DNA of 64,000 nt from Desulfobacteraceae bacterium (GTDB lineage: Bacteria > Desulfobacterota > Desulfobacteria > Desulfobacterales > Desulfosalsimonadaceae), in NCBI GenBank assembly GCA_003599885.1, contig QZKW01000066.1, positions 62,001-126,000 on the forward strand, given 5' to 3'. The notes beneath the pieces are model-generated. The model had not been told where the DNA came from and ran no database searches. It saw nothing but the letters and a program-made list of their open reading frames with translations. The position numbers and the translations under genes were made by a program. The first letter of the stretch is position 1. Every line of letters begins with the position of its first letter. Of the stretch, positions 1 through 64,000 are shown in pieces.

Positions 1-572
1 TCCGGACAAATATCAAAGGCGGAACCGAACTGGGCATGAAAGCCAAGGCATATATCGACAAAGGCGACCTGGTCCCCGATGACATCACCATCCCGATGAT
101 TCTTTCCCGCCTGCAGGAAGCGGATTGCAAAAACGGGTGGCTGCTGGACGGATTTCCCAGAAATAAAAACCAGGCCGTCATGCTCCATGAAGCGCTTAAA
201 ACTGCTGGCATGTCTCTGGATATCGTTGTGGAAATTTACCTTGACCGTGAAATCGCCAAAAACAGAATCATGGGCCGCCGCCTTTGCGCGAATGACAACA
301 ACCACCCCAACAACATTTTTATCGACGCCATCAAACCAAACGGAGACAAATGCCGGGTATGCGGCGGCGAGTTATCTTCCCGTGCGGATGACCAGGACGA
401 AACGGCCATCGACAAGCGTCATTCCATATATTATGACGACAAAACCGGCACTCTGGCGGCTGCTTATTACTTCAGAGATCTTGCCAAGAATGATGCTTCC
501 ATGAAATACATTACCCTTGAAGGTTCAGCCCCAATGCCGGAAGTAACAGCGGAACTGATTTCCAAAATCTAA
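1..572 (+). CDS. adk: adenylate kinase, 3' part (5' end outside window)
   Basis: This is the C-terminal part of adenylate kinase, which interconverts ATP + AMP and 2 ADP in the cytoplasm. The open frame runs in from the window edge (frame begins at base 3), so the P-loop is missing. Visible are the AMP-binding stretch GTELGMKAKAYIDKG followed by LVPDD, the DGFPRN motif and a long LID insert with a CRVCGG pair. The first in-frame ATG, at 36, is internal and not a start. A hairpin terminator follows. The family assignment is firm; the LID has only part of the usual zinc cysteine set. Confidence 0.93.
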   Translation, partial: RTNIKGGTELGMKAKAYIDKGDLVPDDITIPMILSRLQEADCKNGWLLDGFPRNKNQAVMLHEALKTAGMSLDIVVEIYLDREIAKNRIMGRRLCANDNNHPNNIFIDAIKPNGDKCRVCGGELSSRADDQDETAIDKRHSIYYDDKTGTLAAAYYFRDLAKNDASMKYITLEGSAPMPEVTAELISKI

Positions 573-634
573 TCTGGTCCGGATGGCTGTGTAAAGAATC
601 TCCCGTAAATTTTTAAGGGAATAGAACGCCTATC

Positions 635-667
635 ACCGCAGCAGGAATCTGCTGCGGTGTTTTTTTA
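635..667 (+). terminator. intrinsic terminator after adk
   Basis: A perfect 9-bp stem (accgcagca / tgctgcggt) with a 6-nt loop is followed by a run of seven T. It sits 60 bases after the adk stop. Confidence 0.9.
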
Positions 668-816
668 TCCAATCATTCGCATGCCGCCCATGTCCGTTCA
701 AACCGGCAACACGCTTTTAGAAAATAAATATTTTTTTCTTGCAAAAAAAATTCTTTATCGTTAAGGCATCCTGAATATATCTAATGAAATAAATTTCTAA
801 AAAGGTGGTGAAGTTT

Positions 817-1032
817 TTGAAGGAGATCACAGTCAGGGTAGATGACAATGATGTTGAACGCGCCATGCGCATTTTGAAGAAAAAAATTCAAAATGATGGA
901 TTGTTCAAACGCTTGAAATTGAAAAAAAACTATGAAAAACCCAGCGAGTACAGACGACGCAAAAAACGCGAAGCATTACGACGGCAGCGCATAGCCGAAT
1001 CCAAACGCAATTCCCGTTTTCAACGTTATTAA
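817..1032 (+). CDS. rpsU: 30S ribosomal protein S21
   Basis: This is a small, very basic ribosomal subunit protein that joins the 30S particle late and helps initiation. The sequence has the S21 pattern: an N-terminal strand (EITVRVDDNDVERAMR), YEKPSEYRRRKKREA in the middle and an Arg/Lys-rich tail. A longer reading from GTG 805 is possible. I chose TTG 817 because the strong ribosome-binding sequence aaaggtggtga (801-811) lies at the right distance from it, and the protein then begins (M)KEITV. It is monocistronic: terminators precede and follow it. Confidence 0.9.
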   Translation: MKEITVRVDDNDVERAMRILKKKIQNDGLFKRLKLKKNYEKPSEYRRRKKREALRRQRIAESKRNSRFQRY

Positions 1033-1055
1033 ACCGACTATAACCCAACGCCATT

Positions 1056-1094
1056 AAACCCGGTAAGAATGTTGTCTTATTCTTCCGGGTTTTT
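1056..1094 (+). terminator. intrinsic terminator after rpsU
   Basis: The stem aaacccgg plus aagaat pairs with attctt plus ccgggttt, and ends in a T-run. It separates rpsU from folC. Confidence 0.8.
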
Positions 1095-1114
1095 ACTATT
1101 TTCTGTAGCCATTC

Positions 1115-2404
1115 ATGACCCAAACAACATACCAGAAATGTCTGGAGGAAATGTACAGCCTCCACCGGTTCGGCATTAAACTCGGCCTGGACGTAATCTC
1201 ACGCATCCTGGAAAACCTGGGGAACCCTCACCGAACCTTTTCCTGTATTCACATTGCCGGGACCAATGGGAAAGGCTCCATTGCATCTGGATTGGCCCAT
1301 ATCCTCCACGCATCCGGAATGTCGGTCGGGCTATACACCTCTCCCCATCTGGTGAAATTCAACGAACGTATCGTGGTCAACCATGTCCAAATTTCAGACA
1401 AAGAAATCGTCGACGCCTATCAGACGGTCAAAGGGGCCTGCGACACGGACCGGGAACCGACTTTTTTTGAATACACCACGGCCATGGCCCTGTATCATTT
1501 CGCCAAAACCCGGGTTGACTGGGCCGTAATCGAAACCGGCATGGGTGGCCGGCTGGATGCCACCAATATCCTCAATCCAACAATATCCGTCATTTCCAAC
1601 ATATCTTTGGAACACCGGTTCTATCTTGGCAACACCATCGCCGACATCACGGATGAAAAAGCGGGCATTATCAAGCCGAACACCCCGGTGGTGGCCGGCG
1701 TGACCCAGAAAAGCGCCATTGCCGTCATCGAGGCCGTTGCCGAAAAAATGTCCGCTCCTCTTTATCGGCTGGGCCGGGATTTCCGGGTGCGCAGAAAGGG
1801 CGACCGATGGTTTTCCTATTTCGGCATGGACCACCAGTGGCAGGACATGCGAACCGGTCTGCGGGGGAACCATCAAATCGATAACGCGGCCCTGGTTCTT
1901 GCTTGCTGCGAGGTTCTCCAGCAAAAAAACGTGCCCATCACTTTACAAACTGTCCGGAACAGCCTCGAAACCTATCAGTGGCCCGGAAGACTTGAAGTTC
2001 TGCCGACTTCGCCTCCCATCGTCATCGACGGGGCCCATAATCTGATGTCCGCACGGGTCCTGGGCAGATATTTCCAAAGCGAACTGGCCGACAAAGAAAT
2101 CACTCTGGTCATCGGAGTCTTGGACGATAAACCTTTTCAATCGATCCTTCAGTCGCTTTTGCCTCATTGCCGCCGGGTGATTCTGACCGAACCCAAAATC
2201 GACCGGCGCATGCCGCCCGAAAAAATGTTTGATCTGGCAAAATCCCTTGTCGGAGATACGGAAATCGTCATGGATGTTGGTGCGGCAGTTCGTCACGCGC
2301 TTAAAATCACTCCATCAGAGAAAGGCATTGTGTGCATTGCCGGTTCCCTTTATGTGGTGGGAGAGGCAAAAGAAGCCCTTGCGAAAATGAACCTTCCCGG
2401 TTGA
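1115..2404 (+). CDS. folC: bifunctional folylpolyglutamate synthase / dihydrofolate synthase
   Basis: This is a cytoplasmic Mur-ligase-family enzyme that adds L-glutamate to dihydropteroate and to folates, using ATP. At 429 aa it has the normal length for the family. The P-loop HIAGTNGKGS lies at residues 46-55, followed by SVGLYTSPHLVKFNERI, the family's folate-loop signature. ETGMGGRLDATN lies in the central domain, and the C-terminal domain has IDGAHN. The residues EHRFYLGNT stand where many relatives have DHM..LG.T, an acceptable variant. The gene stands alone between the rpsU terminator and a tRNA gene. Confidence 0.95.
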   Translation: MTQTTYQKCLEEMYSLHRFGIKLGLDVISRILENLGNPHRTFSCIHIAGTNGKGSIASGLAHILHASGMSVGLYTSPHLVKFNERIVVNHVQISDKEIVDAYQTVKGACDTDREPTFFEYTTAMALYHFAKTRVDWAVIETGMGGRLDATNILNPTISVISNISLEHRFYLGNTIADITDEKAGIIKPNTPVVAGVTQKSAIAVIEAVAEKMSAPLYRLGRDFRVRRKGDRWFSYFGMDHQWQDMRTGLRGNHQIDNAALVLACCEVLQQKNVPITLQTVRNSLETYQWPGRLEVLPTSPPIVIDGAHNLMSARVLGRYFQSELADKEITLVIGVLDDKPFQSILQSLLPHCRRVILTEPKIDRRMPPEKMFDLAKSLVGDTEIVMDVGAAVRHALKITPSEKGIVCIAGSLYVVGEAKEALAKMNLPG

Positions 2405-2491
2405 AGGGTTCCGCGCAAGAAATACATGACCGTAAGTTTTCATCCTTGACTAATCGGGATTAATTCTTTAATTACAACTCAACGACAACGA

Positions 2492-2567
2492 GCGCCCGTA
2501 GCCCAGGGGATAGGGCGTCAGCCTCCGAAGCTGGAGATCGCAGGTTCGAATCCTGCCGGGCGCGCCA
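2492..2567 (+). tRNA. tRNA-Arg (anticodon CCG)
   Basis: A full cloverleaf can be drawn: acceptor gcgcccg/cgggcgc, D arm gccc/gggc, anticodon arm tcagc/gctgg with loop ctccgaa, T arm gcagg/cctgc with ttcgaat, discriminator G and an encoded CCA. The loop places CCG at positions 34-36, reading CGG arginine codons. Confidence 0.95.
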
Positions 2568-2580
2568 ATCGAAATGCAAA

Positions 2581-2614
2581 GGGGGGTTGCAATTTCTTGC
2601 AAACCCCCTTTTTT
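2581..2614 (+). terminator. intrinsic terminator after tRNA-Arg
   Basis: A 12-bp stem with one mismatch (ggggg.ttgcaa / ttgcaa.ccccc) and a short tttc loop is followed by T6. Confidence 0.8.
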
Positions 2615-2651
2615 AAATTGAATGAACACCTCAATATCAGGAGATGCCCTC

Positions 2652-2825
2652 ATGGCAGTGAGTCAACAATTGCTCGACATTCTGGTCTGCCCGAAATGTA
2701 AAGGTGATATATATTTAAATGATTCCCAAAACGGGCTCATCTGCGACCAGTGCCGGTTAATCTATGAAATACGGGATGATATCCCGATTATGCTGATCGA
2801 TAAGGCAAAACCCTTACAAGACTGA
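2652..2825 (+). CDS. Trm112/UPF0434 family protein
   Basis: This 57-aa protein of the Trm112/YcaR type begins MAVSQQLLDILVCPKCKG. The pairs CPKC and CDQC form a likely zinc knuckle, and the IYEIRDDIPIML ending is typical of UPF0434. In eukaryotes Trm112 activates methyltransferases; the bacterial role is poorly defined. I chose ATG 2652 over an upstream ATG at 2622 because aggag at 2639-2643 is well spaced from it and the family starts there. Confidence 0.85.
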   Translation: MAVSQQLLDILVCPKCKGDIYLNDSQNGLICDQCRLIYEIRDDIPIMLIDKAKPLQD

Positions 2826-2859
2826 CCCTCTTTACATCCAGCAGGCACGATCATCTCCC

Positions 2860-3393
2860 ATGAGTCAACCGCATCCCCCACAACCAGCCAAACTGGTGAT
2901 TGGCGTCTTCACGAACGACAAACATCTGCTGGTTCCTGTTATGGAAGCTCTGGTAAAACAATTCGGAGACATTGATCTGCTAAGCCCCTGGATTGCATTT
3001 GATTATACCCGATATTATGAGCGGGAAATGGGCCCGGATCTGGTCCGGCGAATGATGACATTTAAGCCGCTGATTGATCAGGACGCCCTTTCGTCAATCA
3101 AAGTGGCAACCAATGCCATCGAAGCGGAATGTACGATCAACACCCGGCGGAATGTCAATATTGATCCGGGCTATATGCTTCGGGAACGCTTTGTGCTGGC
3201 CACCGGAAAAAACTTTACCCATCGGGTCTATATCGGGAACCATATTTACGCGGATCTCACCCTGCTGTACCAGAAAGGCGCGTTCCAGTCCCTGCCCTGG
3301 ACCTACCCGGATTACAAGGCGCCGCAAGTGCAGTCTTTTCTCTACCAGGTTCGAAATAAATACATAAAAGATATCATTGAATTGGAATCATAA
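2860..3393 (+). CDS. DUF4416 family protein
   Basis: This 177-aa soluble protein has the DUF4416 pattern: PAKLVIGVFTND near the N-terminus, LSPWIAFDYTRYYEREMG, NIDPGYM around residue 105, and YADLTLLYQKGAFQSLPWTY near residues 130-150. Such proteins are common in Desulfobacterota and are sometimes labelled GTP-binding, but no P-loop is visible. It starts a run of closely spaced genes (yicC begins 4 bases after its stop), so it is probably co-transcribed with yicC, remA and gmk. Function unknown. Confidence 0.8.
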   Translation: MSQPHPPQPAKLVIGVFTNDKHLLVPVMEALVKQFGDIDLLSPWIAFDYTRYYEREMGPDLVRRMMTFKPLIDQDALSSIKVATNAIEAECTINTRRNVNIDPGYMLRERFVLATGKNFTHRVYIGNHIYADLTLLYQKGAFQSLPWTYPDYKAPQVQSFLYQVRNKYIKDIIELES

Positions 3394-3396
3394 AAA

Positions 3397-4278
3397 ATGA
3401 TTAAAAGCATGACCGGCTATGCCGGATCAGACATTTCCACCGACAAATTAACGTTGACCATTGAAATCAGGGGATATAACAGCCGCCATCTGGACATTTC
3501 CCTAAAAATCTCCTCCCGCTATGCCATGCTTGAGGAAAAAATAAAAAAAACCGTTTCCGAACAGGTGGCCCGGGGGCGGGTGGAAATCAAATTATTTATC
3601 CAGGAAACCGCTGAAACCACGAATCTTTTTCGTATTAATGAATCTATGGCGCTGGGATACTATGACGCGCTGGTCAAACTCAAAGCCACCTGCCGGATAG
3701 ACGAAGACATTTCACTGGCGCTTCTTTCCGCTAAGAATGGCATTGTCGAGACGGCAGAATCAAACATCAATCCGGATGCCATCTGGTGCGTCTTGGAGGG
3801 AAGTCTTCAGGCTGCCCTTGCGGACTTCGATGCCATGAAAAAAAGTGAAGGCGCGGCTCTTGCGGCAGATCTAAATGATCGTCTTCAATTGATAGAAAAT
3901 GCCATCCACACCATTGAAACAAAAACGGACAGCCTGCTCCCCATATATCAGGAAAAACTCAAAACGCGGATCACTGCCTTAACCCAGGGGATTATTGATA
4001 TCGATCCCGTCCGGATCGCCCAGGAAGCCGCCTTTATTGTCGACAGAAGCGATATTTCCGAAGAAATCGTCAGGGCCGCCAGTCATTTGAGCCAGTTTCG
4101 CCTGTTAATGGCCTCAGCGGAACCTGCCGGCAGACCCCTGAATTTTCTTTTGCAGGAATTTAACCGGGAATTCAACACAATGGGCAGCAAGGCCGGAGAT
4201 ACTGAGGTTGCCCACATCATCGTAATGGTCAAAACAGAACTTGAAAAAATCCGGGAACAGATACAGAATGTGGAATGA
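3397..4278 (+). CDS. yicC: YicC family protein (endoribonuclease YicC-like)
   Basis: The N-terminal MIKSMTGYAG is the hallmark of the YicC/YloC family, and the C-terminal part contains the conserved RPLNFLLQEFNREFNTMGSK region (DUF1732, residues about 249-268). Some members are endoribonucleases that act on small RNAs; that activity is inferred here from the family only. The length of 293 aa is normal. It lies directly after the DUF4416 gene and before remA-gmk, an arrangement common across many bacteria (yicC-remA-gmk). Confidence 0.92.
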   Translation: MIKSMTGYAGSDISTDKLTLTIEIRGYNSRHLDISLKISSRYAMLEEKIKKTVSEQVARGRVEIKLFIQETAETTNLFRINESMALGYYDALVKLKATCRIDEDISLALLSAKNGIVETAESNINPDAIWCVLEGSLQAALADFDAMKKSEGAALAADLNDRLQLIENAIHTIETKTDSLLPIYQEKLKTRITALTQGIIDIDPVRIAQEAAFIVDRSDISEEIVRAASHLSQFRLLMASAEPAGRPLNFLLQEFNREFNTMGSKAGDTEVAHIIVMVKTELEKIREQIQNVE

Positions 4279-4311
4279 TATTAAAAAACCCCATATTTAC
4301 GGAGAAAAAAC

Positions 4312-4575
4312 ATGGCATATACCCTGTTGAATATCGGATACGGAAGCAGCGTTGTCGCAAACGAAATCATTGCTATTGTAGCGCCGAATTCCGCTCCAAT
4401 GAGACGGTTACGGGATGAAGCCAAAGAAGAAAAAAGGCTCATCGACGCCACCCACGGCCGGAAATTACGCTCAATTATTATCCTGAAAAACAACCACATC
4501 GTGCTTTCCGCCACCCAGACGGAAACCATCTCTCAAAGATATGTCATGTTAAATGAAAATGAAAAACCAGCCTAA
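4312..4575 (+). CDS. remA: RemA-like (DUF370) regulatory protein
   Basis: This 87-aa protein has NIGYGSSVVANEIIAIV and the DATHGRKLRSIIIL strand, the DUF370/RemA signature. In Bacillus RemA is a DNA-binding activator of matrix genes. In Desulfobacterota the role is unknown, but linkage to yicC and gmk is conserved. The gene overlaps the start of gmk, which suggests translational coupling. Upstream cggagaaaaaac supplies the ribosome-binding site. Confidence 0.88.
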   Translation: MAYTLLNIGYGSSVVANEIIAIVAPNSAPMRRLRDEAKEEKRLIDATHGRKLRSIIILKNNHIVLSATQTETISQRYVMLNENEKPA

Positions 4576-5161
4576 AATTAAAACCGACCCGTCATCCGAA
4601 GGTTCCTGTCAGGGACGCCTGTTTATCATATCCGCACCTTCCGGGACCGGCAAAACAACCTTGTGCAGAGCCATACGCAGCCGGTTTCCCGACCTTCGAT
4701 ATTCAGTCTCATACACCACACGGGCCCCAAGAACCGGCGAACAGGACGGGCAGGACTATTTTTTTATTTCCGCCGAGGAGTTTAAAAACAATATCCAGCG
4801 CAATACCTGGGCGGAGTGGGCGGAAGTCCACGATCATTTTTACGGCACATCAGCTGAATATATTGACCGTCACCTGGCGCAAAACCATGATATCCTGCTA
4901 GATATTGATGTCAACGGCGCTCGGCAGATTCTGGCCCGGTACCCCGGAAGCATAAGTATTTTTATCATGCCGCCGACATTTGAAACCCTTGAACAGCGCT
5001 TGATAAAGCGGGGAACCGACAGCGCGCAAACCATTGCCCGCCGGCTGAAAAACGCTGAAACGGAAATCGCCCAAAAAGGGCTGTACAAACATATTATTAT
5101 TAATGACAGGCTGTCGGATGCGGTTGAAGCTTTGGCAAGAATTATCAGGTCTGACCCTTGA
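4553..5161 (+). CDS. gmk: guanylate kinase
   Basis: This enzyme phosphorylates GMP to GDP with ATP. The P-loop SAPSGTGKTT lies near residues 27-36, then SYTTRAPRTGEQDGQDYFF (GMP-binding loop) and LDIDVNGARQI (Walker B-like). The length of 202 aa is normal. Two start ATGs (4553 and 4559) both lie inside the end of remA. The overlap makes coupled translation likely. Confidence 0.95.
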   Translation: MKMKNQPKIKTDPSSEGSCQGRLFIISAPSGTGKTTLCRAIRSRFPDLRYSVSYTTRAPRTGEQDGQDYFFISAEEFKNNIQRNTWAEWAEVHDHFYGTSAEYIDRHLAQNHDILLDIDVNGARQILARYPGSISIFIMPPTFETLEQRLIKRGTDSAQTIARRLKNAETEIAQKGLYKHIIINDRLSDAVEALARIIRSDP

Positions 5162-5185
5162 TTGGAAATGACGGATAGGTTAAAT

Positions 5186-5944
5186 ATGAAAACAGAAACC
5201 ATTTACGGTATTCATCCGGTTCTTGAGGGATTAAGAGCCAACCGTCGGACATTCCATGAAATATACATAGCAGAAGGAAAAACGAATCAACGGGTTGACC
5301 CCATTGAAAGCAAGGCGAAGTCCATGGGAATTCCGGTGACCTGGGTACACCGGCAAAAACTGCAAGCCATGACCGGCCTCGATACCCACCAGGGGGTTGC
5401 TGCGGTTGTATCACCCTACCCCATTGCAGATCTTTCTGATCTGATCGGCCACCAGGGGGACAGTTCCGCCCCCTTGTTTTTACTTTTGGTCGACAATATT
5501 CAAGACCCCCATAACCTTGGGGCGCTTGTGCGCACCGCCTTATGCGCTGAGATATCGGGCGTTATAATCCCCCAGGACCGCTCGGCTGAACCTTCTCCCA
5601 CCGTTTCAAAGGCATCCGCCGGCGCGCTGGAGCATATCCGCCTGGCGGCGGTTGTCAACATGGTCAAAACAATCAGTGAATTAAAAAAAAATCATGTTTG
5701 GATCGCGGGTCTTGACAAAGACGGCGACCGATCGATATATGAAAACGATTTTACCGGAAACATCGCGCTTGTCGTTGGCGGAGAAGAAAACGGCATCCGA
5801 CCTCTGGTTAAAAAAAATTGTGATTTTTTAAGTTTTATTCCGCAAAACGGACCGGTCAGCTCTCTAAACGCGTCTGTTGCCGGCGCCGTTGCCATGTATG
5901 AAGCATACCGGCAAAGGCAATCGCATGTTCGTCATTTGGCTTGA
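5186..5944 (+). CDS. rlmB: 23S rRNA (guanosine-2251-2'-O)-methyltransferase RlmB
   Basis: This SPOUT-family rRNA methyltransferase uses S-adenosylmethionine to methylate the ribose of the P-loop guanosine of 23S rRNA. The N-terminal substrate domain begins YGIHPVLEGLRANRR, and the SPOUT domain has LVDNIQDPHNLGALVRTA. The SAM knot is VVGGEENGIRPLV with IPQNGPVSSLNASVA. I chose ATG 5186 (MKTETIYGIH), preceded by ggatagg; TTG 5162 and ATG 5168 are alternatives. It follows gmk closely. Confidence 0.9.
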   Translation: MKTETIYGIHPVLEGLRANRRTFHEIYIAEGKTNQRVDPIESKAKSMGIPVTWVHRQKLQAMTGLDTHQGVAAVVSPYPIADLSDLIGHQGDSSAPLFLLLVDNIQDPHNLGALVRTALCAEISGVIIPQDRSAEPSPTVSKASAGALEHIRLAAVVNMVKTISELKKNHVWIAGLDKDGDRSIYENDFTGNIALVVGGEENGIRPLVKKNCDFLSFIPQNGPVSSLNASVAGAVAMYEAYRQRQSHVRHLA

Positions 5945-5970
5945 CCATTGTTGAAAAAATGACATCATAG

Positions 5971-6813
5971 ATGCTGATCCGCGCTCTCCAGACATTCAAG
6001 GATTCCATATTTCCAAACAAATGCCTGGCATGCAGTCAGTTTTTTCACCCGGAAACAAACAACCGGCCTGAAAAAATCCCATTACAGGCAATGGCCAATG
6101 ATCCGATCGAACGCGTCTTTTGCCGGGTCATGGGGCCTTTTCTTTGCAAGGCATGCATCACCAATTTTTCTCCGGTTTCTTCCCCATATTGCACCCAGTG
6201 TGGCCGGGCGTTCAAAACCCGGTCCGGAAGCTGTCATCAATGCGGCGATTGCATCAAAAAAAAGCCCGATTACACCCACGTCCGCTCGATGGGTATATAT
6301 GACGGCACCCTTATGGCCGTAATCCATGCGTTTAAGTACAAACATAAAATTCAGCTCGCCGGCCCCTTAGGAAGGTTGCTTTTTTCCGCTTTTTTGAAAT
6401 ATGATGAAATCCAGAACATTGATTATGTATCGCCGATTCCATTGCATGTTTCCCGGCTCAAAAACCGGGGCTTTAACCAGGCGTTTCTGCTGATCCGGGA
6501 ATGGCCGGATCTGATCCGCGCTGTTCATGATGCCGGAAACGGGGAAAATGAAAGTTCGTCGATCCAAATTAACTGCAAGTCCTTAATCCGAAAGACAAAG
6601 ACCACCTCACAAACCGGACTTGGAAAAGATCAAAGAGCGCAAAATGTGAAAAATGCATTTCAGGTAGCCGAACCATCCCTGATTTCCGGGAAACGCATTC
6701 TTCTGGTGGATGATGTCTACACCACCGGCGCGACCGCTGAAGAGTGCGCAAAAACCTTGACCGCAAGCGGCGCTGCATCCGTCAACGTATTAACCCTGGC
6801 CCGCACAGACTAA
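5971..6813 (+). CDS. ComF family phosphoribosyltransferase-like protein
   Basis: This 280-aa protein has an N-terminal zinc ribbon with four cysteine pairs (CLAC, CKAC, CTQC, CHQC) and a C-terminal phosphoribosyltransferase domain. The latter contains ILLVDDVYTTGAT, the PRPP-binding loop, and YVSPIPLHVSRLKNRGFNQ in the middle. ComF helps DNA uptake in Gram-positive bacteria; in Gram-negatives (GntX-type) its role is uncertain. No competence genes lie nearby. Confidence 0.9.
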   Translation: MLIRALQTFKDSIFPNKCLACSQFFHPETNNRPEKIPLQAMANDPIERVFCRVMGPFLCKACITNFSPVSSPYCTQCGRAFKTRSGSCHQCGDCIKKKPDYTHVRSMGIYDGTLMAVIHAFKYKHKIQLAGPLGRLLFSAFLKYDEIQNIDYVSPIPLHVSRLKNRGFNQAFLLIREWPDLIRAVHDAGNGENESSSIQINCKSLIRKTKTTSQTGLGKDQRAQNVKNAFQVAEPSLISGKRILLVDDVYTTGATAEECAKTLTASGAASVNVLTLARTD

Positions 6814-6861
6814 CAAGCGGATTGAACAAACAACGACCCGCTGGCCAAAGGCAGACTGACC

Positions 6862-7656
6862 ATGAAAAATCCCGAAACCCTCCGCGCAGGCGTCATTCAG
6901 TTTGATGTCAAACGCGGTGACATACCTTCCAATTTTCAATCCGCCACCGATGCCATCGGCAGGTTAAAGGATCAGGGCGCGCATATGGCCGTGCTGCCCG
7001 AATTGTGGACCTGCGGGTTTGACAATAAGAACATCGTCCGGCATGCCGAAAAAACGCCGGAAATAATCGAAATGTTGACCCGGACAGCCAAAATTCATGG
7101 CATGCTGATTGCCGGGTCTGTGCCGGAAATATCTGATGGCCTGGTTTACAACACCCTCTTTGTGATTGATGCGGACGGAACCGTTTCCGGCCGTTACCGG
7201 AAAGTGCATCTGTTTTCAGCCAGCGGCGAAAACCAGACCTTTGCCGCTGGTCAAAGGGCGGAGGTATGGGACACCTCACTGGGACCCGTCGGCGCAATGA
7301 TCTGCTATGATATCCGTTTTCCGGAACTTTGCCGCTCCCTGGCCATTCAGGGCGCTCGAATCGTGGTGGTCTGCGCCCAGTGGCCGGAAGCCAGAATCAG
7401 CCACTGGGACACCCTCCTCCAGGCCCGGGCCATTGAAAATCAGCTATTTATCGTCGCCTCAAACCGGACCGGCAGAGATACTTCCTTAAATTTTCCCGGC
7501 CATTCGCAGATCATTTCACCTTTTGGCGAAATTCTTGCCAAAACCGTCAACACGCGCGATGAGGTGTCATCGGAAATTAATTTTAAGGATATCGACACCT
7601 TTCGAAACCACTTCAATTGCATCACCGAAAGGGTTCCGGAAGCTTACAGATTCTGA
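6862..7656 (+). CDS. carbon-nitrogen hydrolase (nitrilase-fold amidase)
   Basis: The catalytic triad of the nitrilase superfamily can be seen: Glu in AVLPELW, Lys in GRYRKVHLF and Cys in MICYDIRFPE. The length of 264 aa and the FPE following the cysteine fit omega-amidase/YafV-like members, which hydrolyse alpha-ketoglutaramate or deaminated glutathione. The exact substrate cannot be read from the sequence. It is probably cotranscribed with the neighbouring pgeF and pyrK. Confidence 0.9.
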   Translation: MKNPETLRAGVIQFDVKRGDIPSNFQSATDAIGRLKDQGAHMAVLPELWTCGFDNKNIVRHAEKTPEIIEMLTRTAKIHGMLIAGSVPEISDGLVYNTLFVIDADGTVSGRYRKVHLFSASGENQTFAAGQRAEVWDTSLGPVGAMICYDIRFPELCRSLAIQGARIVVVCAQWPEARISHWDTLLQARAIENQLFIVASNRTGRDTSLNFPGHSQIISPFGEILAKTVNTRDEVSSEINFKDIDTFRNHFNCITERVPEAYRF

Positions 7657-7704
7657 AAACAATGTGAAAAATCCAGTAATTGATAACGCCCTTATACCTC
7701 AGAC

Positions 7705-8478
7705 ATGATAGTCAGCCAAAAAAACAGCCTCTGCTATTTTACATTTTCAAAATTCGTTCCGTTTTCCGGAATCCGTCACGGCATCTTCTCCCGCATCGGG
7801 GGATTCAGTCAAATTCCGTTCCACAGCCTGAACGCTGGCCTTTCGGTGGGCGATTCCCCGGATGTCGTGATGCAAAACAGAACCGCCATTTCAGAGCATA
7901 TGGGCGGCGCAGAACTTGTTTTTTTACATCAAACCCATGACACCCATGTGGTGATTTTCGATAAAAATGAGCCGGTTGTGCCCTCTTCAAAAACCCTGCC
8001 ACCGATTTCCGGGGATGCGATGGTGTCCAATGTTCCGGGTAAAACCCTGGCCATTCAGGTAGCGGATTGTCAGGCAGTGCAGCTGTTTGATCCGGTTAAA
8101 AAAGTAATCGCCAATGTGCATTCCGGCTGGCGGGGCAGTATCCAGAATATCGTCGGTAAGTGTGTGGAAAACATGAAAACCCATTTTAATTGCCGCCCCG
8201 AAGAGATTATCGCAGGCGTCAGCCCCTCTCTCGGACCCTGCTGCAGTGAATTTATTCATTACAAAACGGAAATACCGGAGCATTTCTGGCCTTATAAAGA
8301 CCCCCGGCATCATTTTAATTTCTGGCGCATTACTTCTGATCAATTAAAAGACAGCGGATTGCCGCCGGAAAATATTGAATTGTCAAATCTGTGCACAAAG
8401 TGTAATGATCACCTATTCTTTTCTTATCGCCAAACTAAGCAGACCGGCAGATTTGTGTCGGCTATCGGATTAAAATGA
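7705..8478 (+). CDS. pgeF: peptidoglycan editing factor PgeF (YfiH/laccase-domain family)
   Basis: The family markers are present: HGIFSRIGGFS near the N-terminus, HQTHDTHV, the AAD-type motif as QVADCQAVQLFDP, HSGWRGSIQNI and SPSLGPCC. The copper/zinc-like site residues His, Cys and His fall in these motifs. Members remove non-canonical amino acids from peptidoglycan precursors or act on purine nucleosides. Its end overlaps the pyrK start by 4 bases (ATGA), indicating coupling. Confidence 0.9.
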   Translation: MIVSQKNSLCYFTFSKFVPFSGIRHGIFSRIGGFSQIPFHSLNAGLSVGDSPDVVMQNRTAISEHMGGAELVFLHQTHDTHVVIFDKNEPVVPSSKTLPPISGDAMVSNVPGKTLAIQVADCQAVQLFDPVKKVIANVHSGWRGSIQNIVGKCVENMKTHFNCRPEEIIAGVSPSLGPCCSEFIHYKTEIPEHFWPYKDPRHHFNFWRITSDQLKDSGLPPENIELSNLCTKCNDHLFFSYRQTKQTGRFVSAIGLK

Positions 8479-9311
8479 CAACTATTCAACAATCAATGAA
8501 ATCACCTGCCGCAAAAAGCCAGCAGCAGGTGGAAGTCAAATGGAACCAGCCGGAAAGCAAAGGCTATTACCGGATCGGACTGACCTGCATCCCGGCGTAT
8601 CAACAGGCTGTCCCCGGCCAGTTTGTGACCCTCCATTTACCCGGAAACCTGACCCCGCTCCTGCGCCGCCCATTTTCCATTCACCGATTGATCCGGGACA
8701 ACGGCCAGGTCGTTGGCCTTGAAATCCTTTATAAAGTGGTGGGCGGGTTTACTGAAAAATTCACCCGCATCTTGCCTGGAGATCGGATCGACCTTTTGGG
8801 TCCCGTCGGCAAGGGGTTTACGGTTTCTGAAGCATACAGAAAACCCGCATTTGTGGGCGGCGGTATCGGGGTCGCTCCCCTGGTGTTTCTGGCTGATGCG
8901 CTTGCCGAGTCCGGCTTGGATCATTCTGACGCCGTTGTATGTCTGGGAGGCAGAACAGCCGATGATATCCTGTGCACGGAGATTTTCAGGTCACACCAGC
9001 TCAATGTTGAAATCGCCACTGATGACGGCAGCTTAGGTGAAAAGGGCCTGGTCACCCTGCCCCTTGAGCGCTGGCTGGCATCTCACCGGCCGGATATCAT
9101 CTATGCATGCGGCCCCATGCCCATGCTCCGGGCTGTTTCAGAAATCGCCTCAAAGAAGAGAATCCCGTGTGAAGTGTCCATCGAAACGGTGATGGCGTGC
9201 GGTCTTGGAGCCTGTCTGGGATGTGCGGTCAATAAAAATGAAATTTCAGGAAAGTATCAACACGTTTGCATTGACGGTCCGGTATTTGACCCGTCAGTTA
9301 CCGTGTTTTAA
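8475..9311 (+). CDS. pyrK: dihydroorotate dehydrogenase electron transfer subunit
   Basis: This FAD and [2Fe-2S] subunit passes electrons from dihydroorotate oxidation to NAD+. RRPFSIHR is the flavin-binding motif and GGGIGVAPLVFLA the nucleotide-binding loop. CGLGACLGC with a later cysteine forms the iron-sulfur site, close to the C-terminus. At 278 aa it is normal size. The partner pyrD is not adjacent. A related sulfide-dehydrogenase/NfnA-type reductase is the alternative, but the ending with CIDGPVF is typical of PyrK. Confidence 0.85.
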   Translation: MTTIQQSMKSPAAKSQQQVEVKWNQPESKGYYRIGLTCIPAYQQAVPGQFVTLHLPGNLTPLLRRPFSIHRLIRDNGQVVGLEILYKVVGGFTEKFTRILPGDRIDLLGPVGKGFTVSEAYRKPAFVGGGIGVAPLVFLADALAESGLDHSDAVVCLGGRTADDILCTEIFRSHQLNVEIATDDGSLGEKGLVTLPLERWLASHRPDIIYACGPMPMLRAVSEIASKKRIPCEVSIETVMACGLGACLGCAVNKNEISGKYQHVCIDGPVFDPSVTVF

Positions 9312-9322
9312 CGGAATCAACA

Positions 9323-10378
9323 ATGGATGCAACACCATACAAAAACTATGAATTAACTCAAAAAGTCAAGGCAGCGGGCTGAGCGGCCAAACTGAGCCCA
9401 GGGGTCCTGGGCCGGATTGTGTCTACCCTGAAAGTCAAGACTGATCCCCGACTCCTCGTTGGATTTGAGACATCCGACGATGCCGGCGTTTATCAGGTGT
9501 CAGATGAGATGGCCTTAATTCAAACCCTTGACTTTTTTACGCCGGTGGTGGACTCGCCGTTTGATTTCGGCAGGATTGCCGCTGCCAATGCCTTGAGTGA
9601 TGTTTACGCCATGGGCGGCCGACCCCTGACCGCCATGAATATCGTCTGCTTTCCCTCTCAGGATTTGCCGGAATCGGCTCTGCAGGAAACCCTCGCCGGC
9701 GGACTGGATAAAATCCATGAAGCCGGGGCCACCCTGGTGGGCGGCCACAGTGTGGAGGATTCTGAATTTAAATATGGACTTTCCGTAACCGGCATCGTGC
9801 ATCCGAACCAGGTATTGACCAACGGCGGAGCCCGAATCAAGGACCGGCTGATTTTAACCAAACCCATCGGCACCGGCATCCTGGCCACAGCCGTAAAGGG
9901 ACGGCTGGCCTCTGATACCGCTGTCCGAAACCTGATCGCCGTGGCATCGGAACTAAATAAAGCCGCTGCGGAAATTATGATCCGGTTTGCACCCTCTGCG
10001 TGTACGGATATTACCGGATTCGGACTGGCCGGGCACATCTATGAAATGGCAGCCGCCGCCCTCGTTAAAATAGTCCTTTTCGCAGATGCAATTCCATTGA
10101 TTGACGACGTGCTTTCTTTTGCCCGCATGGGTATGTTCCCAGCCGGCGCCTATAATAACAAAAAACACTTTGAACCAGGTGTGACGATAGGTCCAAAAAT
10201 TGATCCGGTCATCGCGGATCTCATGTTCGATCCCCAGACTTCCGGCGGCCTTGTTATTTCACTGAGTCCTGATGTTGCCCGCGACTGCCTGAACGCCCTG
10301 CATGATGCCGGGATTAATGCCCAAATAATCGGGGAAGTAATTGATAAGGATACCTGCGGTCATGTGACCATTTGTTAA
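9323..10378 (+). CDS. selD: selenide, water dikinase SelD (selenocysteine-containing, UGA at 9380-9382)
   Basis: SelD makes selenophosphate from selenide and ATP, the selenium donor for Sec-tRNA. The frame from ATG 9323 reads MDATPYKNYELTQKVKAAG, then TGA as codon 20, then AAKLSPGVL, which matches the catalytic GxxxK loop of SelD (G-C/U-x-x-K). The catalytic Lys follows the UGA by three residues. TSDDAGVY, TLDFFTPVVDSPFDFG and the Gly-rich TGFGLAGH complete the enzyme. If UGA is read as Sec the protein is 351 aa, the usual length. A start at GTG 9419 would remove the catalytic loop. It begins 12 bases after pyrK. Confidence 0.94.
9394..9414 (+). promoter_or_regulatory. SECIS-like hairpin of selD
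   Basis: Thirteen bases after the in-frame TGA a perfect 7-bp stem gcccagg/cctgggc closes a GGT loop (9396-9412). Bacterial SECIS elements bind SelB through a short stem with GGU(C) in the apical loop at this distance, so it fits well. Confidence 0.8.
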
Positions 10379-10533
10379 ACTTTTTTTTAAGAAACGGTCA
10401 AATAAGTTGGGACCGTAAAAAGTCCCATTTGTAAGGTAAAAGTATAAAATTTTGTATTGACCTGTACTCCTCCCTGTGATAGTTGATTTCGCTTTGAAGG
10501 ATTTATCCGTTTGCCTCTTTAAAGGGCGGCTCT
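10379..10533. other. intergenic region between selD and the F0 operon
   Basis: It contains a weak hairpin gggac/gtccc near 10410-10430, which may end selD transcription, and AT-rich sequence that could hold the promoter of the atp genes. No gene is seen. Confidence 0.4.
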
Positions 10534-10755
10534 ATGAAAAAAGAAACCAGTGAAATGCTCAAGGAGCTCGGATATTACAGCAGTCTTGGACTTTCTGTTG
10601 CACTTTCAATTTTTATCGGGTTATACATCGGTCTGAGTCTGGACCGGTGGCTTGGAACGGCCCCCTGGTGCATGTTTATATTTTTTGGCCTGGGCATTGC
10701 CGCTGCAGCGAGCAACATACTGCTCGCGTTTAAAAAAAGTAACAAAATGAAGTAA
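10534..10755 (+). CDS. atpZ: AtpZ/AtpI-family F0 accessory protein
   Basis: This 73-aa protein has two membrane segments (about residues 15-35 and 43-64) with the family motif GLYIGLSLDRWLGTAPW. AtpZ proteins act with AtpI in assembling the c-ring or carrying Mg/Ca near F0. It is the first gene of the F0 cluster, 3 bases before atpI. Confidence 0.85.
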   Translation: MKKETSEMLKELGYYSSLGLSVALSIFIGLYIGLSLDRWLGTAPWCMFIFFGLGIAAAASNILLAFKKSNKMK

Positions 10756-10758
10756 CGT

Positions 10759-11148
10759 ATGATGTCAATACAACAAAAGCTGCTGACGTTTATTGTCCGC
10801 TCAAACTGGCTCCTGCTCATTATCGCAGGGACAATAGGAAATTTGACCGCAACGCCGGAGGTAACCCTGGGAATTGTGGCCGGCGGCCTGATCGTCACCA
10901 TCAATTTTCATCTGTTGTATCGTACGCTGAAAAAATCGCTGACCCCGCCCTATCTGGCGTCACCGAATGTCGTCCTGGTAAAGTATTATATCAGATTCAT
11001 CATCAGCGGCCTGATTATCCTGCTGCTCATCGCAGGCGGTTACGTCAATCCGCTGGGACTTTTTATCGGTTTATCCGTTGTTGTGGCAAGTATCTTTCTT
11101 GCCACGCTGTACGCTCTTAAAATCAATAATTTCAAGGAGGCGGTATAA
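10759..11148 (+). CDS. atpI: ATP synthase subunit I (AtpI)
   Basis: This 129-aa protein has four hydrophobic helices and matches the ATP synthase I chaperone family, which helps build the c-ring. It starts MMSIQQKLL (either ATG is possible). The end contains caaggagg, which serves as ribosome-binding site for atpB immediately downstream. Confidence 0.8.
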   Translation: MMSIQQKLLTFIVRSNWLLLIIAGTIGNLTATPEVTLGIVAGGLIVTINFHLLYRTLKKSLTPPYLASPNVVLVKYYIRFIISGLIILLLIAGGYVNPLGLFIGLSVVVASIFLATLYALKINNFKEAV

Positions 11149-11149
11149 G

Positions 11150-11839
11150 GTGGAACATCCCTTTCTATTTTTCACTAAGCTGTTTGGAATGATCGGCCTG
11201 GGAGACTGGGCTGGCAGCAACCCGCATGTCATCTATTCCTGGGTCGTGATTGCGTTGCTTGTGGGCCTCGGAGCACTTGCGACCAAAGGCATCAGCATGA
11301 TTCCGACAAAAGCGCAAAATGTTTCCGAGCTGGTGGTATCCGGCATAGAAGAGTTCATGGTGACCATCACGGGCGAAGAAGGCCGATGGCTGATGCCGCT
11401 TGCAGGCACTGTGTTTCTGTATGTTTTTATCGGCAACCTGATCGGCCTGGTGCCGGGCTTTTTCCCGCCCACTGCCAACCTGAACACCACCGCGTCAATC
11501 GCTCTGGTGGTTGTGGTATTCACGCACATTATCGGCATCAAATATCACGGCGCCAAATATATTAAACATTTCCTGGGGCCCGTCTGGTGGATGAGCCCGC
11601 TGATCTTTCTGATTGAAATAATCGGACATCTGGCCCGAATTCTTTCCCTGTCATTCCGTCTTTTTGGAAACATGATGGGACATGAAATCGTACTGGCCAT
11701 TCTTTTCGGTCTGGCCGGGGCCTTTTTTGCCCCCCTGCCCATCATGGCTCTGGGCATATTCGTTTCATTCGTACAGGGGTTCGTTTTCTTTCTGCTGTCG
11801 GTGATCTATTTCACGGGCGCTATGGAACACGCTCACTAA
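11150..11839 (+). CDS. atpB: F0F1 ATP synthase subunit a
   Basis: This integral membrane stator subunit forms the ion half-channels against the c-ring. The essential Arg is in the helix SLSFRLFGNMMGHE, followed by the C-terminal FVQGFVFFLLSVIYF. I chose GTG 11150 (MEHPFLFF) because aaggagg lies 9 bases upstream; the frame extends further 5' into atpI but is not conserved there. The length of 229 aa is normal. F1 genes are absent, which fits the split F0/F1 arrangement common in Deltaproteobacteria. Confidence 0.93.
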   Translation: MEHPFLFFTKLFGMIGLGDWAGSNPHVIYSWVVIALLVGLGALATKGISMIPTKAQNVSELVVSGIEEFMVTITGEEGRWLMPLAGTVFLYVFIGNLIGLVPGFFPPTANLNTTASIALVVVVFTHIIGIKYHGAKYIKHFLGPVWWMSPLIFLIEIIGHLARILSLSFRLFGNMMGHEIVLAILFGLAGAFFAPLPIMALGIFVSFVQGFVFFLLSVIYFTGAMEHAH

Positions 11840-11940
11840 AAAAAACATCTGATTCTTTGTTAATAAGCATAAACTGCTATCGTTTTTATGGGAAGATGGA
11901 AGAAGCAAATTAATTATTTTTTTAAAGGAGGAAGTAAGTC

Positions 11941-12225
11941 ATGGAAGGAGCTGCATTAAATTTCTTTATCGCATGTGTAACTGCCGCTGGTTTTGGTATC
12001 GCGATTGCCGCGTTCGGTTGCGGTCTTGGCCAGGGTATGGGTCTGAAAGCCGCTGTTGAAGGCATTGCCAGAAATCCGGAATCTTCAGGTAAAGTTACAG
12101 TAACCATGCTGATCGGTCTTGCGATGATCGAATCTCTTTGTATTTATGCATTGGTTGTTTCTCTGATTCTGATCTATGCACATCCGCAGGCTGCTGCTAT
12201 TGCCGGATTGTTAGGCGCTCACTAA
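11941..12225 (+). CDS. atpE: F0F1 ATP synthase subunit c
   Basis: This is the c-ring rotor subunit, 94 aa with two helices and the polar loop ARNPE. The ion-binding Glu is E64 in helix 2 (MIESLCIY). Q31 (GLGQG), S65 and Y69 are also present, the pattern seen in Na+-binding rings, but the usual Thr after Ser is Leu66. An excellent aaaggagg precedes the start and a strong terminator follows. Confidence 0.95.
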
Positions 12226-12248
12226 TTTCAGAAGCATAAGTTTTACAA

Positions 12249-12288
12249 AAAAAAGGGTTGCCCGTTCTGCGGCGCAACCCTTTTTTTT
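12249..12288 (+). terminator. intrinsic terminator after atpE
   Basis: The stem aaaagggttgc / gcaaccctttt is followed by T8, ending the F0 operon. Confidence 0.9.
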
Positions 12289-12449
12289 GCTCCCATCGCA
12301 GCCGGGGTTTCAGGATAAATTCCCGGTTGCTCCACATTTTTTCACCTTCAATACCACTTTGACAAAACCAAAGGATTGCGGCACTATTTTGACAGCAAGA
12401 CTTTTGAGAATAGTAAATCCCGTATTAAAATAAGCCACAGGATAAACAG

Positions 12450-13571
12450 ATGCAGATTAACGTTGCCGAAAAACTTTTAACCTTAAAGGGTAGAGGCCGC
12501 AAGGTGCTGGGATGTTTTCCTTTATATCCTCCCATGGAACTCTTTTATGCCCTGGATCTGGTGCCGGTTGTGCTGTGGGGCCTTAAGGACGCCATTAAAA
12601 GCACACCGGAATGCGACAAGCATCTGCAACCCTATACCTGTTCAGTTGCCCGGCATTTAACGGAATTTGTTTTGACTGAAGGCAGCGGGATGCTGGATGG
12701 AATTTTCATGTACAATGCCTGCGATACGTTACGCAACCTCCCTGAAATCATAACGACAGCGACTGAAAAAAACGGGCGTTCTTTGCCGCTGTTCAACATT
12801 CACATACCGATGGTTTTGCCGGAACAGACGGATGCATCAGCATATTTTAAAAATGAAATCAATCAGTTGATCAATGACCTGGAAAACAGGTTCGGCAAAA
12901 AATTTTCAAAAGAAAAATTCAAAGAAGCCGTAACAAAGGTCCAAAACATCCGGAAACTGATGGCTGATGCGGAAAAGCAGGTTGCTTTGGGAGCCATCCA
13001 TTTTTCAGATTTTTCAGAATCCGTGCATGCTTGCTGGTTCTCACCCCTTGAAGACCAGGCCGGAATCCTTGAAACACTCATCAATACCGGAAAAAATAGC
13101 AAATCCCAAAAAACATCCTTAAAAACCGGGGTTATTCTCAGCGGCATCCTGCCCCCGCCCGCATCGGTAATTGCAGCCATTGAATTATCCGGGCTGACAG
13201 TCGTGGGGAACGATATCGCCTCCCTTGGCCGAACCTATGCCAGCATGCCGAAGGTCAGTGAAGACCCGGACAGTTATTTTCTTGATTTTTACTATCAGCA
13301 TTACCCATGCCCGACCCTGCTGTATACGGGCGACCGCCGGACCACATCCCTGTTTAACCTCCTTGATGCCTCCGGGGCAAAGGCCGTTATTTTCATTGGT
13401 GAAAAATTCTGCGAGTATGAATATTTTGAATTTCCCTATTTAAGCAAGCAGTTAAACGATCGCGGAATTAAAACACTGGAAATTGAAATCGCCATTGATG
13501 ATGATGCCCATACATCGGCCCATCGATCAAGGATTGAGGCGTTTGCCGAAATGCTGAAATCAACCGAATAA
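12450..13571 (+). CDS. 2-hydroxyacyl-CoA dehydratase family subunit (BcrC/HgdB-like)
   Basis: This 373-aa protein belongs to the 2-hydroxyglutaryl-CoA dehydratase D-component family (PF06050). These subunits carry [4Fe-4S] clusters and accept an electron from an ATP-driven activator. Cysteines sit at the expected places: GCFPLYPPMEL, PYTCSVARH, NACDTLRNL and KFCEYEYFEFP. It is the small partner of the next gene, 20 bases away; the pair resembles BcrC+BcrB of class I benzoyl-CoA reductase or a 2-hydroxyacyl-CoA dehydratase. No activator ATPase is nearby, so the substrate is unknown. Confidence 0.85.
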   Translation: MQINVAEKLLTLKGRGRKVLGCFPLYPPMELFYALDLVPVVLWGLKDAIKSTPECDKHLQPYTCSVARHLTEFVLTEGSGMLDGIFMYNACDTLRNLPEIITTATEKNGRSLPLFNIHIPMVLPEQTDASAYFKNEINQLINDLENRFGKKFSKEKFKEAVTKVQNIRKLMADAEKQVALGAIHFSDFSESVHACWFSPLEDQAGILETLINTGKNSKSQKTSLKTGVILSGILPPPASVIAAIELSGLTVVGNDIASLGRTYASMPKVSEDPDSYFLDFYYQHYPCPTLLYTGDRRTTSLFNLLDASGAKAVIFIGEKFCEYEYFEFPYLSKQLNDRGIKTLEIEIAIDDDAHTSAHRSRIEAFAEMLKSTE

Positions 13572-13591
13572 AAAAAAGAGAGATTCTTTGA

Positions 13592-14833
13592 ATGTCTGAA
13601 AAAACCCATTCCGGCAAACATCTCACGAAAGTAGTGGGCGAAGCCTATATGGATCTCCATGCCCGTGCGGCCCAGGGCGCGTTTGTGGTGTGGATCGCCA
13701 TCAACGTGCCGGCGGAACTCTTTTATGGTTTTGATAATGTCGTATACGGCGTGCCGGAAAGCCATGCCGCATTAAACGCGGCCAAAGGCGCCGGTGTGAC
13801 GCAATGTGAAAAAGCCGAGCGTCTGGGCTATTCCATGGATCTGTGTTCTTATGCGCGAATTGATATCGGCAGCGTATCCGACAAGGGCATGGATTCGCCG
13901 ACCTTTGGCCTGCCGAAACCCGATCTTCTGGTGTCTGACACCAACAACTGCTCCCTGCTGGTCAAATGGTTTGAAGTCCACCACCGGGAAATGGGCGTGC
14001 CCCATTTTATAATTGATGTGCCTTTCTGTTATGAGCCCCAAAAAGAAAAAGACCGGCAATACATCATCCGCCAGTTTAAGGATTTGATCAAAACCATTGA
14101 ACGACTTTCCGGCCAGACATTTGACGAAAAAAAAGCCATGCAGGCAGTGGCCAATACCAGCGAAGGAATCAACCACTGGAAGCGGTTTTTAACCTTTGCC
14201 GAACACCGGCCCTCAGGCATTACGGCATTTGATTCATTTGTCCAGATGGCGCCGTTTTTAGTCGCCCGGGGCACCCCGCAGTTTGTGGAACATTACCGAA
14301 TGCTGGCCGATGAGACCGAACAAAGAGTGGCAGATGGCATCTTCCCGGTTCCCGATGAAAAATACCGCCTGTTCTGGGACAATATTGCGCCCTGGCACCA
14401 GCTTCGGGACATGTCCGGCAGACTGGCGGCTCTGGGGACCAATATCGTTGGCGCCACCTATACCTCGTGCATCGGGACGGTTGAAGGCAGCTTTGAGCTG
14501 TTTGCATTTGACGGCGGCGATCCCCTGGAGTACTGCGCCCGGACCCAGAATTGCTACATGTGCCCACACGGCATGAAACTTCGGGGAAAATCCATGAAAG
14601 AGGCGGTACAAAAACTCAACATTGACGGGATTGTGTTTGCCAGCAACCGGAGCTGCAAACCTTACTCCATTACCCAGATGGACCAGCAGAAACTCATGAC
14701 CGGCCAATTCGGAGTTCCCTCCGTCATGATTGAGGTGGACCATGCGGACGCAAGGAAATATTCAAGGGAATCCACCTTCACACGACTGGAGGCGTTGATT
14801 GAGGCGATAGAAGCAGGCCGCCGGGCCGTGTGA
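13592..14833 (+). CDS. 2-hydroxyacyl-CoA dehydratase family subunit (BcrB/BzdO-like)
   Basis: This is the larger (413 aa) partner of the preceding gene, in the same PF06050 family. Signature regions are VVWIAINVPAELFYGFDNV, DLCSYARIDIG, TNNCSLLVKWFE, CYMCPHGMKLRGKS and SNRSCKPYSITQMD. The Cys residues in these fit [4Fe-4S] ligation. Benzoyl-CoA reductase subunit B and 2-hydroxyisocaproyl-CoA dehydratase subunits are the nearest types I can name; which one cannot be decided. A 3' fragment of a close paralogue lies at 15969-16280. Confidence 0.85.
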   Translation: MSEKTHSGKHLTKVVGEAYMDLHARAAQGAFVVWIAINVPAELFYGFDNVVYGVPESHAALNAAKGAGVTQCEKAERLGYSMDLCSYARIDIGSVSDKGMDSPTFGLPKPDLLVSDTNNCSLLVKWFEVHHREMGVPHFIIDVPFCYEPQKEKDRQYIIRQFKDLIKTIERLSGQTFDEKKAMQAVANTSEGINHWKRFLTFAEHRPSGITAFDSFVQMAPFLVARGTPQFVEHYRMLADETEQRVADGIFPVPDEKYRLFWDNIAPWHQLRDMSGRLAALGTNIVGATYTSCIGTVEGSFELFAFDGGDPLEYCARTQNCYMCPHGMKLRGKSMKEAVQKLNIDGIVFASNRSCKPYSITQMDQQKLMTGQFGVPSVMIEVDHADARKYSRESTFTRLEALIEAIEAGRRAV

Positions 14834-14867
14834 AATTGATTCGGCGGGGGGTTGCCGCATCGCAGGA

Positions 14868-14889
14868 CTGGGTTCTTTTGTTACTTTTC
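14868..14889 (+). repeat. 22-bp direct repeat, copy 1
   Basis: The 22 bases from ctggg to cttttc recur exactly at 16742-16763, each time soon after a BcrB-like 3' end. Here the right arm of the palindrome found in copy 2 is missing. Confidence 0.75.
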
Positions 14890-15065
14890 CTTTCAACTAA
14901 TAAATATAAAAATAACGGGGGAAGACGAATATTTAATTCAGCGTCCGTCCGGCGCATAAAAAGTTCATTTTATTTCAATCTGAACTGTGATAGCAAATAA
15001 CCATCAGTATTATTTTTAAATTATTTTTGCTACATCGTGAAATAACCCATCCGCAACTAAATTCA

Positions 15066-15161
15066 GTGAAAACAGAATATCTCTCCAATGGAGCAATCGT
15101 AACCGCATACAGGCCCGATCCTAAGAAATGGTCGAGTAATTTCAGGAGGCGAAAGAAATGA
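15066..15161 (+). pseudogene. short fragment resembling a DUF4258 C-terminus
   Basis: An open stretch from GTG 15066 gives 31 aa ending AYRPDPKKW and a basic tail RRRKK. It looks like the end of a DUF4258/BrnT-like toxin, which typically closes with TVYxPDxxxW and Arg/Lys. The frame stays open a little further upstream but no full domain is present. It lies just before the zeta-toxin gene and could be a decayed toxin or a small partner. Confidence 0.3.
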
Positions 15162-15174
15162 AAAAGAGGCTCGT

Positions 15175-15690
15175 TTGAAAAAGAAATGTTATATCATTTC
15201 AGGTCCAAATGGGGCGGGCAAAACGACTTTTGCAACCGAGTTTCTTCCTGTTGAGGCTGAATGCCTCAATTTCATTAACGCGGACTTAATTGCAAAAGGT
15301 TTGTCCCCTTTTCAGCCTGACAAAGTGGCGATTGCTGCCGGGCGGCTGATGATTCAACAAATCAATGAATGTGTCAGAAGAAACGAATCTTTTGCCTTTG
15401 AAACCACATTGAGCGGAAAGGAATATGCCGATAAAATCCGAAACTGGACGTCTCAAAATTACAAAATCATTATGTATTATCTAAAATTGCCCTCAGTTGA
15501 TTTGGCGATTGAACGTGTTAAGTTGCGAGTGATTCAGGGTGGCCACAATGTTCCGGAGCATGTTATCAGGCGAAGATATGTGAGGAGTTGGGAAAATTTT
15601 CATCAAATTTATAAACAACTGGCGGATTCCTGGACCATCTTTGACACATCCGGAAAAATTCCCGTCATTTTGGAAGCGTCGGGGGAATAA
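15175..15690 (+). CDS. zeta-toxin family P-loop kinase
   Basis: This 171-aa protein has a Walker A motif SGPNGAGKTTFA at residues 8-19, NADLIAKGLSPF, and the FAFETTLSGKEY segment typical of zeta toxins and related AAA kinases. Zeta toxins phosphorylate UDP-N-acetylglucosamine; that is known for the family and unproven here. The TTG start is supported by aaagagg just upstream; no ATG lies in frame near it. A small gene follows 3 bases after its stop. The patch is AT-richer than the flanking genes. Confidence 0.8.
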   Translation: MKKKCYIISGPNGAGKTTFATEFLPVEAECLNFINADLIAKGLSPFQPDKVAIAAGRLMIQQINECVRRNESFAFETTLSGKEYADKIRNWTSQNYKIIMYYLKLPSVDLAIERVKLRVIQGGHNVPEHVIRRRYVRSWENFHQIYKQLADSWTIFDTSGKIPVILEASGE

Positions 15691-15693
15691 TGA

Positions 15694-15894
15694 ATGGAAA
15701 AATATAATAGATATTCACTATTGGGTCTTAAAGCATTGCAGCGCGCCGCAGCCAAAGTGGCTGAGGATGCAAAAAAAAACAATTATAAAATACCTTTTTG
15801 GAAAAATGGCGGAATCGAATATGATATCCCGGAAATCATCACCAAACCCATGAGGACAGATCTGACCGGAGATGCGAATAAACCCCCCTCATGA
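15694..15894 (+). CDS. small hypothetical protein downstream of zeta toxin
   Basis: This 66-aa protein begins MEKYNRYSLLGLKALQRAA, has a Lys/Ala-rich helix and ends with DIPEIITKP. I recognise no named domain. Its position 3 bases after the toxin stop suggests a partner or antitoxin, which is inference from context only. Confidence 0.55.
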   Translation: MEKYNRYSLLGLKALQRAAAKVAEDAKKNNYKIPFWKNGGIEYDIPEIITKPMRTDLTGDANKPPS

Positions 15895-15968
15895 GTGTCA
15901 TTTCCGCACCAAATCTGGATGGCATTATAGCCGTTGCTGCTGTTAATTGGTAAGGTGTCCACTGAATT

Positions 15969-16280
15969 CCGCTGGACTACTGCGCCCGGACACAGAACTG
16001 CTATATGTGCCCCCACGGCATGAAACTTCGGGGAAAATCCATGAAAGAGGCGGTACAGAAACTCAACATTGACGGGATTGTGTTTGCCAGCAACCGGAGC
16101 TGCAAGCCCTACTCCATTACCCAGATGGACCAGCAGAAACTCATGACCGGCCAATTCGGCGTTCCCTCCGTCATGATTGAGGTGGACCATGCGGACGCAC
16201 GGAAATACGCCAGAGAATCCACCTTTACAAGGCTGGAGGCTCTGATTGAGTCCATAGAAACATCCCGCCGCGCCGCGTGA
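15969..16280 (+). pseudogene. 3' remnant of a second BcrB-like dehydratase subunit gene
   Basis: This stretch matches the last ~104 codons of the gene at 13592-14833 nearly codon for codon, starting at LDYCARTQNC and ending at its stop. The differences are mostly synonymous, with a few replacements near the end (ARE, ESIETSRRAA). The first ~75% of the gene is missing, and the toxin module lies where it would be. It is not a functional subunit on its own. Confidence 0.85.
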
Positions 16281-16362
16281 AATTGGGGTCTGTCATGTGA
16301 ACCCTGCATCTTTTATTTGCATGTCAGCCGGTGTTGAAAGTCGGGTCCGGCCCTTCTGTTTT

Positions 16363-16388
16363 CAAGTTGCCGTGCGCACGGCAACTTG
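16363..16388 (+). repeat. perfect 26-bp palindrome
   Basis: caagttgccgtgc is followed directly by its exact reverse complement. No T-run follows, so a simple terminator is unlikely. It bounds a decayed ORF with the palindrome at 16755-16782. Confidence 0.8.
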
Positions 16389-16391
16389 CCG

Positions 16392-16706
16392 TCAACAGTT
16401 CGGATGCGCGATGACATCCTCAAGCCGGGTGATCAGATCCGCACATACCGCCCGCCGTGCTTCCATCTCTTCCAGCCATTCCATCGCCTGATGCCGGAAC
16501 TATTCCTGGGGTTCTCGTCCAAATGGTTCGGCGGGGTTTTTTGCCCATTGCGATGCGGCCCTGATCCGACGGTTTCCGTGGAACACGGGGGCAAACTGTT
16601 TGAGCGGCTAAATGCCGATGAGCCTGCCGGTTGCGATAAAGGTTATCGGAATAACAATCTCCCGGCATTCCTCGGTGACAGCGAGTTTTTGCCCACGCCA
16701 CGGAGA
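16392..16706 (-). pseudogene. decayed ORF of unknown family
   Basis: On the minus strand one frame reads as convincing protein (WRGQKLAVTEECREIVIPIT, then PVFHGNRRIRAASQWAKN, then AMEWLEEMEARRA and LITRLEDVIAHPNC). Two in-frame stops, after LIGI and after GREPQE, break it. I cannot name the family. It lies between two perfect palindromes and looks like an inactivated mobile-element passenger. Confidence 0.4.
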
Positions 16707-16741
16707 CCGGAAGGGGCAGGGAGCTTTCCGCAGCGCACGGG

Positions 16742-16782
16742 CTGGGTTCTTTTGTTACTTTTCTTGCCCTCAAGAAAAGTAA
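16742..16782 (+). repeat. 22-bp direct repeat copy 2 with 28-bp hairpin
   Basis: The direct repeat of 14868-14889 (16742-16763) runs into a perfect inverted repeat ttacttttcttg/caagaaaagtaa with loop ccct (16755-16782). Sequences of this kind are dispersed in many proteobacterial genomes. Confidence 0.75.
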
Positions 16783-16875
16783 AAATGACAAGGGGCCGCC
16801 GGAGGTATCGGTTAAAAAATCAATTTAACCACCGTTGAATCTGTCAAGAGTGCAGCGTCTGGCCCTGTTATTTTT

Positions 16876-16942
16876 CGCAACGCCCCGGCTCACAGGTGAA
16901 GGTCGCACAGCGGACTGAATCCTTGTGGAGCCGGTTGTTATG
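16876..16942 (-). other. attC-like integron recombination site (site 2)
   Basis: On the minus strand an outer CATAAC / GTTGCG pair encloses complementary arms. CATAACAACCGGCTCCACAAGG (with a single extra base) faces the reverse complement CGCAAC..CCGGCTC-ACAGG, and a variable central loop separates them. Imperfect arms with an unpaired base and AAC/GTT cores are what define attC sites. It follows the stop of the gene at 16957-17505 by about 15 bases. Confidence 0.65.
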
Positions 16943-16956
16943 GATTATCAGCAAAT

Positions 16957-17505
16957 TTATGATGATTTATCCGTTTTTATCTGTTTTTGAAATTCTTCTA
17001 ATGCCTTCGAACCATCCTTCCATCTACTAATCTCTCCATACTCTTTATTTTTAAAACTTTTGTTTTGATTTAATGGGAGCAATTTCATCCGAATGCATTT
17101 GTCTATAACTCTTGACGTATAAAAGTAATTCCCGATTCTATGAGTATTGTGTCTTGGCCAAAACATCATCCGAGCTTGAAGGTAATTTGCAAAAAGAGCA
17201 AAAAATTCATTTAATGGGATCTGTCCTTTAATAACTGCAAAACACAACAAATTAAACTTAGCCTCTATGTGCTCTTGCTTCCGGTTACAGTTATAATCTC
17301 TGATATATCTTTCATCCTCATCTATATCTTCTGGCTCAGGTGGAATTATATCGCTTATATCTTTTACCTCATTCGGTTCATTAAGCTTCAGGTCCGAATA
17401 AAATTTGAATAAAAGATCATAACTGCGATTCCTACTCCCGAGACGAACAGCATAAAGTGATAGCAAAAGAGATACGATTGCAATAGCTATACTTACATAT
17501 TGCAT
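16957..17505 (-). CDS. hypothetical membrane-anchored protein (cassette gene)
   Basis: This 182-aa protein has one N-terminal membrane segment (residues 4-20, IAIAIVSLLLSLYAVRL) and a soluble, charged remainder with an acidic stretch PPEPEDIDEDE at about 62-72. I recognise no named domain. Codon use is AT-richer than the housekeeping genes. aaaggaaat precedes the start. It is the only ORF between two attC-like hairpins. Confidence 0.65.
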   Translation of the reverse strand: MQYVSIAIAIVSLLLSLYAVRLGSRNRSYDLLFKFYSDLKLNEPNEVKDISDIIPPEPEDIDEDERYIRDYNCNRKQEHIEAKFNLLCFAVIKGQIPLNEFFALFANYLQARMMFWPRHNTHRIGNYFYTSRVIDKCIRMKLLPLNQNKSFKNKEYGEISRWKDGSKALEEFQKQIKTDKSS

Positions 17506-17518
17506 TTATATTTCCTTT

Positions 17519-17577
17519 CCATAACATGCTGCTCTCCGGCGCGAGGAACGAGCGTCGGGAGCAGCAGCTGGTTATTA
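17519..17577 (-). other. attC-like integron recombination site (site 1)
   Basis: The core ATAAC at one end and GTTAT at the other enclose long imperfect arms (ccagctgctgctcccgacgc against atgctgctctccggcgc, compared as the same strand), leaving two extra bases on one arm. The site begins at the stop codon of the gene at 17575-17916 and ends just before the ribosome-binding site of the next, as in cassette arrays. Confidence 0.65.
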
Positions 17578-17916
17578 GCTTTTTGGTATTGCTTTAATTG
17601 CAGGGATCAACTCGGCAAATAAAAAATAGGCTGAGTATATTGTTCTGATCATCACAACAATAACTATAAATCGAGCAACCCACGCCCATCCCTGCCACTT
17701 AACGTTTTTGGAACACCGCCATACTGATATTAATGAAACAGCCAAGAATGCAAAGGTAACCAATATTAAGACAAGCCCAATGGTTTCTAATTTTGTTGTG
17801 TCGTCGAGAAGGGAAAAAATTAAAAGGTTTAAAAAAAGTATACAGATATAGCCTCCTACGAACAGGAGCCAAAAAGCCTGCCACAGCGACCTTTCACCAA
17901 TCCAAAATTTTTTCAT
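17575..17916 (-). CDS. hypothetical small membrane protein (cassette gene)
   Basis: This 113-aa protein has three hydrophobic helices (about residues 13-36, 45-66 and 79-101) and a short basic N-terminus (MKKFWIGER). No family is recognised. Base composition is AT-rich. It lies between attC-like sites 3 and 1; its stop codon forms part of site 1. Confidence 0.6.
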   Translation of the reverse strand: MKKFWIGERSLWQAFWLLFVGGYICILFLNLLIFSLLDDTTKLETIGLVLILVTFAFLAVSLISVWRCSKNVKWQGWAWVARFIVIVVMIRTIYSAYFLFAELIPAIKAIPKS

Positions 17917-17935
17917 TCTTACACTCTAATCTTAT

Positions 17936-18004
17936 GCTTATAACAAGCAATTCAAAAGTTTCTGGATATCTATAATAGACGGAAAGAGGCATTGCACTTA
18001 AAGC
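17936..18004 (-). other. possible attC-like site (site 3, degenerate)
   Basis: GCTTATAACAAGCAATTC at one end can pair imperfectly with GAAAGAGGCATTGCACTTAAAGC at the other, around a small inner hairpin tctattataga. The match is weaker than for the other sites and one core lacks AAC. Confidence 0.4.
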
Positions 18005-18098
18005 GGTCGTCCGAATGCATTACAATCAGCAACAAATATTTTAAAATTTATATCCATCTGTTTACACAAATCAGGTCTTCAAATAACCTGACATTCCA

Positions 18099-18800
18099 TC
18101 ACTTTGGGGAACGCACCGCGAACGCGCGTTCGTAATCGGCGGTAGTGCGAAGACGCCAGGCCTCCAGGCCGGTGGTGAAATCAAAATCACAGGCTTTCTC
18201 GTTATTCAGATGCTCACCAGACCAAACCCCCCATACGGTTTTTTTAAATATGGACGTCAAATTTCTTTTCCCAAAACCATTGTTGTATAAAGTGTTTAAC
18301 TCCGTTCGAGTCGGCATGCGCCATCCGCCGCCGGCAACAGACAGATTTAAACACCATGCCTGGGCCGCATCCCAGTTGGTATCTTCATCCGGCCCCCCCA
18401 TCCATTCCAGACCTGACGTAAAATCGGTAATGACGCCATCGCCGGATACGGCAAAAAGAATCCGTATGGGTTCCTTTAACTTAATGGTCTTCCCTCCCGG
18501 CCCGGCAGTTACTTGCGCTACAGCATCCGAACGCCAGTCCTTATGCCGGACGGAAATGACATAATCCGATGACGGATAAAAATCCTTGAACAAAAATTTC
18601 CCATCCTGACCGGTTGCGGTTTCAAATTCTGCATACCCTTCGATGGGTTGAACCTGATGGGCGATCACGTTGAGACCTGAAAGGGGCTGTCCTTTGTAAT
18701 CCACGATCTTTCCTTCCAACCCGGATTTTTTCCCGCATCCCGCTATCATAAAAATTGCAATCAGTATAGGCACCAGCCAGCTTGTCCCTTTTTTCATCAA
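18099..18800 (-). CDS. lipoprotein with carboxypeptidase-regulatory-like and DUF1566 domains
   Basis: The 233-aa precursor has a lipobox IFMIAGC, so the mature protein starts at Cys22 and is probably membrane-anchored in the periplasm. Residues ~28-105 form an Ig-like regulatory domain (GLEGKIVDYKGQPLSGL). Residues ~118-231 match DUF1566 (Lcl_C), with VITDFTSGLEWMGG, WRMPTRTELNTLY and FAVRSP. DUF1566 proteins are surface or periplasmic, probably binding ligands. A possible terminator hairpin (caggt/acctg) lies downstream at 18069-18090. Confidence 0.8.
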   Translation of the reverse strand: MMKKGTSWLVPILIAIFMIAGCGKKSGLEGKIVDYKGQPLSGLNVIAHQVQPIEGYAEFETATGQDGKFLFKDFYPSSDYVISVRHKDWRSDAVAQVTAGPGGKTIKLKEPIRILFAVSGDGVITDFTSGLEWMGGPDEDTNWDAAQAWCLNLSVAGGGWRMPTRTELNTLYNNGFGKRNLTSIFKKTVWGVWSGEHLNNEKACDFDFTTGLEAWRLRTTADYERAFAVRSPK

Positions 18801-18994
18801 ACCGTCTCCTTTGTATCGTGTATATGGCTTTTATAATAATGGATTTGCTGTCAAGTGTAATCCATATCAAAACTTCAGCACCCTGTCATTATTTCATTAT
18901 CCGTTTTCTCAAAATTATAATTTAAATATGATGCGCAGTATGGTAAGAATCGGTTTTTCAATGCACCCTAAACCCTTATAAATTGATAAAAACC

Positions 18995-19648
18995 ATGAAA
19001 ACCGCCATACAGTCTTTCCCAATCGTCTCAGCGCCCATCATTCTTGCGTCCCAGTCTCCCCGCCGCCGCCGGTTGCTTGAAGCCGCCGGATTGATTTTCA
19101 GGGTCATTCCGAGCCAGGTTCAGGAAGAGGATTTTAAAGCCGTGAATCCGGCAACCTATGTCAAAGTGCTGGCTGAAGCCAAGGCCAGAGATGTTGCAGA
19201 AAAACACCCGGACAGCTGGGTCATCGGCGCGGACTCCATTGTGCTGATAGATGAAAAAATACTTGAAAAACCGGCATCCCTATCCGATGCCCGCCGGATG
19301 ATGGCGATTTTAAGCGGCAAAACCCATCAGGTTTTGACCGGCTATGCCATTATCAGCGGCGAAAACCGCCATTCGTTTACGAATGTTGAAACAACAGACG
19401 TCACCTTTAAGCCCCTGACGGAAGAAGAAATCGAATGGTATATCCAGACCCCGGAGCCCTATGACAAAGCGGGCGGATATGCCATCCAGGGTTTGGGGTC
19501 GTTCATGGTCAAACAGATTAAAGGATCTTACACCAATGTTGTTGGCCTGCCGGTGTGTGAAGTGCTGGATCAGTTGTACCGGCTGGGCGTCATCTCCAGA
19601 CAGGTCATCCCGATGAACTGCACCGCAGCGGCAGGAAACAGCGCATAG
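18995..19648 (+). CDS. maf: Maf family nucleotide pyrophosphatase
   Basis: This cytoplasmic pyrophosphatase hydrolyses nucleoside triphosphates (dTTP/UTP or modified nucleotides). ILASQSPRRRRLLEAAG near the N-terminus, IGADSIVLID and YDKAGGYAIQGLGS are the family motifs. ATG 18995 (MKTAIQSF) is the preferred start; TTG 18983 is four codons upstream. The stop overlaps the GTG start of the next gene. Confidence 0.92.
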   Translation: MKTAIQSFPIVSAPIILASQSPRRRRLLEAAGLIFRVIPSQVQEEDFKAVNPATYVKVLAEAKARDVAEKHPDSWVIGADSIVLIDEKILEKPASLSDARRMMAILSGKTHQVLTGYAIISGENRHSFTNVETTDVTFKPLTEEEIEWYIQTPEPYDKAGGYAIQGLGSFMVKQIKGSYTNVVGLPVCEVLDQLYRLGVISRQVIPMNCTAAAGNSA

Positions 19649-20331
19649 TGAAAGAGAGAATCGCGCATATCCTGGATAAAATACGTCGGGCGGCTGTTTC
19701 ATGTGGCAGGGACCCAAACAGCATCCGGCTGGTGGCTGTCACCAAAACGGTTTCTCCGGAAGAAATCCGTCAGGCCGTTGATGCCGGACTCCGGGTTTTT
19801 GGTGAAAGCTATATTCAGGAAGCCATGACCAAAATCGACGCCATTGCCGACATGCGGTTGTCATGGCATTTTATCGGCCATTTACAGTCAAACAAAGCCA
19901 GGTATGCGGTACGCTGCTTTGATCTTATCCATTCGGTGGACAGCCTCCACCTTGCCCAGGCCCTTAACCGCGAGGCGAAAAAAATCGGGAAAATCCAGAA
20001 CATCCTGATTCAGGTGAATATTTCCGGGGAGACAACCAAATCCGGAACCGGTGAAGAAGAAGCCATTTTTTTGGCTAAATCCATCACCGATCTCAAAAAT
20101 CTGTCGGTCCAGGGACTTATGACCCTGCCGCCCTATTTCGATCAACCGGAAAAGGCGAGACCATACTTTAAAGCCCTGGCTGACCTGAACTATCAGATTC
20201 AACAGCAATCCATACCCGGAACCGATATGAATGAACTTTCCATGGGCATGACCGGTGATTTTGAAGTGGCCATTGAGGAAGGCGCAACCCTTGTCCGCAT
20301 CGGCACCGCTATTTTTGGAGACCGCACATGA
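19648..20331 (+). CDS. YggS family pyridoxal phosphate homeostasis protein
   Basis: This PLP-binding TIM-barrel protein maintains free PLP and amino acid balance. The PLP lysine lies in LVAVTKTV (residue ~31), then GLRVFGESYIQEA, WHFIGHLQSNKARY and SMGMTGDFEVAIEEGATLVR at the phosphate site. The length of 227 aa is normal. GTG start, overlapping maf by one base; the downstream gene overlaps its end by 4, so maf-yggS-queH form one operon. Confidence 0.92.
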   Translation: MKERIAHILDKIRRAAVSCGRDPNSIRLVAVTKTVSPEEIRQAVDAGLRVFGESYIQEAMTKIDAIADMRLSWHFIGHLQSNKARYAVRCFDLIHSVDSLHLAQALNREAKKIGKIQNILIQVNISGETTKSGTGEEEAIFLAKSITDLKNLSVQGLMTLPPYFDQPEKARPYFKALADLNYQIQQQSIPGTDMNELSMGMTGDFEVAIEEGATLVRIGTAIFGDRT

Positions 20332-20861
20332 GACTGATGCTTCATGTCTGCTGCGGCCCGTGCGCCATTTATCCCGTAAAAACGCTCCGTGAAAATGGGG
20401 CTGACGTGATGGGCTATTTTTATAACCCCAACATCCATCCGTTCACTGAATGGTCCAAACGCCGCCAGACGTTTTCGACCTATGCCGAATCCATCTCCCT
20501 GCCGGTGATTTATCAAAAAACCTATGACCTGGAAGGATTTTTGCAAAAAGTCGTTTTCCGGGAAAAAAACCGGTGCGCTGTCTGCTACCATGATCGGTTG
20601 CTGTCTGCTGCCCGCATTGCCAAAAACGGGAATTTTGATTGTTTTTCATCCACCCTTCTCTACAGCAAATTTCAGAATCATAACCTTATCCGGTCCATCG
20701 GCGAGGCCATTGGTGCATCTGCCGGCATTGATTTTTTTTATCAGGATTTTCGGGAAGGCTGGAAGGAAGGCATCATTACATCGAAAGAGTTAAACATGTA
20801 CCGCCAGCAATACTGCGGCTGCATCTACAGCGAAACCGAACGATATTGTGATTTAAAATAA
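20328..20861 (+). CDS. queH: epoxyqueuosine reductase QueH
   Basis: QueH reduces epoxyqueuosine to queuosine in tRNA, and is unrelated in sequence to QueG. HVCCGPCAIYPV at residues 6-17 and a second group around CAVCYHDR and QQYCGCIYSETER carry the conserved cysteines for [4Fe-4S] binding. The length of 177 aa is typical. Confidence 0.9.
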   Translation: MRLMLHVCCGPCAIYPVKTLRENGADVMGYFYNPNIHPFTEWSKRRQTFSTYAESISLPVIYQKTYDLEGFLQKVVFREKNRCAVCYHDRLLSAARIAKNGNFDCFSSTLLYSKFQNHNLIRSIGEAIGASAGIDFFYQDFREGWKEGIITSKELNMYRQQYCGCIYSETERYCDLK

Positions 20862-20867
20862 AAACGA

Positions 20868-22724
20868 ATGTTTGGAAACTTTTTATATTATATTGTCGCC
20901 CTCCTGATCTATTCCACTTATCAGCCATCCGGCGATCCTGAATTTTCCATACTTCAATCCGCACTCCTCCTGGCGGCATTGTCCGCTCTTTTTTTCATCA
21001 TTACCCTGTGGCGCTTTAAACGCTTCGAGCATCGCATCAGCCAATATTCCATCTCCCAGAGTGACGACATTTTTCAAACAATGGTCACCCGGCAATCCAT
21101 GCTTGCCATCATCATTTATGCCATCGATATCTACTTTCTTCAGATCAGCAATTATCTTTCTCAGATTCAGATCATCAAAATGATCCCCACCCTGGAAGCG
21201 CTTATTTTTCTGGCCTTGTTCATCAGCTATCTTGCCATGGTCTGGGTATGTGGATACCCATCATTTATAAAAATTTACCGGAACCCTGTTTCCATAAAAT
21301 CCTATGTGATCTCAAATATCTCTTTTGCGCTTCCGGTGGTGATGCCGTGGCTGTTTCTTTCCATCACCGCAGATATGATCCAGATTCTTCCCTTTGAAAC
21401 ACCCCGGCGGATTCTGATGTCTTCCGAGGGCCAGATCGCTTATTTCATGTTTTTTCTATTTGCCATTGCCATTACCGGCCCTCTGCTGATCCAGAAATTC
21501 TGGGGCTGTCGGCCGCTTCGGCACGGCGTGACACGGCTCCGGATCGAATCATTATGCAAAACTGCCGGGATGCGATACAAAGACATCCTGATCTGGCCCT
21601 TGTTCGGGGGCCGGATGATCACCGCCGGCGTGATGGGGCTGATCCGTCATTTCAGGTACATCCTGGTCACACCAGCCCTGCTGTGTCACCTGAACCCTCA
21701 GGAACTGGATGCGGTCATCGCCCATGAAATCGGGCACATCAAAAAAAACCACCTGTTCTTTTATTTGCTGTTTTTTGCCGGGTACCTGGTCGTGTCGTTT
21801 ACAGTCATGGATCTCATCGTTTTTGCCATGATTTATGCTGAAGCAGCCTGGGGCACTATCGGCAGCACCGGGGCCGGGCACAGCGCATTCACATCCATAA
21901 GTTTCAGCCTGACGATGATTGGTCTGTTTCTATTCTATTTTCGATATCTTTTCGGATATTTTATGCGCAACTTCGAACGTCAGGCTGACCTGTTCGCCTA
22001 TGCCACAATGAATACCGCCCAGCCGCTGATTTCCACCTTTGAAAAAATCACCCAAACCAGCGGCCTTTCACCGGACAGGCCCAACTGGCACCATTTCAGC
22101 ATAACGGAACGTATTGACTATTTGAAAAAAATTGAATCAGACCCATCCCTGATGGATCAGCAGCACTTAAAAATCAGAAAAAGTATTGCCGTATATCTTG
22201 CCGGACTTCTGCTGATGGGATGGATCGGATGGGGGATGCATTACAGCAGCGCAGGCGAGATGATGAACCGGAAAATTCTGAAAGCCGCTGTATTCAATCA
22301 GATGGCAACGGACAGGAACAACCCGGACCTGTATCAGTTGCTCGGGGATATTTTCTTAAGCGAAGAAAATTATGATCAAACAATCAATGCCTATGAAAAT
22401 GCCATCCGGCTGAATCCGAATCACATCCAGGCCCTTAACAATCTGGCATGGCTGTATGCCACCTCTGAAGACAAAACCTGGAAAAACCCGCAAAGGGCCC
22501 TTGAACTGGCAGAGCGCGCTGCCTTGTTGTCCCGGGAATCCTATGTTCTGGATACTTTGGCGGAAAGTTATTATGTTAATGGCGATATTCAGGGAGCCCT
22601 GACCGCTGCGAATCAGGCCCTGAGCAACGCCAGTGAAAACCGGGCGTATTATCAGCAGCAAGTGGATAAGTTTCAAGGCGCCGTAAAAAAGTCTAAGGGA
22701 CAGGAGAGCCCTGTCTCTCATTAG
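20868..22724 (+). CDS. M48 family peptidase with C-terminal TPR domain
   Basis: This 618-aa membrane protein has at least seven hydrophobic segments in the first 350 residues and the zinc-metalloprotease motif HEIGH at residues ~285-289, with the downstream ERQADLFAY Glu ligand. The C-terminal part (~480-610) has TPR repeats (YQLLGDIFLSEENYDQTINA). It resembles HtpX/Ste24-type quality-control proteases fused to a TPR. It begins 6 bases after queH; its end overlaps the convergent MBL gene by 32 bases. Confidence 0.88.
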   Translation: MFGNFLYYIVALLIYSTYQPSGDPEFSILQSALLLAALSALFFIITLWRFKRFEHRISQYSISQSDDIFQTMVTRQSMLAIIIYAIDIYFLQISNYLSQIQIIKMIPTLEALIFLALFISYLAMVWVCGYPSFIKIYRNPVSIKSYVISNISFALPVVMPWLFLSITADMIQILPFETPRRILMSSEGQIAYFMFFLFAIAITGPLLIQKFWGCRPLRHGVTRLRIESLCKTAGMRYKDILIWPLFGGRMITAGVMGLIRHFRYILVTPALLCHLNPQELDAVIAHEIGHIKKNHLFFYLLFFAGYLVVSFTVMDLIVFAMIYAEAAWGTIGSTGAGHSAFTSISFSLTMIGLFLFYFRYLFGYFMRNFERQADLFAYATMNTAQPLISTFEKITQTSGLSPDRPNWHHFSITERIDYLKKIESDPSLMDQQHLKIRKSIAVYLAGLLLMGWIGWGMHYSSAGEMMNRKILKAAVFNQMATDRNNPDLYQLLGDIFLSEENYDQTINAYENAIRLNPNHIQALNNLAWLYATSEDKTWKNPQRALELAERAALLSRESYVLDTLAESYYVNGDIQGALTAANQALSNASENRAYYQQQVDKFQGAVKKSKGQESPVSH

Positions 22725-23523
22725 CCGCCGTCACCGAACGCACCATATTTTTCATGCTGACATTACCAAAACATATCGTCTTCACCAGCCATTGTTCTTT
22801 CAACCGGAGTTCTTCCATAATGCTTTTTTCATTCATTCCCTGGCCGGCCAACCTTGAAACATTGCCATACAGATCCTCAAGGTATTGCAGTTTGTCTCTT
22901 AGATGGCGTTTACCGTTTTTGGGCCTGGGCCGATGAGCGCAAAATAATGCATCAAACTCAAATGACAGCATTTTTTTCAAGGATACAATCTGGTCATCTA
23001 TTTGTTCATCCGCACGAAAATACTTGATCTGGCCCCCAAGATAAAGGTCTCCAGAAAACAGCCAGCCGTGGGCGGTCTCAAGAAACGCCGTGTGGTCCTT
23101 GCTGTGACCGGGTGTATGAATGGGTGTGAATTCAAGACGATTGTGTTCAAAGACCCCATTCAATGGTTCCATTTCAAGCGGCGATGTCGCCCCCCACACC
23201 AGATGCTGATAAGGCAATATCGGATAGGGACGCTGCATCTTCGCAACGGTCAAAGGATGCCCCAAAACGGGCAAATGATGTCTGTTTTTAATGGCGGCCG
23301 CATTCCCGCTATGGTCTTCGTGATGATGGGTCAATAAAACGGCTTTTATATGGTGTTCTGCCACGAGAGACAGGACAGGCTCCTGCATATGCGCCTGTCC
23401 CGAATCAATGAGGACTCCCCCTGCAATAAAACAGTTAACCGTCATCAGAGGCCTTCCAACGGGAGACCAGCCGAGTTCACAGGCCATTACGTCGCCGAAT
23501 CTTTGAATTGAAAAAATTTTCAT
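22693..23523 (-). CDS. MBL-fold metallo-hydrolase
   Basis: This 276-aa protein has the metallo-beta-lactamase motif THHHEDHSGN (HxHxDH) at residues ~65-74, HTPGHSKDHTAF and SGDLYLGGQIKY. A C-terminal winged helix-like tail is present. Members include hydrolases of thioesters and glyoxalase II relatives; the substrate is unknown. Confidence 0.88.
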   Translation of the reverse strand: MKIFSIQRFGDVMACELGWSPVGRPLMTVNCFIAGGVLIDSGQAHMQEPVLSLVAEHHIKAVLLTHHHEDHSGNAAAIKNRHHLPVLGHPLTVAKMQRPYPILPYQHLVWGATSPLEMEPLNGVFEHNRLEFTPIHTPGHSKDHTAFLETAHGWLFSGDLYLGGQIKYFRADEQIDDQIVSLKKMLSFEFDALFCAHRPRPKNGKRHLRDKLQYLEDLYGNVSRLAGQGMNEKSIMEELRLKEQWLVKTICFGNVSMKNMVRSVTAANERQGSPVP

Positions 23524-23778
23524 GTTTTTGATTTTCGGTTCAACTGATTGTCGGGATTTACATCCTGATTGTTATGGTCTGCCTGAAAAATAAAATATTT
23601 TCAATGCCGTCGCGACACAACTCCAGCTGTTGTGGAGTTAAAATTGTCATGCCAAAAAGACAACGGGCCTCACCTGAAAAAATCAATTCAAAGGCCGGGT
23701 TCCATATCCGCCGGCAATCATAGAGGTAGCCATTAGCCTCCTTTACAAAAAGACAAATTTTGATTATAGCAATATATT

Positions 23779-24525
23779 ATGACCATTACAGAAGCAAATT
23801 GTTTCTATCCGGACCCTTTCATGTATTTTGATCCGGCGGGTATGGGCTATGCGCGTGAAAACCTCTGGGTGGAAGGACGCCTGCACGCCTGGCTCATCCA
23901 TCCCAAGCAGGAACATGCCCGGACAGCGACCATCGTGAATCTGCACGGCAATGCCGAGAATATGACCTCTCATATACTTGCATCGCTTTTCTTTCTGGAA
24001 ATGGGTCACCGGCTCTTGACCTTTGACTACCGTGGCTATGGACAATCCAAAGGGACTCCCACTCTGGAGGGTATCCAGGACGATGCTCGGGCCGTATTCA
24101 CTTTCGTGTTCAAAGAACCCAAACGCTTTGGCGAGTCAGTATTTGGCTTCGGCCAATCCATGGGTGGTTTCACCCTGGCGCGCATCCTGCCCGACATTCC
24201 CACCCTTCAAGGTGCCATCATGGACTCGGCTCTGTATTCTTTCCGCGACCTGTTCCAGGATGCCTATCCGGGAGTATCCTGTTCGGTGCCGCAAATCTCC
24301 GCCCTTGACACCTTGCCGCTCAGCGGCGTGCCGAAGCTATTTATTCATGGGACGGCTGATGGGGTGGTTCCGCATACCCATTCGCAGAAGATGTTCTCCG
24401 TAGCGCAGTCGCCCAAGGATATCATGATCCTGGAGGGGGTCGCGCATATCGGCGCCCTGAATTCGCCTTGGATGGCAGACTATATTGACAAGATCAGGAC
24501 GTTCGTTGAGACCTGGGATTCATGA
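23779..24525 (+). CDS. alpha/beta hydrolase
   Basis: This 248-aa protein has the fold's motifs: VNLHGNAENM (oxyanion region), LTFDYRGYGQSKG, nucleophile elbow GFGQSMGGF (Ser in GQSMG), an Asp in HGTADGVVPH and His in GVAHIGALN. There is no signal peptide. The family is similar to the YfhR/Bem46 group. A preceding ribosome-binding site is not evident. Confidence 0.85.
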   Translation: MTITEANCFYPDPFMYFDPAGMGYARENLWVEGRLHAWLIHPKQEHARTATIVNLHGNAENMTSHILASLFFLEMGHRLLTFDYRGYGQSKGTPTLEGIQDDARAVFTFVFKEPKRFGESVFGFGQSMGGFTLARILPDIPTLQGAIMDSALYSFRDLFQDAYPGVSCSVPQISALDTLPLSGVPKLFIHGTADGVVPHTHSQKMFSVAQSPKDIMILEGVAHIGALNSPWMADYIDKIRTFVETWDS

Positions 24526-24643
24526 GGTGCATCATCTTGAAAAACTCAGACAGACCATTGAAAGTTTCTTCGCCAGCCGTTCTCGAATAGCTACTTATAA
24601 TTAAAGACAATTGATCAAAACTGAGACTTTAACGTCATAAAAA

Positions 24644-25603
24644 TCAGCCGTTGGCAACAAGATACCAGAGATAAACCGAATAGAGAATCAGCATACCAAA
24701 TCCCTCCCACCGGTCCAGCGACTTTTTTTTAAAAGAAAACATAAATCCGAATAGTAAAATGCTGGACAAAACAACCATCCCGACGTCCATGTTGCTGGAC
24801 TGCTGAAACGGCAGAGGCTTAATTGTTGCACTGATCCCGAGGACAAACAAAATGTTGAAAATATTGGAGCCCACAACATTTCCCACAGCAATATCCGTAT
24901 TTTTTTTATACGCCGCCACAGCCGACGTTGCCAGCTCAGGAAGGGATGTCCCGATTGCAACAATGGTCAGACCGATCAGGGACTCACTCATTCCATAAGC
25001 AGAAGCCAGCTTTACGGCACCGTCCACTATCCATTTGCCTCCTACCCCCAGCCCAGCCAGACCGGCAGCAATCATGATGATTGATTTGATCATGGAATGA
25101 CTTTCTGATGGCAGTTGCGATGACAATCCGTCAATCTCTTTGGCAATGGAAACGGAATAATATAAAAAAATTACAAAAAAACTCAAAAGCACCAGCCCGT
25201 CGATTCTGGTGATGGCCGATACCGATGCCTTATCGATGATCTGATCATTTGCCATGACGCCCAAGACAACAGCGGCCAGCAAACTGAACGGGAGTTCTTT
25301 CCATACCGTCCCCCGGGTGACCGACAGCGGATAAATTATGGATGCGACACCGAGTATCAGTAAAATATTGGCGATATTGCTGCCCAGCACGTTTCCGATT
25401 GCGATGTCCGTACTTCCTTTCATGCTTGCAATAATATTGACAAACAATTCCGGGGTTGAGGTGCCGAAAGCCACCACCGTCAGACCGATGACCAGATCAG
25501 ACACATGAAACCGCCGGGCAACGGAGGAAGCCCCCGTAACCAGAAAATCAGCGCCTTTAATCAGCAAAAAAAAGCCAAGAATCATTAAAACATAAGCGAG
25601 CAT
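24644..25603 (-). CDS. calcium/sodium antiporter (YrbG/CaCA family)
   Basis: This inner-membrane exchanger has about 10 helices in two inverted halves, each with the alpha-repeat: VAFGTSTPELFVN and later VAIGTSLPELATS, plus GNVLGSNIANIL and GNVVGSNIFNIL. I chose ATG 25603 (MLAYVLMIL) because ggag lies 10 bases upstream; a TTG 16 codons upstream is open but less likely. The length of 319 aa is normal. Confidence 0.92.
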   Translation of the reverse strand: MLAYVLMILGFFLLIKGADFLVTGASSVARRFHVSDLVIGLTVVAFGTSTPELFVNIIASMKGSTDIAIGNVLGSNIANILLILGVASIIYPLSVTRGTVWKELPFSLLAAVVLGVMANDQIIDKASVSAITRIDGLVLLSFFVIFLYYSVSIAKEIDGLSSQLPSESHSMIKSIIMIAAGLAGLGVGGKWIVDGAVKLASAYGMSESLIGLTIVAIGTSLPELATSAVAAYKKNTDIAVGNVVGSNIFNILFVLGISATIKPLPFQQSSNMDVGMVVLSSILLFGFMFSFKKKSLDRWEGFGMLILYSVYLWYLVANG

Positions 25604-25834
25604 GTCAAATCCGTCTCCAAGAAAAAGAAAATGCAGTATAACTAACCACAATTAGGGCCAGCGGGGGCATTTCAACAGAAACCTACGGTCTCAGCCTTGA
25701 GTCCAAAAACAAATAGCGTTTTATCCTTCATCCGGGCAGCGAGATAGTTTTGAGACTTATCCAGCGACTTGCAAAAAATTAAATTTCGACTTATAAATTT
25801 TTCATAATATGCTTATTGACCTAGCTCAGCATAA

Positions 25835-26214
25835 GTATTCGGCTATACCGCATACAGTGCATCGAAGTTTGCCCTTGTGGGTTTTTCCGAATGTCTGAGG
25901 AGCGAATTGAAACATTTCCATATCACAGTATCCGTATATTGTCCGCCCGAAGTTGACACACCGATGACAGACATTTTTGTAACGGCATCCCCGCCGAGAC
26001 AAGGGCTCTGGTGAAATTAACCGGATTGATGAGCGTCGAAAGAGCGACCCGAATTATCTTTGCTGGCATAGAGAAGTTACAATTTCTCATTGTGCCAGGA
26101 TTCCTGTCCAAATGGTCGTATTTCAATAAACGTTTGAACCCGTCGCTGACAAGATTCGTCATGGATGCGATTGTGAAACTGGCAATGCGACAAAAAAGAT
26201 CAGACAACGGCTGA
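25835..26214 (+). pseudogene. short-chain dehydrogenase C-terminal remnant, frameshifted
   Basis: The plus strand reads VFGYTAYSASKFALVGFSEC, with the SDR catalytic Y-x-x-x-K, then RSELKHFHITVSVYCPPEVD and TPMTDIFVTASPP. A frameshift near 25990-26000 then leads into ETRALVKLTGLMSVERATR and IIFAGIEKLQFLIVPGF to a stop at 26214. A stop precedes the fragment and no N-terminal Rossmann motif is visible. It most resembles the 3-ketosphinganine reductase-like branch of SDRs. Confidence 0.7.
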
Positions 26215-26330
26215 TTACCAAGGGCGTCATTCCAGAACCGCCTGCTATTCATAGCTTATTTTAAAAGCCTTGATCAGGCATTGACCAAAAATTCTGCCGG
26301 TTGACAATCTCCCTTATTGATGAAAACCCT

Positions 26331-28625
26331 TCAAATTAACCCTGCCAGAAAATCCGCGACATGCCCCCGGATCTGGCCCGCATCCTCCATTGTCAGGCAC
26401 GCCTCCAACACCTGCCGGGCATCCGACAGACGGATACCCCGGATAAACTGTTTGGCTGCCGGAATGGCAGACGGCGTCATGCTGATATCATCCGCCCCCA
26501 TGCCGATAAAAAGAAAAAGGCATTCCTTTATTCTACCGGCTTCCCCGCATATGCAAACGTGCTTGTCAAACTGGCGGCAGATCCTGATGATATCGCAGAT
26601 CACGGTGATCACCGCCGGGTGCAGGGCGTCAAAATTCGCGGCCACTTTTTTGTTGTTCCGGTCCACCGCAAGCAGATACTGCACCAGGTCGTTTGAGCCG
26701 ATATTGACAAAATCGGCATATCGCAACAGCCGGTCCAGTATGGTCACGGCCGCCGGGACTTCCACCATGACGCCCAGTTCAATATTCCTGTCATAGCCGA
26801 TATTTTTCCGGGCCAGATTCTGCTTTTCATCATTTACCAGATCGACGACCTTTCGGATTTCATCAATACTGGTGATCATGGGAAAAAGTATTTTGGCGTT
26901 CCCAAAAGCTGATGCCCTCAGAATAGCGCGGATCTGCGTCCTGAAAACATCTTCCAGATCGAGGCTCAGACGGATGGAGCGCCATCCCAGAAAAGGATTG
27001 TCTTCTTTGGGGTAATCCAGATAGGGAAGAAATTTGTCCCCCCCCACGTCGAACGTGCGAATGGTCACGGACCGGCCTTCGGACTTTTCCAACACGCGGC
27101 GATACAGCGAAACCTGTTCTTCCTCCGGAGGAAATGATTTTCTGAGCAGAAACGGGAATTCCGTCCGGTACAGCCCGATCAGATCCGCCCCGTATTTTTT
27201 GGCCTGCATGATATCCGACAGTAACCCGATATTGGCCCCCAGGCGCACAGAAAAGGCATCCGTGGTCACAGCCGGAAGATCCCGTATGCTTTCAAGCTGT
27301 TTCAGGGCCTGTTCATTTTCTTGCTTGCGTTTGCTGTATTCTTTGCGGATACCCGTGTCAGGGTTGACATACACATAACCCGATACCCCATCGATGATCA
27401 GGAAATCATTTTCCCGCACTTTTTCCAGCAGGCCGTCCACCCCGATGACGATGGGTATTTCAAGGGATCGCGCGATAATTGCGGTATGGGAGGTTTTGCC
27501 GCCTTTGGAAAGCACAATGCCTTTTAGATGGGGCTGCCGGATAGCCAGCAGATCCACCGGCGACAAATCGTTTGCAATAATGATGGTGTCCCTGGTCAGG
27601 GCTGTGTCAGGATCCCCGTTCCCCCCTTTCAGGTTGATGAGAACCCGGCGGCCAATATCCTTGACGTCACTGCTGCGTTCACTTAAATAAGGATCATTGA
27701 TGGCTTCAAACATGTCGACATAATTATTGATCACCTGTTTTAAAGCGGATTCGGCGCAGATGTTTTCTTTAATGCGGCTGACGATTTTTTTCCGCAGGGA
27801 TTTGTCCCCGACAAGCATGAGATGCGCGTTCACAATGGCCTTATCCTGCTTGGACAGGCCATGAACCTCACCAAAAATCGTTTTGATCTGGTCTGCGGCT
27901 TTTTCAAACGCCTGGTTCAGCCGTTCCACTTCTCCCTTGGGATCATCCGTGCCGCAAATCTGGACCTGATCAAATTCGATGCTGTCAAACATAAATCGGG
28001 CATAACCATCTCCCGCATAATCTGACACGCCTTCACCCTTCAGATGATTATCCTTCAGCTTGGAAGCTGCATGCGCTTTATCAGGCCGCCGGGAGCCGGA
28101 CGCCCGTCTGGGGCCAAATGCCCGCCGGTCTTTCAGGACCCGGGTATATGCCACTGTTGCGGCGATCTGACCGGCGATATTTTTAAAAATATCGATCTGG
28201 GATTCGGAAATGCCATCTTCTGCAAGTGTCTGTACGACCAGAGCGCCGAGAACCTTCTGATGATATATCAACGGCAGGCCCAAATAGGTTTTATACACCT
28301 CTTCACCGCTGCCTTCATAATATTTATACCGGGGATGGGCGGCGGGGTTGACGATAAACACCGGAGCGGTGGTTTCAATGACAAGTCCGGTGAGCCCTTC
28401 ATGAATATCCATTTCAATGGTTCCCACAGACGCTTTGCTCAACCCTTTCGTGGCCTTTAAAATCAGATCGTTTCCATAGGGCTCGTACATATACACCGAA
28501 CAGACATCGACCTTGAAACGATCGGCAACCAGCCGGACAATGGCGTCCAGGGACTGGTCCGGATTTTCCGAAGTGCTGACCGCATGAAGCACTTCTTCGA
28601 AAATATTTTTCGTATCCATCTTCAC
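26331..28625 (-). CDS. ptsP: phosphoenolpyruvate-protein phosphotransferase with GAF domain (enzyme I-Ntr)
   Basis: This 764-aa protein starts with a GAF domain (~10-165: VDVCSVYMYEPYG, GLTGLVIETTAPVF), then enzyme I domains. The phosphohistidine domain has GGKTSHTAIIARS with the active-site His. The C-terminal PEP-binding barrel has GLYRTEFPF, GSNDLVQYLLAVDRN and the active-site Cys in VCICGEAG. It moves phosphate from PEP to NPr/HPr in a regulatory PTS. No HPr gene lies nearby. Confidence 0.94.
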   Translation of the reverse strand: MKMDTKNIFEEVLHAVSTSENPDQSLDAIVRLVADRFKVDVCSVYMYEPYGNDLILKATKGLSKASVGTIEMDIHEGLTGLVIETTAPVFIVNPAAHPRYKYYEGSGEEVYKTYLGLPLIYHQKVLGALVVQTLAEDGISESQIDIFKNIAGQIAATVAYTRVLKDRRAFGPRRASGSRRPDKAHAASKLKDNHLKGEGVSDYAGDGYARFMFDSIEFDQVQICGTDDPKGEVERLNQAFEKAADQIKTIFGEVHGLSKQDKAIVNAHLMLVGDKSLRKKIVSRIKENICAESALKQVINNYVDMFEAINDPYLSERSSDVKDIGRRVLINLKGGNGDPDTALTRDTIIIANDLSPVDLLAIRQPHLKGIVLSKGGKTSHTAIIARSLEIPIVIGVDGLLEKVRENDFLIIDGVSGYVYVNPDTGIRKEYSKRKQENEQALKQLESIRDLPAVTTDAFSVRLGANIGLLSDIMQAKKYGADLIGLYRTEFPFLLRKSFPPEEEQVSLYRRVLEKSEGRSVTIRTFDVGGDKFLPYLDYPKEDNPFLGWRSIRLSLDLEDVFRTQIRAILRASAFGNAKILFPMITSIDEIRKVVDLVNDEKQNLARKNIGYDRNIELGVMVEVPAAVTILDRLLRYADFVNIGSNDLVQYLLAVDRNNKKVAANFDALHPAVITVICDIIRICRQFDKHVCICGEAGRIKECLFLFIGMGADDISMTPSAIPAAKQFIRGIRLSDARQVLEACLTMEDAGQIRGHVADFLAGLI

Positions 28626-28776
28626 AACCGACTGGGTTTTAAATATTTTTAAATTTATTGTACCGGAATGGCAAAACTGTTAATTAAAAAAACTCCACCC
28701 GCAGGTATGATCAAAATAATCTGATTGACGCTATCATTAAAGACACATGTCACTTATTAACAGGAGGGGAATCTTT

Positions 28777-29307
28777 ATGGACTATAATGACTTAAAACTA
28801 AAAATCAAGGGATTAGCGGTTCAGTCCCTTGACGGCAAGGATGTTCCGGTGGAATCGCTGTGGGCAGACCGCCGGGTGGTGCTGGCGTTTTTTCGTCATT
28901 TCGGATGAATGTTTGCGCGTCAGCAGGCGGCTGACCTCATGGACATCAAGAAAAAACTGGACGCGGCAGCCGTGGGGCTTGTGGCCATCGGCAGCGGATC
29001 CCCCCGAAGCGCCCGGAAATTTGTCGATGACTTTCATTTTACCGGCGACATGTACGTGAACCGGGACCTCAAGGTCTACAAGGCGTTTGACCTGGAGCGC
29101 GGCATCACGAAAACCCTTGGCCTGTCTTCGCTGATTAAGGGGGTCGGGACCATGAAAAAAGGTTTCCGCCAGGGCCAGAGCGCAGGCGATCTCTGGCAGC
29201 AAGGCGGATTGTTTGTGCTGGGGCCCGGCGATCAGCTCCTTTTCGCCCATCGCGACAAGTTCGCCGGCGATCATGCGGACCTTCAGCAGATGCTTTCCAA
29301 AATATAG
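28777..29307 (+). CDS. peroxiredoxin-like selenoprotein (AhpC/TSA_2 family; UGA at 28906-28908)
   Basis: The frame from ATG 28777 reads MDYNDLKLKIKGL..., with FFRHFG at residues ~38-43, then TGA as codon 44, then MFARQQAADL. In the PRXL2-type thioredoxin-fold family (PF13911) this spot is RHFGCxFCR, so TGA replaces the redox Cys and is best read as selenocysteine. The second Cys is Ala here, leaving a lone Sec. The frame stays open for 133 more codons and remains family-like (AIGSGSPRSARKFVDD, LGLSSLIKGVGT). aggagggg precedes the start. If recoded, the protein is 176 aa. Confidence 0.88.
28919..28935 (+). promoter_or_regulatory. SECIS-like hairpin of the peroxiredoxin-like gene
   Basis: Ten bases after the TGA a perfect 6-bp stem gtcagc/gctgac encloses the loop AGGCG. 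Size and distance fit a bacterial SECIS; the loop lacks the GGU of the selD element, so it is less certain. Confidence 0.6.
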
Positions 29308-29340
29308 GTTTGGACTTAATCACCGAATTTCATCCGGTCA

Positions 29341-30384
29341 TCATAAAGGCAGAGGAATGTCATCCAGCCCTAAGCCTGAGCAATCCATGCACTGGTCCAT
29401 GGGCTCGCCGTTGATTTCAACGTTGAATTTCCCGGTTTCATCCCCGGCAATAACGGTGGCGACATTGCCGTTTGCGCCCGCGAAATCAACCGCGCCGGAA
29501 ACAATATCCCCATCGCTGCTTGAGACCAGGGGCTGGGACGTCGACATATCCACATATCCTTTGCCGCCCAGTGAAAGCCGGCCGGAAGTCATTTCTAATA
29601 CCGTATTATCACCGGATTCATAAGACGTGGCCCGCAGATTGGTCAGGGACATCACCCGTTTCCGGGTTTCAAAATTAATGACAAGCTGGTCCATTGCAAC
29701 CTGATCAGGGCTTGTTTGTGTCGGAATGCCCGGCTCAATGCCCGGCGCCCCCAGCGTATAGATGAAATCATCCAGGGTCAGAGACACTTTTTCCGTTCCT
29801 GAGGCAATGGTCAGTTTGCCGTCCGTCTCTGCCGTGTACCTGGAAATAATCGGGCCGCCCGCGCTGGGCGTACCGACCTGCCGGGCGATGAGTTTGCCGT
29901 TAATTTTTGTCTGAACCGGCGGGCTCAACGTATCATCCGATGCGCAGAAATCTTCAAAAACCAGGGTAAAAGTGGTGACCCCGTTCAAATGAGAACTGCC
30001 GATGGTCAAGCTGCCGCCGCAATCTCCCTGAATTTCCATGGGCGCAAGGTCGATGGAGATCAGGTAATCGACGGTCTGGTTTCTGGCGGCAGTCAGGGTG
30101 GCGAACAGACGGGCCAGCGCACCGGATGGGTCACGCAATGGCTGCCATCCCATAACGCCGGCCACGATTTCCGTGGCTTCCACCACCTGACAGCCGGGAA
30201 CGGATTCTTCAATAAATTTCATTTCATCGGTTACGGAGGCCTCATCAATCACGGCCGCCTGGGTAACGCTTCCGCTGTTGTCGCTATTGTCACTGCCGCC
30301 GCCACCTCCGCAACCTGCAAAAAACAAAGGGATAAGCAGAAGGACAAAAATCAGACGCATTATAAAAAGAGTTGATCGGGTCAA
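29341..30384 (-). CDS. hypothetical lipoprotein
   Basis: The signal peptide MRLIFVLLLIPLFFAGC with a Gly-rich tail (CGGGGG) indicates a lipoprotein. The mature part is beta-rich, with no named domain. I place the start at TTG 30384 (MTRSTLFIMRL), because ggagg lies 8 bases before it; ATG 30360 is the alternative. It follows the DUF4019 gene by 14 bases and is probably cotranscribed with it. Confidence 0.65.
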   Translation of the reverse strand: MTRSTLFIMRLIFVLLLIPLFFAGCGGGGGSDNSDNSGSVTQAAVIDEASVTDEMKFIEESVPGCQVVEATEIVAGVMGWQPLRDPSGALARLFATLTAARNQTVDYLISIDLAPMEIQGDCGGSLTIGSSHLNGVTTFTLVFEDFCASDDTLSPPVQTKINGKLIARQVGTPSAGGPIISRYTAETDGKLTIASGTEKVSLTLDDFIYTLGAPGIEPGIPTQTSPDQVAMDQLVINFETRKRVMSLTNLRATSYESGDNTVLEMTSGRLSLGGKGYVDMSTSQPLVSSSDGDIVSGAVDFAGANGNVATVIAGDETGKFNVEINGEPMDQCMDCSGLGLDDIPLPL

Positions 30385-30398
30385 TGGTTTATCCTCCA

Positions 30399-30821
30399 TT
30401 ATTTGATGTAGTACCCTGACACTCGCCACACACCATCCTGACCCATCATGGGGGTGACCGTTTCCACCGCCGCTTTTTTGGCTTCAAACGAGGTCTCAAA
30501 CTGGATGACAACATATTCACCGTCGGGAGCGCCGGGCAAAGATGACATAGAGTCCTTTGTTTTCACTTTTCTTGAAACAAGTTTACCCAAAGGCTTGCGC
30601 ACTGCCTGTATGGATTGTTCCCATTGCTGAGGCAGAACTGCATTTTTAAATAATTCAGCAGCTTCTTTCCAGCTTTCGACATATTTTTCATTATCAACCA
30701 GTTCAAGCCATTTTTCGGCTGCGGAAAGAGCAGCCGCTTCCTTTGCTGAATCTGAGGCAAAAGCAGGAATACCCGAGAAAATCCATCCGATTAAAACCAG
30801 ACATACATACCTTCGAATCAT
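30399..30821 (-). CDS. DUF4019 domain protein, exported
   Basis: This 140-aa protein has a cleavable signal peptide (residues 1-22, FSGIPAFA|S) and then EKWLELVDNEKYVESWKEAA, the DUF4019 start. The region QWEQSIQAVRKPLGKLVSR also fits. The ending GVWRVSGYYIK is typical. It is presumably periplasmic; the function is unknown. Confidence 0.8.
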   Translation of the reverse strand: MIRRYVCLVLIGWIFSGIPAFASDSAKEAAALSAAEKWLELVDNEKYVESWKEAAELFKNAVLPQQWEQSIQAVRKPLGKLVSRKVKTKDSMSSLPGAPDGEYVVIQFETSFEAKKAAVETVTPMMGQDGVWRVSGYYIK

Positions 30822-31127
30822 CTGTATTGACTCCTTTCTTTGAATCCAAAGTTACATGCAAAGGGCAAAACGCCCCCGTTCTTTTTTATAACCATCTAAA
30901 AAAAAAATAAAATAATTCGACAGACGGCACCCAAACAGTCAAACAGCATACTGTTACCCTTTATCATTTTCACAATTCAAAAACCATTCATTTTTAAACA
31001 TATCTGCTGCTTGATCTTTCAGTATTGACATACCCGGTAAGCGGTAATAACTTTGCCGGTATTGTTTTTCCCTGAGGACATTCCAGGGTCTGACCCAGTG
31101 TGTTCAATTCTGTTTGGAGCTATTCCA
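30822..31127. other. intergenic region
   Basis: AT-rich stretch between divergent genes. It probably holds both promoters. I see no gene or repeat in it. Confidence 0.4.
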
Positions 31128-33260
31128 TTGAAAAACCGGTTTTCGATGCTCATTTTGAGCATTATCTGTTTGGCGCCGATGTTCTGGCGTTTGTTTCACC
31201 AGGGTTTTTCCGAATCCATCGGCCTGCTGTCTGACGGCATGACGGGTCTGATGGTGTTTTTGACCGCCCTGCTCTTTCCCCACCTGCTGCGGGTGGTCCT
31301 GCTGTTGCTCTGGGCCATGTTTCAGACCGGGGCCTGGGAGTTGTTCGGGGCCATGCAGCGGTTCCCTTCCTGGGAAGACTTTCACTATCTGGCCGACCCT
31401 TCTTTTGTGGAAAAAAGCGCATCCGGATTACACCTGACATTCCCCTATCTTGCCGGGGGGTTATTCGTGTCCCTGGCCCTTGCAAGTTTTTTCCCGGTTA
31501 AAAGACTCTCCAAAAGTGTTTTTATGAAAGGCATTGTGCTGTCAATCTGCCTGTTGGCGATTCAGGGATATCTGAGCCGCCGGTATGACAACCAGAGTCT
31601 GGCGGCCCGTTATAATCCCCTGCACTGGTTTGTCCGGGATGCGGCCTCTCTGGCGTTTCAACCCGCACCGGTTATTCTGACGGAAGCCGATCTGCCGCCC
31701 GGTCTCAGACATGCGGATCTCAACGGAACATCGCTTCTTGCCGGAAAAGGCACTGCAAAAAATGTCCTGATCGTTGCCTTGGAAGGCATACCCGGCCTGT
31801 ATTATCCGGAAATCCACAAAGCCATGGGCGTTCCGGCATCCGAAGGGGTGGAGATGACACACATGGCCGAAAGCACGCCGGATGCCATGCTGATTCCGGA
31901 TTTTGTCGCCCACAGCCACCAGACCATCCGGGGGGAATATGCCATTCTCTGCGGCGACTTCAGCAAATTGTCCAATGAAACACCCAAGGCCTTTGAACTG
32001 CTGCAGAATCCGGAACGCGCCGCGGATTGCCTTCCGGCCCAAATGGCCAAAAACGGTTGGTCCACCCATTATCTCCAGGCCGCAAACCTCATGTTTATGG
32101 GAAAAGACCGCGTCATGCCCGCCATCGGGTTTCAGCATGTTCACGGCATCGAATGGTTCACCGAACCCAACCCTTATGAATTCCCCTGGGGGGTCATTGA
32201 CCCCGTGTTTTTCCGGGGCGCGAGAAAATACATCAACGAATTGCAGGCAGACGGAAAGCCATGGATGCTGACCCTGCTGACTGTGGGCACCCACCAGCCC
32301 TACGCAGCCCCGGATGAGATTGCCAAAAAATACGCTTCCAGAAAACTGGCGACCGTGGCGATACTCGATGACGCGGTGGGCGAATTCGTGGAAGGTCTGC
32401 GCCGCGACGGCGTGCTCAAAGACACCCTGGTTATTTTCACCTGCGACGAATCCCACGGGTCGGATATGGCCGACTGGATGAGCTGCTGGGGGCTGGGCGT
32501 TATTCTGGCCCCGGAACAGACCCGGCTGCCACGCATCAAACAAGGGACTTTCGGACTGGTGGATATTTCTGCCTCGGTTCTCGATTATCTGGGGCTCAAG
32601 ATTCCGGAAAGTCTGATCGGCAGAAGCTTTTTCCGCGATTACACAGAACCCAGGGAAATGATGGCATACACCAGCGCGAAACTCCGCTGGCATACTGCCA
32701 AGGACCAGCGTTATGAATGCACGAAAGACGGGTCCTGCCGGGAAGGACATGCCGGAAGCATCCTGGGATATGCGCCCGAAAATCTGGAACCGGCCCCTGA
32801 GGGTGACGGCGACAGGTTCTGGGCCATGGCCGCGGCCATGGATCACAAACTGACTTCCCAAAAGGATGTGCAGGTCATGAAGTTCGCGGGCGGGGAAATC
32901 CGCAAATTGCCGGAGAAACTGCTGCCCGAAAGCGAATGGTCCGAAAATCTGGCCGGGGCCCAGTACCTGAATTTCCCGGCAGGCTCCAAAGTCCATGTGT
33001 CCATCCGGGTCAAGGCGGTTCAGGCCCCGAAAGAAGGCATTCAGTTAAAACTCTTTATACGGCAGTATGAAATCCTGACCGGCAATATTCCTTTCCCCGA
33101 ATTTCCGGTGCTTCATACCGGGGAAGAAGGCGGGATTGAATTTGATTTTGAGAACCCGAAGGACAAAAAATCCTTTTCATTCCACTTGGTGGGGGAAGGT
33201 AAAGACGCCAGTGTTCAGATGCTGGAATTCAATGTCACCATTGACCGTCGCGGAAAATAA
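31128..33260 (+). CDS. LTA synthase-type sulfatase-fold membrane protein
   Basis: This 710-aa protein has about five N-terminal helices (residues 5-160) and a large outer alkaline-phosphatase-fold domain: NVLIVALEGIPGLYY, SHQTIRGEYAILCGD with the Thr nucleophile candidate, LLTVGTHQPY and FTCDESHGSDMADW (metal His/Asp). This matches LtaS/OpgB-like phosphoglycerol transferases. In a Gram-negative it would more likely add phosphoglycerol or phosphoethanolamine to glucans or lipids. I chose TTG 31128 because ggag lies 8 bases upstream. A C-terminal beta domain (~570-710) is unassigned. Confidence 0.8.
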   Translation: MKNRFSMLILSIICLAPMFWRLFHQGFSESIGLLSDGMTGLMVFLTALLFPHLLRVVLLLLWAMFQTGAWELFGAMQRFPSWEDFHYLADPSFVEKSASGLHLTFPYLAGGLFVSLALASFFPVKRLSKSVFMKGIVLSICLLAIQGYLSRRYDNQSLAARYNPLHWFVRDAASLAFQPAPVILTEADLPPGLRHADLNGTSLLAGKGTAKNVLIVALEGIPGLYYPEIHKAMGVPASEGVEMTHMAESTPDAMLIPDFVAHSHQTIRGEYAILCGDFSKLSNETPKAFELLQNPERAADCLPAQMAKNGWSTHYLQAANLMFMGKDRVMPAIGFQHVHGIEWFTEPNPYEFPWGVIDPVFFRGARKYINELQADGKPWMLTLLTVGTHQPYAAPDEIAKKYASRKLATVAILDDAVGEFVEGLRRDGVLKDTLVIFTCDESHGSDMADWMSCWGLGVILAPEQTRLPRIKQGTFGLVDISASVLDYLGLKIPESLIGRSFFRDYTEPREMMAYTSAKLRWHTAKDQRYECTKDGSCREGHAGSILGYAPENLEPAPEGDGDRFWAMAAAMDHKLTSQKDVQVMKFAGGEIRKLPEKLLPESEWSENLAGAQYLNFPAGSKVHVSIRVKAVQAPKEGIQLKLFIRQYEILTGNIPFPEFPVLHTGEEGGIEFDFENPKDKKSFSFHLVGEGKDASVQMLEFNVTIDRRGK

Positions 33261-33561
33261 TTTAGCCGCCTGATTTCATTTTTTAAAAAATCCCCTCTTG
33301 ACAAGCCGTCCACTTTTATTATTTTTTTATCAGAAAAGATCATTCAGAAATTCAAAAAAACGTTTTTTTGCCTTTTATTGATTTGGTGCCGGGCCGGACT
33401 GAAATGATGGGAGGTGAATCAATGGCCTCGAAATACCGAAATTTCCTGTTTTCACCTCCCTTCAAGACCGTTTGGTTTTATTAACCCCTGGGTTCCGGGT
33501 TCTTTATGATTCCGGAGCCCAAAAGAGTGATATGCCGTTTACCAACGGAAAGGAGGAAATT
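33261..33561. other. leader region of hsp20
   Basis: Holds the inverted repeat gggaggtgaa (33409-33418) / ttcacctccc (33451-33460). Between the arms is a possible small ORF from ATG 33404 to TAA 33484, MMGGESMASKYRNFLF then SPPFKT..., 26 aa. A leader fold affecting hsp20 translation is possible but unproven. Confidence 0.4.
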
Positions 33562-34125
33562 ATGGACATTAAAAAAATTGTGCCATTTGACTGGTTCAAA
33601 AAAGAAGAACGGGCCGGTGAAAAAGGGCTCCCGATTCTGCATCGCAGGGGCCGGGATACCGGGTTTTCCGGCTATCATCCGGTGAGCCAGCTTCATCAGG
33701 AAATTGACCGCATGTTTGACAATATGTACCGCAGTTTCGGCTGGCCGTCTTTCAGTTTTGAAGAACCGTTTCTGCCCCGAATGACCGCGGCACTTGAACC
33801 GACCCTGGATGTCAGCGCCACTGAAAATGAATATGACATCACCGTGGAAGTGCCGGGGGTGGAGGAAAAGGACATTCAGCTGGAGCTGGTGCACGATACC
33901 TTAAATATCAAAGGAGAAAAAAAACAGGAAAGGGAGGAAAAAGACAAGGACTATTACCGGGTGGAGCGGTCTTACGGATCTTTTCACCGGATGCTGTCGC
34001 TTCCCGAAGATGCGGATCAGGACAACATCAACGCGACCTTTAAAAACGGGATCATGAAAATCACCATCCCGAGAAAAGCGCTGCCCAAGACGGAAACAAA
34101 GAAAATTGAAATTAAAGCGGCTTAA
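33562..34125 (+). CDS. Hsp20/alpha-crystallin family chaperone
   Basis: This small heat-shock protein holds unfolded proteins. The alpha-crystallin domain lies at ~80-180: PTLDVSATENEYDITVEVPG, VEEKDIQLELVHDTL, YGSFHRMLSLPED and FKNGIMKITIPRKA. ATG 33562 (MDIKKIVPFDWF) follows aaaggaggaaatt closely; an earlier in-frame GTG (33472) is unsupported. The length of 187 aa is normal. Confidence 0.92.
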   Translation: MDIKKIVPFDWFKKEERAGEKGLPILHRRGRDTGFSGYHPVSQLHQEIDRMFDNMYRSFGWPSFSFEEPFLPRMTAALEPTLDVSATENEYDITVEVPGVEEKDIQLELVHDTLNIKGEKKQEREEKDKDYYRVERSYGSFHRMLSLPEDADQDNINATFKNGIMKITIPRKALPKTETKKIEIKAA

Positions 34126-34183
34126 CCAAACCTGTTGTTTGGCGATATCTATTGCCATAAGGTCGGGTGAAAATCTGGAAACC

Positions 34184-34933
34184 TCACGGATTTCTAATTT
34201 TCACCCGGCCCCCTTCAGACCAGTCATTATGCTCTCCGTCAATGATCACCAACCTTGATACGGGAACGCCTGCGGCAAGCGCCTTTGCGTGCCGGACAGG
34301 GATGACCTCATCATCTTCAGCCCCAAAAATATCAATCGGGCCTTTAAACCCTGAAAGCGCCGCTACATTATCCCAATTATTCTTCAAAATCAAACGGACA
34401 AAAATGGCGGGAAAGTGTTCTTCAGCCACTGAGGAAAGCCGGTCGAATGGGACCACCAGCACAATTTTGTCAGGCTTATTGGGAAGGCCGGAAAGAGATG
34501 AGGCAGGACCTGACCCAATGGATTCCCCGGCCACACACACAGGAATGTCTGGGTAAGATTCTCTGAGAAACAGAAAAGCTTCCCGGGCCGCATGATTAAA
34601 AGAGTCTTTCGAGGGTTCCCCTTCGCGGCTCCCGTATCCCGGATATTCCATAATAAAGACGGAATCCTTGTCTGAAAAACACGGCACGGCATACAACCGG
34701 TCAGCTGCCTGACCCGCATTTCCGTGCAGCAGGAGCCATACATTTTCAGGGGCTTCCACCTCCCGCGCGAAACCAATGATCTCACCGTTCCTTATCCACG
34801 GCGTCAGACTATTATGGTGAGGCAAATGAGTTGGGAAAAACAGCATTTTTCTCTCTATCCAGGAGCATCCGGCCGTCCCGAAAAGGATGACGGATAATAA
34901 AAAGGTTATGGTGGTTATTGATTTCATTGTCAT
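34184..34933 (-). CDS. alpha/beta hydrolase lipoprotein
   Basis: This 249-aa precursor has an N-terminal signal ending in FGTAGC, so it may be lipid-anchored. LLLHGNAGQAADR, MEYPGYGSREGEPS, nucleophile elbow AGESIGSGPA, GAEDDEVIPVRHA and DGEHNDWS fit the YfhR/Bem46 hydrolase branch. It is similar in type to the hydrolase at 23779. The start ATG pair 34933/34927 has only a weak ribosome-binding site. Confidence 0.85.
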   Translation of the reverse strand: MTMKSITTITFLLSVILFGTAGCSWIERKMLFFPTHLPHHNSLTPWIRNGEIIGFAREVEAPENVWLLLHGNAGQAADRLYAVPCFSDKDSVFIMEYPGYGSREGEPSKDSFNHAAREAFLFLRESYPDIPVCVAGESIGSGPASSLSGLPNKPDKIVLVVPFDRLSSVAEEHFPAIFVRLILKNNWDNVAALSGFKGPIDIFGAEDDEVIPVRHAKALAAGVPVSRLVIIDGEHNDWSEGGRVKIRNP

Positions 34934-35006
34934 ATCAGCCGATGGACAGCCCCTTTCAGAACCATGTCATGTCAGGTCCGGTGGATGGATGGGTCCGGCG
35001 CCCATT

Positions 35007-36068
35007 TCAGATCTTCTTTTGCTTTTTTACCGATTTGATGAACCGGCCGAATGCTCTGTCTTTCTTCCGTTTATCCAGGTACGACAGCTCATGGTACGCC
35101 GACTCGTTCCTGAGTTTCATATAGCTTGAATAGCGTTCTTCAGTTAATTCACCGTTTGTAACAGCGGCCCGGACCGCACAGCCGGGTTCCTGGGTGTGGC
35201 CACAATCCGGATAGCGGCAATCCAGGGCAAGCCGGGCGATGTCTTCAAAGCCCTGGTTGACCCCTTCGCTCACACCGAGGAGGCCCAGTTCCCGCATTCC
35301 AGGCGTATCAATCAACAGGGTACCATTATCAAGGACAATAAGCTGGCGACGCGAAGTGGTATGAATGCCTTCTCCGGTTCCGCTAACGGCCTTTGTGTCA
35401 AAAGCGTCCTGTCCGATCAGGCGGTTGAGAAGTGTGGTTTTACCCACCCCCGATGAACCGAGAAGACAATATGTTTTCCCCGGAACCAGCACCTGTTGGA
35501 ATTCATCAAATCCGATGCCCGTGATATTGCTGAGGGCAAGGACTCGGGCTGTAGTGGCGACCGACGTAATTTCGGCAAGTTTATGTTCCAGTTCTTCGGG
35601 GGAGATCAAATCCGTCTTGGTGAGAACAACAACCGGTTCAACGCCCCCGTCTGCCGCCATCACCAGATACCGTTCCATTCTCCGCACGCTGAAGTCAAAG
35701 TGGCACGACTGGACAATGAAAGCGGCATCAATGTTGGCCGCAATCATCTGGAAATCCACCGTTTCCCCGGCGGATTTGCGGCGCAGAAAGGTCTTTCTCG
35801 GGAACCCCTCATGAATAATCGCTTCAGTGCCGTTATTGTGATATTGAACGGTCACCCAATCGCCGACACACGGGAGATCAACCGGAGATTCCGCCTGGAA
35901 ATAAAACTTCCCGGCGAGTTCCGCCGGGACTTCCCCGGTTAAATTTCTGATGAGGTATGAGCCGCGGTCAACGGCAGATATTCGCGCAATGTCCCGGCCC
36001 TCTTGACGCATGTCACCGGCATGCGCCTGAAACCATGGGTCGAAACCCATATCACTTAATTTCATCAT
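35007..36068 (-). CDS. rsgA: ribosome small subunit-dependent GTPase A
   Basis: RsgA is a circularly permuted GTPase that aids 30S maturation. An N-terminal OB-fold (~40-110) is followed by G4 VLTKTDLI, G1 GSSGVGKTTLLNRL, TTSRRQLIVLDNGTLLIDTPG (G3) and a C-terminal zinc site with CRYPDCGHTQEPGCAV. The length of 353 aa is normal. It is next to the integron-type patch. Confidence 0.94.
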   Translation of the reverse strand: MMKLSDMGFDPWFQAHAGDMRQEGRDIARISAVDRGSYLIRNLTGEVPAELAGKFYFQAESPVDLPCVGDWVTVQYHNNGTEAIIHEGFPRKTFLRRKSAGETVDFQMIAANIDAAFIVQSCHFDFSVRRMERYLVMAADGGVEPVVVLTKTDLISPEELEHKLAEITSVATTARVLALSNITGIGFDEFQQVLVPGKTYCLLGSSGVGKTTLLNRLIGQDAFDTKAVSGTGEGIHTTSRRQLIVLDNGTLLIDTPGMRELGLLGVSEGVNQGFEDIARLALDCRYPDCGHTQEPGCAVRAAVTNGELTEERYSSYMKLRNESAYHELSYLDKRKKDRAFGRFIKSVKKQKKI

Positions 36069-36093
36069 GTGTTGTTGGGGCTTTTATTTTTGT

Positions 36094-36130
36094 TTGACAA
36101 TTTAATATATATACGTACAACATACTGTAC
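36094..36130 (+). promoter_or_regulatory. promoter and operator-like palindrome of the toxin-antitoxin pair
   Basis: TTGACA (36094-36099), 16 bases, then TACAAC (36116-36121), which overlaps the palindrome GTAC-8-GTAC (36115-36130). Antitoxins of this type often repress their own promoter; the site is a candidate. Confidence 0.5.
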
Positions 36131-36145
36131 AGGAGGAATCAAAAA

Positions 36146-36397
36146 ATGGAAGCTATAACCTACACAGCTGCAAGACAAAATCTTGCAAAAACAATGGATA
36201 AGGTCTGTGATGACCGCTCGCCAATTATTGTGACACGCAAATCATCAAATTCTGTTGTTATCATGTCACTTGCTGATTATGAATCCCTTGAAGAAACAGC
36301 ATATCTTTTGCGATCACCTAAAAATACAAAGCGTCTTTTAGAATCAATCGTCCAGCTTGAAAATGGGAAGGGGCATGAAAAGGAGCTTATAGAGTGA
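36146..36397 (+). CDS. YefM/Phd family antitoxin
   Basis: This 83-aa antitoxin has AITYTAARQNLAKTMDKVCD, then PIIVTRKSSNSVVIMSLADY, the Phd/YefM dimerisation and DNA-binding fold, and a charged C-terminus that would wrap the toxin. aggaggaatc supplies the ribosome-binding site. The end overlaps the toxin gene by 4 bases. Such pairs are frequent integron passengers. Confidence 0.92.
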   Translation: MEAITYTAARQNLAKTMDKVCDDRSPIIVTRKSSNSVVIMSLADYESLEETAYLLRSPKNTKRLLESIVQLENGKGHEKELIE

Positions 36398-36648
36398 AGC
36401 TCATTTTTTCTGACCATGCATGGGACGATTACCTTTTCTGGCAAAAAACAGACCAACAAATTGCACACCGAATCAATAACCTGATCAACGATACAATGCG
36501 TAACCCATTTGAGGGCATTGGAAAACCTGAACCTTTAAAACATGCCCTCTCAGGGTATTGGTCCCGACGAATCACTGATGAACACCGGTTTGTCTACAAA
36601 GCCTCTGAAAATGCAATTGAAATAGCGCAACTCCGATACCACTATTGA
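36394..36648 (+). CDS. YoeB family mRNA interferase toxin
   Basis: This 84-aa RelE-fold toxin cuts mRNA in the ribosomal A site. It has SDHAWDDYLFWQKTD near the N-terminus, GIGKPEPLKHALSGYWSRRI, then DEHRFVYK and a terminal LRYHY, the YoeB signature with catalytic Glu, Arg and His positions. GTG start at 36394. The gene lies just left of an attC hairpin. Confidence 0.92.
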   Translation: MKLIFSDHAWDDYLFWQKTDQQIAHRINNLINDTMRNPFEGIGKPEPLKHALSGYWSRRITDEHRFVYKASENAIEIAQLRYHY

Positions 36649-36662
36649 CTCTTTAGATCCTG

Positions 36663-36723
36663 CCTCAACGTGAAAATCACAGGCGCCAGCAGTTAGGCGT
36701 CCTGTGCATTTTGTGGTTATGTG
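36663..36723 (-). other. attC integron recombination site (site A)
   Basis: On the minus strand the arms CACATAACCACAAAATGCACAGG-ACGCC and (reverse-complemented) CCTCAACGTGAAAATC-ACAGG-CGCC pair almost fully, with two extrahelical bases on one arm. The loop taactgct separates them, and the ends carry ATAAC and GTTGAGG cores. This is the strongest attC in the window. It sits right at the end of the gene at 36717-37229. Confidence 0.78.
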
Positions 36724-37229
36724 CCCCATTTAGCTCTTGTAATTATAATGAGTACGACAAGTATTGTTTCTAAGACAAATAAGCCTTCTACTATGGACTC
36801 TCGAATCATCATATACCGTTGCTGCCTGGCAGATCTATCAACTTCCTCCTGTCTATACTGTGCGGTGTATTCATCAATGAGTTGTCTCATTTCTTCTTCA
36901 GATCGGGCTGTCTTACGTACATCTTCAGGCACATCTGGCAGATCGTCCACTGTCAGTTTACCTATTTTATAATAATTCATCTTTATGGTTCGGAAATTCC
37001 ATATCAATAACCATAATGAGGTAATGCACGCCCCAATGAGAAGATAATTGAAGAAGACTGTTTTTTCATCAGACGACAAGACATCGATAGAGAAAAAAGT
37101 CAACAACAGACCGTTGATCGTGATTAGTGCGCTCCAGTAGATATTCACCGATTCAAGATATTTATCGATCAGTCGAACGTGATATTCTTTTCTATGGTCT
37201 TTCGCCAACGGTAAGTCCTTATTTTTCAT
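36717..37229 (-). CDS. hypothetical membrane protein (cassette gene, second in pair)
   Basis: This 170-aa protein has three hydrophobic segments (about residues 33-51, 60-82 and 147-165) and a charged loop DLPDVPEDVRKTARSEEEM between the second and third. I recognise no firm family; it resembles small cassette-borne membrane proteins such as the RipA-type octameric group. The start meets the end of the upstream lipoprotein gene, so the two share a cassette. The stop lies in the attC hairpin. Confidence 0.65.
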   Translation of the reverse strand: MKNKDLPLAKDHRKEYHVRLIDKYLESVNIYWSALITINGLLLTFFSIDVLSSDEKTVFFNYLLIGACITSLWLLIWNFRTIKMNYYKIGKLTVDDLPDVPEDVRKTARSEEEMRQLIDEYTAQYRQEEVDRSARQQRYMMIRESIVEGLFVLETILVVLIIITRAKWGT

Positions 37230-37747
37230 TATTGATTTTTCAAGGATACTGCTGACAGATTGGACATCATATCTGCGACTGCAATATTATATGCGTCTTG
37301 AGAAACAGCTTTGGCTGTAGCATAACCCCACATATTTGATCGGTGCGCATTCCCTTCAGCGTTCCAATTTCCAATGATGTTGTTTTGGGAGTCTATTAAT
37401 TTTATACGAAGTTTCGTCAAACCATTCCAGTTTCCAAGTGTGAAAAATGAACGGTGCTCAATAATATCAATCTGCAAATTATACAAAGATCGACTACCTA
37501 CTATTTTTTCAGATGATAAGGCACTCAAAATTTGACCTTTTATTGCTTGGATTAATTGCTCGGAATTTTCTTTTTCCGCGCGCAAATCATTTACCTGCAC
37601 CCGAACAACATCTGATGGCATTCCTGACAAACTATACTGTGTTCCAATAGGCTCTGGAGTGTATTGTTTTGTTTGAGCGCATCCTGCAAAGACCACGATT
37701 AGGATGAACAAGAATGAAAAGCGAGAAAAGTATTTTTTCATTGCCAC
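37229..37747 (-). CDS. hypothetical lipoprotein (cassette gene, first in pair)
   Basis: The 172-aa precursor has a signal ending in VVFAGC, so it is probably lipid-anchored. The mature part is beta-rich with no named domain: VRVQVNDLRAEKENSEQL, LQIDIIEHRSF, LRIKLIDSQNN. It is overlapped by or touches the next gene. cggaggtggca precedes the start. The base composition is AT-rich. Confidence 0.65.
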   Translation of the reverse strand: MAMKKYFSRFSFLFILIVVFAGCAQTKQYTPEPIGTQYSLSGMPSDVVRVQVNDLRAEKENSEQLIQAIKGQILSALSSEKIVGSRSLYNLQIDIIEHRSFFTLGNWNGLTKLRIKLIDSQNNIIGNWNAEGNAHRSNMWGYATAKAVSQDAYNIAVADMMSNLSAVSLKNQ

Positions 37748-37775
37748 CTCCGAAAATTGTATTGCCCGTCACAAG

Positions 37776-37945
37776 CACATAACATTAAATGGATTGATCC
37801 GCATAAGATGCCGGATTTTGGTTTTCTGTCCGCATAATATGCTATTGAATGCATTTCACTTGACACATTAACATACTATAATTGTAAGCTTTTACTTTAC
37901 ACATCATTTTATCACGGCATGTTGTGCGGATCGGCATAACATGCC
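37776..37945 (-). other. candidate attI region with three direct repeats
   Basis: On the plus strand three near-copies of tccgcataaNatg occur: near 37798 (tccgcataagatg), 37840 (tccgcataatatg) and 37932 (tcggcataacatg). A CACATAAC core at 37776-37783 sits next to the first cassette gene. Repeats plus a core beside intI are what an attI site looks like. No published match can be claimed. Confidence 0.4.
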
Positions 37946-37957
37946 TCATGAGTCACT

Positions 37958-38389
37958 TTAAAGCTCGTCCATCGGACTGCGAACACCGGACGGACCTCGG
38001 TTGAGGACATGGGTATAAATCATCGTGGTCTTGACATCGCTATGGCCCAAAAGTTCCTGCACCGTTCGGATGTCGTAACCTCCTTCGAGCAAATGGGTGG
38101 CGAAGGAATGCCGGAAGGTGTGGCAAGTGGCTCGCTTCATTATATTTGCAGTCATTACTGCATCCCTGACAGCCTTTTGAACCAATGATTCGTCAATGTG
38201 ATGGCGGCCTTGTTCCCTTGTGGTGGGATTGATCCACCGGTTTTCCTGGGGGAAGAACCATTGCCACCGCCATTCAACAGGGGCATTCGGGTATTTCCGG
38301 TCTAACACATCGGGCATCGCCACCCGGCCCCATCCATCGGCCATATCCTTATCATGAATGACTTTGACTTTTCCCAAATGGCATAGCCG
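37958..38389 (-). pseudogene. intI: truncated integron integrase, C-terminal half
   Basis: The residues [20 protein letters not shown], then [16 protein letters not shown], and [18 protein letters not shown] belong to the IntI-only insert found in integron integrases. They continue with the tyrosine-recombinase box [40 protein letters not shown] (catalytic R, H-x-x-R region and Y) and the usual ending GVRSPMDEL. The N-terminal ~180 residues, including the first catalytic Arg, are missing: a stop lies at 38387-38389 and a repeat element follows. It cannot be active. Confidence 0.92.
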
Positions 38390-38416
38390 TCAGCCTAAAG
38401 GCAAAAATCAGTTTTT

Positions 38417-38640
38417 GCCCCAACGGGGCTGCGTCATAAAGCCCAGGGTTGCGGCGAAAGCCGCAACCCTGGGAATATATCCGATCATGATTTTCTACCC
38501 CAACGGGGTTGCGTAATATTCCGATGTGTCGCCCATATCCGGACGCAACCCCGGCGGGGTTGGGAAATGTTTGCTTGGTTATCCCAGAGTAGCGGCTTTC
38601 GCCACAACTCTGGGCTATGATACGGAATCCCGTTGGGATT
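38417..38640. repeat. REP-like composite palindromic repeats
   Basis: The stretch holds two long hairpins in opposite orientation. One is cccagggttgcggc-gaaa-gccgcaaccctggg (38442-38473, perfect 14-bp stem); the other is cccagagtagcggc-tttc-gccacaactctggg (38583-38614). Between and around them are ccccaacgggg-type short palindromes. Units of this type are dispersed in many bacterial genomes, often with a REP-associated transposase. Confidence 0.8.
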
Positions 38641-38947
38641 CAATCAGGAGCGGGTCCATAAGTTTGGGTTTATCAGTCATAACAACCCTGGAACCTGAAT
38701 TATTTGACGATAAATCGTTTCAACGTCCGAAGTGTCACTATAAGAAAGAATAAAACTTATGAACGCGATTTGTAGCATTTAACCAATTAAAAAACCATTC
38801 TTTTTTCCAATAGATCAAAATAATTCGATTATTTTGAATTTTCATTGAAATGGAACTGTCCGCCTGCTAAAACTACCCGGAAACGCGCTGATGTTTTTCC
38901 TCCGTCATTTCATCAACCTTTAACCCTATTATAATAAGGATAGACTG

Positions 38948-39685
38948 ATGACCGAAACACTGCTCCCGGATGTTTTGATGCCGGATGTTTTATTAAATGA
39001 CGCTCAGATTGACGAAGCCGTGGCCTTTATTAATGAACGGGTTGCCGCCCATGTGTACCGTGGATCGCTGGAAATCGGAGAATACGTTCTCGTCAGGTTC
39101 TTTAACAATAACATCCGGCTTGCCGGGTCAATGAATGGTCATAAATCCGTCAGTTACAGCAAATTGTGCAACCATCCGGAGCTCTGCGTATCACGTTCCA
39201 CCCTGACGAACATGGTGAAAACATTTGCCCAGGAAGGCTTCCTGAATGACGGAGGGATTTCAAGTCATGAAATGAAATACAGCCATAAAATTGCATTGAC
39301 CCGGATGGAAAACAATGAAGAAAAGCTTGCCCTGGCGCGGGAATGCATTGAAGAAAATATAAGCGTGGAAGAACTCAAACAACGGGTTCGGGAGATACGT
39401 GCACAATCCATCAGTCAGACGGTCAGCCCGGTGATGGCCGCGGAAAAACACCTGATGCGCGTTCAGCGATGGATCCGGGGCGTGAGTACGCCGGATGGGT
39501 TAACGGACAGGAATGTTATCGCCGGCGCGGATCATGCTGAAAGACAAAAAATGCTGGATATGGCGGGCGGGATTCTGGAGGATATGTCCGTCATCACCAA
39601 TGCCATACGGCAATTGGTGACGATTTTAACCGAAACGCCTGAAGTTCCGGCAATCGAAACACCGCCTTCTCCAGGAGAGGCGTGA
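38948..39685 (+). CDS. hypothetical protein with HTH-like regions
   Basis: This 245-aa soluble protein is of unknown family. A helix-rich region CVSRSTLTNMVKTFAQEGFL looks like a helix-turn-helix (~78-97). The segment KIALTRMENNEEKLALARE followed by ENISVEELKQRVREI resembles the ParB/KorB DNA-binding helix pattern. The end is Pro-rich. It lies between the integron remnant and the leucine operon. A role in DNA binding is inference. Confidence 0.6.
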   Translation: MTETLLPDVLMPDVLLNDAQIDEAVAFINERVAAHVYRGSLEIGEYVLVRFFNNNIRLAGSMNGHKSVSYSKLCNHPELCVSRSTLTNMVKTFAQEGFLNDGGISSHEMKYSHKIALTRMENNEEKLALARECIEENISVEELKQRVREIRAQSISQTVSPVMAAEKHLMRVQRWIRGVSTPDGLTDRNVIAGADHAERQKMLDMAGGILEDMSVITNAIRQLVTILTETPEVPAIETPPSPGEA

Positions 39686-39692
39686 AGGGATT

Positions 39693-39722
39693 TTTTACCT
39701 GGGAAATATTTCCCAGGTAAAA
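39693..39722. terminator. bidirectional terminator
   Basis: A perfect 30-bp palindrome with ttttacctgggaaat as its left arm ends in T4 on both strands. It separates convergent genes at 39685 and 39747. Confidence 0.9.
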
Positions 39723-39746
39723 CCCGGACCGGTTCGTCCTTGCACC

Positions 39747-40550
39747 CTATTCTCCCGTAAAAACCGGTTTCCGTTTCTCAAAAATGGCGGACAAGGCTTC
39801 CATGTGGTCATGGCTGGTGTGGCACAGGGCCTGACAGGCGGCGGATTCGTCCAGGAGCTGGCGCAGTGTCATGGTCTGGCCCGCGTAAAGGAGCCGTTTG
39901 GCCATGCGCAGGGCCTGCGGCGGTTTAGCCGCGATTTTATCCGCCAGCTCAAAGGTTTTTTCCATTAACTGGTCGTGAGGCACCACGGCATTCACCAGTC
40001 CGATGGCCGCCGCTTTTTCCGCATTTATCACTTCCCCGGTAAACGTCATCTCGCAGGCCCGGGCCATCCCCACCACTCGGGGCAGAAAATACGCGCCCCC
40101 GTCGCCGGGAATCAGACCCACCGTCAGAAAGGTCTCCCCGAAAGCGGCCCGTTCGGAGGCGATGCGCATATCGCACATCAGGGCCAGATCGCACCCCGCG
40201 CCGATGGCCGGACCGTTCACGGCCGCGATGGTGGGCACGGCCACCTCATGAACCGCCAGCGGAATGCGCTGAATGTTTTTCCGGTAATTTTCCATGATCT
40301 GGGCAGGTGATCCACCGAACATGCCCTTGCGGCCCGCCATGTCCTTAATATTCCCGCCTGCTGAAAACGCGGGGTCTTTGGCGGTGATGATCAGGACATT
40401 GATGCCCATGTCATCATTCACCATTCGGCAGGCAGCTTCAATTTCCTCGATGATTTCAATGTTTGAAATGGTGTTCCGGACTTCGGGATGATTGAGGGTC
40501 AGGGTCGCCACACGGTCTTTTATTTCAAACAGGATCTCGTTGAACGTCAT
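39747..40550 (-). CDS. enoyl-CoA hydratase/isomerase family protein (crotonase)
   Basis: This 267-aa crotonase-fold enzyme hydrates or isomerises an acyl-CoA. AFSAGGNIKDM forms part of the CoA/oxyanion site, and GPAIGAGCDLALMCDMRIA and ETFLTVGLIPGDGGAYFLPR carry the catalytic Glu area (EtfltvGlipGDGG). It starts with an ATGA overlap with the DUF6125 gene and is the last gene of the operon. Its exact substrate is unknown. Confidence 0.88.
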   Translation of the reverse strand: MTFNEILFEIKDRVATLTLNHPEVRNTISNIEIIEEIEAACRMVNDDMGINVLIITAKDPAFSAGGNIKDMAGRKGMFGGSPAQIMENYRKNIQRIPLAVHEVAVPTIAAVNGPAIGAGCDLALMCDMRIASERAAFGETFLTVGLIPGDGGAYFLPRVVGMARACEMTFTGEVINAEKAAAIGLVNAVVPHDQLMEKTFELADKIAAKPPQALRMAKRLLYAGQTMTLRQLLDESAACQALCHTSHDHMEALSAIFEKRKPVFTGE

Positions 40551-41308
40551 ATTGTTTTCTCACTGTTTTCGGATGGGATGAAAAACCGCCACGCGCAGAA
40601 CCATTCTTCCGGATGGCTGTCCGGCGGGCATCCGACGCATTCGGTCTGGATGCGGTCATCGATTGACCGGGCAAAATAGGTGTATTCCACAAGTCCCGCG
40701 GATTTGCAGGGATAATCTTCCATGCCCTTGCGTTTCCGGGCGGACTGGACCCGGCAGTCGTTCATCTGAAAAATAAAACTGTCCGGCCCGTCATCCACAA
40801 TGGACTGGACATTGATATTGGCATACACGCGGAAACTTAAGGCTTTTTTAAGCCCGTCAAGGCCCGGACGCTCGGGCAGCCCCAGAAATTTCTTGATGGT
40901 CCAGGCTTCAAAAGGGGAAAACTGTGCCCAGGCCGAATCATTGCAGCGTTTGGCGTCGTTCATGCCGTGCCTGAATTCCACTGCCTGAAACCAGACCCCG
41001 TCGTTGACCAGCCAGTTGGCGGACACGCTGTCCATCAGCGCCAGCAGTTTTTCCCGTGAAAGGTCCAGCATCGGGGCCGGAACCCCTTCCTTCATCTCAA
41101 ACCCTAATGTTTTGGCGAGCCGGTCCATCTGGATTTTGAGCCCCTTTTCAGTGGCCTCCTGCAAGACTTCCAGGGCTTTTTCCATGCCCATCTGATGGCG
41201 GACTTCGGTGAACCACAGTGCGTAATGAACGATAATGCGCTGGGTCAGGTTGACAATATAGCGGGCGAGTTCCGGGTGGTCCAGGTCTTTCGGGTTTGAG
41301 GGGGTCAA
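40547..41308 (-). CDS. DUF6125 family protein
   Basis: This 253-aa protein has the DUF6125 pattern: RYIVNLTQRIIVHYALWFTE near the N-terminus, MNDCRVQSARKRKGMEDYPC, KSAGLVEYTYFARSIDDRI and CVGCPPDSHPEEWFCAWRF at the end. Members occur with acyl-CoA genes in Desulfobacterota. A cysteine-rich C-terminus (CVGCPP) may bind metal. TTG start supported by ggag 8 bases upstream. Function unknown. Confidence 0.7.
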   Translation of the reverse strand: MTPSNPKDLDHPELARYIVNLTQRIIVHYALWFTEVRHQMGMEKALEVLQEATEKGLKIQMDRLAKTLGFEMKEGVPAPMLDLSREKLLALMDSVSANWLVNDGVWFQAVEFRHGMNDAKRCNDSAWAQFSPFEAWTIKKFLGLPERPGLDGLKKALSFRVYANINVQSIVDDGPDSFIFQMNDCRVQSARKRKGMEDYPCKSAGLVEYTYFARSIDDRIQTECVGCPPDSHPEEWFCAWRFFIPSENSEKTI

Positions 41309-41356
41309 GGGTTATTCTCCATATCTCGATTTACAATCAAATGCATATTGTTTTTC

Positions 41357-41431
41357 TCCCGCAGAGACGCCGGGGCGCAGAGAAGGTCTTTGAAATCATT
41401 ACCCTCCGCGCCTCTGCGTCTCAGCGCGAGA
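41357..41431. repeat. dispersed inverted repeat (cagagacgc-type)
   Basis: ccgcagagacgccggggcgcagag pairs imperfectly with ctccgcgcctctgcgtctcagcg across a 20-odd base spacer. This sort of repeat is common between genes in many bacteria. It lies in the gap between the DUF6125 gene and acetoacetate-CoA ligase. Confidence 0.6.
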
Positions 41432-41448
41432 ATCCGTTGTATGTCCGT

Positions 41449-43404
41449 TCAATCCTTCTGAAGTTCCGCAAGGTTCCCAAAAAATTCCAGGGACTCCGGA
41501 TTCTTCAGGGCATCCCGGTTGTCCACGGGTTGACGTTCTACCATTTTTTTAACCGCCAGTTCCACCTTTTTCATGTTCAGTGTATACGGGATATCCGGAA
41601 CAGCGATAATTTTTGCCGGTACATGGCGGGGCGAAGCATTGGCGCGGATGAGTGATCGGATTTTCTGTTTTAAATCGTCCGTGAGCGAAATTCCTTCCGC
41701 AATTTTTACGAACAGGACCACCCGTACGTCGTTTTTCCAGTTCTGACCGATGACGAGACTGTCTTCAACTTCTTCCACCTGGTCAATCTGGCGGTAAATT
41801 TCTGCGGTGCCGATTCTCACACCGCCGGGGTTCAACGTCGCGTCGGAACGGCCGAAAATTTTAACACCGCCGTGTTCGTTGATTTCAATATAATCGCCAT
41901 GCCGCCAGACATTGGGATAAACGTCGAAATAAGCGCCTGCGTATTTACGGCCATCCGGATCATCCCAGAAATGGATGGGCATGGACGGAAACGGGGCCGT
42001 GCATACCAGTTCGCCCTGACGCCCTGCCACCGGCCGGCCGTTTTCATCAAATGCCTCCACCTTCATGCCCAGCCCCCGGCACTGGAGCTCACCCATATAA
42101 ACCGGGCCCATGGGATTGCCCAGGGCAAAGCAGCCGTTTAAGTCCGTGCCCCCGGAAATGGAAGCCAGCTGCAGGTCGGGCTTGATGGCGTCGTAAACGT
42201 ATTCGAACCCTTCCTCAGACAAAGGGGAGCCGGTGGACAGCACGGCGCGCAGGGCGCTGAGATTGTAATGGTCGCGGGGCCGCAGCCCGGTGTTTCTGAG
42301 GGCGGAAAGATAGCCCGCGCTGGTGCCGAACACCGTGATTTTTTCCTCTTCAGCCATTTGCCAGAGTGTGCCCCCATCCGGATGGAAGGGGTTCCCGTCA
42401 TACAGCACCAAAGTGGCACCTACGGACAGGGCGCTGGTGAGCCAGTTCCACATCATCCATCCGCACGTCGTGTAATAAAAGATGACGTCGTCCCGCTTCA
42501 GGTCTGTGTGGAGAAGGAGTTCCTTCATGTGATTGATCAGAATTCCGGCGCTGCTCTGGACCATGCATTTGGGAAGGCCGGTGGTGCCGGAGGAATACAT
42601 GATATAAAGGGGATGGTCCGCCGGAAGCTGAACAAAATCGATAGTCAGATCTGACGCTCCTGATTTAAAATCATCAAACAGCACGGCGTTTTTGATGCCG
42701 GAAATATCGGGATTGCCTTGCGTATACGGAACCACCACCACCCGTTCCACGGACGGAATCTGGCCGACAATCCGGCTGACGCGATCAAGGCTGTCCAGGG
42801 CCTTGCCCTTGAACAAATAACCATCGGCCGTGAACAGGACTTTGGGCGCGATCTGACCGAAGCGGTCCATAACGCCCTTGATGCCGAAATCCGGCGAACA
42901 TGACGACCAGGTTGCGCCAAGGCTGGTGGCGGCAAGCATGGCAATGGTGGCGTGGGGCATATTGGGCATGAAACCCGCCACCCGATCCCCCTTGGTAACG
43001 CCCATGGCTTTCAGTGACGCAGCCACACGGGCCACGGCATCATAGAGTTCCGCATAGGTCATGCGCTCTGTTGGCCGGGTTTCGCCTTTGAAAACCAGGG
43101 CAATCCGGTCATCCCGGTACCGCAGCAGGTTTTCCGCGAAATTGAGCTTTGCTCCGGGAAACCAGAGGGTTCCGGGCATTATTGAAAGATCGTCCGCCAC
43201 CCGGTCAAAAGATTTGGAGCACCGGATATCCGCGAATTGCCACATGGACGCCCAGAAGTCCGCAATTTCAGATATTGACCACTCGTATAGTTCTTCATAG
43301 GTTGACAGGTTCAATTGGTGCCGTTCATTAACAAAATCAATGAATCGAACCATATTCGTCTGACTGATTCTTTCTTCTGCCGGTTGCCAAAGCATCCTGG
43401 ACAT
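41449..43404 (-). CDS. acetoacetate-CoA ligase
   Basis: This 651-aa ANL-superfamily enzyme makes acetoacetyl-CoA from acetoacetate, ATP and CoA. YIMYSSGTTGLPKCMVQSS is the ATP-binding P-loop, SISGGTDLNGCF the A5 region and MPGTLWFPGAKLNFAENLLR an acetoacetyl-CoA synthetase marker near the N-terminus. The C-terminal Lys region is PYTLNMKKVELAVKKMV. I chose ATG 43404 because aaaagga lies 8 bases ahead, whereas it abuts ATG 43413. It fits the end of leucine degradation. Confidence 0.92.
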   Translation of the reverse strand: MSRMLWQPAEERISQTNMVRFIDFVNERHQLNLSTYEELYEWSISEIADFWASMWQFADIRCSKSFDRVADDLSIMPGTLWFPGAKLNFAENLLRYRDDRIALVFKGETRPTERMTYAELYDAVARVAASLKAMGVTKGDRVAGFMPNMPHATIAMLAATSLGATWSSCSPDFGIKGVMDRFGQIAPKVLFTADGYLFKGKALDSLDRVSRIVGQIPSVERVVVVPYTQGNPDISGIKNAVLFDDFKSGASDLTIDFVQLPADHPLYIMYSSGTTGLPKCMVQSSAGILINHMKELLLHTDLKRDDVIFYYTTCGWMMWNWLTSALSVGATLVLYDGNPFHPDGGTLWQMAEEEKITVFGTSAGYLSALRNTGLRPRDHYNLSALRAVLSTGSPLSEEGFEYVYDAIKPDLQLASISGGTDLNGCFALGNPMGPVYMGELQCRGLGMKVEAFDENGRPVAGRQGELVCTAPFPSMPIHFWDDPDGRKYAGAYFDVYPNVWRHGDYIEINEHGGVKIFGRSDATLNPGGVRIGTAEIYRQIDQVEEVEDSLVIGQNWKNDVRVVLFVKIAEGISLTDDLKQKIRSLIRANASPRHVPAKIIAVPDIPYTLNMKKVELAVKKMVERQPVDNRDALKNPESLEFFGNLAELQKD

Positions 43405-43630
43405 GGCTGCCATCCTTTTTACAAGATTAATATCGGGGATTGAGCGTATAAACGAACACGCCGCCCCTGATCCGAAATAATGCTTCGGATGAAAGGAGCC
43501 GATGAATAGTGCGATATTTCAGATTCCTGGTAATGACCAGGGCAACGGATTTGCAAATAACATAAGTAATTTTTAACGCCCCGTCAACTCCTTGGGTATT
43601 CTGCCGGAATGAGTCACTATTTATCATCCA

Positions 43631-44809
43631 TCAGGCGCTGTATAGCTCTGTGACACTTTCCGGCAGATGTCCATTCAACAACATAAATGAACGGCAGGGC
43701 ATGAACTGGCGGTCAAGTTTTTTCTGCTTGGCGGCAAACGTATCCAGCACCTCGGCACGAAAATCACGCCCCAGAGCCAACAGCTTCTCCTGATCAATTC
43801 CGGTATCCACCCCAAGCTCATGAAACATGGTCACGATATCTTCCGTGGAAATCAGACCATGGTTAAAGTGGTCACTGTAATAATCGCCCTCACGGCCCTC
43901 AATGGCAACTCCGTCAACCATGTTGGCCGGTTGCCCGCCGATTCCAGACAGACAGGATTCAAACCGGATAATGCCGGCTTTCAGAGCGGCGGCGGCATTT
44001 CTGAGGGCTGAGGCCATGTTTTTGGTGTGAAAATGCGCAATGTAGAGCTTGGGATCGGAATAATCGCGACCATCCGGGCCGGTTCCCATCAATTTGGGAT
44101 CCAGCACGCGGCTGAAAAATTCAAAGGCTTTGTGATAATCCGTAACTGAGCCGTCATGGTCGGCGAGTTCGATATCATCGGCCCCGCAATCCAGGTAGCG
44201 TTTTACAAAGGCGATGGCAATGTCCAGCTTTTCCGCCATCGTGTACTCTTTATTAAATTTTTCAAAAGGGCTTCCCCAGATGGTGCTGACGGTGCCATTA
44301 ATTAACATGCCCCGGCTGTGAGCCGCTTTGATGACCTGTTCGGTCATGGCGAAATACTGATCATGCGTCTTGCCCGAATTGGCTTTCTGATGTTCGGGAC
44401 AAGTCGAGGTCATTTGAAGAATGCGGTCCGGGCCATGCCCTTCATCAAAATCTTTAAAGGCGCGTTCAGCACCTCTTTCATGGATGCTAACTGCTGTAAG
44501 TTCCACATCACCGCCATTACGTTTCATCATTTCACCGATGGTTTTACCGTCCGGCGTCTTGGTCGTGCTGTTCAGCAGTCGCTTTATGACTTCCGTGGCA
44601 TCGGGGAAAAAAGGCACAAATTTCGGATGGCCGTAGTTCGTGACTTCCAGGCGTTTAAAACCTGCCAAAATCAAGCCTTCCAGATATTTGACTTTGGTTC
44701 CGGTATCAATAATGGTTTCGAGCGATTGCAAACCATCCCGGATGCTGATATCAGAGAGTTCCACTTTTTTTCCCAAAAGCTCATTTTTTGAAATGTAAAG
44801 ATCTGACAT
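43631..44809 (-). CDS. hydroxymethylglutaryl-CoA lyase family protein
   Basis: This 392-aa HMGL/DRE-TIM barrel enzyme probably cleaves HMG-CoA to acetoacetate and acetyl-CoA. VELSDISIRDGLQSLE carries the DxRD motif and LADHDGSVTDYHKA with HFHTKN the metal-binding H-x-H. FESCLSGIGGQPANM holds the catalytic Cys in the G-x-G loop. ATG 44809 (MSDLYIS) has aaggagaaaaa just before it. It is longer than the typical ~300 aa HMG-CoA lyase, with an extended C-terminus, so another DRE-TIM activity is possible. Confidence 0.85.
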   Translation of the reverse strand: MSDLYISKNELLGKKVELSDISIRDGLQSLETIIDTGTKVKYLEGLILAGFKRLEVTNYGHPKFVPFFPDATEVIKRLLNSTTKTPDGKTIGEMMKRNGGDVELTAVSIHERGAERAFKDFDEGHGPDRILQMTSTCPEHQKANSGKTHDQYFAMTEQVIKAAHSRGMLINGTVSTIWGSPFEKFNKEYTMAEKLDIAIAFVKRYLDCGADDIELADHDGSVTDYHKAFEFFSRVLDPKLMGTGPDGRDYSDPKLYIAHFHTKNMASALRNAAAALKAGIIRFESCLSGIGGQPANMVDGVAIEGREGDYYSDHFNHGLISTEDIVTMFHELGVDTGIDQEKLLALGRDFRAEVLDTFAAKQKKLDRQFMPCRSFMLLNGHLPESVTELYSA

Positions 44810-44837
44810 TTTTTTCTCCTTATTTATCGCGCTGAAA

Positions 44838-46439
44838 TCAGAAACGCACATTTCCAAAGCGTGTTTCTTCGATAGGCTTCAACAGGCTGACTTCAAAGGC
44901 CATGGCCAGCCAATCCCTGATTTCGGAAAATTTCAAGACCCGGTCATTTAAAATACGCGCCCCGCAGAAAAACGGGTGGGCCTCCCCGTCATACTTTTCG
45001 GTCATCTGCTGATAAAAAGCCTGTTTTTCTTCTTCAGTCATGGGATTTCCGGTCACTGCCCGCTTGCGTTCCTCAATGGACAGCAAGACGCCGCCGGCGC
45101 TTCTGCCGCTCATGACCGACGTCCGGCCCCGCATGGTGGTGAAAAGAAAATTCGGCCGATAGGCCCGACCGCACATGCCGTAATTGGCGGCCCCGTTGTC
45201 CGGCCCGATGACCATCTGAACTTTGGGAACCTGTGCGCAAGACACCGACCGGACCATGTCCGAGCCGTATTTGCCGATGCCTTTGTGTTCCGATTCAGAA
45301 CCCACCATATAACCGGGAGCCCCCTGAAGAAACAATAACGGCAGCTTTTCGTTGCTGCACCGGACAATCCACTCGGCTGCCTTGCGGGCGGCTTCTTCGA
45401 AAATAACGCCGATTTTATTGGACGCAATCACGCCCACCGGAAGCCCTTTGATACGGATTTTTCCGGTAAGGATATTGTCTCCCCGGCCAGGCGCATAATG
45501 CTGTTTGTATTCCGCAAAATAACTGTCGTCCGCAATGGTTTTCAAAATCGCCAGGCCGTCCATGGCCTGATTGGTGGCAGATGGTAACAGATCATATATG
45601 CTTGACGGGTCAACCAGAGGGGGACGTTCTTCATACCTCTGGAGATGAATTTCCTGGGGGCGCTCCAGTGAAAGGATTTCCCGGACCCGCTCGATGGCTT
45701 CATCCTGATTCTGGCAAAAATGGTCCGCCCCGCCCGATACATGGGTATGGACCTTCGCACCGCCTAAATCTTCCGCTGATATAACCTCTCCGGTGGCCAT
45801 TTTAACCAGTGGCGGCCCCCCCAGAAAAGAATATGACATCTTATCGATCATCACGGACTGACAGGCCATGAACACCATGTAGGCGCCGCCGGCCGTGTTG
45901 CCGCCGGTGCTGAGGGTGATTTGCTTGAGTCCGGCGGCAGACATCCGGGCCATATTGTAAAACATGGAGCCGAAATGCTGGTCGTCGGGAAACACGTCCG
46001 CCTGCATGGGCAGAAACGCGCCGCCGGAATCGGCAATATAGACACAGTTGAGGCCGTTTTGGGCTGCAATGGCCTGGGCGCGCATATGCTTTTTCAGGGT
46101 AATGGGAAAATACGTCCCTGCCTTGACGCGGCTGTCATTGCCGAAGATCATGGTCCAGTTGCCGAATATTTTACCGATGCCGGTGACGACTCCTGCACAG
46201 GGCACATCTTCCACTTCCGGATAATTCATCCCGAAACCGGCAATCCGGCTGAGTTCATAAAATTCGGTGCCGCTGTCGATCAACAGTTGGATCAGCTCCC
46301 GAACCGGACGTTTGCCTTCTTTCCGCAGTTTTTCCACGGCCCGGTCTCCGCCCGGCCACATGGCGGCATGGGCCCGCTCGTCCAGCTTTCTTTCCTCGTT
46401 TTCCCAATGAATGCGATTGGCACTGGCTGTATCGGTCAT
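44838..46439 (-). CDS. acyl-CoA carboxylase carboxyltransferase subunit (methylcrotonyl-CoA type)
   Basis: This 533-aa carboxyltransferase transfers CO2 between biotin and an acyl-CoA. Two crotonase-like halves can be seen: YIADSGGAFLPMQADVFPD, STGGNTAGGAYMVFMACQ, and in the C-half LFLQGAPGYMVGSESE and GPDNGAANYGMCGRAY. Length and context fit methylcrotonyl-CoA carboxylase beta; propionyl-CoA type is less likely. No biotin carboxylase or biotinyl subunit is adjacent. aaggagcattc precedes the start. Confidence 0.88.
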   Translation of the reverse strand: MTDTASANRIHWENEERKLDERAHAAMWPGGDRAVEKLRKEGKRPVRELIQLLIDSGTEFYELSRIAGFGMNYPEVEDVPCAGVVTGIGKIFGNWTMIFGNDSRVKAGTYFPITLKKHMRAQAIAAQNGLNCVYIADSGGAFLPMQADVFPDDQHFGSMFYNMARMSAAGLKQITLSTGGNTAGGAYMVFMACQSVMIDKMSYSFLGGPPLVKMATGEVISAEDLGGAKVHTHVSGGADHFCQNQDEAIERVREILSLERPQEIHLQRYEERPPLVDPSSIYDLLPSATNQAMDGLAILKTIADDSYFAEYKQHYAPGRGDNILTGKIRIKGLPVGVIASNKIGVIFEEAARKAAEWIVRCSNEKLPLLFLQGAPGYMVGSESEHKGIGKYGSDMVRSVSCAQVPKVQMVIGPDNGAANYGMCGRAYRPNFLFTTMRGRTSVMSGRSAGGVLLSIEERKRAVTGNPMTEEEKQAFYQQMTEKYDGEAHPFFCGARILNDRVLKFSEIRDWLAMAFEVSLLKPIEETRFGNVRF

Positions 46440-46520
46440 GAATGCTCCTTATTGTTTATTGGGTTAGGCTGTGGGCTATAGGCTGCCGGTAAAAAACAGC
46501 TTTTGCTTTCCGGTTTCCCG

Positions 46521-47303
46521 CTATTTTCCTTTATAAACGGGTTTTCTTTTTTCCCGAAACGCGGCCAGTCCTTCCAGCCGGTCTTCAGAAGGGATAGTGA
46601 TCCAATACGCATTGGATTCTATGGCCATGCCGGTATGGATATCGGTTTGCATGCCGGCGTTGATGGCGTATTTGGCCTGTTCCACGGCAATGGGTCCGCA
46701 TTCACAGATCATGGCGGCCATTTCCCGGGCTGCTTCCATTAATTTAGAGGGTTCACAAATTTTATTGACCAGCCCGATTTCCAGCGCTTCCCGTGCGTTG
46801 ACCCGGCTGCCGGTCAGAATCAGTTCCTTGGCCTTGCCGATGCCGACCAGACGCGGCAGGCGCTGGGTGCCCCCTGCCCCCGGAATGATGGCCAGCCGGG
46901 CTTCGGTCAGGCCGAGAGAAGCAGTGTCACTGGCGATGCGAATATCGCAGCTCAGGGCCAACTCTGTGCCGCCCCCAAGCGCAACGCCGTTTACCGCGGC
47001 AATAACGGGCTTGTTCAGGGACTCGATATCTGTAAACAGAGTACGAATCGTATAGATGAATTGCTTGACTTCAGAAGGGGAAAGCGTGATGCGTTCTTTA
47101 AGATCTGCGCCCGCGCAAAAGGCTTTTTCCCCTGATCCGGTAATGATAACCACCCGCACTTCCGGGTTGAACCGGACTTCGTCCACTGCTGTCCGCAGGG
47201 CACGAAGCAGCGCGAAATTAAATGAATTCATGATTTCCGGACGGTTTAAGGTAAAAACGGCAACCTGGTTTTTAATGTCGATTTCTAAAACGTTATCAGA
47301 CAT
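46521..47303 (-). CDS. enoyl-CoA hydratase family protein (methylglutaconyl-CoA hydratase candidate)
   Basis: This 260-aa crotonase-fold enzyme has EKAFCAGADLKER (oxyanion hole) and GVALGGGTELALSCDIRIA, while LTEARLAIIPGAGGTQRLPR has the catalytic Glu pair region. In a leucine operon, between the dehydrogenase and carboxylase genes, methylglutaconyl-CoA hydratase is the natural role. aaggaatccgat supports the start. Confidence 0.9.
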   Translation of the reverse strand: MSDNVLEIDIKNQVAVFTLNRPEIMNSFNFALLRALRTAVDEVRFNPEVRVVIITGSGEKAFCAGADLKERITLSPSEVKQFIYTIRTLFTDIESLNKPVIAAVNGVALGGGTELALSCDIRIASDTASLGLTEARLAIIPGAGGTQRLPRLVGIGKAKELILTGSRVNAREALEIGLVNKICEPSKLMEAAREMAAMICECGPIAVEQAKYAINAGMQTDIHTGMAIESNAYWITIPSEDRLEGLAAFREKRKPVYKGK

Positions 47304-47330
47304 ATCGGATTCCTTTCCAAAATTTTTTTA

Positions 47331-48479
47331 TCAACATCCAATGTAGCGAGAGATTACCAGCCGTTGAATTTCAGAAGTTCCCTCTCCGATATCCAGCAAT
47401 TTCTGGTCCCGATAAAAGCGTTCCACATGATATTCCTTCATGAGGCCGTATCCGCCGTGAATCTGGACCGCGTTGTTGGCCACCCGTCCCATGAGTTCCG
47501 AACAGTAAACCTTAGCCATGGCCGCCTCTTTCTGATAGGGCCGGTGCTGATCTTTCAGCCAGCAGGCTTTGTAGAGCAGATTCCGGGCGCACTCCAGTTC
47601 AATGGCCGCGTCAGCGAGTTTAAAGGCAATGGCCTGATATTTGGCGATGGGTTTGCCGAATTGCTCCCGCTTCCGGGCATACCGAAGGGCCGCCTCAAAA
47701 GCGCCCTGGGCTCCGCCCAGCCCCATAGAACCAATGGACAGTCTGCCGCCGTCAAGAGTGGAAAGCATCTGGTGGAAGCCGGCCCCCTCTTCTCCAAGAA
47801 TATTTTCATTCGGCACCAGCACATCATCAAAATACAATTCCGCTGTGTTGGATGCCCGCCACATCATTTTTTTATGCATGGGAATCGCCTTGAAGCCAGG
47901 CGTTCCATGTTCCACCAGAAAGCAACTGTAAATATTCTTGCCATCGGGCTTTTTACCGGTCACCGCCTGGACCGTGACCCCGAGGGAAAGGTCGCAGGCC
48001 GCGTTGGTGATGAAGATTTTGGATCCGTTGATGACCCATTCGTTGCCATCCCTTACGGCGGTGGTTTTGCTGCCCCCGGCGTCGGACCCGGCGGTGGGTT
48101 CCGTAAGCCCGAATCCCCAAAGTCCTTCACCGGAGCAGAGTTTCGGGAGATATTTTTGTTTCTGGGCTTCGGACCCGAAATAATAAATCGGCCCGATGCC
48201 CAGAGAATTCGCAGCCGCCACCGTTGCCGCCTGGGAGCCGTCCACCCGTGCGACTTCTTCAACCGCAATAATATAGGAGATATAATCCAGTTGCTGTCCG
48301 CCGTATGCTTCAGACACAAACATACCGAACAGACCGATATCACCCATTTTTTTTGTCAGTTCACTGGAAAAGGTTTCGGTTTCGTCAAGTTCTGACGCGA
48401 CCGGGGCGATTTCCCGCTCAGCAAATTTTCTGACTTCCTTGCGGATCATTTCCTGCTGCTTGTTTAGATCAAAGTCCAT
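47331..48479 (-). CDS. acyl-CoA dehydrogenase (isovaleryl-CoA type)
   Basis: This 382-aa FAD enzyme introduces an alpha-beta double bond in an acyl-CoA. GFGLTEPTAGSDAGG is the family's FAD/substrate motif, and INGSKIFITNA and QIHGGYGLMKEYHVERFYRD with LLDIGEGTSEIQRLVISRYI close it. The context (methylglutaconyl hydratase, carboxylase, HMG-CoA lyase) points to isovaleryl-CoA. The catalytic Glu is not definable by eye. aaaggaggtccgg precedes the start and the operon promoter lies upstream. Confidence 0.9.
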   Translation of the reverse strand: MDFDLNKQQEMIRKEVRKFAEREIAPVASELDETETFSSELTKKMGDIGLFGMFVSEAYGGQQLDYISYIIAVEEVARVDGSQAATVAAANSLGIGPIYYFGSEAQKQKYLPKLCSGEGLWGFGLTEPTAGSDAGGSKTTAVRDGNEWVINGSKIFITNAACDLSLGVTVQAVTGKKPDGKNIYSCFLVEHGTPGFKAIPMHKKMMWRASNTAELYFDDVLVPNENILGEEGAGFHQMLSTLDGGRLSIGSMGLGGAQGAFEAALRYARKREQFGKPIAKYQAIAFKLADAAIELECARNLLYKACWLKDQHRPYQKEAAMAKVYCSELMGRVANNAVQIHGGYGLMKEYHVERFYRDQKLLDIGEGTSEIQRLVISRYIGC

Positions 48480-48693
48480 CCGGACCTCCTTTGCGGCAGT
48501 GAGGTATTGAATAAAACCATCACTGGGGAGAAAAACATGAAAACGGCATGAAATAGTTTAAGTATGAATAATATAAGATATTTTCATCCATTAATAAATT
48601 ATTAATTGCCTGTTAAAATTTTTTAAAAATCACATTTTTAATTTGAATCATATTTTTTTTAATTTTTAGCGGATCGATTTGCAAAAGTAAAGA

Positions 48694-48727
48694 TATTTAT
48701 CGTTAACGTCAACGTAAACTTTCAAAT
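48694..48727 (-). promoter_or_regulatory. MerR/LiuR-like operator in a 19-bp promoter spacer
   Basis: On the minus strand ttgaaa, then 19 bases, then ataaat. Within the spacer lies TTTACGT-tg-ACGTTAA (48703-48718), a near-perfect palindrome. MerR-type regulators bind between widely spaced -35 and -10 boxes. LiuR, a MerR regulator of leucine catabolism genes in other proteobacteria, has TTTACG-rich sites of this form. Confidence 0.6.
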
Positions 48728-48846
48728 ATTACCGAAAAAAATTCGATTTTTTCTTCACATAATGTATGGTACAGATTTTGAAAACCGATGAATTCAGATC
48801 ACCTGTAACTATACCTCAATAAGAGATCAGGCAGACTGGCATTTCA

Positions 48847-50781
48847 ATGACGTCACCCTCTTCCATCCATAAGATTTCGCGCACTCCCGAAGGCCCCAAA
48901 GGATTCCTGCTGTTCCATCGCCGCCGCAGCCTGCCGGAAAGCGTCAAAGAGGAATTGATAGATGCGTCAGCCATCACCGGCATCCATCTGAGCGAGCTGC
49001 AAATGCGGTTCATCGGTACCGGAATCGGGGCGTTGACCGTTAACCAGCCGATTGAAGAGCTGAACCGTTGCGCAGCAGACCTGAAAGCCATTGGACTGAA
49101 AACAGCTGTTGTTGAAAAAGACCTGATCAAAAAAAGCCGATTACCCGTGGCAGCAAAAAAAGTTTACTTATCCGCTTCTTCCATGGATTTTGAAGACGCC
49201 AAGGGTGAAACGCTTTTTCAGATTAATGGCCGGACAGACTTGTTGATCATCATCACCGACCTTTCCGGGCAGAGCGTACGGCAGTTAATGACCGCCATGA
49301 CCTATACCGGAAACGTCATTCAACCAGGGTTTGAAGAATCCTTAAAAAAAATCTCCATTGCCAGACCGGCGGCCATTTTTTATGCATTGCATGATGACTC
49401 CGTGACCGGGGTATATGTGGATTCCGACACGTTTTCGTTTCTGGGCTTAAACGATCATCTGACCATCGCCAAAGGCACCAATTTCAGGGTCATGATCACT
49501 AAAGCCATGTCCATTGCCCGGTCCTGCATCACGGATGACAATTTTGGTTTGTCTCTTTTACCGGGCGCAAGCCCTGACTGGAACGGAGGCAAATCTGCCA
49601 TCGAACAGGAGTTGGGAAGATACGCCCGGTATATCATCACCGCAGCCAGAAATACGCTGATTCCAGGGGAACCGGATACGCAGGGTGGAAACCCTGCTGA
49701 TGGCCGCAAACAAAACGGAGCTTCTCTATCCGACGACACCGGTGACGTCGAGAATATAAATCACGATTTTGCGGAAAGGCTGATACCCCCACCGGACATG
49801 AATGATTCCAAAATCGTCAACTTCTTTCAGACCTCTTTACCTGAAATTATTGTGGGCCTGATTGTGTTGACGACGCCTTTTTCTCTGTTTATGTCCGGAA
49901 TCAGGGCGGTCCAGGAGCATCACCGATTCTGGCAGGCTGCTGTTGGTATATCAGTATTGGTTGCCGGTTTTCTGATGTTTTTCTATGCGCTCCTGATGCT
50001 CTATTATCGCCGGATGGTTGAGAACACCCCCACCTCCAAAATCCGGTCATTTTCCATGGGCATGGTGGAATTGTGCGGCAAGACAAGACGTTATCACGAT
50101 TTACGGGCTTCCGCCACCCAGACGCCCTGCGTGTTTTATACCTGCCGATATTATAAATTCAAAAACTCCGGCGACGGCGGGAGATGGGCCCTGACCCGCT
50201 CCGTATCCTCCGGCAAGATACCTTTTTATATAGAAGACGAGACCGGGCGGGTTCTGATCAATCCCAGGGGGGCGGTCTTCAATATATCCATGACCTCCCA
50301 GACGTTTACTGGAAGTTATATCCCCGCGCTTTCAATGCAATTACATGATCCGAACACAAAAGTAGTGGAATCTCTCATACCGCCGGGGGTCCGGGTATAT
50401 GTTTTCGGCTCCGCGCAAATTGAACGCCGCAGCAGTGACACCCGGACCAAAGTCATTGACAAACTGCGGCTGTTAAAACAAAATCCTGAAGCGCTAAGTG
50501 CCTATGACACCGATGGCGACGGCCAGATTGATGTCAATGAATGGGAAGTTGCGCGCAATGATGCAACGACTCAGGTTTATGCCGAATGCCTGGCGGATGC
50601 GTCGGCAAACCTCGAAACCGTTGTCATCGAAAAACCGCGCTTCGGGCTCCTGCCCTTTATTGTAGCGGATTCTGAAAAGGGTCTCATCAGGCAATTGATG
50701 TTTCGGACCGTTGTTTTTCTGATTGGCGGCCTGATGACCATAGGATTCAGCGTCCGTTTCCTGGTCGACCTGTTTAGTTGA
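48847..50781 (+). CDS. membrane protein with GIDE-type domain and EF-hand
   Basis: This 644-aa protein has an unassigned soluble N-terminal part, a membrane helix pair at about residues 335-352 and 361-382, and a GIDE-like (E3 ligase-type) domain ~398-535. It then has an EF-hand calcium loop DTDGDGQIDVNEW (~556-568) and final hydrophobic segments near the C-terminus. GIDE domains are best known from mitochondrial MUL1; in bacteria they occur next to LemA, as here. The function is unknown. Confidence 0.75.
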   Translation: MTSPSSIHKISRTPEGPKGFLLFHRRRSLPESVKEELIDASAITGIHLSELQMRFIGTGIGALTVNQPIEELNRCAADLKAIGLKTAVVEKDLIKKSRLPVAAKKVYLSASSMDFEDAKGETLFQINGRTDLLIIITDLSGQSVRQLMTAMTYTGNVIQPGFEESLKKISIARPAAIFYALHDDSVTGVYVDSDTFSFLGLNDHLTIAKGTNFRVMITKAMSIARSCITDDNFGLSLLPGASPDWNGGKSAIEQELGRYARYIITAARNTLIPGEPDTQGGNPADGRKQNGASLSDDTGDVENINHDFAERLIPPPDMNDSKIVNFFQTSLPEIIVGLIVLTTPFSLFMSGIRAVQEHHRFWQAAVGISVLVAGFLMFFYALLMLYYRRMVENTPTSKIRSFSMGMVELCGKTRRYHDLRASATQTPCVFYTCRYYKFKNSGDGGRWALTRSVSSGKIPFYIEDETGRVLINPRGAVFNISMTSQTFTGSYIPALSMQLHDPNTKVVESLIPPGVRVYVFGSAQIERRSSDTRTKVIDKLRLLKQNPEALSAYDTDGDGQIDVNEWEVARNDATTQVYAECLADASANLETVVIEKPRFGLLPFIVADSEKGLIRQLMFRTVVFLIGGLMTIGFSVRFLVDLFS

Positions 50782-50898
50782 ATAAAAAATCAGGAAACCC
50801 CGGGTGCCGTTCATGATGCTGGTATCACATAAAAAAATAAGGCTTTAATTTCTTTCTCCCTCAAATCCTTCACCTTGACATTTGAAAGGAATCTCACC

Positions 50899-51465
50899 AT
50901 GACCTTGATTGTTCTGCTGACATTGCTGGGAATTATCGTTGCGCTGATCGGTTTCGGCGTCATTATTTACAATGGACTCATCAGCATGAAACACAATATT
51001 TCCAAAGCCTGGAGTAATATCGACGTGCTTTTGAAACAGCGTTATGACGAGCTGCCGAAGCTTGTCAAGGTATGCGAAGGATATATGCACCATGAACGGG
51101 CGGTGCTGGAAAATGTGAGTCGGGCCCGGTCTCAAATGGAGGCCGCGGGTTCGGAAAAAGAAGTGGTGGCCGCCAGCAATGCCATTACGTCAGCCCTGCG
51201 CTCTCTATTCGCGGTGGTGGAAAATTATCCGGACCTGAAGGCAGACCGGGCCTTCCGCCAGCTTCAGGCAAGGGTTTCCCAGCTTGAAGACCAGATCGCG
51301 GACCGCAGGGAGCTCTATAATGAAAGCGTCAACCTGTTCAACATCCGCATCGAACAGTTTCCCGATGTCATTGTTGCAGGCATGATGCGTCTTACGGAAA
51401 GGGAACTCTGGAAAATCGATCCCGCCCACCGTGAGGACGTGGACATGACCTTTACAAGAATTTAA
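50899..51465 (+). CDS. LemA family protein
   Basis: This 188-aa protein has one N-terminal membrane segment (residues 2-25) followed by the family coiled-coil with YNGLISMKHNISKAWSNIDV, LLKQRYDELPKLVKVCEGYM and NPL-type NYPDLKADRAF. The C-terminal part is mostly alpha. ATG 50899 follows gaaagga. Its neighbour upstream is the GIDE protein, a recurrent pair. Confidence 0.9.
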   Translation: MTLIVLLTLLGIIVALIGFGVIIYNGLISMKHNISKAWSNIDVLLKQRYDELPKLVKVCEGYMHHERAVLENVSRARSQMEAAGSEKEVVAASNAITSALRSLFAVVENYPDLKADRAFRQLQARVSQLEDQIADRRELYNESVNLFNIRIEQFPDVIVAGMMRLTERELWKIDPAHREDVDMTFTRI

Positions 51466-51479
51466 ACCGGAACACCTTC

Positions 51480-52388
51480 ATGATCCGCCTTGGCCTGTGC
51501 TGCGTATTCAAACAAGCCCCCATTTCATTTAAACGGGCCACAGCCAAATATCTGGGCCGATTTGACCGGGTTGAGCAGCTGGACCGTCTGGCCTTCATCT
51601 GCCGCCACAATGGAGAGTCCCTATTACAGGCACTGACCTTTTGCCGGGACAACGGGATTGGGGCTTTCCGGGTCAACAGCCAGATTCTGCCCTTAAAAAC
51701 GCATCCGGCTTGCGGCTATGATATTGAAGAATTACCAAACAGCAGGCAGATTATAGAACAGTTTGAAGCTTGTGGCGAGTTTTGCCGCAAGAACGATATC
51801 CGGACGTCTTTTCACCCGGACCAGTTCATTCTGTTGTCAGCACTTGATCCCATGATTGTTGAAAACTCCATCAGAGATCTGCTCTATCAGTCCCAGGTGG
51901 CGGAATGGATTGGCGCGGACGTTATCAACGTCCATGGCGGGGGGGCTTACGGAGACAAAAAATCCAGTTTAAACCGCTTGGCTGTTCAGATCACCCGGCT
52001 CCCGGAAAAGGTCCGGTCCCGGTTGACCCTTGAAAACGATGACCGGACTTATACCCCGCAGGATTTGCTCCCTCTTTGCCGGGAAATCGGCATCCCCATG
52101 GTCTATGATGTCCATCACCATCGATGTATGAGGGATGAATTAAGCATCGAAACTGCCACCGAAGAAGCCTTAAAAACCTGGAACCGGGAGCCCCTGTTTC
52201 ACCTGTCAAGCCCCACCGACGAACACAACCCCAGAAACATCCGGCCTCATCATGATTATATCAATCCGGTTGATTTCCCGGACTGCTGGACCCATCTCGA
52301 TATTACAATTGAAATGGAGGCCAAGGCCAAAGAACTGGCTATTTTCAAATTTAAAAAAGATTTCGGTTCCCGGCTGAAATTCCGGTGA
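51480..52388 (+). CDS. uvsE: UV DNA damage endonuclease
   Basis: This TIM-barrel endonuclease nicks DNA 5' of UV photoproducts. MIRLGLCCVFKQAPISFK, then HPDQFILLSA (metal His), NVHGGGAYGDK, LENDDRTYTP and YDVHHHRC match the UvdE family's metal-binding residues. The length of 302 aa is normal. It starts 14 bases after the lemA stop. Confidence 0.92.
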   Translation: MIRLGLCCVFKQAPISFKRATAKYLGRFDRVEQLDRLAFICRHNGESLLQALTFCRDNGIGAFRVNSQILPLKTHPACGYDIEELPNSRQIIEQFEACGEFCRKNDIRTSFHPDQFILLSALDPMIVENSIRDLLYQSQVAEWIGADVINVHGGGAYGDKKSSLNRLAVQITRLPEKVRSRLTLENDDRTYTPQDLLPLCREIGIPMVYDVHHHRCMRDELSIETATEEALKTWNREPLFHLSSPTDEHNPRNIRPHHDYINPVDFPDCWTHLDITIEMEAKAKELAIFKFKKDFGSRLKFR

Positions 52389-52410
52389 TGCTGACATTTT
52401 TTATTTTTTT

Positions 52411-53079
52411 TTAATCGAACTGCTCTTTAAACGCCAAAAACTGCTCCTGCAATGCATTGAGCCGCGCTTCAAGTTCATTGACCCTCTGCTCCAGGTCTTC
52501 CACCCGGTCATCCTCTACCTTCATCACCCGGCTTGAAGGCATCGCCGCCGTCACAGGCTGATACATGGCTTCCGATTGTTCAATCGGACAGAACAAATGA
52601 ACGTAACGGTTCTCCTTGTGCCCCGGACGACGCGGCAACATCTCGATAAACGGGCCTTTATGGTGTTCCGCCAGTTTTTTTAATGTCTGTTCAATGGCAA
52701 TCAGCCCGTGGGTTTCAATCAAGCGGGCGGTCCGGGTATTTAATTCCCCGGCCGTCTGGGGCCCCCGTAAAAACAGCTCACACAAAATTGCCAGCTCCCG
52801 TTCCGATACACTGGCGATTTCCGCAAGATTATGTTCATATTTTGCGGTGCGGCTTCCATGGGTCATAATCTGCCAGACCAGATGCTGCTTTCTCAAACTG
52901 TTCAGGGCCTGCTCGACATCTCCCTGATCAAGGTTCATCACAGGTTCCCGGTTGTTTTTCTGATTACACCCGTTGATCAGGGCGTTTAAGGTCATGGGAT
53001 AGTAATCCGGCGTCGCCATCTGCTTTTCAATCAGCACCCCCAGAATACGGAGTTCCACAGCGTTTAATGATATATCCAT
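52411..53079 (-). CDS. YceH family protein (DUF480)
   Basis: This 222-aa protein has two winged-helix domains: LNAVELRILGVLIEKQMATP followed by DYYPMTLNALINGCNQKNNR, and later SVSERELAILCELFLRGPQT then AGELNTRTARL. The C-terminal coiled coil runs from LEQRVNELEARLNALQEQF. The function of YceH is poorly known. It is convergent with uvsE, 22 bases apart. Confidence 0.92.
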   Translation of the reverse strand: MDISLNAVELRILGVLIEKQMATPDYYPMTLNALINGCNQKNNREPVMNLDQGDVEQALNSLRKQHLVWQIMTHGSRTAKYEHNLAEIASVSERELAILCELFLRGPQTAGELNTRTARLIETHGLIAIEQTLKKLAEHHKGPFIEMLPRRPGHKENRYVHLFCPIEQSEAMYQPVTAAMPSSRVMKVEDDRVEDLEQRVNELEARLNALQEQFLAFKEQFD

Positions 53080-53103
53080 GTATAAGTTTCTCCATCCCCC
53101 GGA

Positions 53104-53571
53104 TTATGCGCTTTCACGCTCATCCGGCTGACTCGTTTTAGGGTTGCTGTTTGTTTGCTGCTTCCCGTCCTCCCAATTTGAAAAACGGTCCATGTCCCCG
53201 CGGATAGACTTCAGTGTCCACAGGATCAGGGCCGCGTCATCAAAAAAACCAAGGCCTAAAATAAAATCCGGGATAACATCCAAAGGCATGACAAAATACA
53301 CCACGGCAGCTACAGCGGCCATCAGGGACTTCCAGGGGATTTGGCGATACTGACCACTGGCATATGCCCGGAGCAGACGAAAGGAGGTGGATAAAAAATC
53401 CCGGGCTTCTCCGACCAGGCTATTCCCTTTGGTTTTTGCCTTTTGATCCGCTTCATTCAACAATTCCTGCAACCGGTCCGGGTTGTTAATCATATTTTCC
53501 GCTTTTGCTTTGGCATTTTTGAAAAAACGGCTTTCGGATACCCGTTTTTCAAGCATTTCTTTTGAGGCCAT
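53104..53571 (-). CDS. YkvA family (DUF1232) protein
   Basis: This 155-aa protein with the DUF1232 domain at ~80-125 has AAVAAVVYFVMPLDVIPDFI and LGLGFFDDAALILWTLKSI, a hydrophobic helix pair. The N-terminus is charged, with Lys/Glu-rich helices. A membrane role is likely; the function is unknown. A possible ribosome-binding sequence aaagga precedes the start. Confidence 0.88.
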   Translation of the reverse strand: MASKEMLEKRVSESRFFKNAKAKAENMINNPDRLQELLNEADQKAKTKGNSLVGEARDFLSTSFRLLRAYASGQYRQIPWKSLMAAVAAVVYFVMPLDVIPDFILGLGFFDDAALILWTLKSIRGDMDRFSNWEDGKQQTNSNPKTSQPDERESA

Positions 53572-53771
53572 ATCAGTCCTTTGACTACACTGATTAATCC
53601 ATGATGGGGCTTGTTTGCTTTTTGTTTATGGCACGGTGTGATCTCTGATGGCAATATTTCTTTATCTGATTTTCTTCTCCGATATTGCAAAATTGTTTTA
53701 AATCTGAAATTTTATATCATGAAATCCTCGCATAGAAAACATTAACGGTCCAACCGGAGGAGTCAACCGCC

Positions 53772-54746
53772 ATGAATGAACGCATAAAAGAAAAAACCGG
53801 TGAAAAAATCAAGCTGGGAATCAGCGCCTGTCTGATGGGTCAGAATGTGCGATATAACGGCGGACATACTCATGACCCGTTTTTGACCAAAACATTAGGC
53901 CAATATGTGGATTATGTGCCGGTATGCCCTGAAGTGGAATGCGGCTTGTCTGTCCCCCGGGAAGCCATGCGGCTTGTTGGCGATCCTTCCAATCCGTCAT
54001 TAGTGACCATCAAAACAGGCATCGACTTTACCGGACAGATGAAAGAGTGGGGTAAAAACCGCCTGGATGCGCTACAAAATGAAAACTTATGCGGTTTTAT
54101 CTTTAAAAGCAAATCTCCTTCCAGCGGTATGGAACGCGTAAAAGTTTATGGAAAAAACAATGTCCCGGCCAATACAGGCGTGGGGATATGGGCACGCATG
54201 TTCATGGACCGGTTTCCCCTCCTGCCGGTTGAAGAAGAAGGCAGACTTCATGACCCGGTACTGAGGGAAAATTTTATTCAGCGCATTTTTGTATTTAAAC
54301 GGTTTCAGGCAACTCGGACAAAAGGAACAAACCGGGGCGATCTGGTTGATTTTCACACCCGGCACAAGCTGCTTATTATGGCCCACAGCCCGGCTCACTA
54401 CCGGGAAATGGGAAAATTTGTGGCGGATGCGAAACATCATTCCCCTGAAACCCTATATGATGATTACGCCGCTCTTTTGAACTCGGCCATGTCCCTCCGT
54501 GCGACGACCGCAAAACACATCAACGTGATGATGCACATCATGGGGTATTTCAAAAAACAGCTATCCGCAGACGAAAAACAGGAACTCCTTGAAATTATTA
54601 ATCGATTCAAAAACCATTATGTGCCGCTGATCGTTCCCATCACCCTGTTGAATCATTATGTGCGAAAATACCAGGAACCTTATCTGAAAACACAGGTGTA
54701 TCTGACGCCGCACCCCTCTGAACTGGGGCTCAGAAATCATGTATGA
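53772..54746 (+). CDS. DUF523/DUF1722 protein (YbgA-type)
   Basis: This 324-aa fusion has an N-terminal DUF523 (~14-160): GISACLMGQNVRYNGGHTHD, VPVCPEVECGLSVPREAMR and FKSKSPSSGMERVKVY. It also has a C-terminal DUF1722/YbgA domain (~175-310) with FHTRHKLLIMAHSPAHYREMG. The Cys residues in the first domain may bind a metal. YbgA-type proteins lie near photolyases and tRNA thiolation enzymes in other species. cggaggagtc precedes the start. Confidence 0.9.
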   Translation: MNERIKEKTGEKIKLGISACLMGQNVRYNGGHTHDPFLTKTLGQYVDYVPVCPEVECGLSVPREAMRLVGDPSNPSLVTIKTGIDFTGQMKEWGKNRLDALQNENLCGFIFKSKSPSSGMERVKVYGKNNVPANTGVGIWARMFMDRFPLLPVEEEGRLHDPVLRENFIQRIFVFKRFQATRTKGTNRGDLVDFHTRHKLLIMAHSPAHYREMGKFVADAKHHSPETLYDDYAALLNSAMSLRATTAKHINVMMHIMGYFKKQLSADEKQELLEIINRFKNHYVPLIVPITLLNHYVRKYQEPYLKTQVYLTPHPSELGLRNHV

Positions 54747-54900
54747 GCAGCCGGAAGGGTCAATTTCAGACTTTTCATTGTATTTTTTTAAAAATTTGTT
54801 TATTTATAGTATATTCCATTTCACAAACTAAGACGTTGACCTTTTTCGCGGGTATAAACCATAAACAGGTGACGGTTTACAGGACTGTCTGGATATCATT

Positions 54901-56400
54901 ATGGCATCACATCGGGAAAATAAGGATTCGGCGATTGACCAACTCAAAGACCTCTCCACCTGGGTATCTTCTGTTCATGATCTAAACCGGCTTTTAGAAC
55001 TCATTCTTGCAACCGGCACCCGCATCATGCGGGCAAAAGCCAGTTCCCTGCTCCTGCTCGACCAAAAAACCCAAAAGCTCTATTTCAAAGTAACCACCGG
55101 CACTCAAAAAGACAAAATGAAGAATTTTGAAATCAATGTCGGTCAGGGGATTGTCGGCCACGTTGCGGAAACCGGGGAGCCTCTTTTAATCGAAGATGTC
55201 AGTCAAGACCAGCGCTGGTACCGCAATATCAGTGATGAAATCGGATTTAAAACACGATCCATCCTGTGCGTTCCGATGAAGGCGAACAACGAAGTCATCG
55301 GCGCCATTGAATTCATCAATAAAGCCGAAGGGGAATCCTTCCAGAAAAGCGATCTGGAGCTGCTGAATGTTTTTGCCGATGTCGCCGCCATAGCCATTGT
55401 AAACGCAAAAAAATTCCAGATTGCCGAACGAGAGAATAAAGGATTAAAACAGGCTCTTGGAACAACTCACCAGATTATCGGCCAGAGCAATGACATCAAA
55501 GAAGTTGTGGCCGATGCGCTCAAGGTTGCGGATTCCAGAGCCAGCACCCTGATTCTGGGAGAAAGCGGAACCGGCAAAGAGCTCCTGGCACGCCTGATTC
55601 ATCAGGCCAGCGCGCGAAAAGAACGCTATATGGTCACGTTGAATTGCGCGGCAGTCCCTGAAACCCTGCTGGAAGATGAGCTGTTCGGCCATGAAAAAGG
55701 ATCATTCACCGGCGCCAGCGCCCAGAAAATCGGAAAAATGGAACTGGCGGACAAAAGCACTTTGTTTCTGGATGAAATCGGTGAAATGAGCCCTTCCATG
55801 CAGGCCAAGGTGCTGCGTGTTTTGCAGGACGGCATTTTTTACCGTGTTGGCGGGAATACCCCCATTTCAGTTGACATCCGTATCATTGCGGCAACCAACC
55901 GGAATATCGCGGAAGAAATCTCCAAAGGGAACTTCAGGGAAGATCTTTATTATCGTTTGAATGTGGTTGAACTCCACATGCCGCCGCTCCGGAAACGCAA
56001 AAAAGACATTCCCCTGCTGGCGCGGCATTTTGTGGATATGTTTGAAAAGGAAAAAGGCCATTATCATATTGAAATTTCCCCGGCGGCCATGAAAACAATG
56101 ATTAACTATGACTGGCCGGGCAATATCCGGGAACTGAGAAACGCGATTGAACGGGCCGTGGTCATGGGAAACGGCAAACTAATAATGCCCGAAGACCTGC
56201 CGATGCAGCATACGGAAACCAAACTCAGCACGGTTGAGTTCGGACTGACGATGCAGGATGCCGTGGATGATTTTAAAAAAAGATTTATTCTGATGAACCT
56301 GGAACATACGGACGGCAACCAAAGCAAGGCCGCCTCGATTATGGGCATCCAGAGAACCTATCTTTCCCGCCTGATTGCCAAACACGGAATCAAAAAATGA
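54901..56400 (+). CDS. GAF-domain sigma54-dependent transcriptional activator
   Basis: This 499-aa regulator has an N-terminal GAF sensor domain (~30-180) and a sigma54-interacting AAA+ domain (~195-435): ILGESGTGKELLARLIHQ (Walker A), FGHEKGSFTGASAQ (the GAFTGA loop, here GSFTGA) and TLFLDEIGEM (Walker B). A Fis-type helix-turn-helix lies at the C-terminus (GNQSKAASIMGIQRTYLSRL). It activates genes with -24/-12 promoters in response to a ligand. The target is unknown. Confidence 0.93.
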   Translation: MASHRENKDSAIDQLKDLSTWVSSVHDLNRLLELILATGTRIMRAKASSLLLLDQKTQKLYFKVTTGTQKDKMKNFEINVGQGIVGHVAETGEPLLIEDVSQDQRWYRNISDEIGFKTRSILCVPMKANNEVIGAIEFINKAEGESFQKSDLELLNVFADVAAIAIVNAKKFQIAERENKGLKQALGTTHQIIGQSNDIKEVVADALKVADSRASTLILGESGTGKELLARLIHQASARKERYMVTLNCAAVPETLLEDELFGHEKGSFTGASAQKIGKMELADKSTLFLDEIGEMSPSMQAKVLRVLQDGIFYRVGGNTPISVDIRIIAATNRNIAEEISKGNFREDLYYRLNVVELHMPPLRKRKKDIPLLARHFVDMFEKEKGHYHIEISPAAMKTMINYDWPGNIRELRNAIERAVVMGNGKLIMPEDLPMQHTETKLSTVEFGLTMQDAVDDFKKRFILMNLEHTDGNQSKAASIMGIQRTYLSRLIAKHGIKK

Positions 56401-57006
56401 AACAGAGAGAATCTCTCCCGGCTTCCTCAAATGTTATCTTTTTTCATATCTGTGTATACTAAAGAATACAACTCTCACCCTGTTAAGCGTTGCAATTTTA
56501 GATACATCCTCTTGCGAATTTTTTTATTCATATATGTTTAAGGTATGTCAGAGAATCAAGCATCTCTCGCCATAGGTGTAAATCGATAATTTTATCAGTC
56601 AAGTATCCATTCATTATTCTCAAATCTTATGAAATTCGGCTGTAACCTCTCCTGATTTTCCAAACCAGAACATCAAAAAATCAATACACCAAGACATAAA
56701 AAATCACTATTGGCATTTATTTTGCTTTATACATAACCATAGACAAGGAAGTGAGGTCTTTTATCATTCTTGCATAAGCCGCCGTCAAATATGAACGATC
56801 ACTTTTTCCATAAAAGATTTTCTCTCTCCCAGGACCGGCCGTCCCTCCCAGGTAATCAGGCCACATCCTGCGCGTCCCCCCTTGTGTGTATTCTTCCCAT
56901 CTCCCGCAACGAACGTTCTAAGATTATTATTTGACGGCCGGCTTATTGCACGAACACTTGTAATGAAGCGTTATTTATTAAACACCGTTTTTGAAACTCC
57001 CCTCCA
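56401..57006. other. 600-base gap without a supported gene
   Basis: AT-rich spacer after the sigma54 activator. A 49-codon minus-strand ORF (56717-56866; MWPDYLGGTAGPGREK ...) is the only coding-like stretch and is uncertain. I see no repeats or RNA genes. Confidence 0.5.
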
Positions 57007-57921
57007 TCATCGCCTGGATTTGTATTGCTTCTGTATTTTTTCAATCTGCCGGTCTTTTTCCCGCCACAAACGATTGATCCATTGCTTAAATTTTTCACGA
57101 AATTCTTCATTCTGCTCATAATCTTTTCCAATAAACTCTTTAGGCACAGGTAGCGCATTCACCCGGACCACAATCGTTTGTATCCGGCCGCATAGAAAAT
57201 CCCAAAAAGGCATGGGCGGCTCGTTATCCGGATAAACAATGGTAACATCCACAATGTTGGACAAAAGTTCACCCATCGAAGACATTACAATGGCAACCCC
57301 CCCGGCCTTCGGCAGAAGAAGGTGCTGATGCGGCGATTTCTGTTTTTCCTTCTTTTGATAATTAAACCGGGTGCCTTCTAAAAAGTTCAGCACCGTGACG
57401 TGGGACCGCTTGAACTTTTGACAATATTTTCGGGTTGTCTCCATATCCTTTCCCCGAAGCTCCGGATGTTTTTCTACAAACTCCCGGGAATACCGTTTCA
57501 TGAACGGATAATCCAGACCCCACCATGCCACTCCCATAATAGGGACCCACATCAGTTCTTTTTTTAAAAAAAATTTAAGAAAAGGAATTTTATGTTTGAA
57601 AAGGTGTTGAAGAACAAAAATATCGGTCCATGACCGGTGGTTACAGACAACCAGGTAAGAAGCGTCAAGTTTGAGTCCTTTAATGCCCCGGACATCCCAT
57701 TTGATCTTCTGGGTAAGGCGCATGATCAAAGAGTTGCCATCAATCCAGGCGGTTCCGAGAAACATGATGGCCCGGGTCAGGTGATGCCGTATTCCCGCAT
57801 TGGGAATCAGCACTTTTAACAGGATAAAAGGCACCATACCTGAAAAAAAGAATATGGTGTTCAATACGAGCAATAAAAACGCCACTGTTCCAAGCAACGG
57901 CCCCGGTAGAAAATTCAACAT
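57007..57921 (-). CDS. 1-acyl-glycerol-3-phosphate acyltransferase-type protein
   Basis: This 304-aa membrane acyltransferase (YihG/LCLAT-like) has helix segments in the first ~50 residues, LVVCNHRSWTDIFVL (the NHxxxxD-type motif), LNFLEGTRFN (the FPEGTR-type) and a Lys/Arg-rich end. It probably acylates lysophospholipid at the inner membrane. I chose ATG 57921 (MLNFLPGP) since ggag lies 7 bases ahead; the start is next to the stop of the upstream fusion gene. Confidence 0.88.
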   Translation of the reverse strand: MLNFLPGPLLGTVAFLLLVLNTIFFFSGMVPFILLKVLIPNAGIRHHLTRAIMFLGTAWIDGNSLIMRLTQKIKWDVRGIKGLKLDASYLVVCNHRSWTDIFVLQHLFKHKIPFLKFFLKKELMWVPIMGVAWWGLDYPFMKRYSREFVEKHPELRGKDMETTRKYCQKFKRSHVTVLNFLEGTRFNYQKKEKQKSPHQHLLLPKAGGVAIVMSSMGELLSNIVDVTIVYPDNEPPMPFWDFLCGRIQTIVVRVNALPVPKEFIGKDYEQNEEFREKFKQWINRLWREKDRQIEKIQKQYKSRR

Positions 57922-57922
57922 A

Positions 57923-59572
57923 TCAAAGCTCCATTTCTTCAACGGCACCGGCAGCCCAAGTACGGTACCGCTGAAACTCTTCTTCAAAATTATCGCTCAA
58001 CGCGCCCTGCCCTATAGCAGCCTCAATTTCCGCCAGTGTCCAAAACTTCACGGCATCGATTTCGTCAGGATTAAAATGAATCGGTCCATCATAAAAACAG
58101 ACATAAGTGAAAACGAGTTCTGACTCAACATTATTTGAATGTATATATTGATATGCGTATCGTGGCGGTTCAGGGTGAATCCCCAGTTCTTCGGTCATTT
58201 CCCTCAGCATGGCTTTTTCAATAGCCTCCCCGCAGTCCACATGGCCGCCCACAGACGTGTCCCAGCGGCCCGGCGCCACCGTTTTGCTTTGCGACCGTTT
58301 TTGCAGCAAAAGCCGGTTCGCGCCGTCAAAAATCAGCACATGCACCACCCGATGGAGCAACTGGTTATTGTTGTGAACGCACTCTCTGGGGGCCCCCCCG
58401 ACCACATGCCCGTCACTGTCGACCACTTCAATAATCTCCTTTTCACATGCCAGCAAACTGCAAATGTAGTCTGCAACCACACAGGCCCCATTGGGTTCAT
58501 TCGCAGTTTTTCTTGGAAGAGCAAGCAATTCGGGAAGCCGTTCCAGCCATATCCCTGAGTGAAAATCCGGTTCAGAGATGCGGATTCCCATCATGTTCTT
58601 TGCAATATAGGTTTCAAAAACACCGGACTCCCGAAAATCGGACCGGGGAATATACCCAAAAGGAGCGCCGGCGTAATATACTTCCGCCAGCGTGCTGTAT
58701 CCCACTTTACCGACCACAGCATCAGAGGCCGCGATCAGGTCCGGATGATAAAACGCGGAGCGGTGGGGAAGCAAAATAACGTTTTCCTGTTTTGTTCCAT
58801 TCATCGGCAAATCAGGAAAAGCCCCCGGCACAGCAAAATAGGCATCTTTCCGGTATGCGCGTAAGTTATCCGCAAACGGAAGAACTTCGGAAATACCGCC
58901 CAACGTAATCAAAATCAGCGGTTGATCGTCATTGATCCCCAAATTCAGGCGAATGTCTGAAGACTTTGACTTCGGAGTCCTTGCCACGGGCGGAGCGCAC
59001 AGATGATTGGTTTGGGGCCGGCACACCGGATCAGTTTGAATCCGGTAATCCGCCTGCCCGAAAACACCGGCAAGGTAGTCGATATAATTTTCGAAGCGCA
59101 GGTCATCCGTAAGATAAGGCTCATAAATCCAGTCCCAGGTGAAATTTTCAATGAGCACTGAATGGATTTTCGCTTTTTTCGCGACAGCCAGGCCCAATGG
59201 AGAAATATCGCTGATGACCAACAGGCAATGCGCCCGGCTGACCGCATCCGAAAGACGGGATAATCGGATATCATCAAAGGGCAGAAAGGTTGATAGGGCA
59301 TCGATGGTTTTGTTTAAATCAAAACAAAACGGCGAGGTCTGCACAAGACCCACATCCGTCTTTTCAAAATGATACACATAAGAAACGGATAGGGAATCCC
59401 TAAAAAACCAATCCGGGGTTTGTGTAAATATTTCGAAATGGACAAAGGGCCAGCGCTCACCGATGGCATTCATGACCGCCGACGCCCGGGCCGCGTGCCC
59501 GAATCCGTGGGATGTGATAAAATAAGCAATGGAGACTTTCGGATGCATCATCGGGTTATTTATGTTTCGCAA
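57923..59572 (-). CDS. glycosyltransferase-like / NUDIX hydrolase fusion
   Basis: This 549-aa protein has an N-terminal GT-B-like part (~1-375): YFITSHGFGHAARASA, TLGGISEVLPFADN and SDAVVGKVGYSTLAEVYYAG, as in MurG-like and arabinokinase-type sugar enzymes. The NUDIX part is ~380-545: VVDSDGHVVGGAPRECVH then the box GGHVDCGEAIEKAMLREMTE plus ELG (GX5EX7REUXEEXGU). The NUDIX part resembles the YfcD/IPP isomerase-type branch. No such fusion function is known to me. It is transcribed just before the acyltransferase. Confidence 0.8.
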   Translation of the reverse strand: MRNINNPMMHPKVSIAYFITSHGFGHAARASAVMNAIGERWPFVHFEIFTQTPDWFFRDSLSVSYVYHFEKTDVGLVQTSPFCFDLNKTIDALSTFLPFDDIRLSRLSDAVSRAHCLLVISDISPLGLAVAKKAKIHSVLIENFTWDWIYEPYLTDDLRFENYIDYLAGVFGQADYRIQTDPVCRPQTNHLCAPPVARTPKSKSSDIRLNLGINDDQPLILITLGGISEVLPFADNLRAYRKDAYFAVPGAFPDLPMNGTKQENVILLPHRSAFYHPDLIAASDAVVGKVGYSTLAEVYYAGAPFGYIPRSDFRESGVFETYIAKNMMGIRISEPDFHSGIWLERLPELLALPRKTANEPNGACVVADYICSLLACEKEIIEVVDSDGHVVGGAPRECVHNNNQLLHRVVHVLIFDGANRLLLQKRSQSKTVAPGRWDTSVGGHVDCGEAIEKAMLREMTEELGIHPEPPRYAYQYIHSNNVESELVFTYVCFYDGPIHFNPDEIDAVKFWTLAEIEAAIGQGALSDNFEEEFQRYRTWAAGAVEEMEL

Positions 59573-59593
59573 CCTTTCTTTCTTTTATGCCGG

Positions 59594-60754
59594 TCAACCG
59601 CCCATGATCCACTGAAGAAATCCTTTCTTCTTTTCAATGGCCGCTTCCGGACAGATCTCCAGACAGCAGTAACACCGGATGCATTTTATATAATCATAAT
59701 CCGGAACTCTTAATTTGCCGGATGATGCACTGATGGCACCGGACGCGCAGATTTTCCGGCATTGATAACAGAGTGTGCATCGGTCTTCTCTGGGTATTGG
59801 CCTATCAAGAAACAAATTTTTCACTGTGGGTGTATTAAACGGCCACCGGAACATATTGGAAAAGATTGATCCGCCGGTGGCCGGAACAAAATCGTGAACC
59901 TTCATGGCATCTATGGTTTCGCCCAACACCTGAATGTCCTCAGGCGAAGAAACGCCATAATTTCTGGAAAAACCGTTGGCCACGGTCAAGGCTTTGCTGA
60001 TCTGGAGCTTGGCTACCATAACGGCCACATAATCCACGGCAATGCCGTTATCCCCTGCAAGCACGGCGTTCAGCCGCCGGGGTATTCCCGCAGGCCCGGG
60101 GCCTTCGCCTTCCTGGACAGCTATCGCATCCATGAGATGGATCATCGGTTTTGGGGTTGAAAATCCGTAATTCATGGCCCCGTACAAATCGAGGAGGAAT
60201 TCCGCGAATTCTTCATGGGAGGGGGCCCGCAGATGCATTTTAGATTTTTCCAGTCCCGGAATTGCGCCGAACAGTAATTTGACGGCACCGGTGATATACG
60301 TAATGCCGTGGGTTTTAAATTTCGGCAGATTCAGGATGATGTCTGCGTCAAAATACGCTTCGGAAATATCAATATGCTTGAATTTTTTTGCACCATCAAA
60401 TGTCAGTGTCCGGGTTTGAGAAGGATCAGCGACCATTATGCCTTCGCTTTCCACAACCTCGGCATAGTTCGTTTTTTTGATGGTACGTTCCAAAGAGTGG
60501 ACGGCCGGGGATTCCACCAGAATCGGAATGCCTCCGTTTTCCTTGACTATCTGGACGACAGCCCGGAAAAATTCGGAATGTGTGACAATCGCTTTCTCTT
60601 CCCTTGCCGGCATAAGAAGATTGGGTTTTACAATGACCTTTGCGCTCCGGAACCGCTCCGGATCAAACCCGATAAGAGCAAGACTCTGTAAAATCCGTTC
60701 CTTTAAAATGGCATTGTCATAGGTGTCGCACCGCAATAACGAAACAACCGGCAT
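59594..60754 (-). CDS. DUF362 domain protein with 4Fe-4S ferredoxin domain
   Basis: This 386-aa protein has DUF362 at ~1-310 (KVIVKPNLLMPAREEKAIVT, NLPKFKTHGITYITGAVK) and a C-terminal two-cluster ferredoxin: CTLCYQCRKICASGAI and CIRCYCCLEICPEAAI. Such proteins are common in anaerobes and probably carry electrons; the substrate is unknown. ATG 60754 (MPVVSLLR) has ggagg just before it, so the upstream in-frame ATG at 60805 is unlikely. Confidence 0.9.
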   Translation of the reverse strand: MPVVSLLRCDTYDNAILKERILQSLALIGFDPERFRSAKVIVKPNLLMPAREEKAIVTHSEFFRAVVQIVKENGGIPILVESPAVHSLERTIKKTNYAEVVESEGIMVADPSQTRTLTFDGAKKFKHIDISEAYFDADIILNLPKFKTHGITYITGAVKLLFGAIPGLEKSKMHLRAPSHEEFAEFLLDLYGAMNYGFSTPKPMIHLMDAIAVQEGEGPGPAGIPRRLNAVLAGDNGIAVDYVAVMVAKLQISKALTVANGFSRNYGVSSPEDIQVLGETIDAMKVHDFVPATGGSIFSNMFRWPFNTPTVKNLFLDRPIPREDRCTLCYQCRKICASGAISASSGKLRVPDYDYIKCIRCYCCLEICPEAAIEKKKGFLQWIMGG

Positions 60755-61010
60755 GCTTTCGCCTCCATTTATTTTACCGGACGGGGATGCACGGCCGGCA
60801 TTCATGAATCTGTGTTAAAAGTTCGTCATAACTTATCAGTTCTTGTCGTTAAAGAAAACACTAAATGTCAGACATTGCAAAGACATTTGCCTGGTTTTGC
60901 GTTAAATGATATTGATTGCCGAAAGGATAGATTTTGCTTACATTGACTTAACCTGAACAATCCGTCCGTCGCTGGATTTATCTTTTACATCCCTATCAAA
61001 GGAGCTGGCC

Positions 61011-62282
61011 ATGTATGATTTTCTGTTAACCCCTGAAGAACAGTCATTAAAACAAGAAGCCCGTCAATTTGCCCGTGAGGAAATCACCGGTGATTTCTTA
61101 AGAAAAATGGACAGGGACGAAATTACGTATCCTCGTGAATTTGTCGAAAAACTGGCGGCCAAAAACCTGCGGGGCATCCGATTCCCTAAAAAATACGGGG
61201 GCCGGGAGATGAGCTGGGTGGCTGAAGTGGCGGCCACTGAAGAAATCGGATGTCTCGGCATGGCCCTGGGATGCGCGTTTGTCATGCCCTCCATCGTGGG
61301 CGAAGCCATCAATATTTTCGGGACCGAAGCCCAAAAGGAAAAATATTTAAAGCCTTATATTGAAGGCAAACTGGTGGCTGCTGAAGCCCTGACAGAACCC
61401 AGAGGCGGGTCTGATTTTTTCGGGGCGATGACGCGCGCGGAACTGCATGGAGACCATTTTGTTTTAAACGGCATGAAACGATTTGTGGTGGGCGCTGAAG
61501 GCGCGGACTTTTTTCTGGTTTACTGCCGCACCAATTTTGATGAAACCGCCCACAAATACAGTCGTCTTAGCCTGCTCCTTGTTGAAAAAAGCCCCGGAGT
61601 CGAAACCGAATACATGTATGGACTGATGGGCTGCCGGGGCGGCGGCACTGGTCGGCTGGTTTTCAGGGACGTAAAAGTGCCCAAAGAGAACCTCATCGGC
61701 GAACTCCATGGCGGTGCATTGTGTTTTCACCAGATGATGATACCTGAACGCCTGACATCCGCTGCCGGGTGCCTTGGTACCTGGGGAGCGCTGGATCTGG
61801 CGGTGCGATATTCAAACAACCGCCGGGCTTTCGGCAAGGAAATCCGCAGGTATCAGGCCGTCAGTTTTAAAGTGGCGGATTCCATCACCCAACTGGATGC
61901 GGCACGGGCATTAACGTATATGGCGGCAAAGGCGGTGGATCAGAACTATCTGAATGTCCGGCGCCTTGTCAGTGAAGCCAAGCGATTCGCCACAGAAGCG
62001 GCCTGGGATGTGGTCAACAACGCCATGCAGATTATGGGCGGGATCGGATACACGGATGTGTATCCCATTGAAAGGGCCCTCCGGGATACCCGCCTGGGGA
62101 TGATCTGGACCGGAACCACTCAGATCATGAACCTGATGATTCAGCATGAATACTATAACCAGGTATTGGCCCCGGCCTATGACCGCAGAATCATGGAAGA
62201 CGACGCCGCAAACCCGGATATTACGGAACGGTGCTTTTCAGATGAGGACATGATGGATGTTTTTGAAGGGAAAATAAAGTAA
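61011..62282 (+). CDS. acyl-CoA dehydrogenase family protein
   Basis: This 423-aa FAD enzyme has AAEALTEPRGGSDFFGAMTR, VLNGMKRFVVGAEGADFFLV, MGGIGYTDVYPIERALRDTR and IWTGTTQIMNLMIQHEYY at the end, as in short/medium-chain acyl-CoA dehydrogenases. The start matches MYDFLLTPEEQSLKQEARQF after aaaggagctggcc. It is separate from the leucine operon; the substrate is unknown. Confidence 0.9.
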   Translation: MYDFLLTPEEQSLKQEARQFAREEITGDFLRKMDRDEITYPREFVEKLAAKNLRGIRFPKKYGGREMSWVAEVAATEEIGCLGMALGCAFVMPSIVGEAINIFGTEAQKEKYLKPYIEGKLVAAEALTEPRGGSDFFGAMTRAELHGDHFVLNGMKRFVVGAEGADFFLVYCRTNFDETAHKYSRLSLLLVEKSPGVETEYMYGLMGCRGGGTGRLVFRDVKVPKENLIGELHGGALCFHQMMIPERLTSAAGCLGTWGALDLAVRYSNNRRAFGKEIRRYQAVSFKVADSITQLDAARALTYMAAKAVDQNYLNVRRLVSEAKRFATEAAWDVVNNAMQIMGGIGYTDVYPIERALRDTRLGMIWTGTTQIMNLMIQHEYYNQVLAPAYDRRIMEDDAANPDITERCFSDEDMMDVFEGKIK

Positions 62283-62296
62283 AGCGACAACTAAAA

Positions 62297-62339
62297 AAGG
62301 CGGATTATTGATTTGAAAACCAAATCAATAATCCGCCTT
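62297..62339. terminator. bidirectional terminator
   Basis: A perfect 19-bp stem (aaggcggattattgatttg and its complement) with a 5-base loop aaaac lies between convergent genes at 62282 and 62361. A-rich and T-rich flanks serve both strands. Confidence 0.9.
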
Positions 62340-62360
62340 AAAATTTTGTACAGATTCTGT

Positions 62361-62633
62361 TTATACAGATTCTTTTAACTTTTTCCCGACGGTAAACTTG
62401 ACCACATTTTTGGCGGCGATTTTAATTGCGGCCCCGGTCTGGGGATTGCGCCCTTTTCTGGCTTTTCTTCTGACGACTGAAAATGACCCGAAGCCGACCA
62501 GCGTCACCTTACCGTCTTTTTTCTTCAGCGCCTGAGTCACCCCGTCCATGAATGCATCCAAAGCCGCGCTCGCTTTTGTTTTTGGAATCCCTGCATCTTT
62601 TGCCATTGCTTCAATTAATTCTGTTTTTGTCAT
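62361..62633 (-). CDS. HU family DNA-binding protein
   Basis: This is a 90-aa histone-like protein: MTKTELIEAMAKDAGIPKTK, DGVTQALKKKDGKVTLVGFG and SFSVVRRKARKGRNPQTGA, the HU/IHF signature with the beta-arm Arg/Pro motif. It bends and compacts DNA as a dimer. aggaggag precedes the start, and a promoter lies upstream at 62773-62801. Confidence 0.95.
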   Translation of the reverse strand: MTKTELIEAMAKDAGIPKTKASAALDAFMDGVTQALKKKDGKVTLVGFGSFSVVRRKARKGRNPQTGAAIKIAAKNVVKFTVGKKLKESV

Positions 62634-63024
62634 CGACTCCTCCTGTTGTTTAGTTATTTCAACTCAAACTGGATTTGCCCCTGGTGAAGCAAGGGGGCAG
62701 GTTATCGGGCCACTACTCCTTACGGCTTCCTGAACTGATTTCCCATAACACCCTAAACTTTTGATATCTCTTTTAATAAAGTCCAATAAAAAGTATGTCA
62801 AGTTATTTTTCTCAACATTCTGATAAGTTAGGAACTTTCATGGCTATTTTCCTATAATTGACAGCCATTCAAAAAATCAAATTACGATGGCAACGTTTAC
62901 AAAATTAAACTTAAACAATTGTAATTATGAACAATTATAAGTATTTTTCATGGTATAAGCAGTACAGAATACAGCGCAACAAAAAAGTCAGACACTGCCC
63001 ACCCATCAGAATCCGATCACTGTG
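62634..63024. other. intergenic region upstream of HU
   Basis: It holds the HU promoter; the rest is AT-rich spacer with no gene seen. Confidence 0.5.
62773..62801 (-). promoter_or_regulatory. promoter of the HU gene
   Basis: On the minus strand TTGACA, 17 bases, then TATTAA, a good sigma70-type promoter. It lies 140 bases before the HU start. Confidence 0.65.
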
Positions 63025-64000
63025 TCATCCCAGCGCCAGCTCAATCAGATGCGGTCCCTTTTCAGACAATGCTTTTTCAAGCTCTTGGGCCATGCCCTCA
63101 CAGGTATTGACGGACACCGATGCAACGCCCTGGGACTCGCCGAGCTTCACCCAGTCAATGCCGGAAAGATCAGTCATGCGCTGGGCGTTTGCACCGGGCG
63201 CCAGGTTTCCTGAGCGGGCCATCTCCATTTTTAAAATATCGTAGCTGCGGTTTGAGCAGATGAGGGTGGTGACGTTCAGGTTTTCCCTGGCCTGGGTCCA
63301 CAGGGACTGGATCGTATACATGGCGCTGCCGTCCGCCTGGAAATCAATGATCGGCCTGTCCGGACAAGCTATGGCAGCGCCTGTTGCGCTGGCAGGGCCC
63401 TGGCCGATGGAACCGCCAGTAAGCGAAAGCAGGGTAAATTTCGGGCATCCGTTGATTACAGCATGATAGGCGAGGCTGTTGGTGATCGCCTCTTCCACCA
63501 CAATGGCATTTTCGGGCTGGATGGCGGCAAGGATGGAACCGGCTTTTGTCCCATCCAGTTTTCCTGCGGGCATGTCCGGTCGTTTCAATATCGACAGTAT
63601 CTCCGGATCAGGCACATCCGGCCCATCAACCACACGAGCGATCAATGACAGGGCATCCATAGCGGCCCCACCACTCGGGGCAATCACCAGTTTTTTCTGA
63701 TCATCATGAACAAACTGGCTTGGTAGTCCGGGATATCCGAAAAAAGCCACCGGTACGCGCGTTCCGATGCAAATGACTGCATCATAGGGTTTCAGGGTTT
63801 CCAGGGCCATTTCCGGCAGGTAAGGAATGCGATGGATATCCGGATAACCGGCTCCCTGTTCCAGCCGGGCCGGGAATGTGTCATAAAAGAGGTCGCAATC
63901 AATTTTTGACTGAATACAGGCGGCAGTCATCAAACCTCTATCCGATAAGGCCTGACCGCCTAAAATCAGGGCGCATTTTCCTGCTTTTAGCAGCAGGTCA
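63025..64000 (-). CDS. thiamine diphosphate-dependent enzyme (acetolactate synthase-like), partial
   Basis: The C-terminal part of a ThDP enzyme; the N-terminal part is beyond the window edge, and the frame stays open to it. Visible are GGSIGQGPASATGAAIACPD, RPIIDFQADGSAMYTIQSLW (the GDG-type metal motif as ADGSAM) and NVTTLICSNRSYDILKMEMA. It resembles acetolactate synthase large subunit, benzoylformate decarboxylase and oxalyl-CoA decarboxylase relatives. The internal ATG at 63933 is not the start. Its substrate is unknown. Confidence 0.85.
   Translation of the reverse strand, partial: DLLLKAGKCALILGGQALSDRGLMTAACIQSKIDCDLFYDTFPARLEQGAGYPDIHRIPYLPEMALETLKPYDAVICIGTRVPVAFFGYPGLPSQFVHDDQKKLVIAPSGGAAMDALSLIARVVDGPDVPDPEILSILKRPDMPAGKLDGTKAGSILAAIQPENAIVVEEAITNSLAYHAVINGCPKFTLLSLTGGSIGQGPASATGAAIACPDRPIIDFQADGSAMYTIQSLWTQARENLNVTTLICSNRSYDILKMEMARSGNLAPGANAQRMTDLSGIDWVKLGESQGVASVSVNTCEGMAQELEKALSEKGPHLIELALG

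Follow-up and report, generated by a model that had tools for sequence, protein, structure and literature searches.

A highly probable two-attC CALIN beginning at the GTT border of a dispersed element

How do gene cassettes come to lie in a chromosome at a place with no integron integrase beside them? The origin of CALINs (the term is used here as defined in IntegronFinder; PMC9024848) is unsettled, and the explanations put forward include loss of intI, rearrangement and off-target insertion (PMC8618304). The question arises at one locus of the window, that is, the whole 64-kb stretch of DNA that was analyzed, where a dispersed element (E) is followed, in the direction of the genes, by ORF A, the hairpin S2, ORF B and the hairpin S1, all on the minus strand. 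The first-pass annotation had read the locus as two lone small genes pointing the same way, with the stop codon of one merged into a hairpin and the ribosome-binding site of the next behind it, and this is indeed what is found. ORF A (17916-17575, minus strand; 113 aa), the first cassette gene, encodes a hydrophobic product with no family above the cut-off, and ORF B (17505-16957, minus strand; 182 aa), the second, is an orphan with a single N-terminal hydrophobic stretch. Between them lies S2 (17577-17519, minus strand; 59 nt). The first three bases of its R'' box, TAATAAC, are the TAA stop codon of ORF A (17577-17575), and the ribosome-binding site of ORF B, GGAAAGGA, is located after its R' box, GTTATGG. 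S1 (16943-16875, minus strand; 69 nt; R'' box CCATAAC, R' box GTTGCGA) closes cassette B, which measures about 644 bp from the S2 joint to the S1 joint. Both genes are AT-rich, with GC contents of 34% for ORF A and 38% for ORF B, against 49% for the window.

Are the two hairpins attC sites? The calls rest on two covariance models built for this analysis: R1, from 18 attC sites (of class 1 integrons on plasmids and, elsewhere in the order, of arrays linked to intI; this genome supplied none), and R2, from 34 sites, longer ones included and likewise from genomes other than this one. When R1 was run over the whole 64-kb window with filters off, S2 ranked second at 27.3 bits and S1 third at 19.4 bits (E-values of 2e-4 and 0.02, which like all those from these models are rough); the next-ranked match reached 12.6 bits (E about 1.3), and S2 on the opposite strand 12.1 bits. 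With R2, also over the whole window, S2 and S1 scored 25.7 and 25.6 bits (E roughly 0.001 each), and the next match 10.9 bits. The sole match in the window that scores higher than these two is at 36722-36663, beside an intI remnant, and all three are on the minus strand. On 150 kb of mostly congener DNA, R1 returned nothing at E<=1. The predicted fold of S2 is far better than that of shuffled sequences (z of -3.5 and -4.6 on the two strands). The box consensus RYYYAAC/GTTRRRY is followed only in part at S1 and S2, where the AAC/GTT cores are present and the orientation is that of the genes.

The inner sequences of the two sites recur in attC sites elsewhere. In an exact search with 17 bases from the interior of S2, CGACGCTCGTNCCTCGCG, 10 places were found in 291 genomes of the order (and none with a reversed-pattern control), and all nine of the places outside this genome are attC-model matches in the same orientation; one of the nine (in G084) belonged to the R1 training set. 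The CAC, TCCGCTG and GTGA blocks of S1 are also present in four other arrays, in their attC sites; one of these arrays is in a congener, two (L047 and L056) contributed to the training of R2, and none to that of R1. In a member of the family that has no intI match, the inner sequence of S2 occurs in two lone attC sites (G021:C2:104971 and G021:C3:589543; L131 and L136). An intrinsic terminator was also considered at S1 and S2 and was rejected, a T-run terminator being absent at both hairpins.

S1 and S2 are thus two neighboring attC sites, 576 bp apart, and the closest intI fragment is about 20 kb away, at the distance that the first-pass annotation had given. This fragment (37961-38380, minus strand) holds only the C-terminal part of the integrase, matching positions 176-315 of TIGR02249 at 222 bits, below the family cut-off. 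The attC pair sits 79 kb inside a 203-kb contig and is therefore not the product of a contig break. Very probably, then, 16875-17577 is a two-attC CALIN on the minus strand, as had been proposed from its layout: two tandem attC sites on one strand, each closing a small gene, and no integrase within 20 kb. It resembles other CALINs in its tandem attC sites, its small orphan genes, the lack of a nearby intI, and its chromosomal position in an integron-rich lineage. It differs from them in beginning where a dispersed element of about 130-150 bp, which recurs before other genes and cassettes, ends in GTT. The CALIN is of an ordinary kind at a new locus, and this start at an element that also heads other cassettes is its unusual feature.

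The element came to light at the place of a third hairpin, 17936-18004, which the first-pass annotation had grouped with the other two as having an AAC/GTT core. S2 and S1, second and third in the window and matched by both R1 and R2, bear that claim out; the third site does not. Its R'' box is absent (AAG in place of AAC), R2 gives it about 3 bits or less, and its fold is no better than that of shuffled sequences (z of +0.5 and -0.1); it was rejected as an attC site on these three counts. The stretch is the end of a copy of E (18069-17941, minus strand), and this copy ends at a GTT (17944-17942) that is exactly the start of the array and of cassette A. At least nine copies of E are found in this genome and one in the congener G001. 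The match is 89% for the copy on contig C12, 82% on C77, 77% and about 70% for two copies on C36, 72% on C1 and 68% in G001; C49 carries three copies, one of them only partly similar. The three on C49 (L194:5315-13749) all point the same way and span no more than 8.5 kb; a HicA/HicB toxin-antitoxin pair follows one of them and a sulfatase gene another.

The copies have a sharp border. All of them end at the same triplet, GTT except in one decayed copy with GCT, and there the information content drops from 1.48 bits per column to 0.44. Past this point there is a different leader and gene each time, and the starts (GTTATGG, GTTGGAC, GTTGGGC, GTTCGGC and so on) resemble the 5' ends of cassettes. 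Behind the next gene or genes there is an attC on the same strand in four of the ten copies, namely in the window, on C36 (two attC sites), on C1 (a methyltransferase gene, then an attC) and in G001; none was detected at the other six. The probability that four in ten would arise by chance is about 4e-7, allowing a generous 30 attC sites in the genome, or 2e-5 for this genome alone, and it is still about 2e-5 for three in nine when the window copy is left out (same formula, calculated by hand), all figures that presuppose independence, an assumption that may fail for repeats in variable regions. E was ruled out as a structured RNA: it has no conserved structure that could be found and no match in Rfam. 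There are no copies in plasmids, and the 3' end of E has no exact match in viral contigs.

What, then, does E do? Its border, together with the attC sites behind four copies, points to a cassette acceptor as the probable role. The preferred reading of the locus, at a probability of roughly 65%, is that of a decayed cassette pair placed at a dispersed site, attI/attG-like, by an IntI of the past or from outside. An integron integrase, either ancestral and now fragmented or supplied by other incoming DNA, would have recombined the folded attC sites of circular cassettes with the terminal GTT of E, which would serve as an attI- or attG-like acceptor; the position of the cassette joint at this GTT is read from the sequence border. 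Cassette A would then be bounded by E (5') and S2 (3'), and cassette B by S2 and S1. Once the integrase had been lost, the pair would be stuck unless IntI were supplied in trans. Weighing against this reading are the moderate R1 score of S1 and its fold, the six copies of E in ten with no attC detected behind them, the lack of a match between E and the intI-adjacent regions compared, the large ordinary genes behind some copies, and the lack of a sequence common to the copies past the last attC, which would have proved that a target was interrupted.

How closely does E match known recombination sites? Like attI, it is unstructured, lies upstream of the first cassette and has its joint at a GTT. 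Unlike attI, it has no intI beside any of its copies, is present at least nine times in a single genome, and has no match to the compared intI-adjacent regions of relatives; it also has no match to the stretch between the intI fragment on C1 and the cassette of that fragment. In view of this likeness in structure and joint but lack of adjacency to intI, E is described here as attI/attG-like, with no claim to membership of either class. For attG, passages in PMC12901181 and in PMC12444791 (citing Loot et al. 2024) describe cassettes that enter genomes outside attI and attC, and the present cassettes likewise have their joint at a GTT outside integron DNA. A passage of PMC12444791 describes attG insertions at numerous loci in E. 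coli, whereas here the same sequence of about 130-150 bp recurs. Truncated attI sites within arrays are also known (PMC12901181). The Delta-attI sites of class 1 and 2 integrons resemble E in having their joint (GTTRRRY) outside the usual position; these pieces derive from attI, measure 14-18 nt (or longer) and lie behind an ORF in intI-bearing arrays, whereas E has about 130-150 bp and lies before an ORF (PMC12901181). A recurring cassette acceptor of the size of E was not found in a limited search of the literature.

The best surviving alternative is that the locus is an ordinary CALIN made by occasional off-target insertion, with E an unrelated repeat whose GTT end is a good secondary site of attG type and which has no role in integrons. 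Insertion at attG sites is documented (PMC12901181, PMC12444791), and the six copies of E without a detected attC also speak for this alternative. However, an ordinary repeat that had been interrupted should continue on the far side, and no sequence past the last attC is shared among the copies that could be the preserved right half of a target. All copies, those without attC included, stop at the same triplet with no common right half, and this makes the alternative unlikely. Less probable still is a conserved leader or promoter repeat, acting as DNA or RNA before variable genes, with no part in recombination and with its link to attC due to shared variable regions. The start codon does lie about 20-90 bp past E in most copies, and some of the genes after E are not cassette-like, among them large ordinary genes (DUF2339, sulfatase). 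Against such a leader stand the lack of conserved structure and of an Rfam family, the border exactly at the triplet of the cassette joint, and the attC sites that follow four of the ten copies in the same direction.

If the acceptor reading is right, E, with a precise GTT border before several independent cassettes, would be a concrete candidate acceptor for off-target or trans insertion into the chromosome, and a possible reason for the scattered lone cassettes in this genome. One may go further and suggest, tentatively and with the odds against it, that the copies of E form a family of orphan attI-like landing sites, loaded by IntI in trans at many chromosomal places. Such a family would turn a genome with one integron into a multi-platform system that outlasts its integrase.

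Could the cassette pair instead have been left behind by the integron whose remains lie at 36-38 kb? The first-pass annotation had suggested that both clusters are the scattered remainder of one array. They do share a strand and a contig, they are 20 kb apart, and both have small AT-rich genes of cassette type. However, between them lies a chromosomal block (Maf, an alanine-racemase-like gene (AlaR), QueH and M48) that is syntenic in four congeners, which have no attC there; the congeners lack the flank that lies upstream of Maf here. The attC beside the intI remnant (36722-36663, minus strand; 41.3 bits with R1, at a rough E of 4e-8, and 42.7 bits with R2), S1 and S2 are pairwise 55-58% identical, which is weak evidence, as the arrays of relatives are mixed too. 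The attC next to the intI remnant shares its strand and is found to the 3' side of it; in relatives, arrays are on the 5' side of intI and on the opposite strand. A common origin in one former array is thus highly improbable on grounds of synteny, attC divergence and orientation, and the suggestion was given up; independent insertion or independent decay is the more economical account.

Several features of the intI-side cluster may be recorded in their own right. The reversed placement of its attC, relative to the intact integrons of relatives, was noted together with the region 36720-37747. A Phd/YefM-YoeB toxin-antitoxin pair (36146-36648, plus strand) faces the cassettes, and 15 bp separate its end from the attC at 36663. 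Between the intI remnant and its attC there is an ORF (36717-37229) with a weak PADLOC match to PycTM (E 1e-4), and its product is possibly a membrane effector of a defense system.

In the genome as a whole (G000; 98.8% complete, in 90 contigs) no IntI exceeds the family cut-off, and there are only fragments: the one in the window (contig C2), C1:239445-239815, C11:59358-59504 and C37:11355-11483. Those on C1 and C37 have an attC within about 1 kb. The four fragments are the remains of several decayed integrons, not one. The attC sites number at least about twenty; they are mostly single or in pairs and are distributed over more than a dozen contigs. Among relatives, intact integrons are present in 68 of 146 genomes.

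A hand-made scorer of AAC...GTT arms finds known attC sites but is unspecific at loose thresholds, and covariance models were used instead. At a loose cut-off it found 17 sites in the window against 13 expected from shuffled sequences; it does not separate the two, and the covariance models therefore carry the attC claim. The view of the hairpins as ordinary terminators, or as inverted repeats that arose by chance, which is favored by this count and by the fold of S1, which taken alone is not significantly better than that of shuffled sequences (z of -1.1 and -1.3), is scarcely credible given the model matches on the gene strand, with low (if rough) E-values in 64 kb, the attC-specific inner sequence of S2 and the blocks that S1 has in common with other attC sites.

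The cassette proteins themselves give little more to go on. The first-pass annotation had proposed looking for the two in other integron arrays. ORF B has no relatives in the plasmids, phages or genome collection scanned by peptide pattern, and very weak short matches at most among 389 genomes of the order; its structure, predicted without an alignment, has a pLDDT of 45 and does not allow an interpretation. ORF A has one relative with 40% identity, in the congener G005 (G005:C234:9864-10130; L070), with no attC beside it. This relative, the only clear one, is followed by a copy of a dispersed repeat of about 260 bp, which also occurs beside the CALIN. With their hydrophobic stretches, the predicted products of both ORFs look membrane-associated.

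The same repeat has about 40 matches in the genome. Its window copy (16525-16820, plus strand) begins about 75 bp past the R' box of S1 and, as far as shown, belongs to the flank and not to the cassette. At four attC or attC-like sites (S1 of the window and sites on C45, C17 and C37) the repeat starts 22-136 bp past the R' box, always antisense to the attC, and inverted pairs of it are found 1-2 kb upstream of attC sites on C6 (two) and C8. By a rough estimate, this proximity to attC is above chance. Beside the CALIN, the stretch 15175-16277 is decayed and contains an ORF that resembles a zeta toxin, along with a fragment from the C-terminus of the D-component of 2-hydroxyglutaryl-CoA dehydratase, full copies of which lie at 12450-14833.

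Follow-up and report, generated by a model that had tools for sequence, protein, structure and literature searches.

Here we describe a stretch of a Desulfobacteraceae genome in which the end of an integron integrase gene (intI), an attI site, a two-gene cassette and an attC site follow one another on a single strand. The window, that is, the whole 64,000-nucleotide stretch of DNA that was analysed, lies on contig C2 of genome G000, and on its minus strand, from position 38380 downwards, the order is intI 3′ end, attI, cassette and attC (Table 1). The direction of each part was called separately: the attC polarity is minus by the covariance model, and the cassette open reading frames (ORFs) and intI are likewise on the minus strand.

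Table 1. Positions of the features in the window, with the evidence for each
Feature	Position	Strand	Evidence or remark
intI 3′ remnant, last ~140 residues, 5′ part lost	37958-38380	-	TIGR02249; identity to L054/L074
attI, reverse type	37781-37950	-	nhmmer profile, E 6.7e-17; R3 model, E 1.4e-8
Crossover G/TT closing attI	G 37783; TT 37782-37781	-	
Integrated gene cassette 1, 1114 bp, two ORFs	36669-37782	-	both ends set by G/TT
Cassette ORF 1, 172 aa	37229-37747	-	lipoprotein-like N-terminus, VFAGC (by eye)
Cassette ORF 2, 170 aa, small membrane-protein-like	36717-37229	-	stop codon in attC R″
attC of cassette 1	36662-36722	-	covariance model R2; own scanner
Candidate truncated second cassette with TA pair in reverse orientation	36074-36668	-	R″-like octamer
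YefM-type antitoxin gene	36146-36397	+	PF02604, E 1.7e-22
YoeB/Txe-type toxin gene	36394-36648	+	PF06769, E 8.4e-40; TIGR02116, E 1.3e-34
Palindromic ~230-bp repeat	38412-38640		adjoins truncated 5′ side of intI
Separate integrase-less cassette pair	16878-17950	-	R2 hits 17519-17577 (E 0.02) and 16878-16940 (E 0.07)

The intI remnant and the sites that follow it

The intI remnant is an ORF (about 37958-38377) that matches the NCBIfam family TIGR02249, ‘integron integrase’, at E 2.6e-66 over profile positions 178-315 of 315, and over residues 176-315 it is 71% identical to the IntI of the Desulfobacteraceae UBA2245 integron (L054/L074). The gene is truncated at residue ~176, which corrects an earlier note, and the truncation point adjoins the palindromic repeat. 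The fragment retains HTFRHSF and YTHV; SGLRL (128) and GKVAKDR (155) of the intact relative are absent from it, and with them the catalytic Box I arginine and the lysine region. Since the first catalytic arginine and the lysine are missing, the integrase is dead. A functional integron needs a complete catalytic integrase in cis, which the locus does not have, and no intact integrase was found anywhere in its genome (a 90-contig draft, 98.8% complete), where the only matches were to partial IntI or to Xer-like proteins. The ~230-bp repeat (CCCCAACGGGG family) has eight matches on five contigs of the genome, both strands counted, and lies just upstream of three reverse loci with an attI or a stub: the one in the window, one at C51:18847-19074 of the same genome and one on contig C440 of the congener G007. 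This repeat may have been the agent that broke intI.

Other damaged intI genes were seen nearby and in the genus. A second remnant in the same genome, made of N-terminal and middle pieces (L030; contig C1, about 239445-239815), adjoins a paralogue of the ParB-HTH-like gene that lies at 38948-39685 of the window, near the intI stub. In two congeners, intI has similar internal deletions (L045, G004 C69; L067, G005 C93), with residues of about 164-278 and 185-268 missing, and a lexA-like gene comes after it (by eye).

The attI site directly follows the intI stop at 37958, in an intergenic stretch of about 210 bases between intI and the cassette ORFs. A profile was made from the sequence that follows intI in 49 loci of an 80-locus comparison set, the window not among them. 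With a cut-off of E 1e-3 it has a single match in the window, at 37950-37765(-), and the alignment extends through the conserved GTT where cassettes start. A second model of the 3′ half of attI, R3, built from 28 loci, matches 37850-37780(-). Pairwise identities between attI sites were left unused as uninformative, the shuffled baseline being 72.8%. A consensus promoter scan detected no minus-strand sigma-70-like promoter in attI; it returned five promoter-like sites against a mean of 6.9 in shuffled sequences, which is not above the shuffles.

The two cassette ORFs are adjacent and AT-rich. Neither product belongs to a Pfam or NCBIfam family, and neither has a homologue in any of the 59 other related genomes (60 searched), which is as expected of a captured cassette. 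The second protein has a match to PADLOC PycTM over residues 10-79 that, at E 1.2e-4, is too weak to name a function. Top-strand attC sites carry their extra L″-side bases in the 5′ arm, and the site that closes the cassette, with arms R″ ACATAAC and R′ GTTGAGG, also has them there; counted against it is the final base of R′, which deviates from GTTRRRY. This attC is the best match in the window (34.4 bits, E 3e-5) to R2, a covariance model trained on 18 attC sites from other loci, the window site being excluded and the structure written from one of the training sites; R2 saw both kinds of integron, as 15 of its 18 training sites belong to reverse loci and 3 to normal ones. Since the opposite strand of the same palindrome was not reported by R2, the polarity of the attC is resolved. 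Just after attI, GTTATGTGC is the exact reverse complement of R″ GCACATAAC (9/9 bases), so that R″ is complementary to the 5′ end at the junction, as in a gene cassette. Such matching ends are what a circular cassette opened at G/TT demands, and they therefore set the cassette at 36669-37782.

The original prediction had put an IntI fragment, a two-gene AT-rich cassette and an attC hairpin on the minus side, a candidate attI at the 3′ side of intI and a TA pair at the far end on the other strand, and had proposed a covariance search for attC. The TIGR02249 match, the ORF list and the covariance model bear out the first of these points, the profile drawn from 49 other loci recovers the attI, the pair is of the YefM/YoeB type, and the search returned the minus-strand attC given above.

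Beyond the attC, the YefM/YoeB pair is followed by an rsgA-like gene, and the covariance model found no attC belonging to the pair. An R″-like GCCCCAAC at 36074-36081 fits GTTGAGGC at 7 of 8 positions, and from this slight sequence resemblance it is possible that the pair sits in a truncated second cassette. Some 20 kb from the integron remnant and in the same direction lies the separate cassette pair, in which each of two AT-rich ORFs has after it an attC-like site whose R′ and R″ arms match (by eye); no attI match was found there.

Orientation among the relatives of the integrase

For comparison we used 80 named loci encoding an IntI like that of L013 (Desulfobacteraceae UBA2245), which span Chlorobiota, Planctomycetota, Nitrospirota, Actinomycetota, Thermodesulfobacteriota and others. 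R2, at E up to 0.1, found 101 attC hits, spread over 46 of the 80 loci. Of these hits, 82 were 3′ of intI and shared its strand, 14 were 5′ of it on the other strand, and the rest were 5′ on the same strand (3) or 3′ on the other (2). By locus, the orientation was reverse in 37 and normal in 9, and 34 had no attC call. Where a loose scanner had been ambiguous (L105, L106, L117, L125, L082), the covariance model called all reverse except L106, which had no hit and stayed unlabelled. Nine further relatives from the genus, family or order are normal, with labels set by hand.

These labels were laid over an IntI tree of 94 rows (quick IQ-TREE, SH-aLRT only; L145 and L151 omitted for in-frame stops), in which orientation switches once among the 54 labelled rows, 36 reverse and 18 normal, the labels coming from the covariance-model calls, with 34 of the 80 loci unlabelled, and the rows including neither the T. 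denticola IntI nor that of any other Treponema. That the attC model and the orientation labels draw on common loci counts against our explanation. The window fragment falls inside the reverse side, a branch of 61 rows with an SH-aLRT of 99, and within it in a seven-row set at 96; its nearest relative is L090 (83% identity), and L090, L126 and L074/L054, the nearest IntIs, are all reverse. The same clade holds reverse loci from Chlorobiaceae and Planctomycetota (L087, L091, L097, L081, L103).

Could the locus instead be a normal, divergent integron in which the 3′ end of intI has been inverted relative to its cassettes, giving an accidental reverse look? Normal divergent integrons do occur intact in the same genus, in G004, G005 and G006 (L034, L038, L035, L036, L033), and an intact divergent relative is what the original prediction had named as the finding that would overturn it. 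However, the IntIs of these integrons, about 47-60% identical to the reference IntI of the clade, lie across the tree split, while the window IntI groups with the reverse loci, and attI stands 3′ of intI as it does in the 49 other loci. A local inversion was thus rejected on the position of attI and the IntI phylogeny, and we hold it to be very improbable. The alignment of intI, attI and cassette, together with the IntI tree, supports a reverse architecture that was inherited. A shared direction with attI 3′ of intI is the rule in the clade of the window IntI, so the predicted reverse arrangement stands; the name ‘integron’ has to give way to ‘integron remnant’, as genome searches gave no intact integrase. 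We are highly confident that the locus is a decayed reverse-type (Treponema-type) chromosomal integron, of which there survive the docking site and one captured two-gene cassette, most of the recombinase gene being gone.

Several relatives carry reverse units in series. At L105:1279-5686, two decayed units, each a remnant, attI, cassette and attC, precede a full-length intI with its attI, and this intI sits between an attC and an attI of equal polarity. Tandem chains of stub, attI and cassette also occur in L089 and L149, and in L098 a few intI-like codons are all that accompanies a second attI. A bolder suggestion comes from the L105 arrays: since intI there has an attC upstream and its own attI on the other side, the gene may be able to excise in the manner of a cassette.

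Many 3′ recombinase fragments in relatives (L055, L057, L071 and others) were considered as reverse intI stubs and set aside. Several of them adjoin an inverted repeat, TTATGCCGA..TCGGCATAA, and genes that we take to be IS91-like (by eye); those of L057, L055, L071 and L044 start at or near RHSFAT, right after the repeat. The arrangement resembles a mobile element whose boundary within recombinase genes is fixed.

attI sites without an integrase

With R3 at E up to 0.05, the genome of the window has seven attI-like sites: the one in the window, two on C11 (85623 and 59287) and one each on C51 (19391), C7 (67760), C32 (4750) and C37 (11585). An eighth, on C6 (L174:2966-3117), matches the attI profile at E 0.05 and stands beside a 25-residue intI stub. 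The seven sites besides that of the window have no intact integrase, and most have a downstream cassette. Across the related genomes, R3 matched 18 of 60 at E up to 0.05, some weakly, with five sites in the congener G001 and four in G007. TblastN placed intI remnants next to the sites in the window, C11a, C37, C6 and one in G007; it detected no remnant within up to 1.5 kb upstream of the remaining orphan sites.

We studied 22 attI sites, namely the seven R3 sites of the genome, C6, 13 sites in other genomes and the intact G047. A same-strand downstream attC was present at 18 of them, at only E 0.18 for C11a and E 0.045 for C32, and two of the four sites without one are near contig ends. Of the attC hits at 21 fetched loci, 22 of 23 lay downstream of attI on its strand. 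When the junction was compared with the R″ of the first attC at the 18 sites, the total score was 120, whereas permutations averaged 90.2 (sd 3.7) and none of 10000 scored as high; the same held (0/10000) for the 16 sites that remain without the window and G047. The junction fit and the same-strand downstream attCs show that cassettes are docked at these attI sites.

The same figures bear on the idea that the locus is a matter of chance, an intI fragment that happens to lie beside unrelated ORFs and a random hairpin. Palindromes resembling attC do arise randomly, and the loose scanner picked up the repeat at 38498-38565 as well; the covariance model, however, did not match that repeat at E up to 10. 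At the locus, two separate models, for attI (E 6.7e-17) and attC (E 3e-5), coincide with an exact junction match, and the fit at 18 sites beats every permutation, so that we give the chance explanation practically no credence.

One group of sites is shared between species. In G000 (C11), G001 (C253) and G007 (C440), an attI lies between a biotin-carboxyl-carrier-type carboxylase gene and sucC-sucD (names assigned by eye), with no intI in any of the three, wholly different cassettes, and no ORF shared among them between attI and sucC (blastp, 1e-8). In all eight other congeners with both genes on one contig (G002-G006, G008-G010), 34-191 bases separate the two, and neither attI (E up to 1) nor attC (E up to 0.5) is present in the gap. 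In the sucD tree, the three attI-bearing copies and G001_C248 form one four-row clade (100/99); the latter is unlabelled, its contig ending 362 bases upstream, and G000 and G001 each have a second sucC. Because the attI-bearing copies fall in one clade and attI is absent from the same gap in eight species, attI probably reached the gap once and the cassettes then turned over, either through an integrase acting in trans after intI loss or with separate losses of intI. The sequences to the left of attI differ among the three species, so intI could have been lost three times, and action in trans is not proven. A second shared case is an attI after a cysS-like gene, common to G000 and G007. On the wider proposal that reverse-type attI sites persist in the genus as scattered integrase-less docking sites whose cassettes are exchanged by an integrase in trans, we remain doubtful.

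Cassettes without an integrase can also come about by off-target insertion, the work of an integrase elsewhere in the genome, which would make the locus a CALIN. The missing integrase in cis fits this origin, as do the attC-like hits scattered through the genome (15 at E up to 1). Yet here attI and the 3′ end of intI head the cassette, which implies a docking site that once had its own integrase, and we think off-target insertion a very improbable origin for the locus. The same explanation may apply to attC loci without attI, such as that at 16.9-17.9 kb.

Relation to known integrons

Reverse integrons have been published for Treponema, Chlorobium phaeobacteroides and Blastopirellula marina (PMC6557892, PMC3607928), and in PMC3607928 the Chlorobium and Blastopirellula IntIs cluster with that of Treponema. 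The chromosomal integron of Treponema denticola likewise has an attI that lies 3′ of intI, an intI that is read towards it, cassettes that point the same way, a G/TT junction and a cassette stop codon in attC R″ (PMC3607928, PMC7691350), the last as in its ddl cassette (PMC7691350). It differs from the locus in the window, where intI is truncated, one complete cassette remains and the host is a relative of Desulfobacteraceae UBA2245, of the same order. The Chlorobium and Blastopirellula integrons share the layout, with a full-length intI. The intact reverse relative, the UBA2245 integron, has in L054 an attI at 2258-2093 and two attC sites 3′ of intI on the same strand, and unlike the window locus it has a full-length integrase and different cassettes. 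CALINs, by the definition given in PMC8618304, resemble the locus in having cassettes without a working integrase in cis; the locus falls outside that definition, as both attI and an intI 3′ stub are kept at its head. Integrase loss, off-target insertion and rearrangement are named there as routes to CALINs (PMC8618304).

The ancestral IntI would have carried out recombination at G/TT between attI and the attC of a circular cassette, folded from the bottom strand, so that the two-gene cassette came to lie directly 3′ of intI. Loss of the 5′ part of intI would have come later, with the repeat now at the break, and the locus could then no longer move cassettes with its own enzyme. Judging from Treponema, expression of the cassette probably starts within attI or upstream of it. 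With 140 IntI residues and one complete cassette remaining, the function of the locus cannot be read off.

A reverse chromosomal integron is an already known kind of element, and the dispersed integrase-less attI sites are the new part; we found no description of them in the literature searched, chiefly non-subscription papers, where a search on such sites led to work on intI pseudogenes. The locus confirms a clean and seldom annotated integron layout, and the conserved attI 3′ of intI is a portable signature that locates such sites even after the integrase is lost. Where an integrase-less cassette is headed by an attI, loss of the integrase can be told from off-target insertion; these two routes to CALINs are otherwise difficult to distinguish. 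If integrase-less attI sites do exchange cassettes in trans, the reach of an integron would be genome-wide and not confined to one locus.
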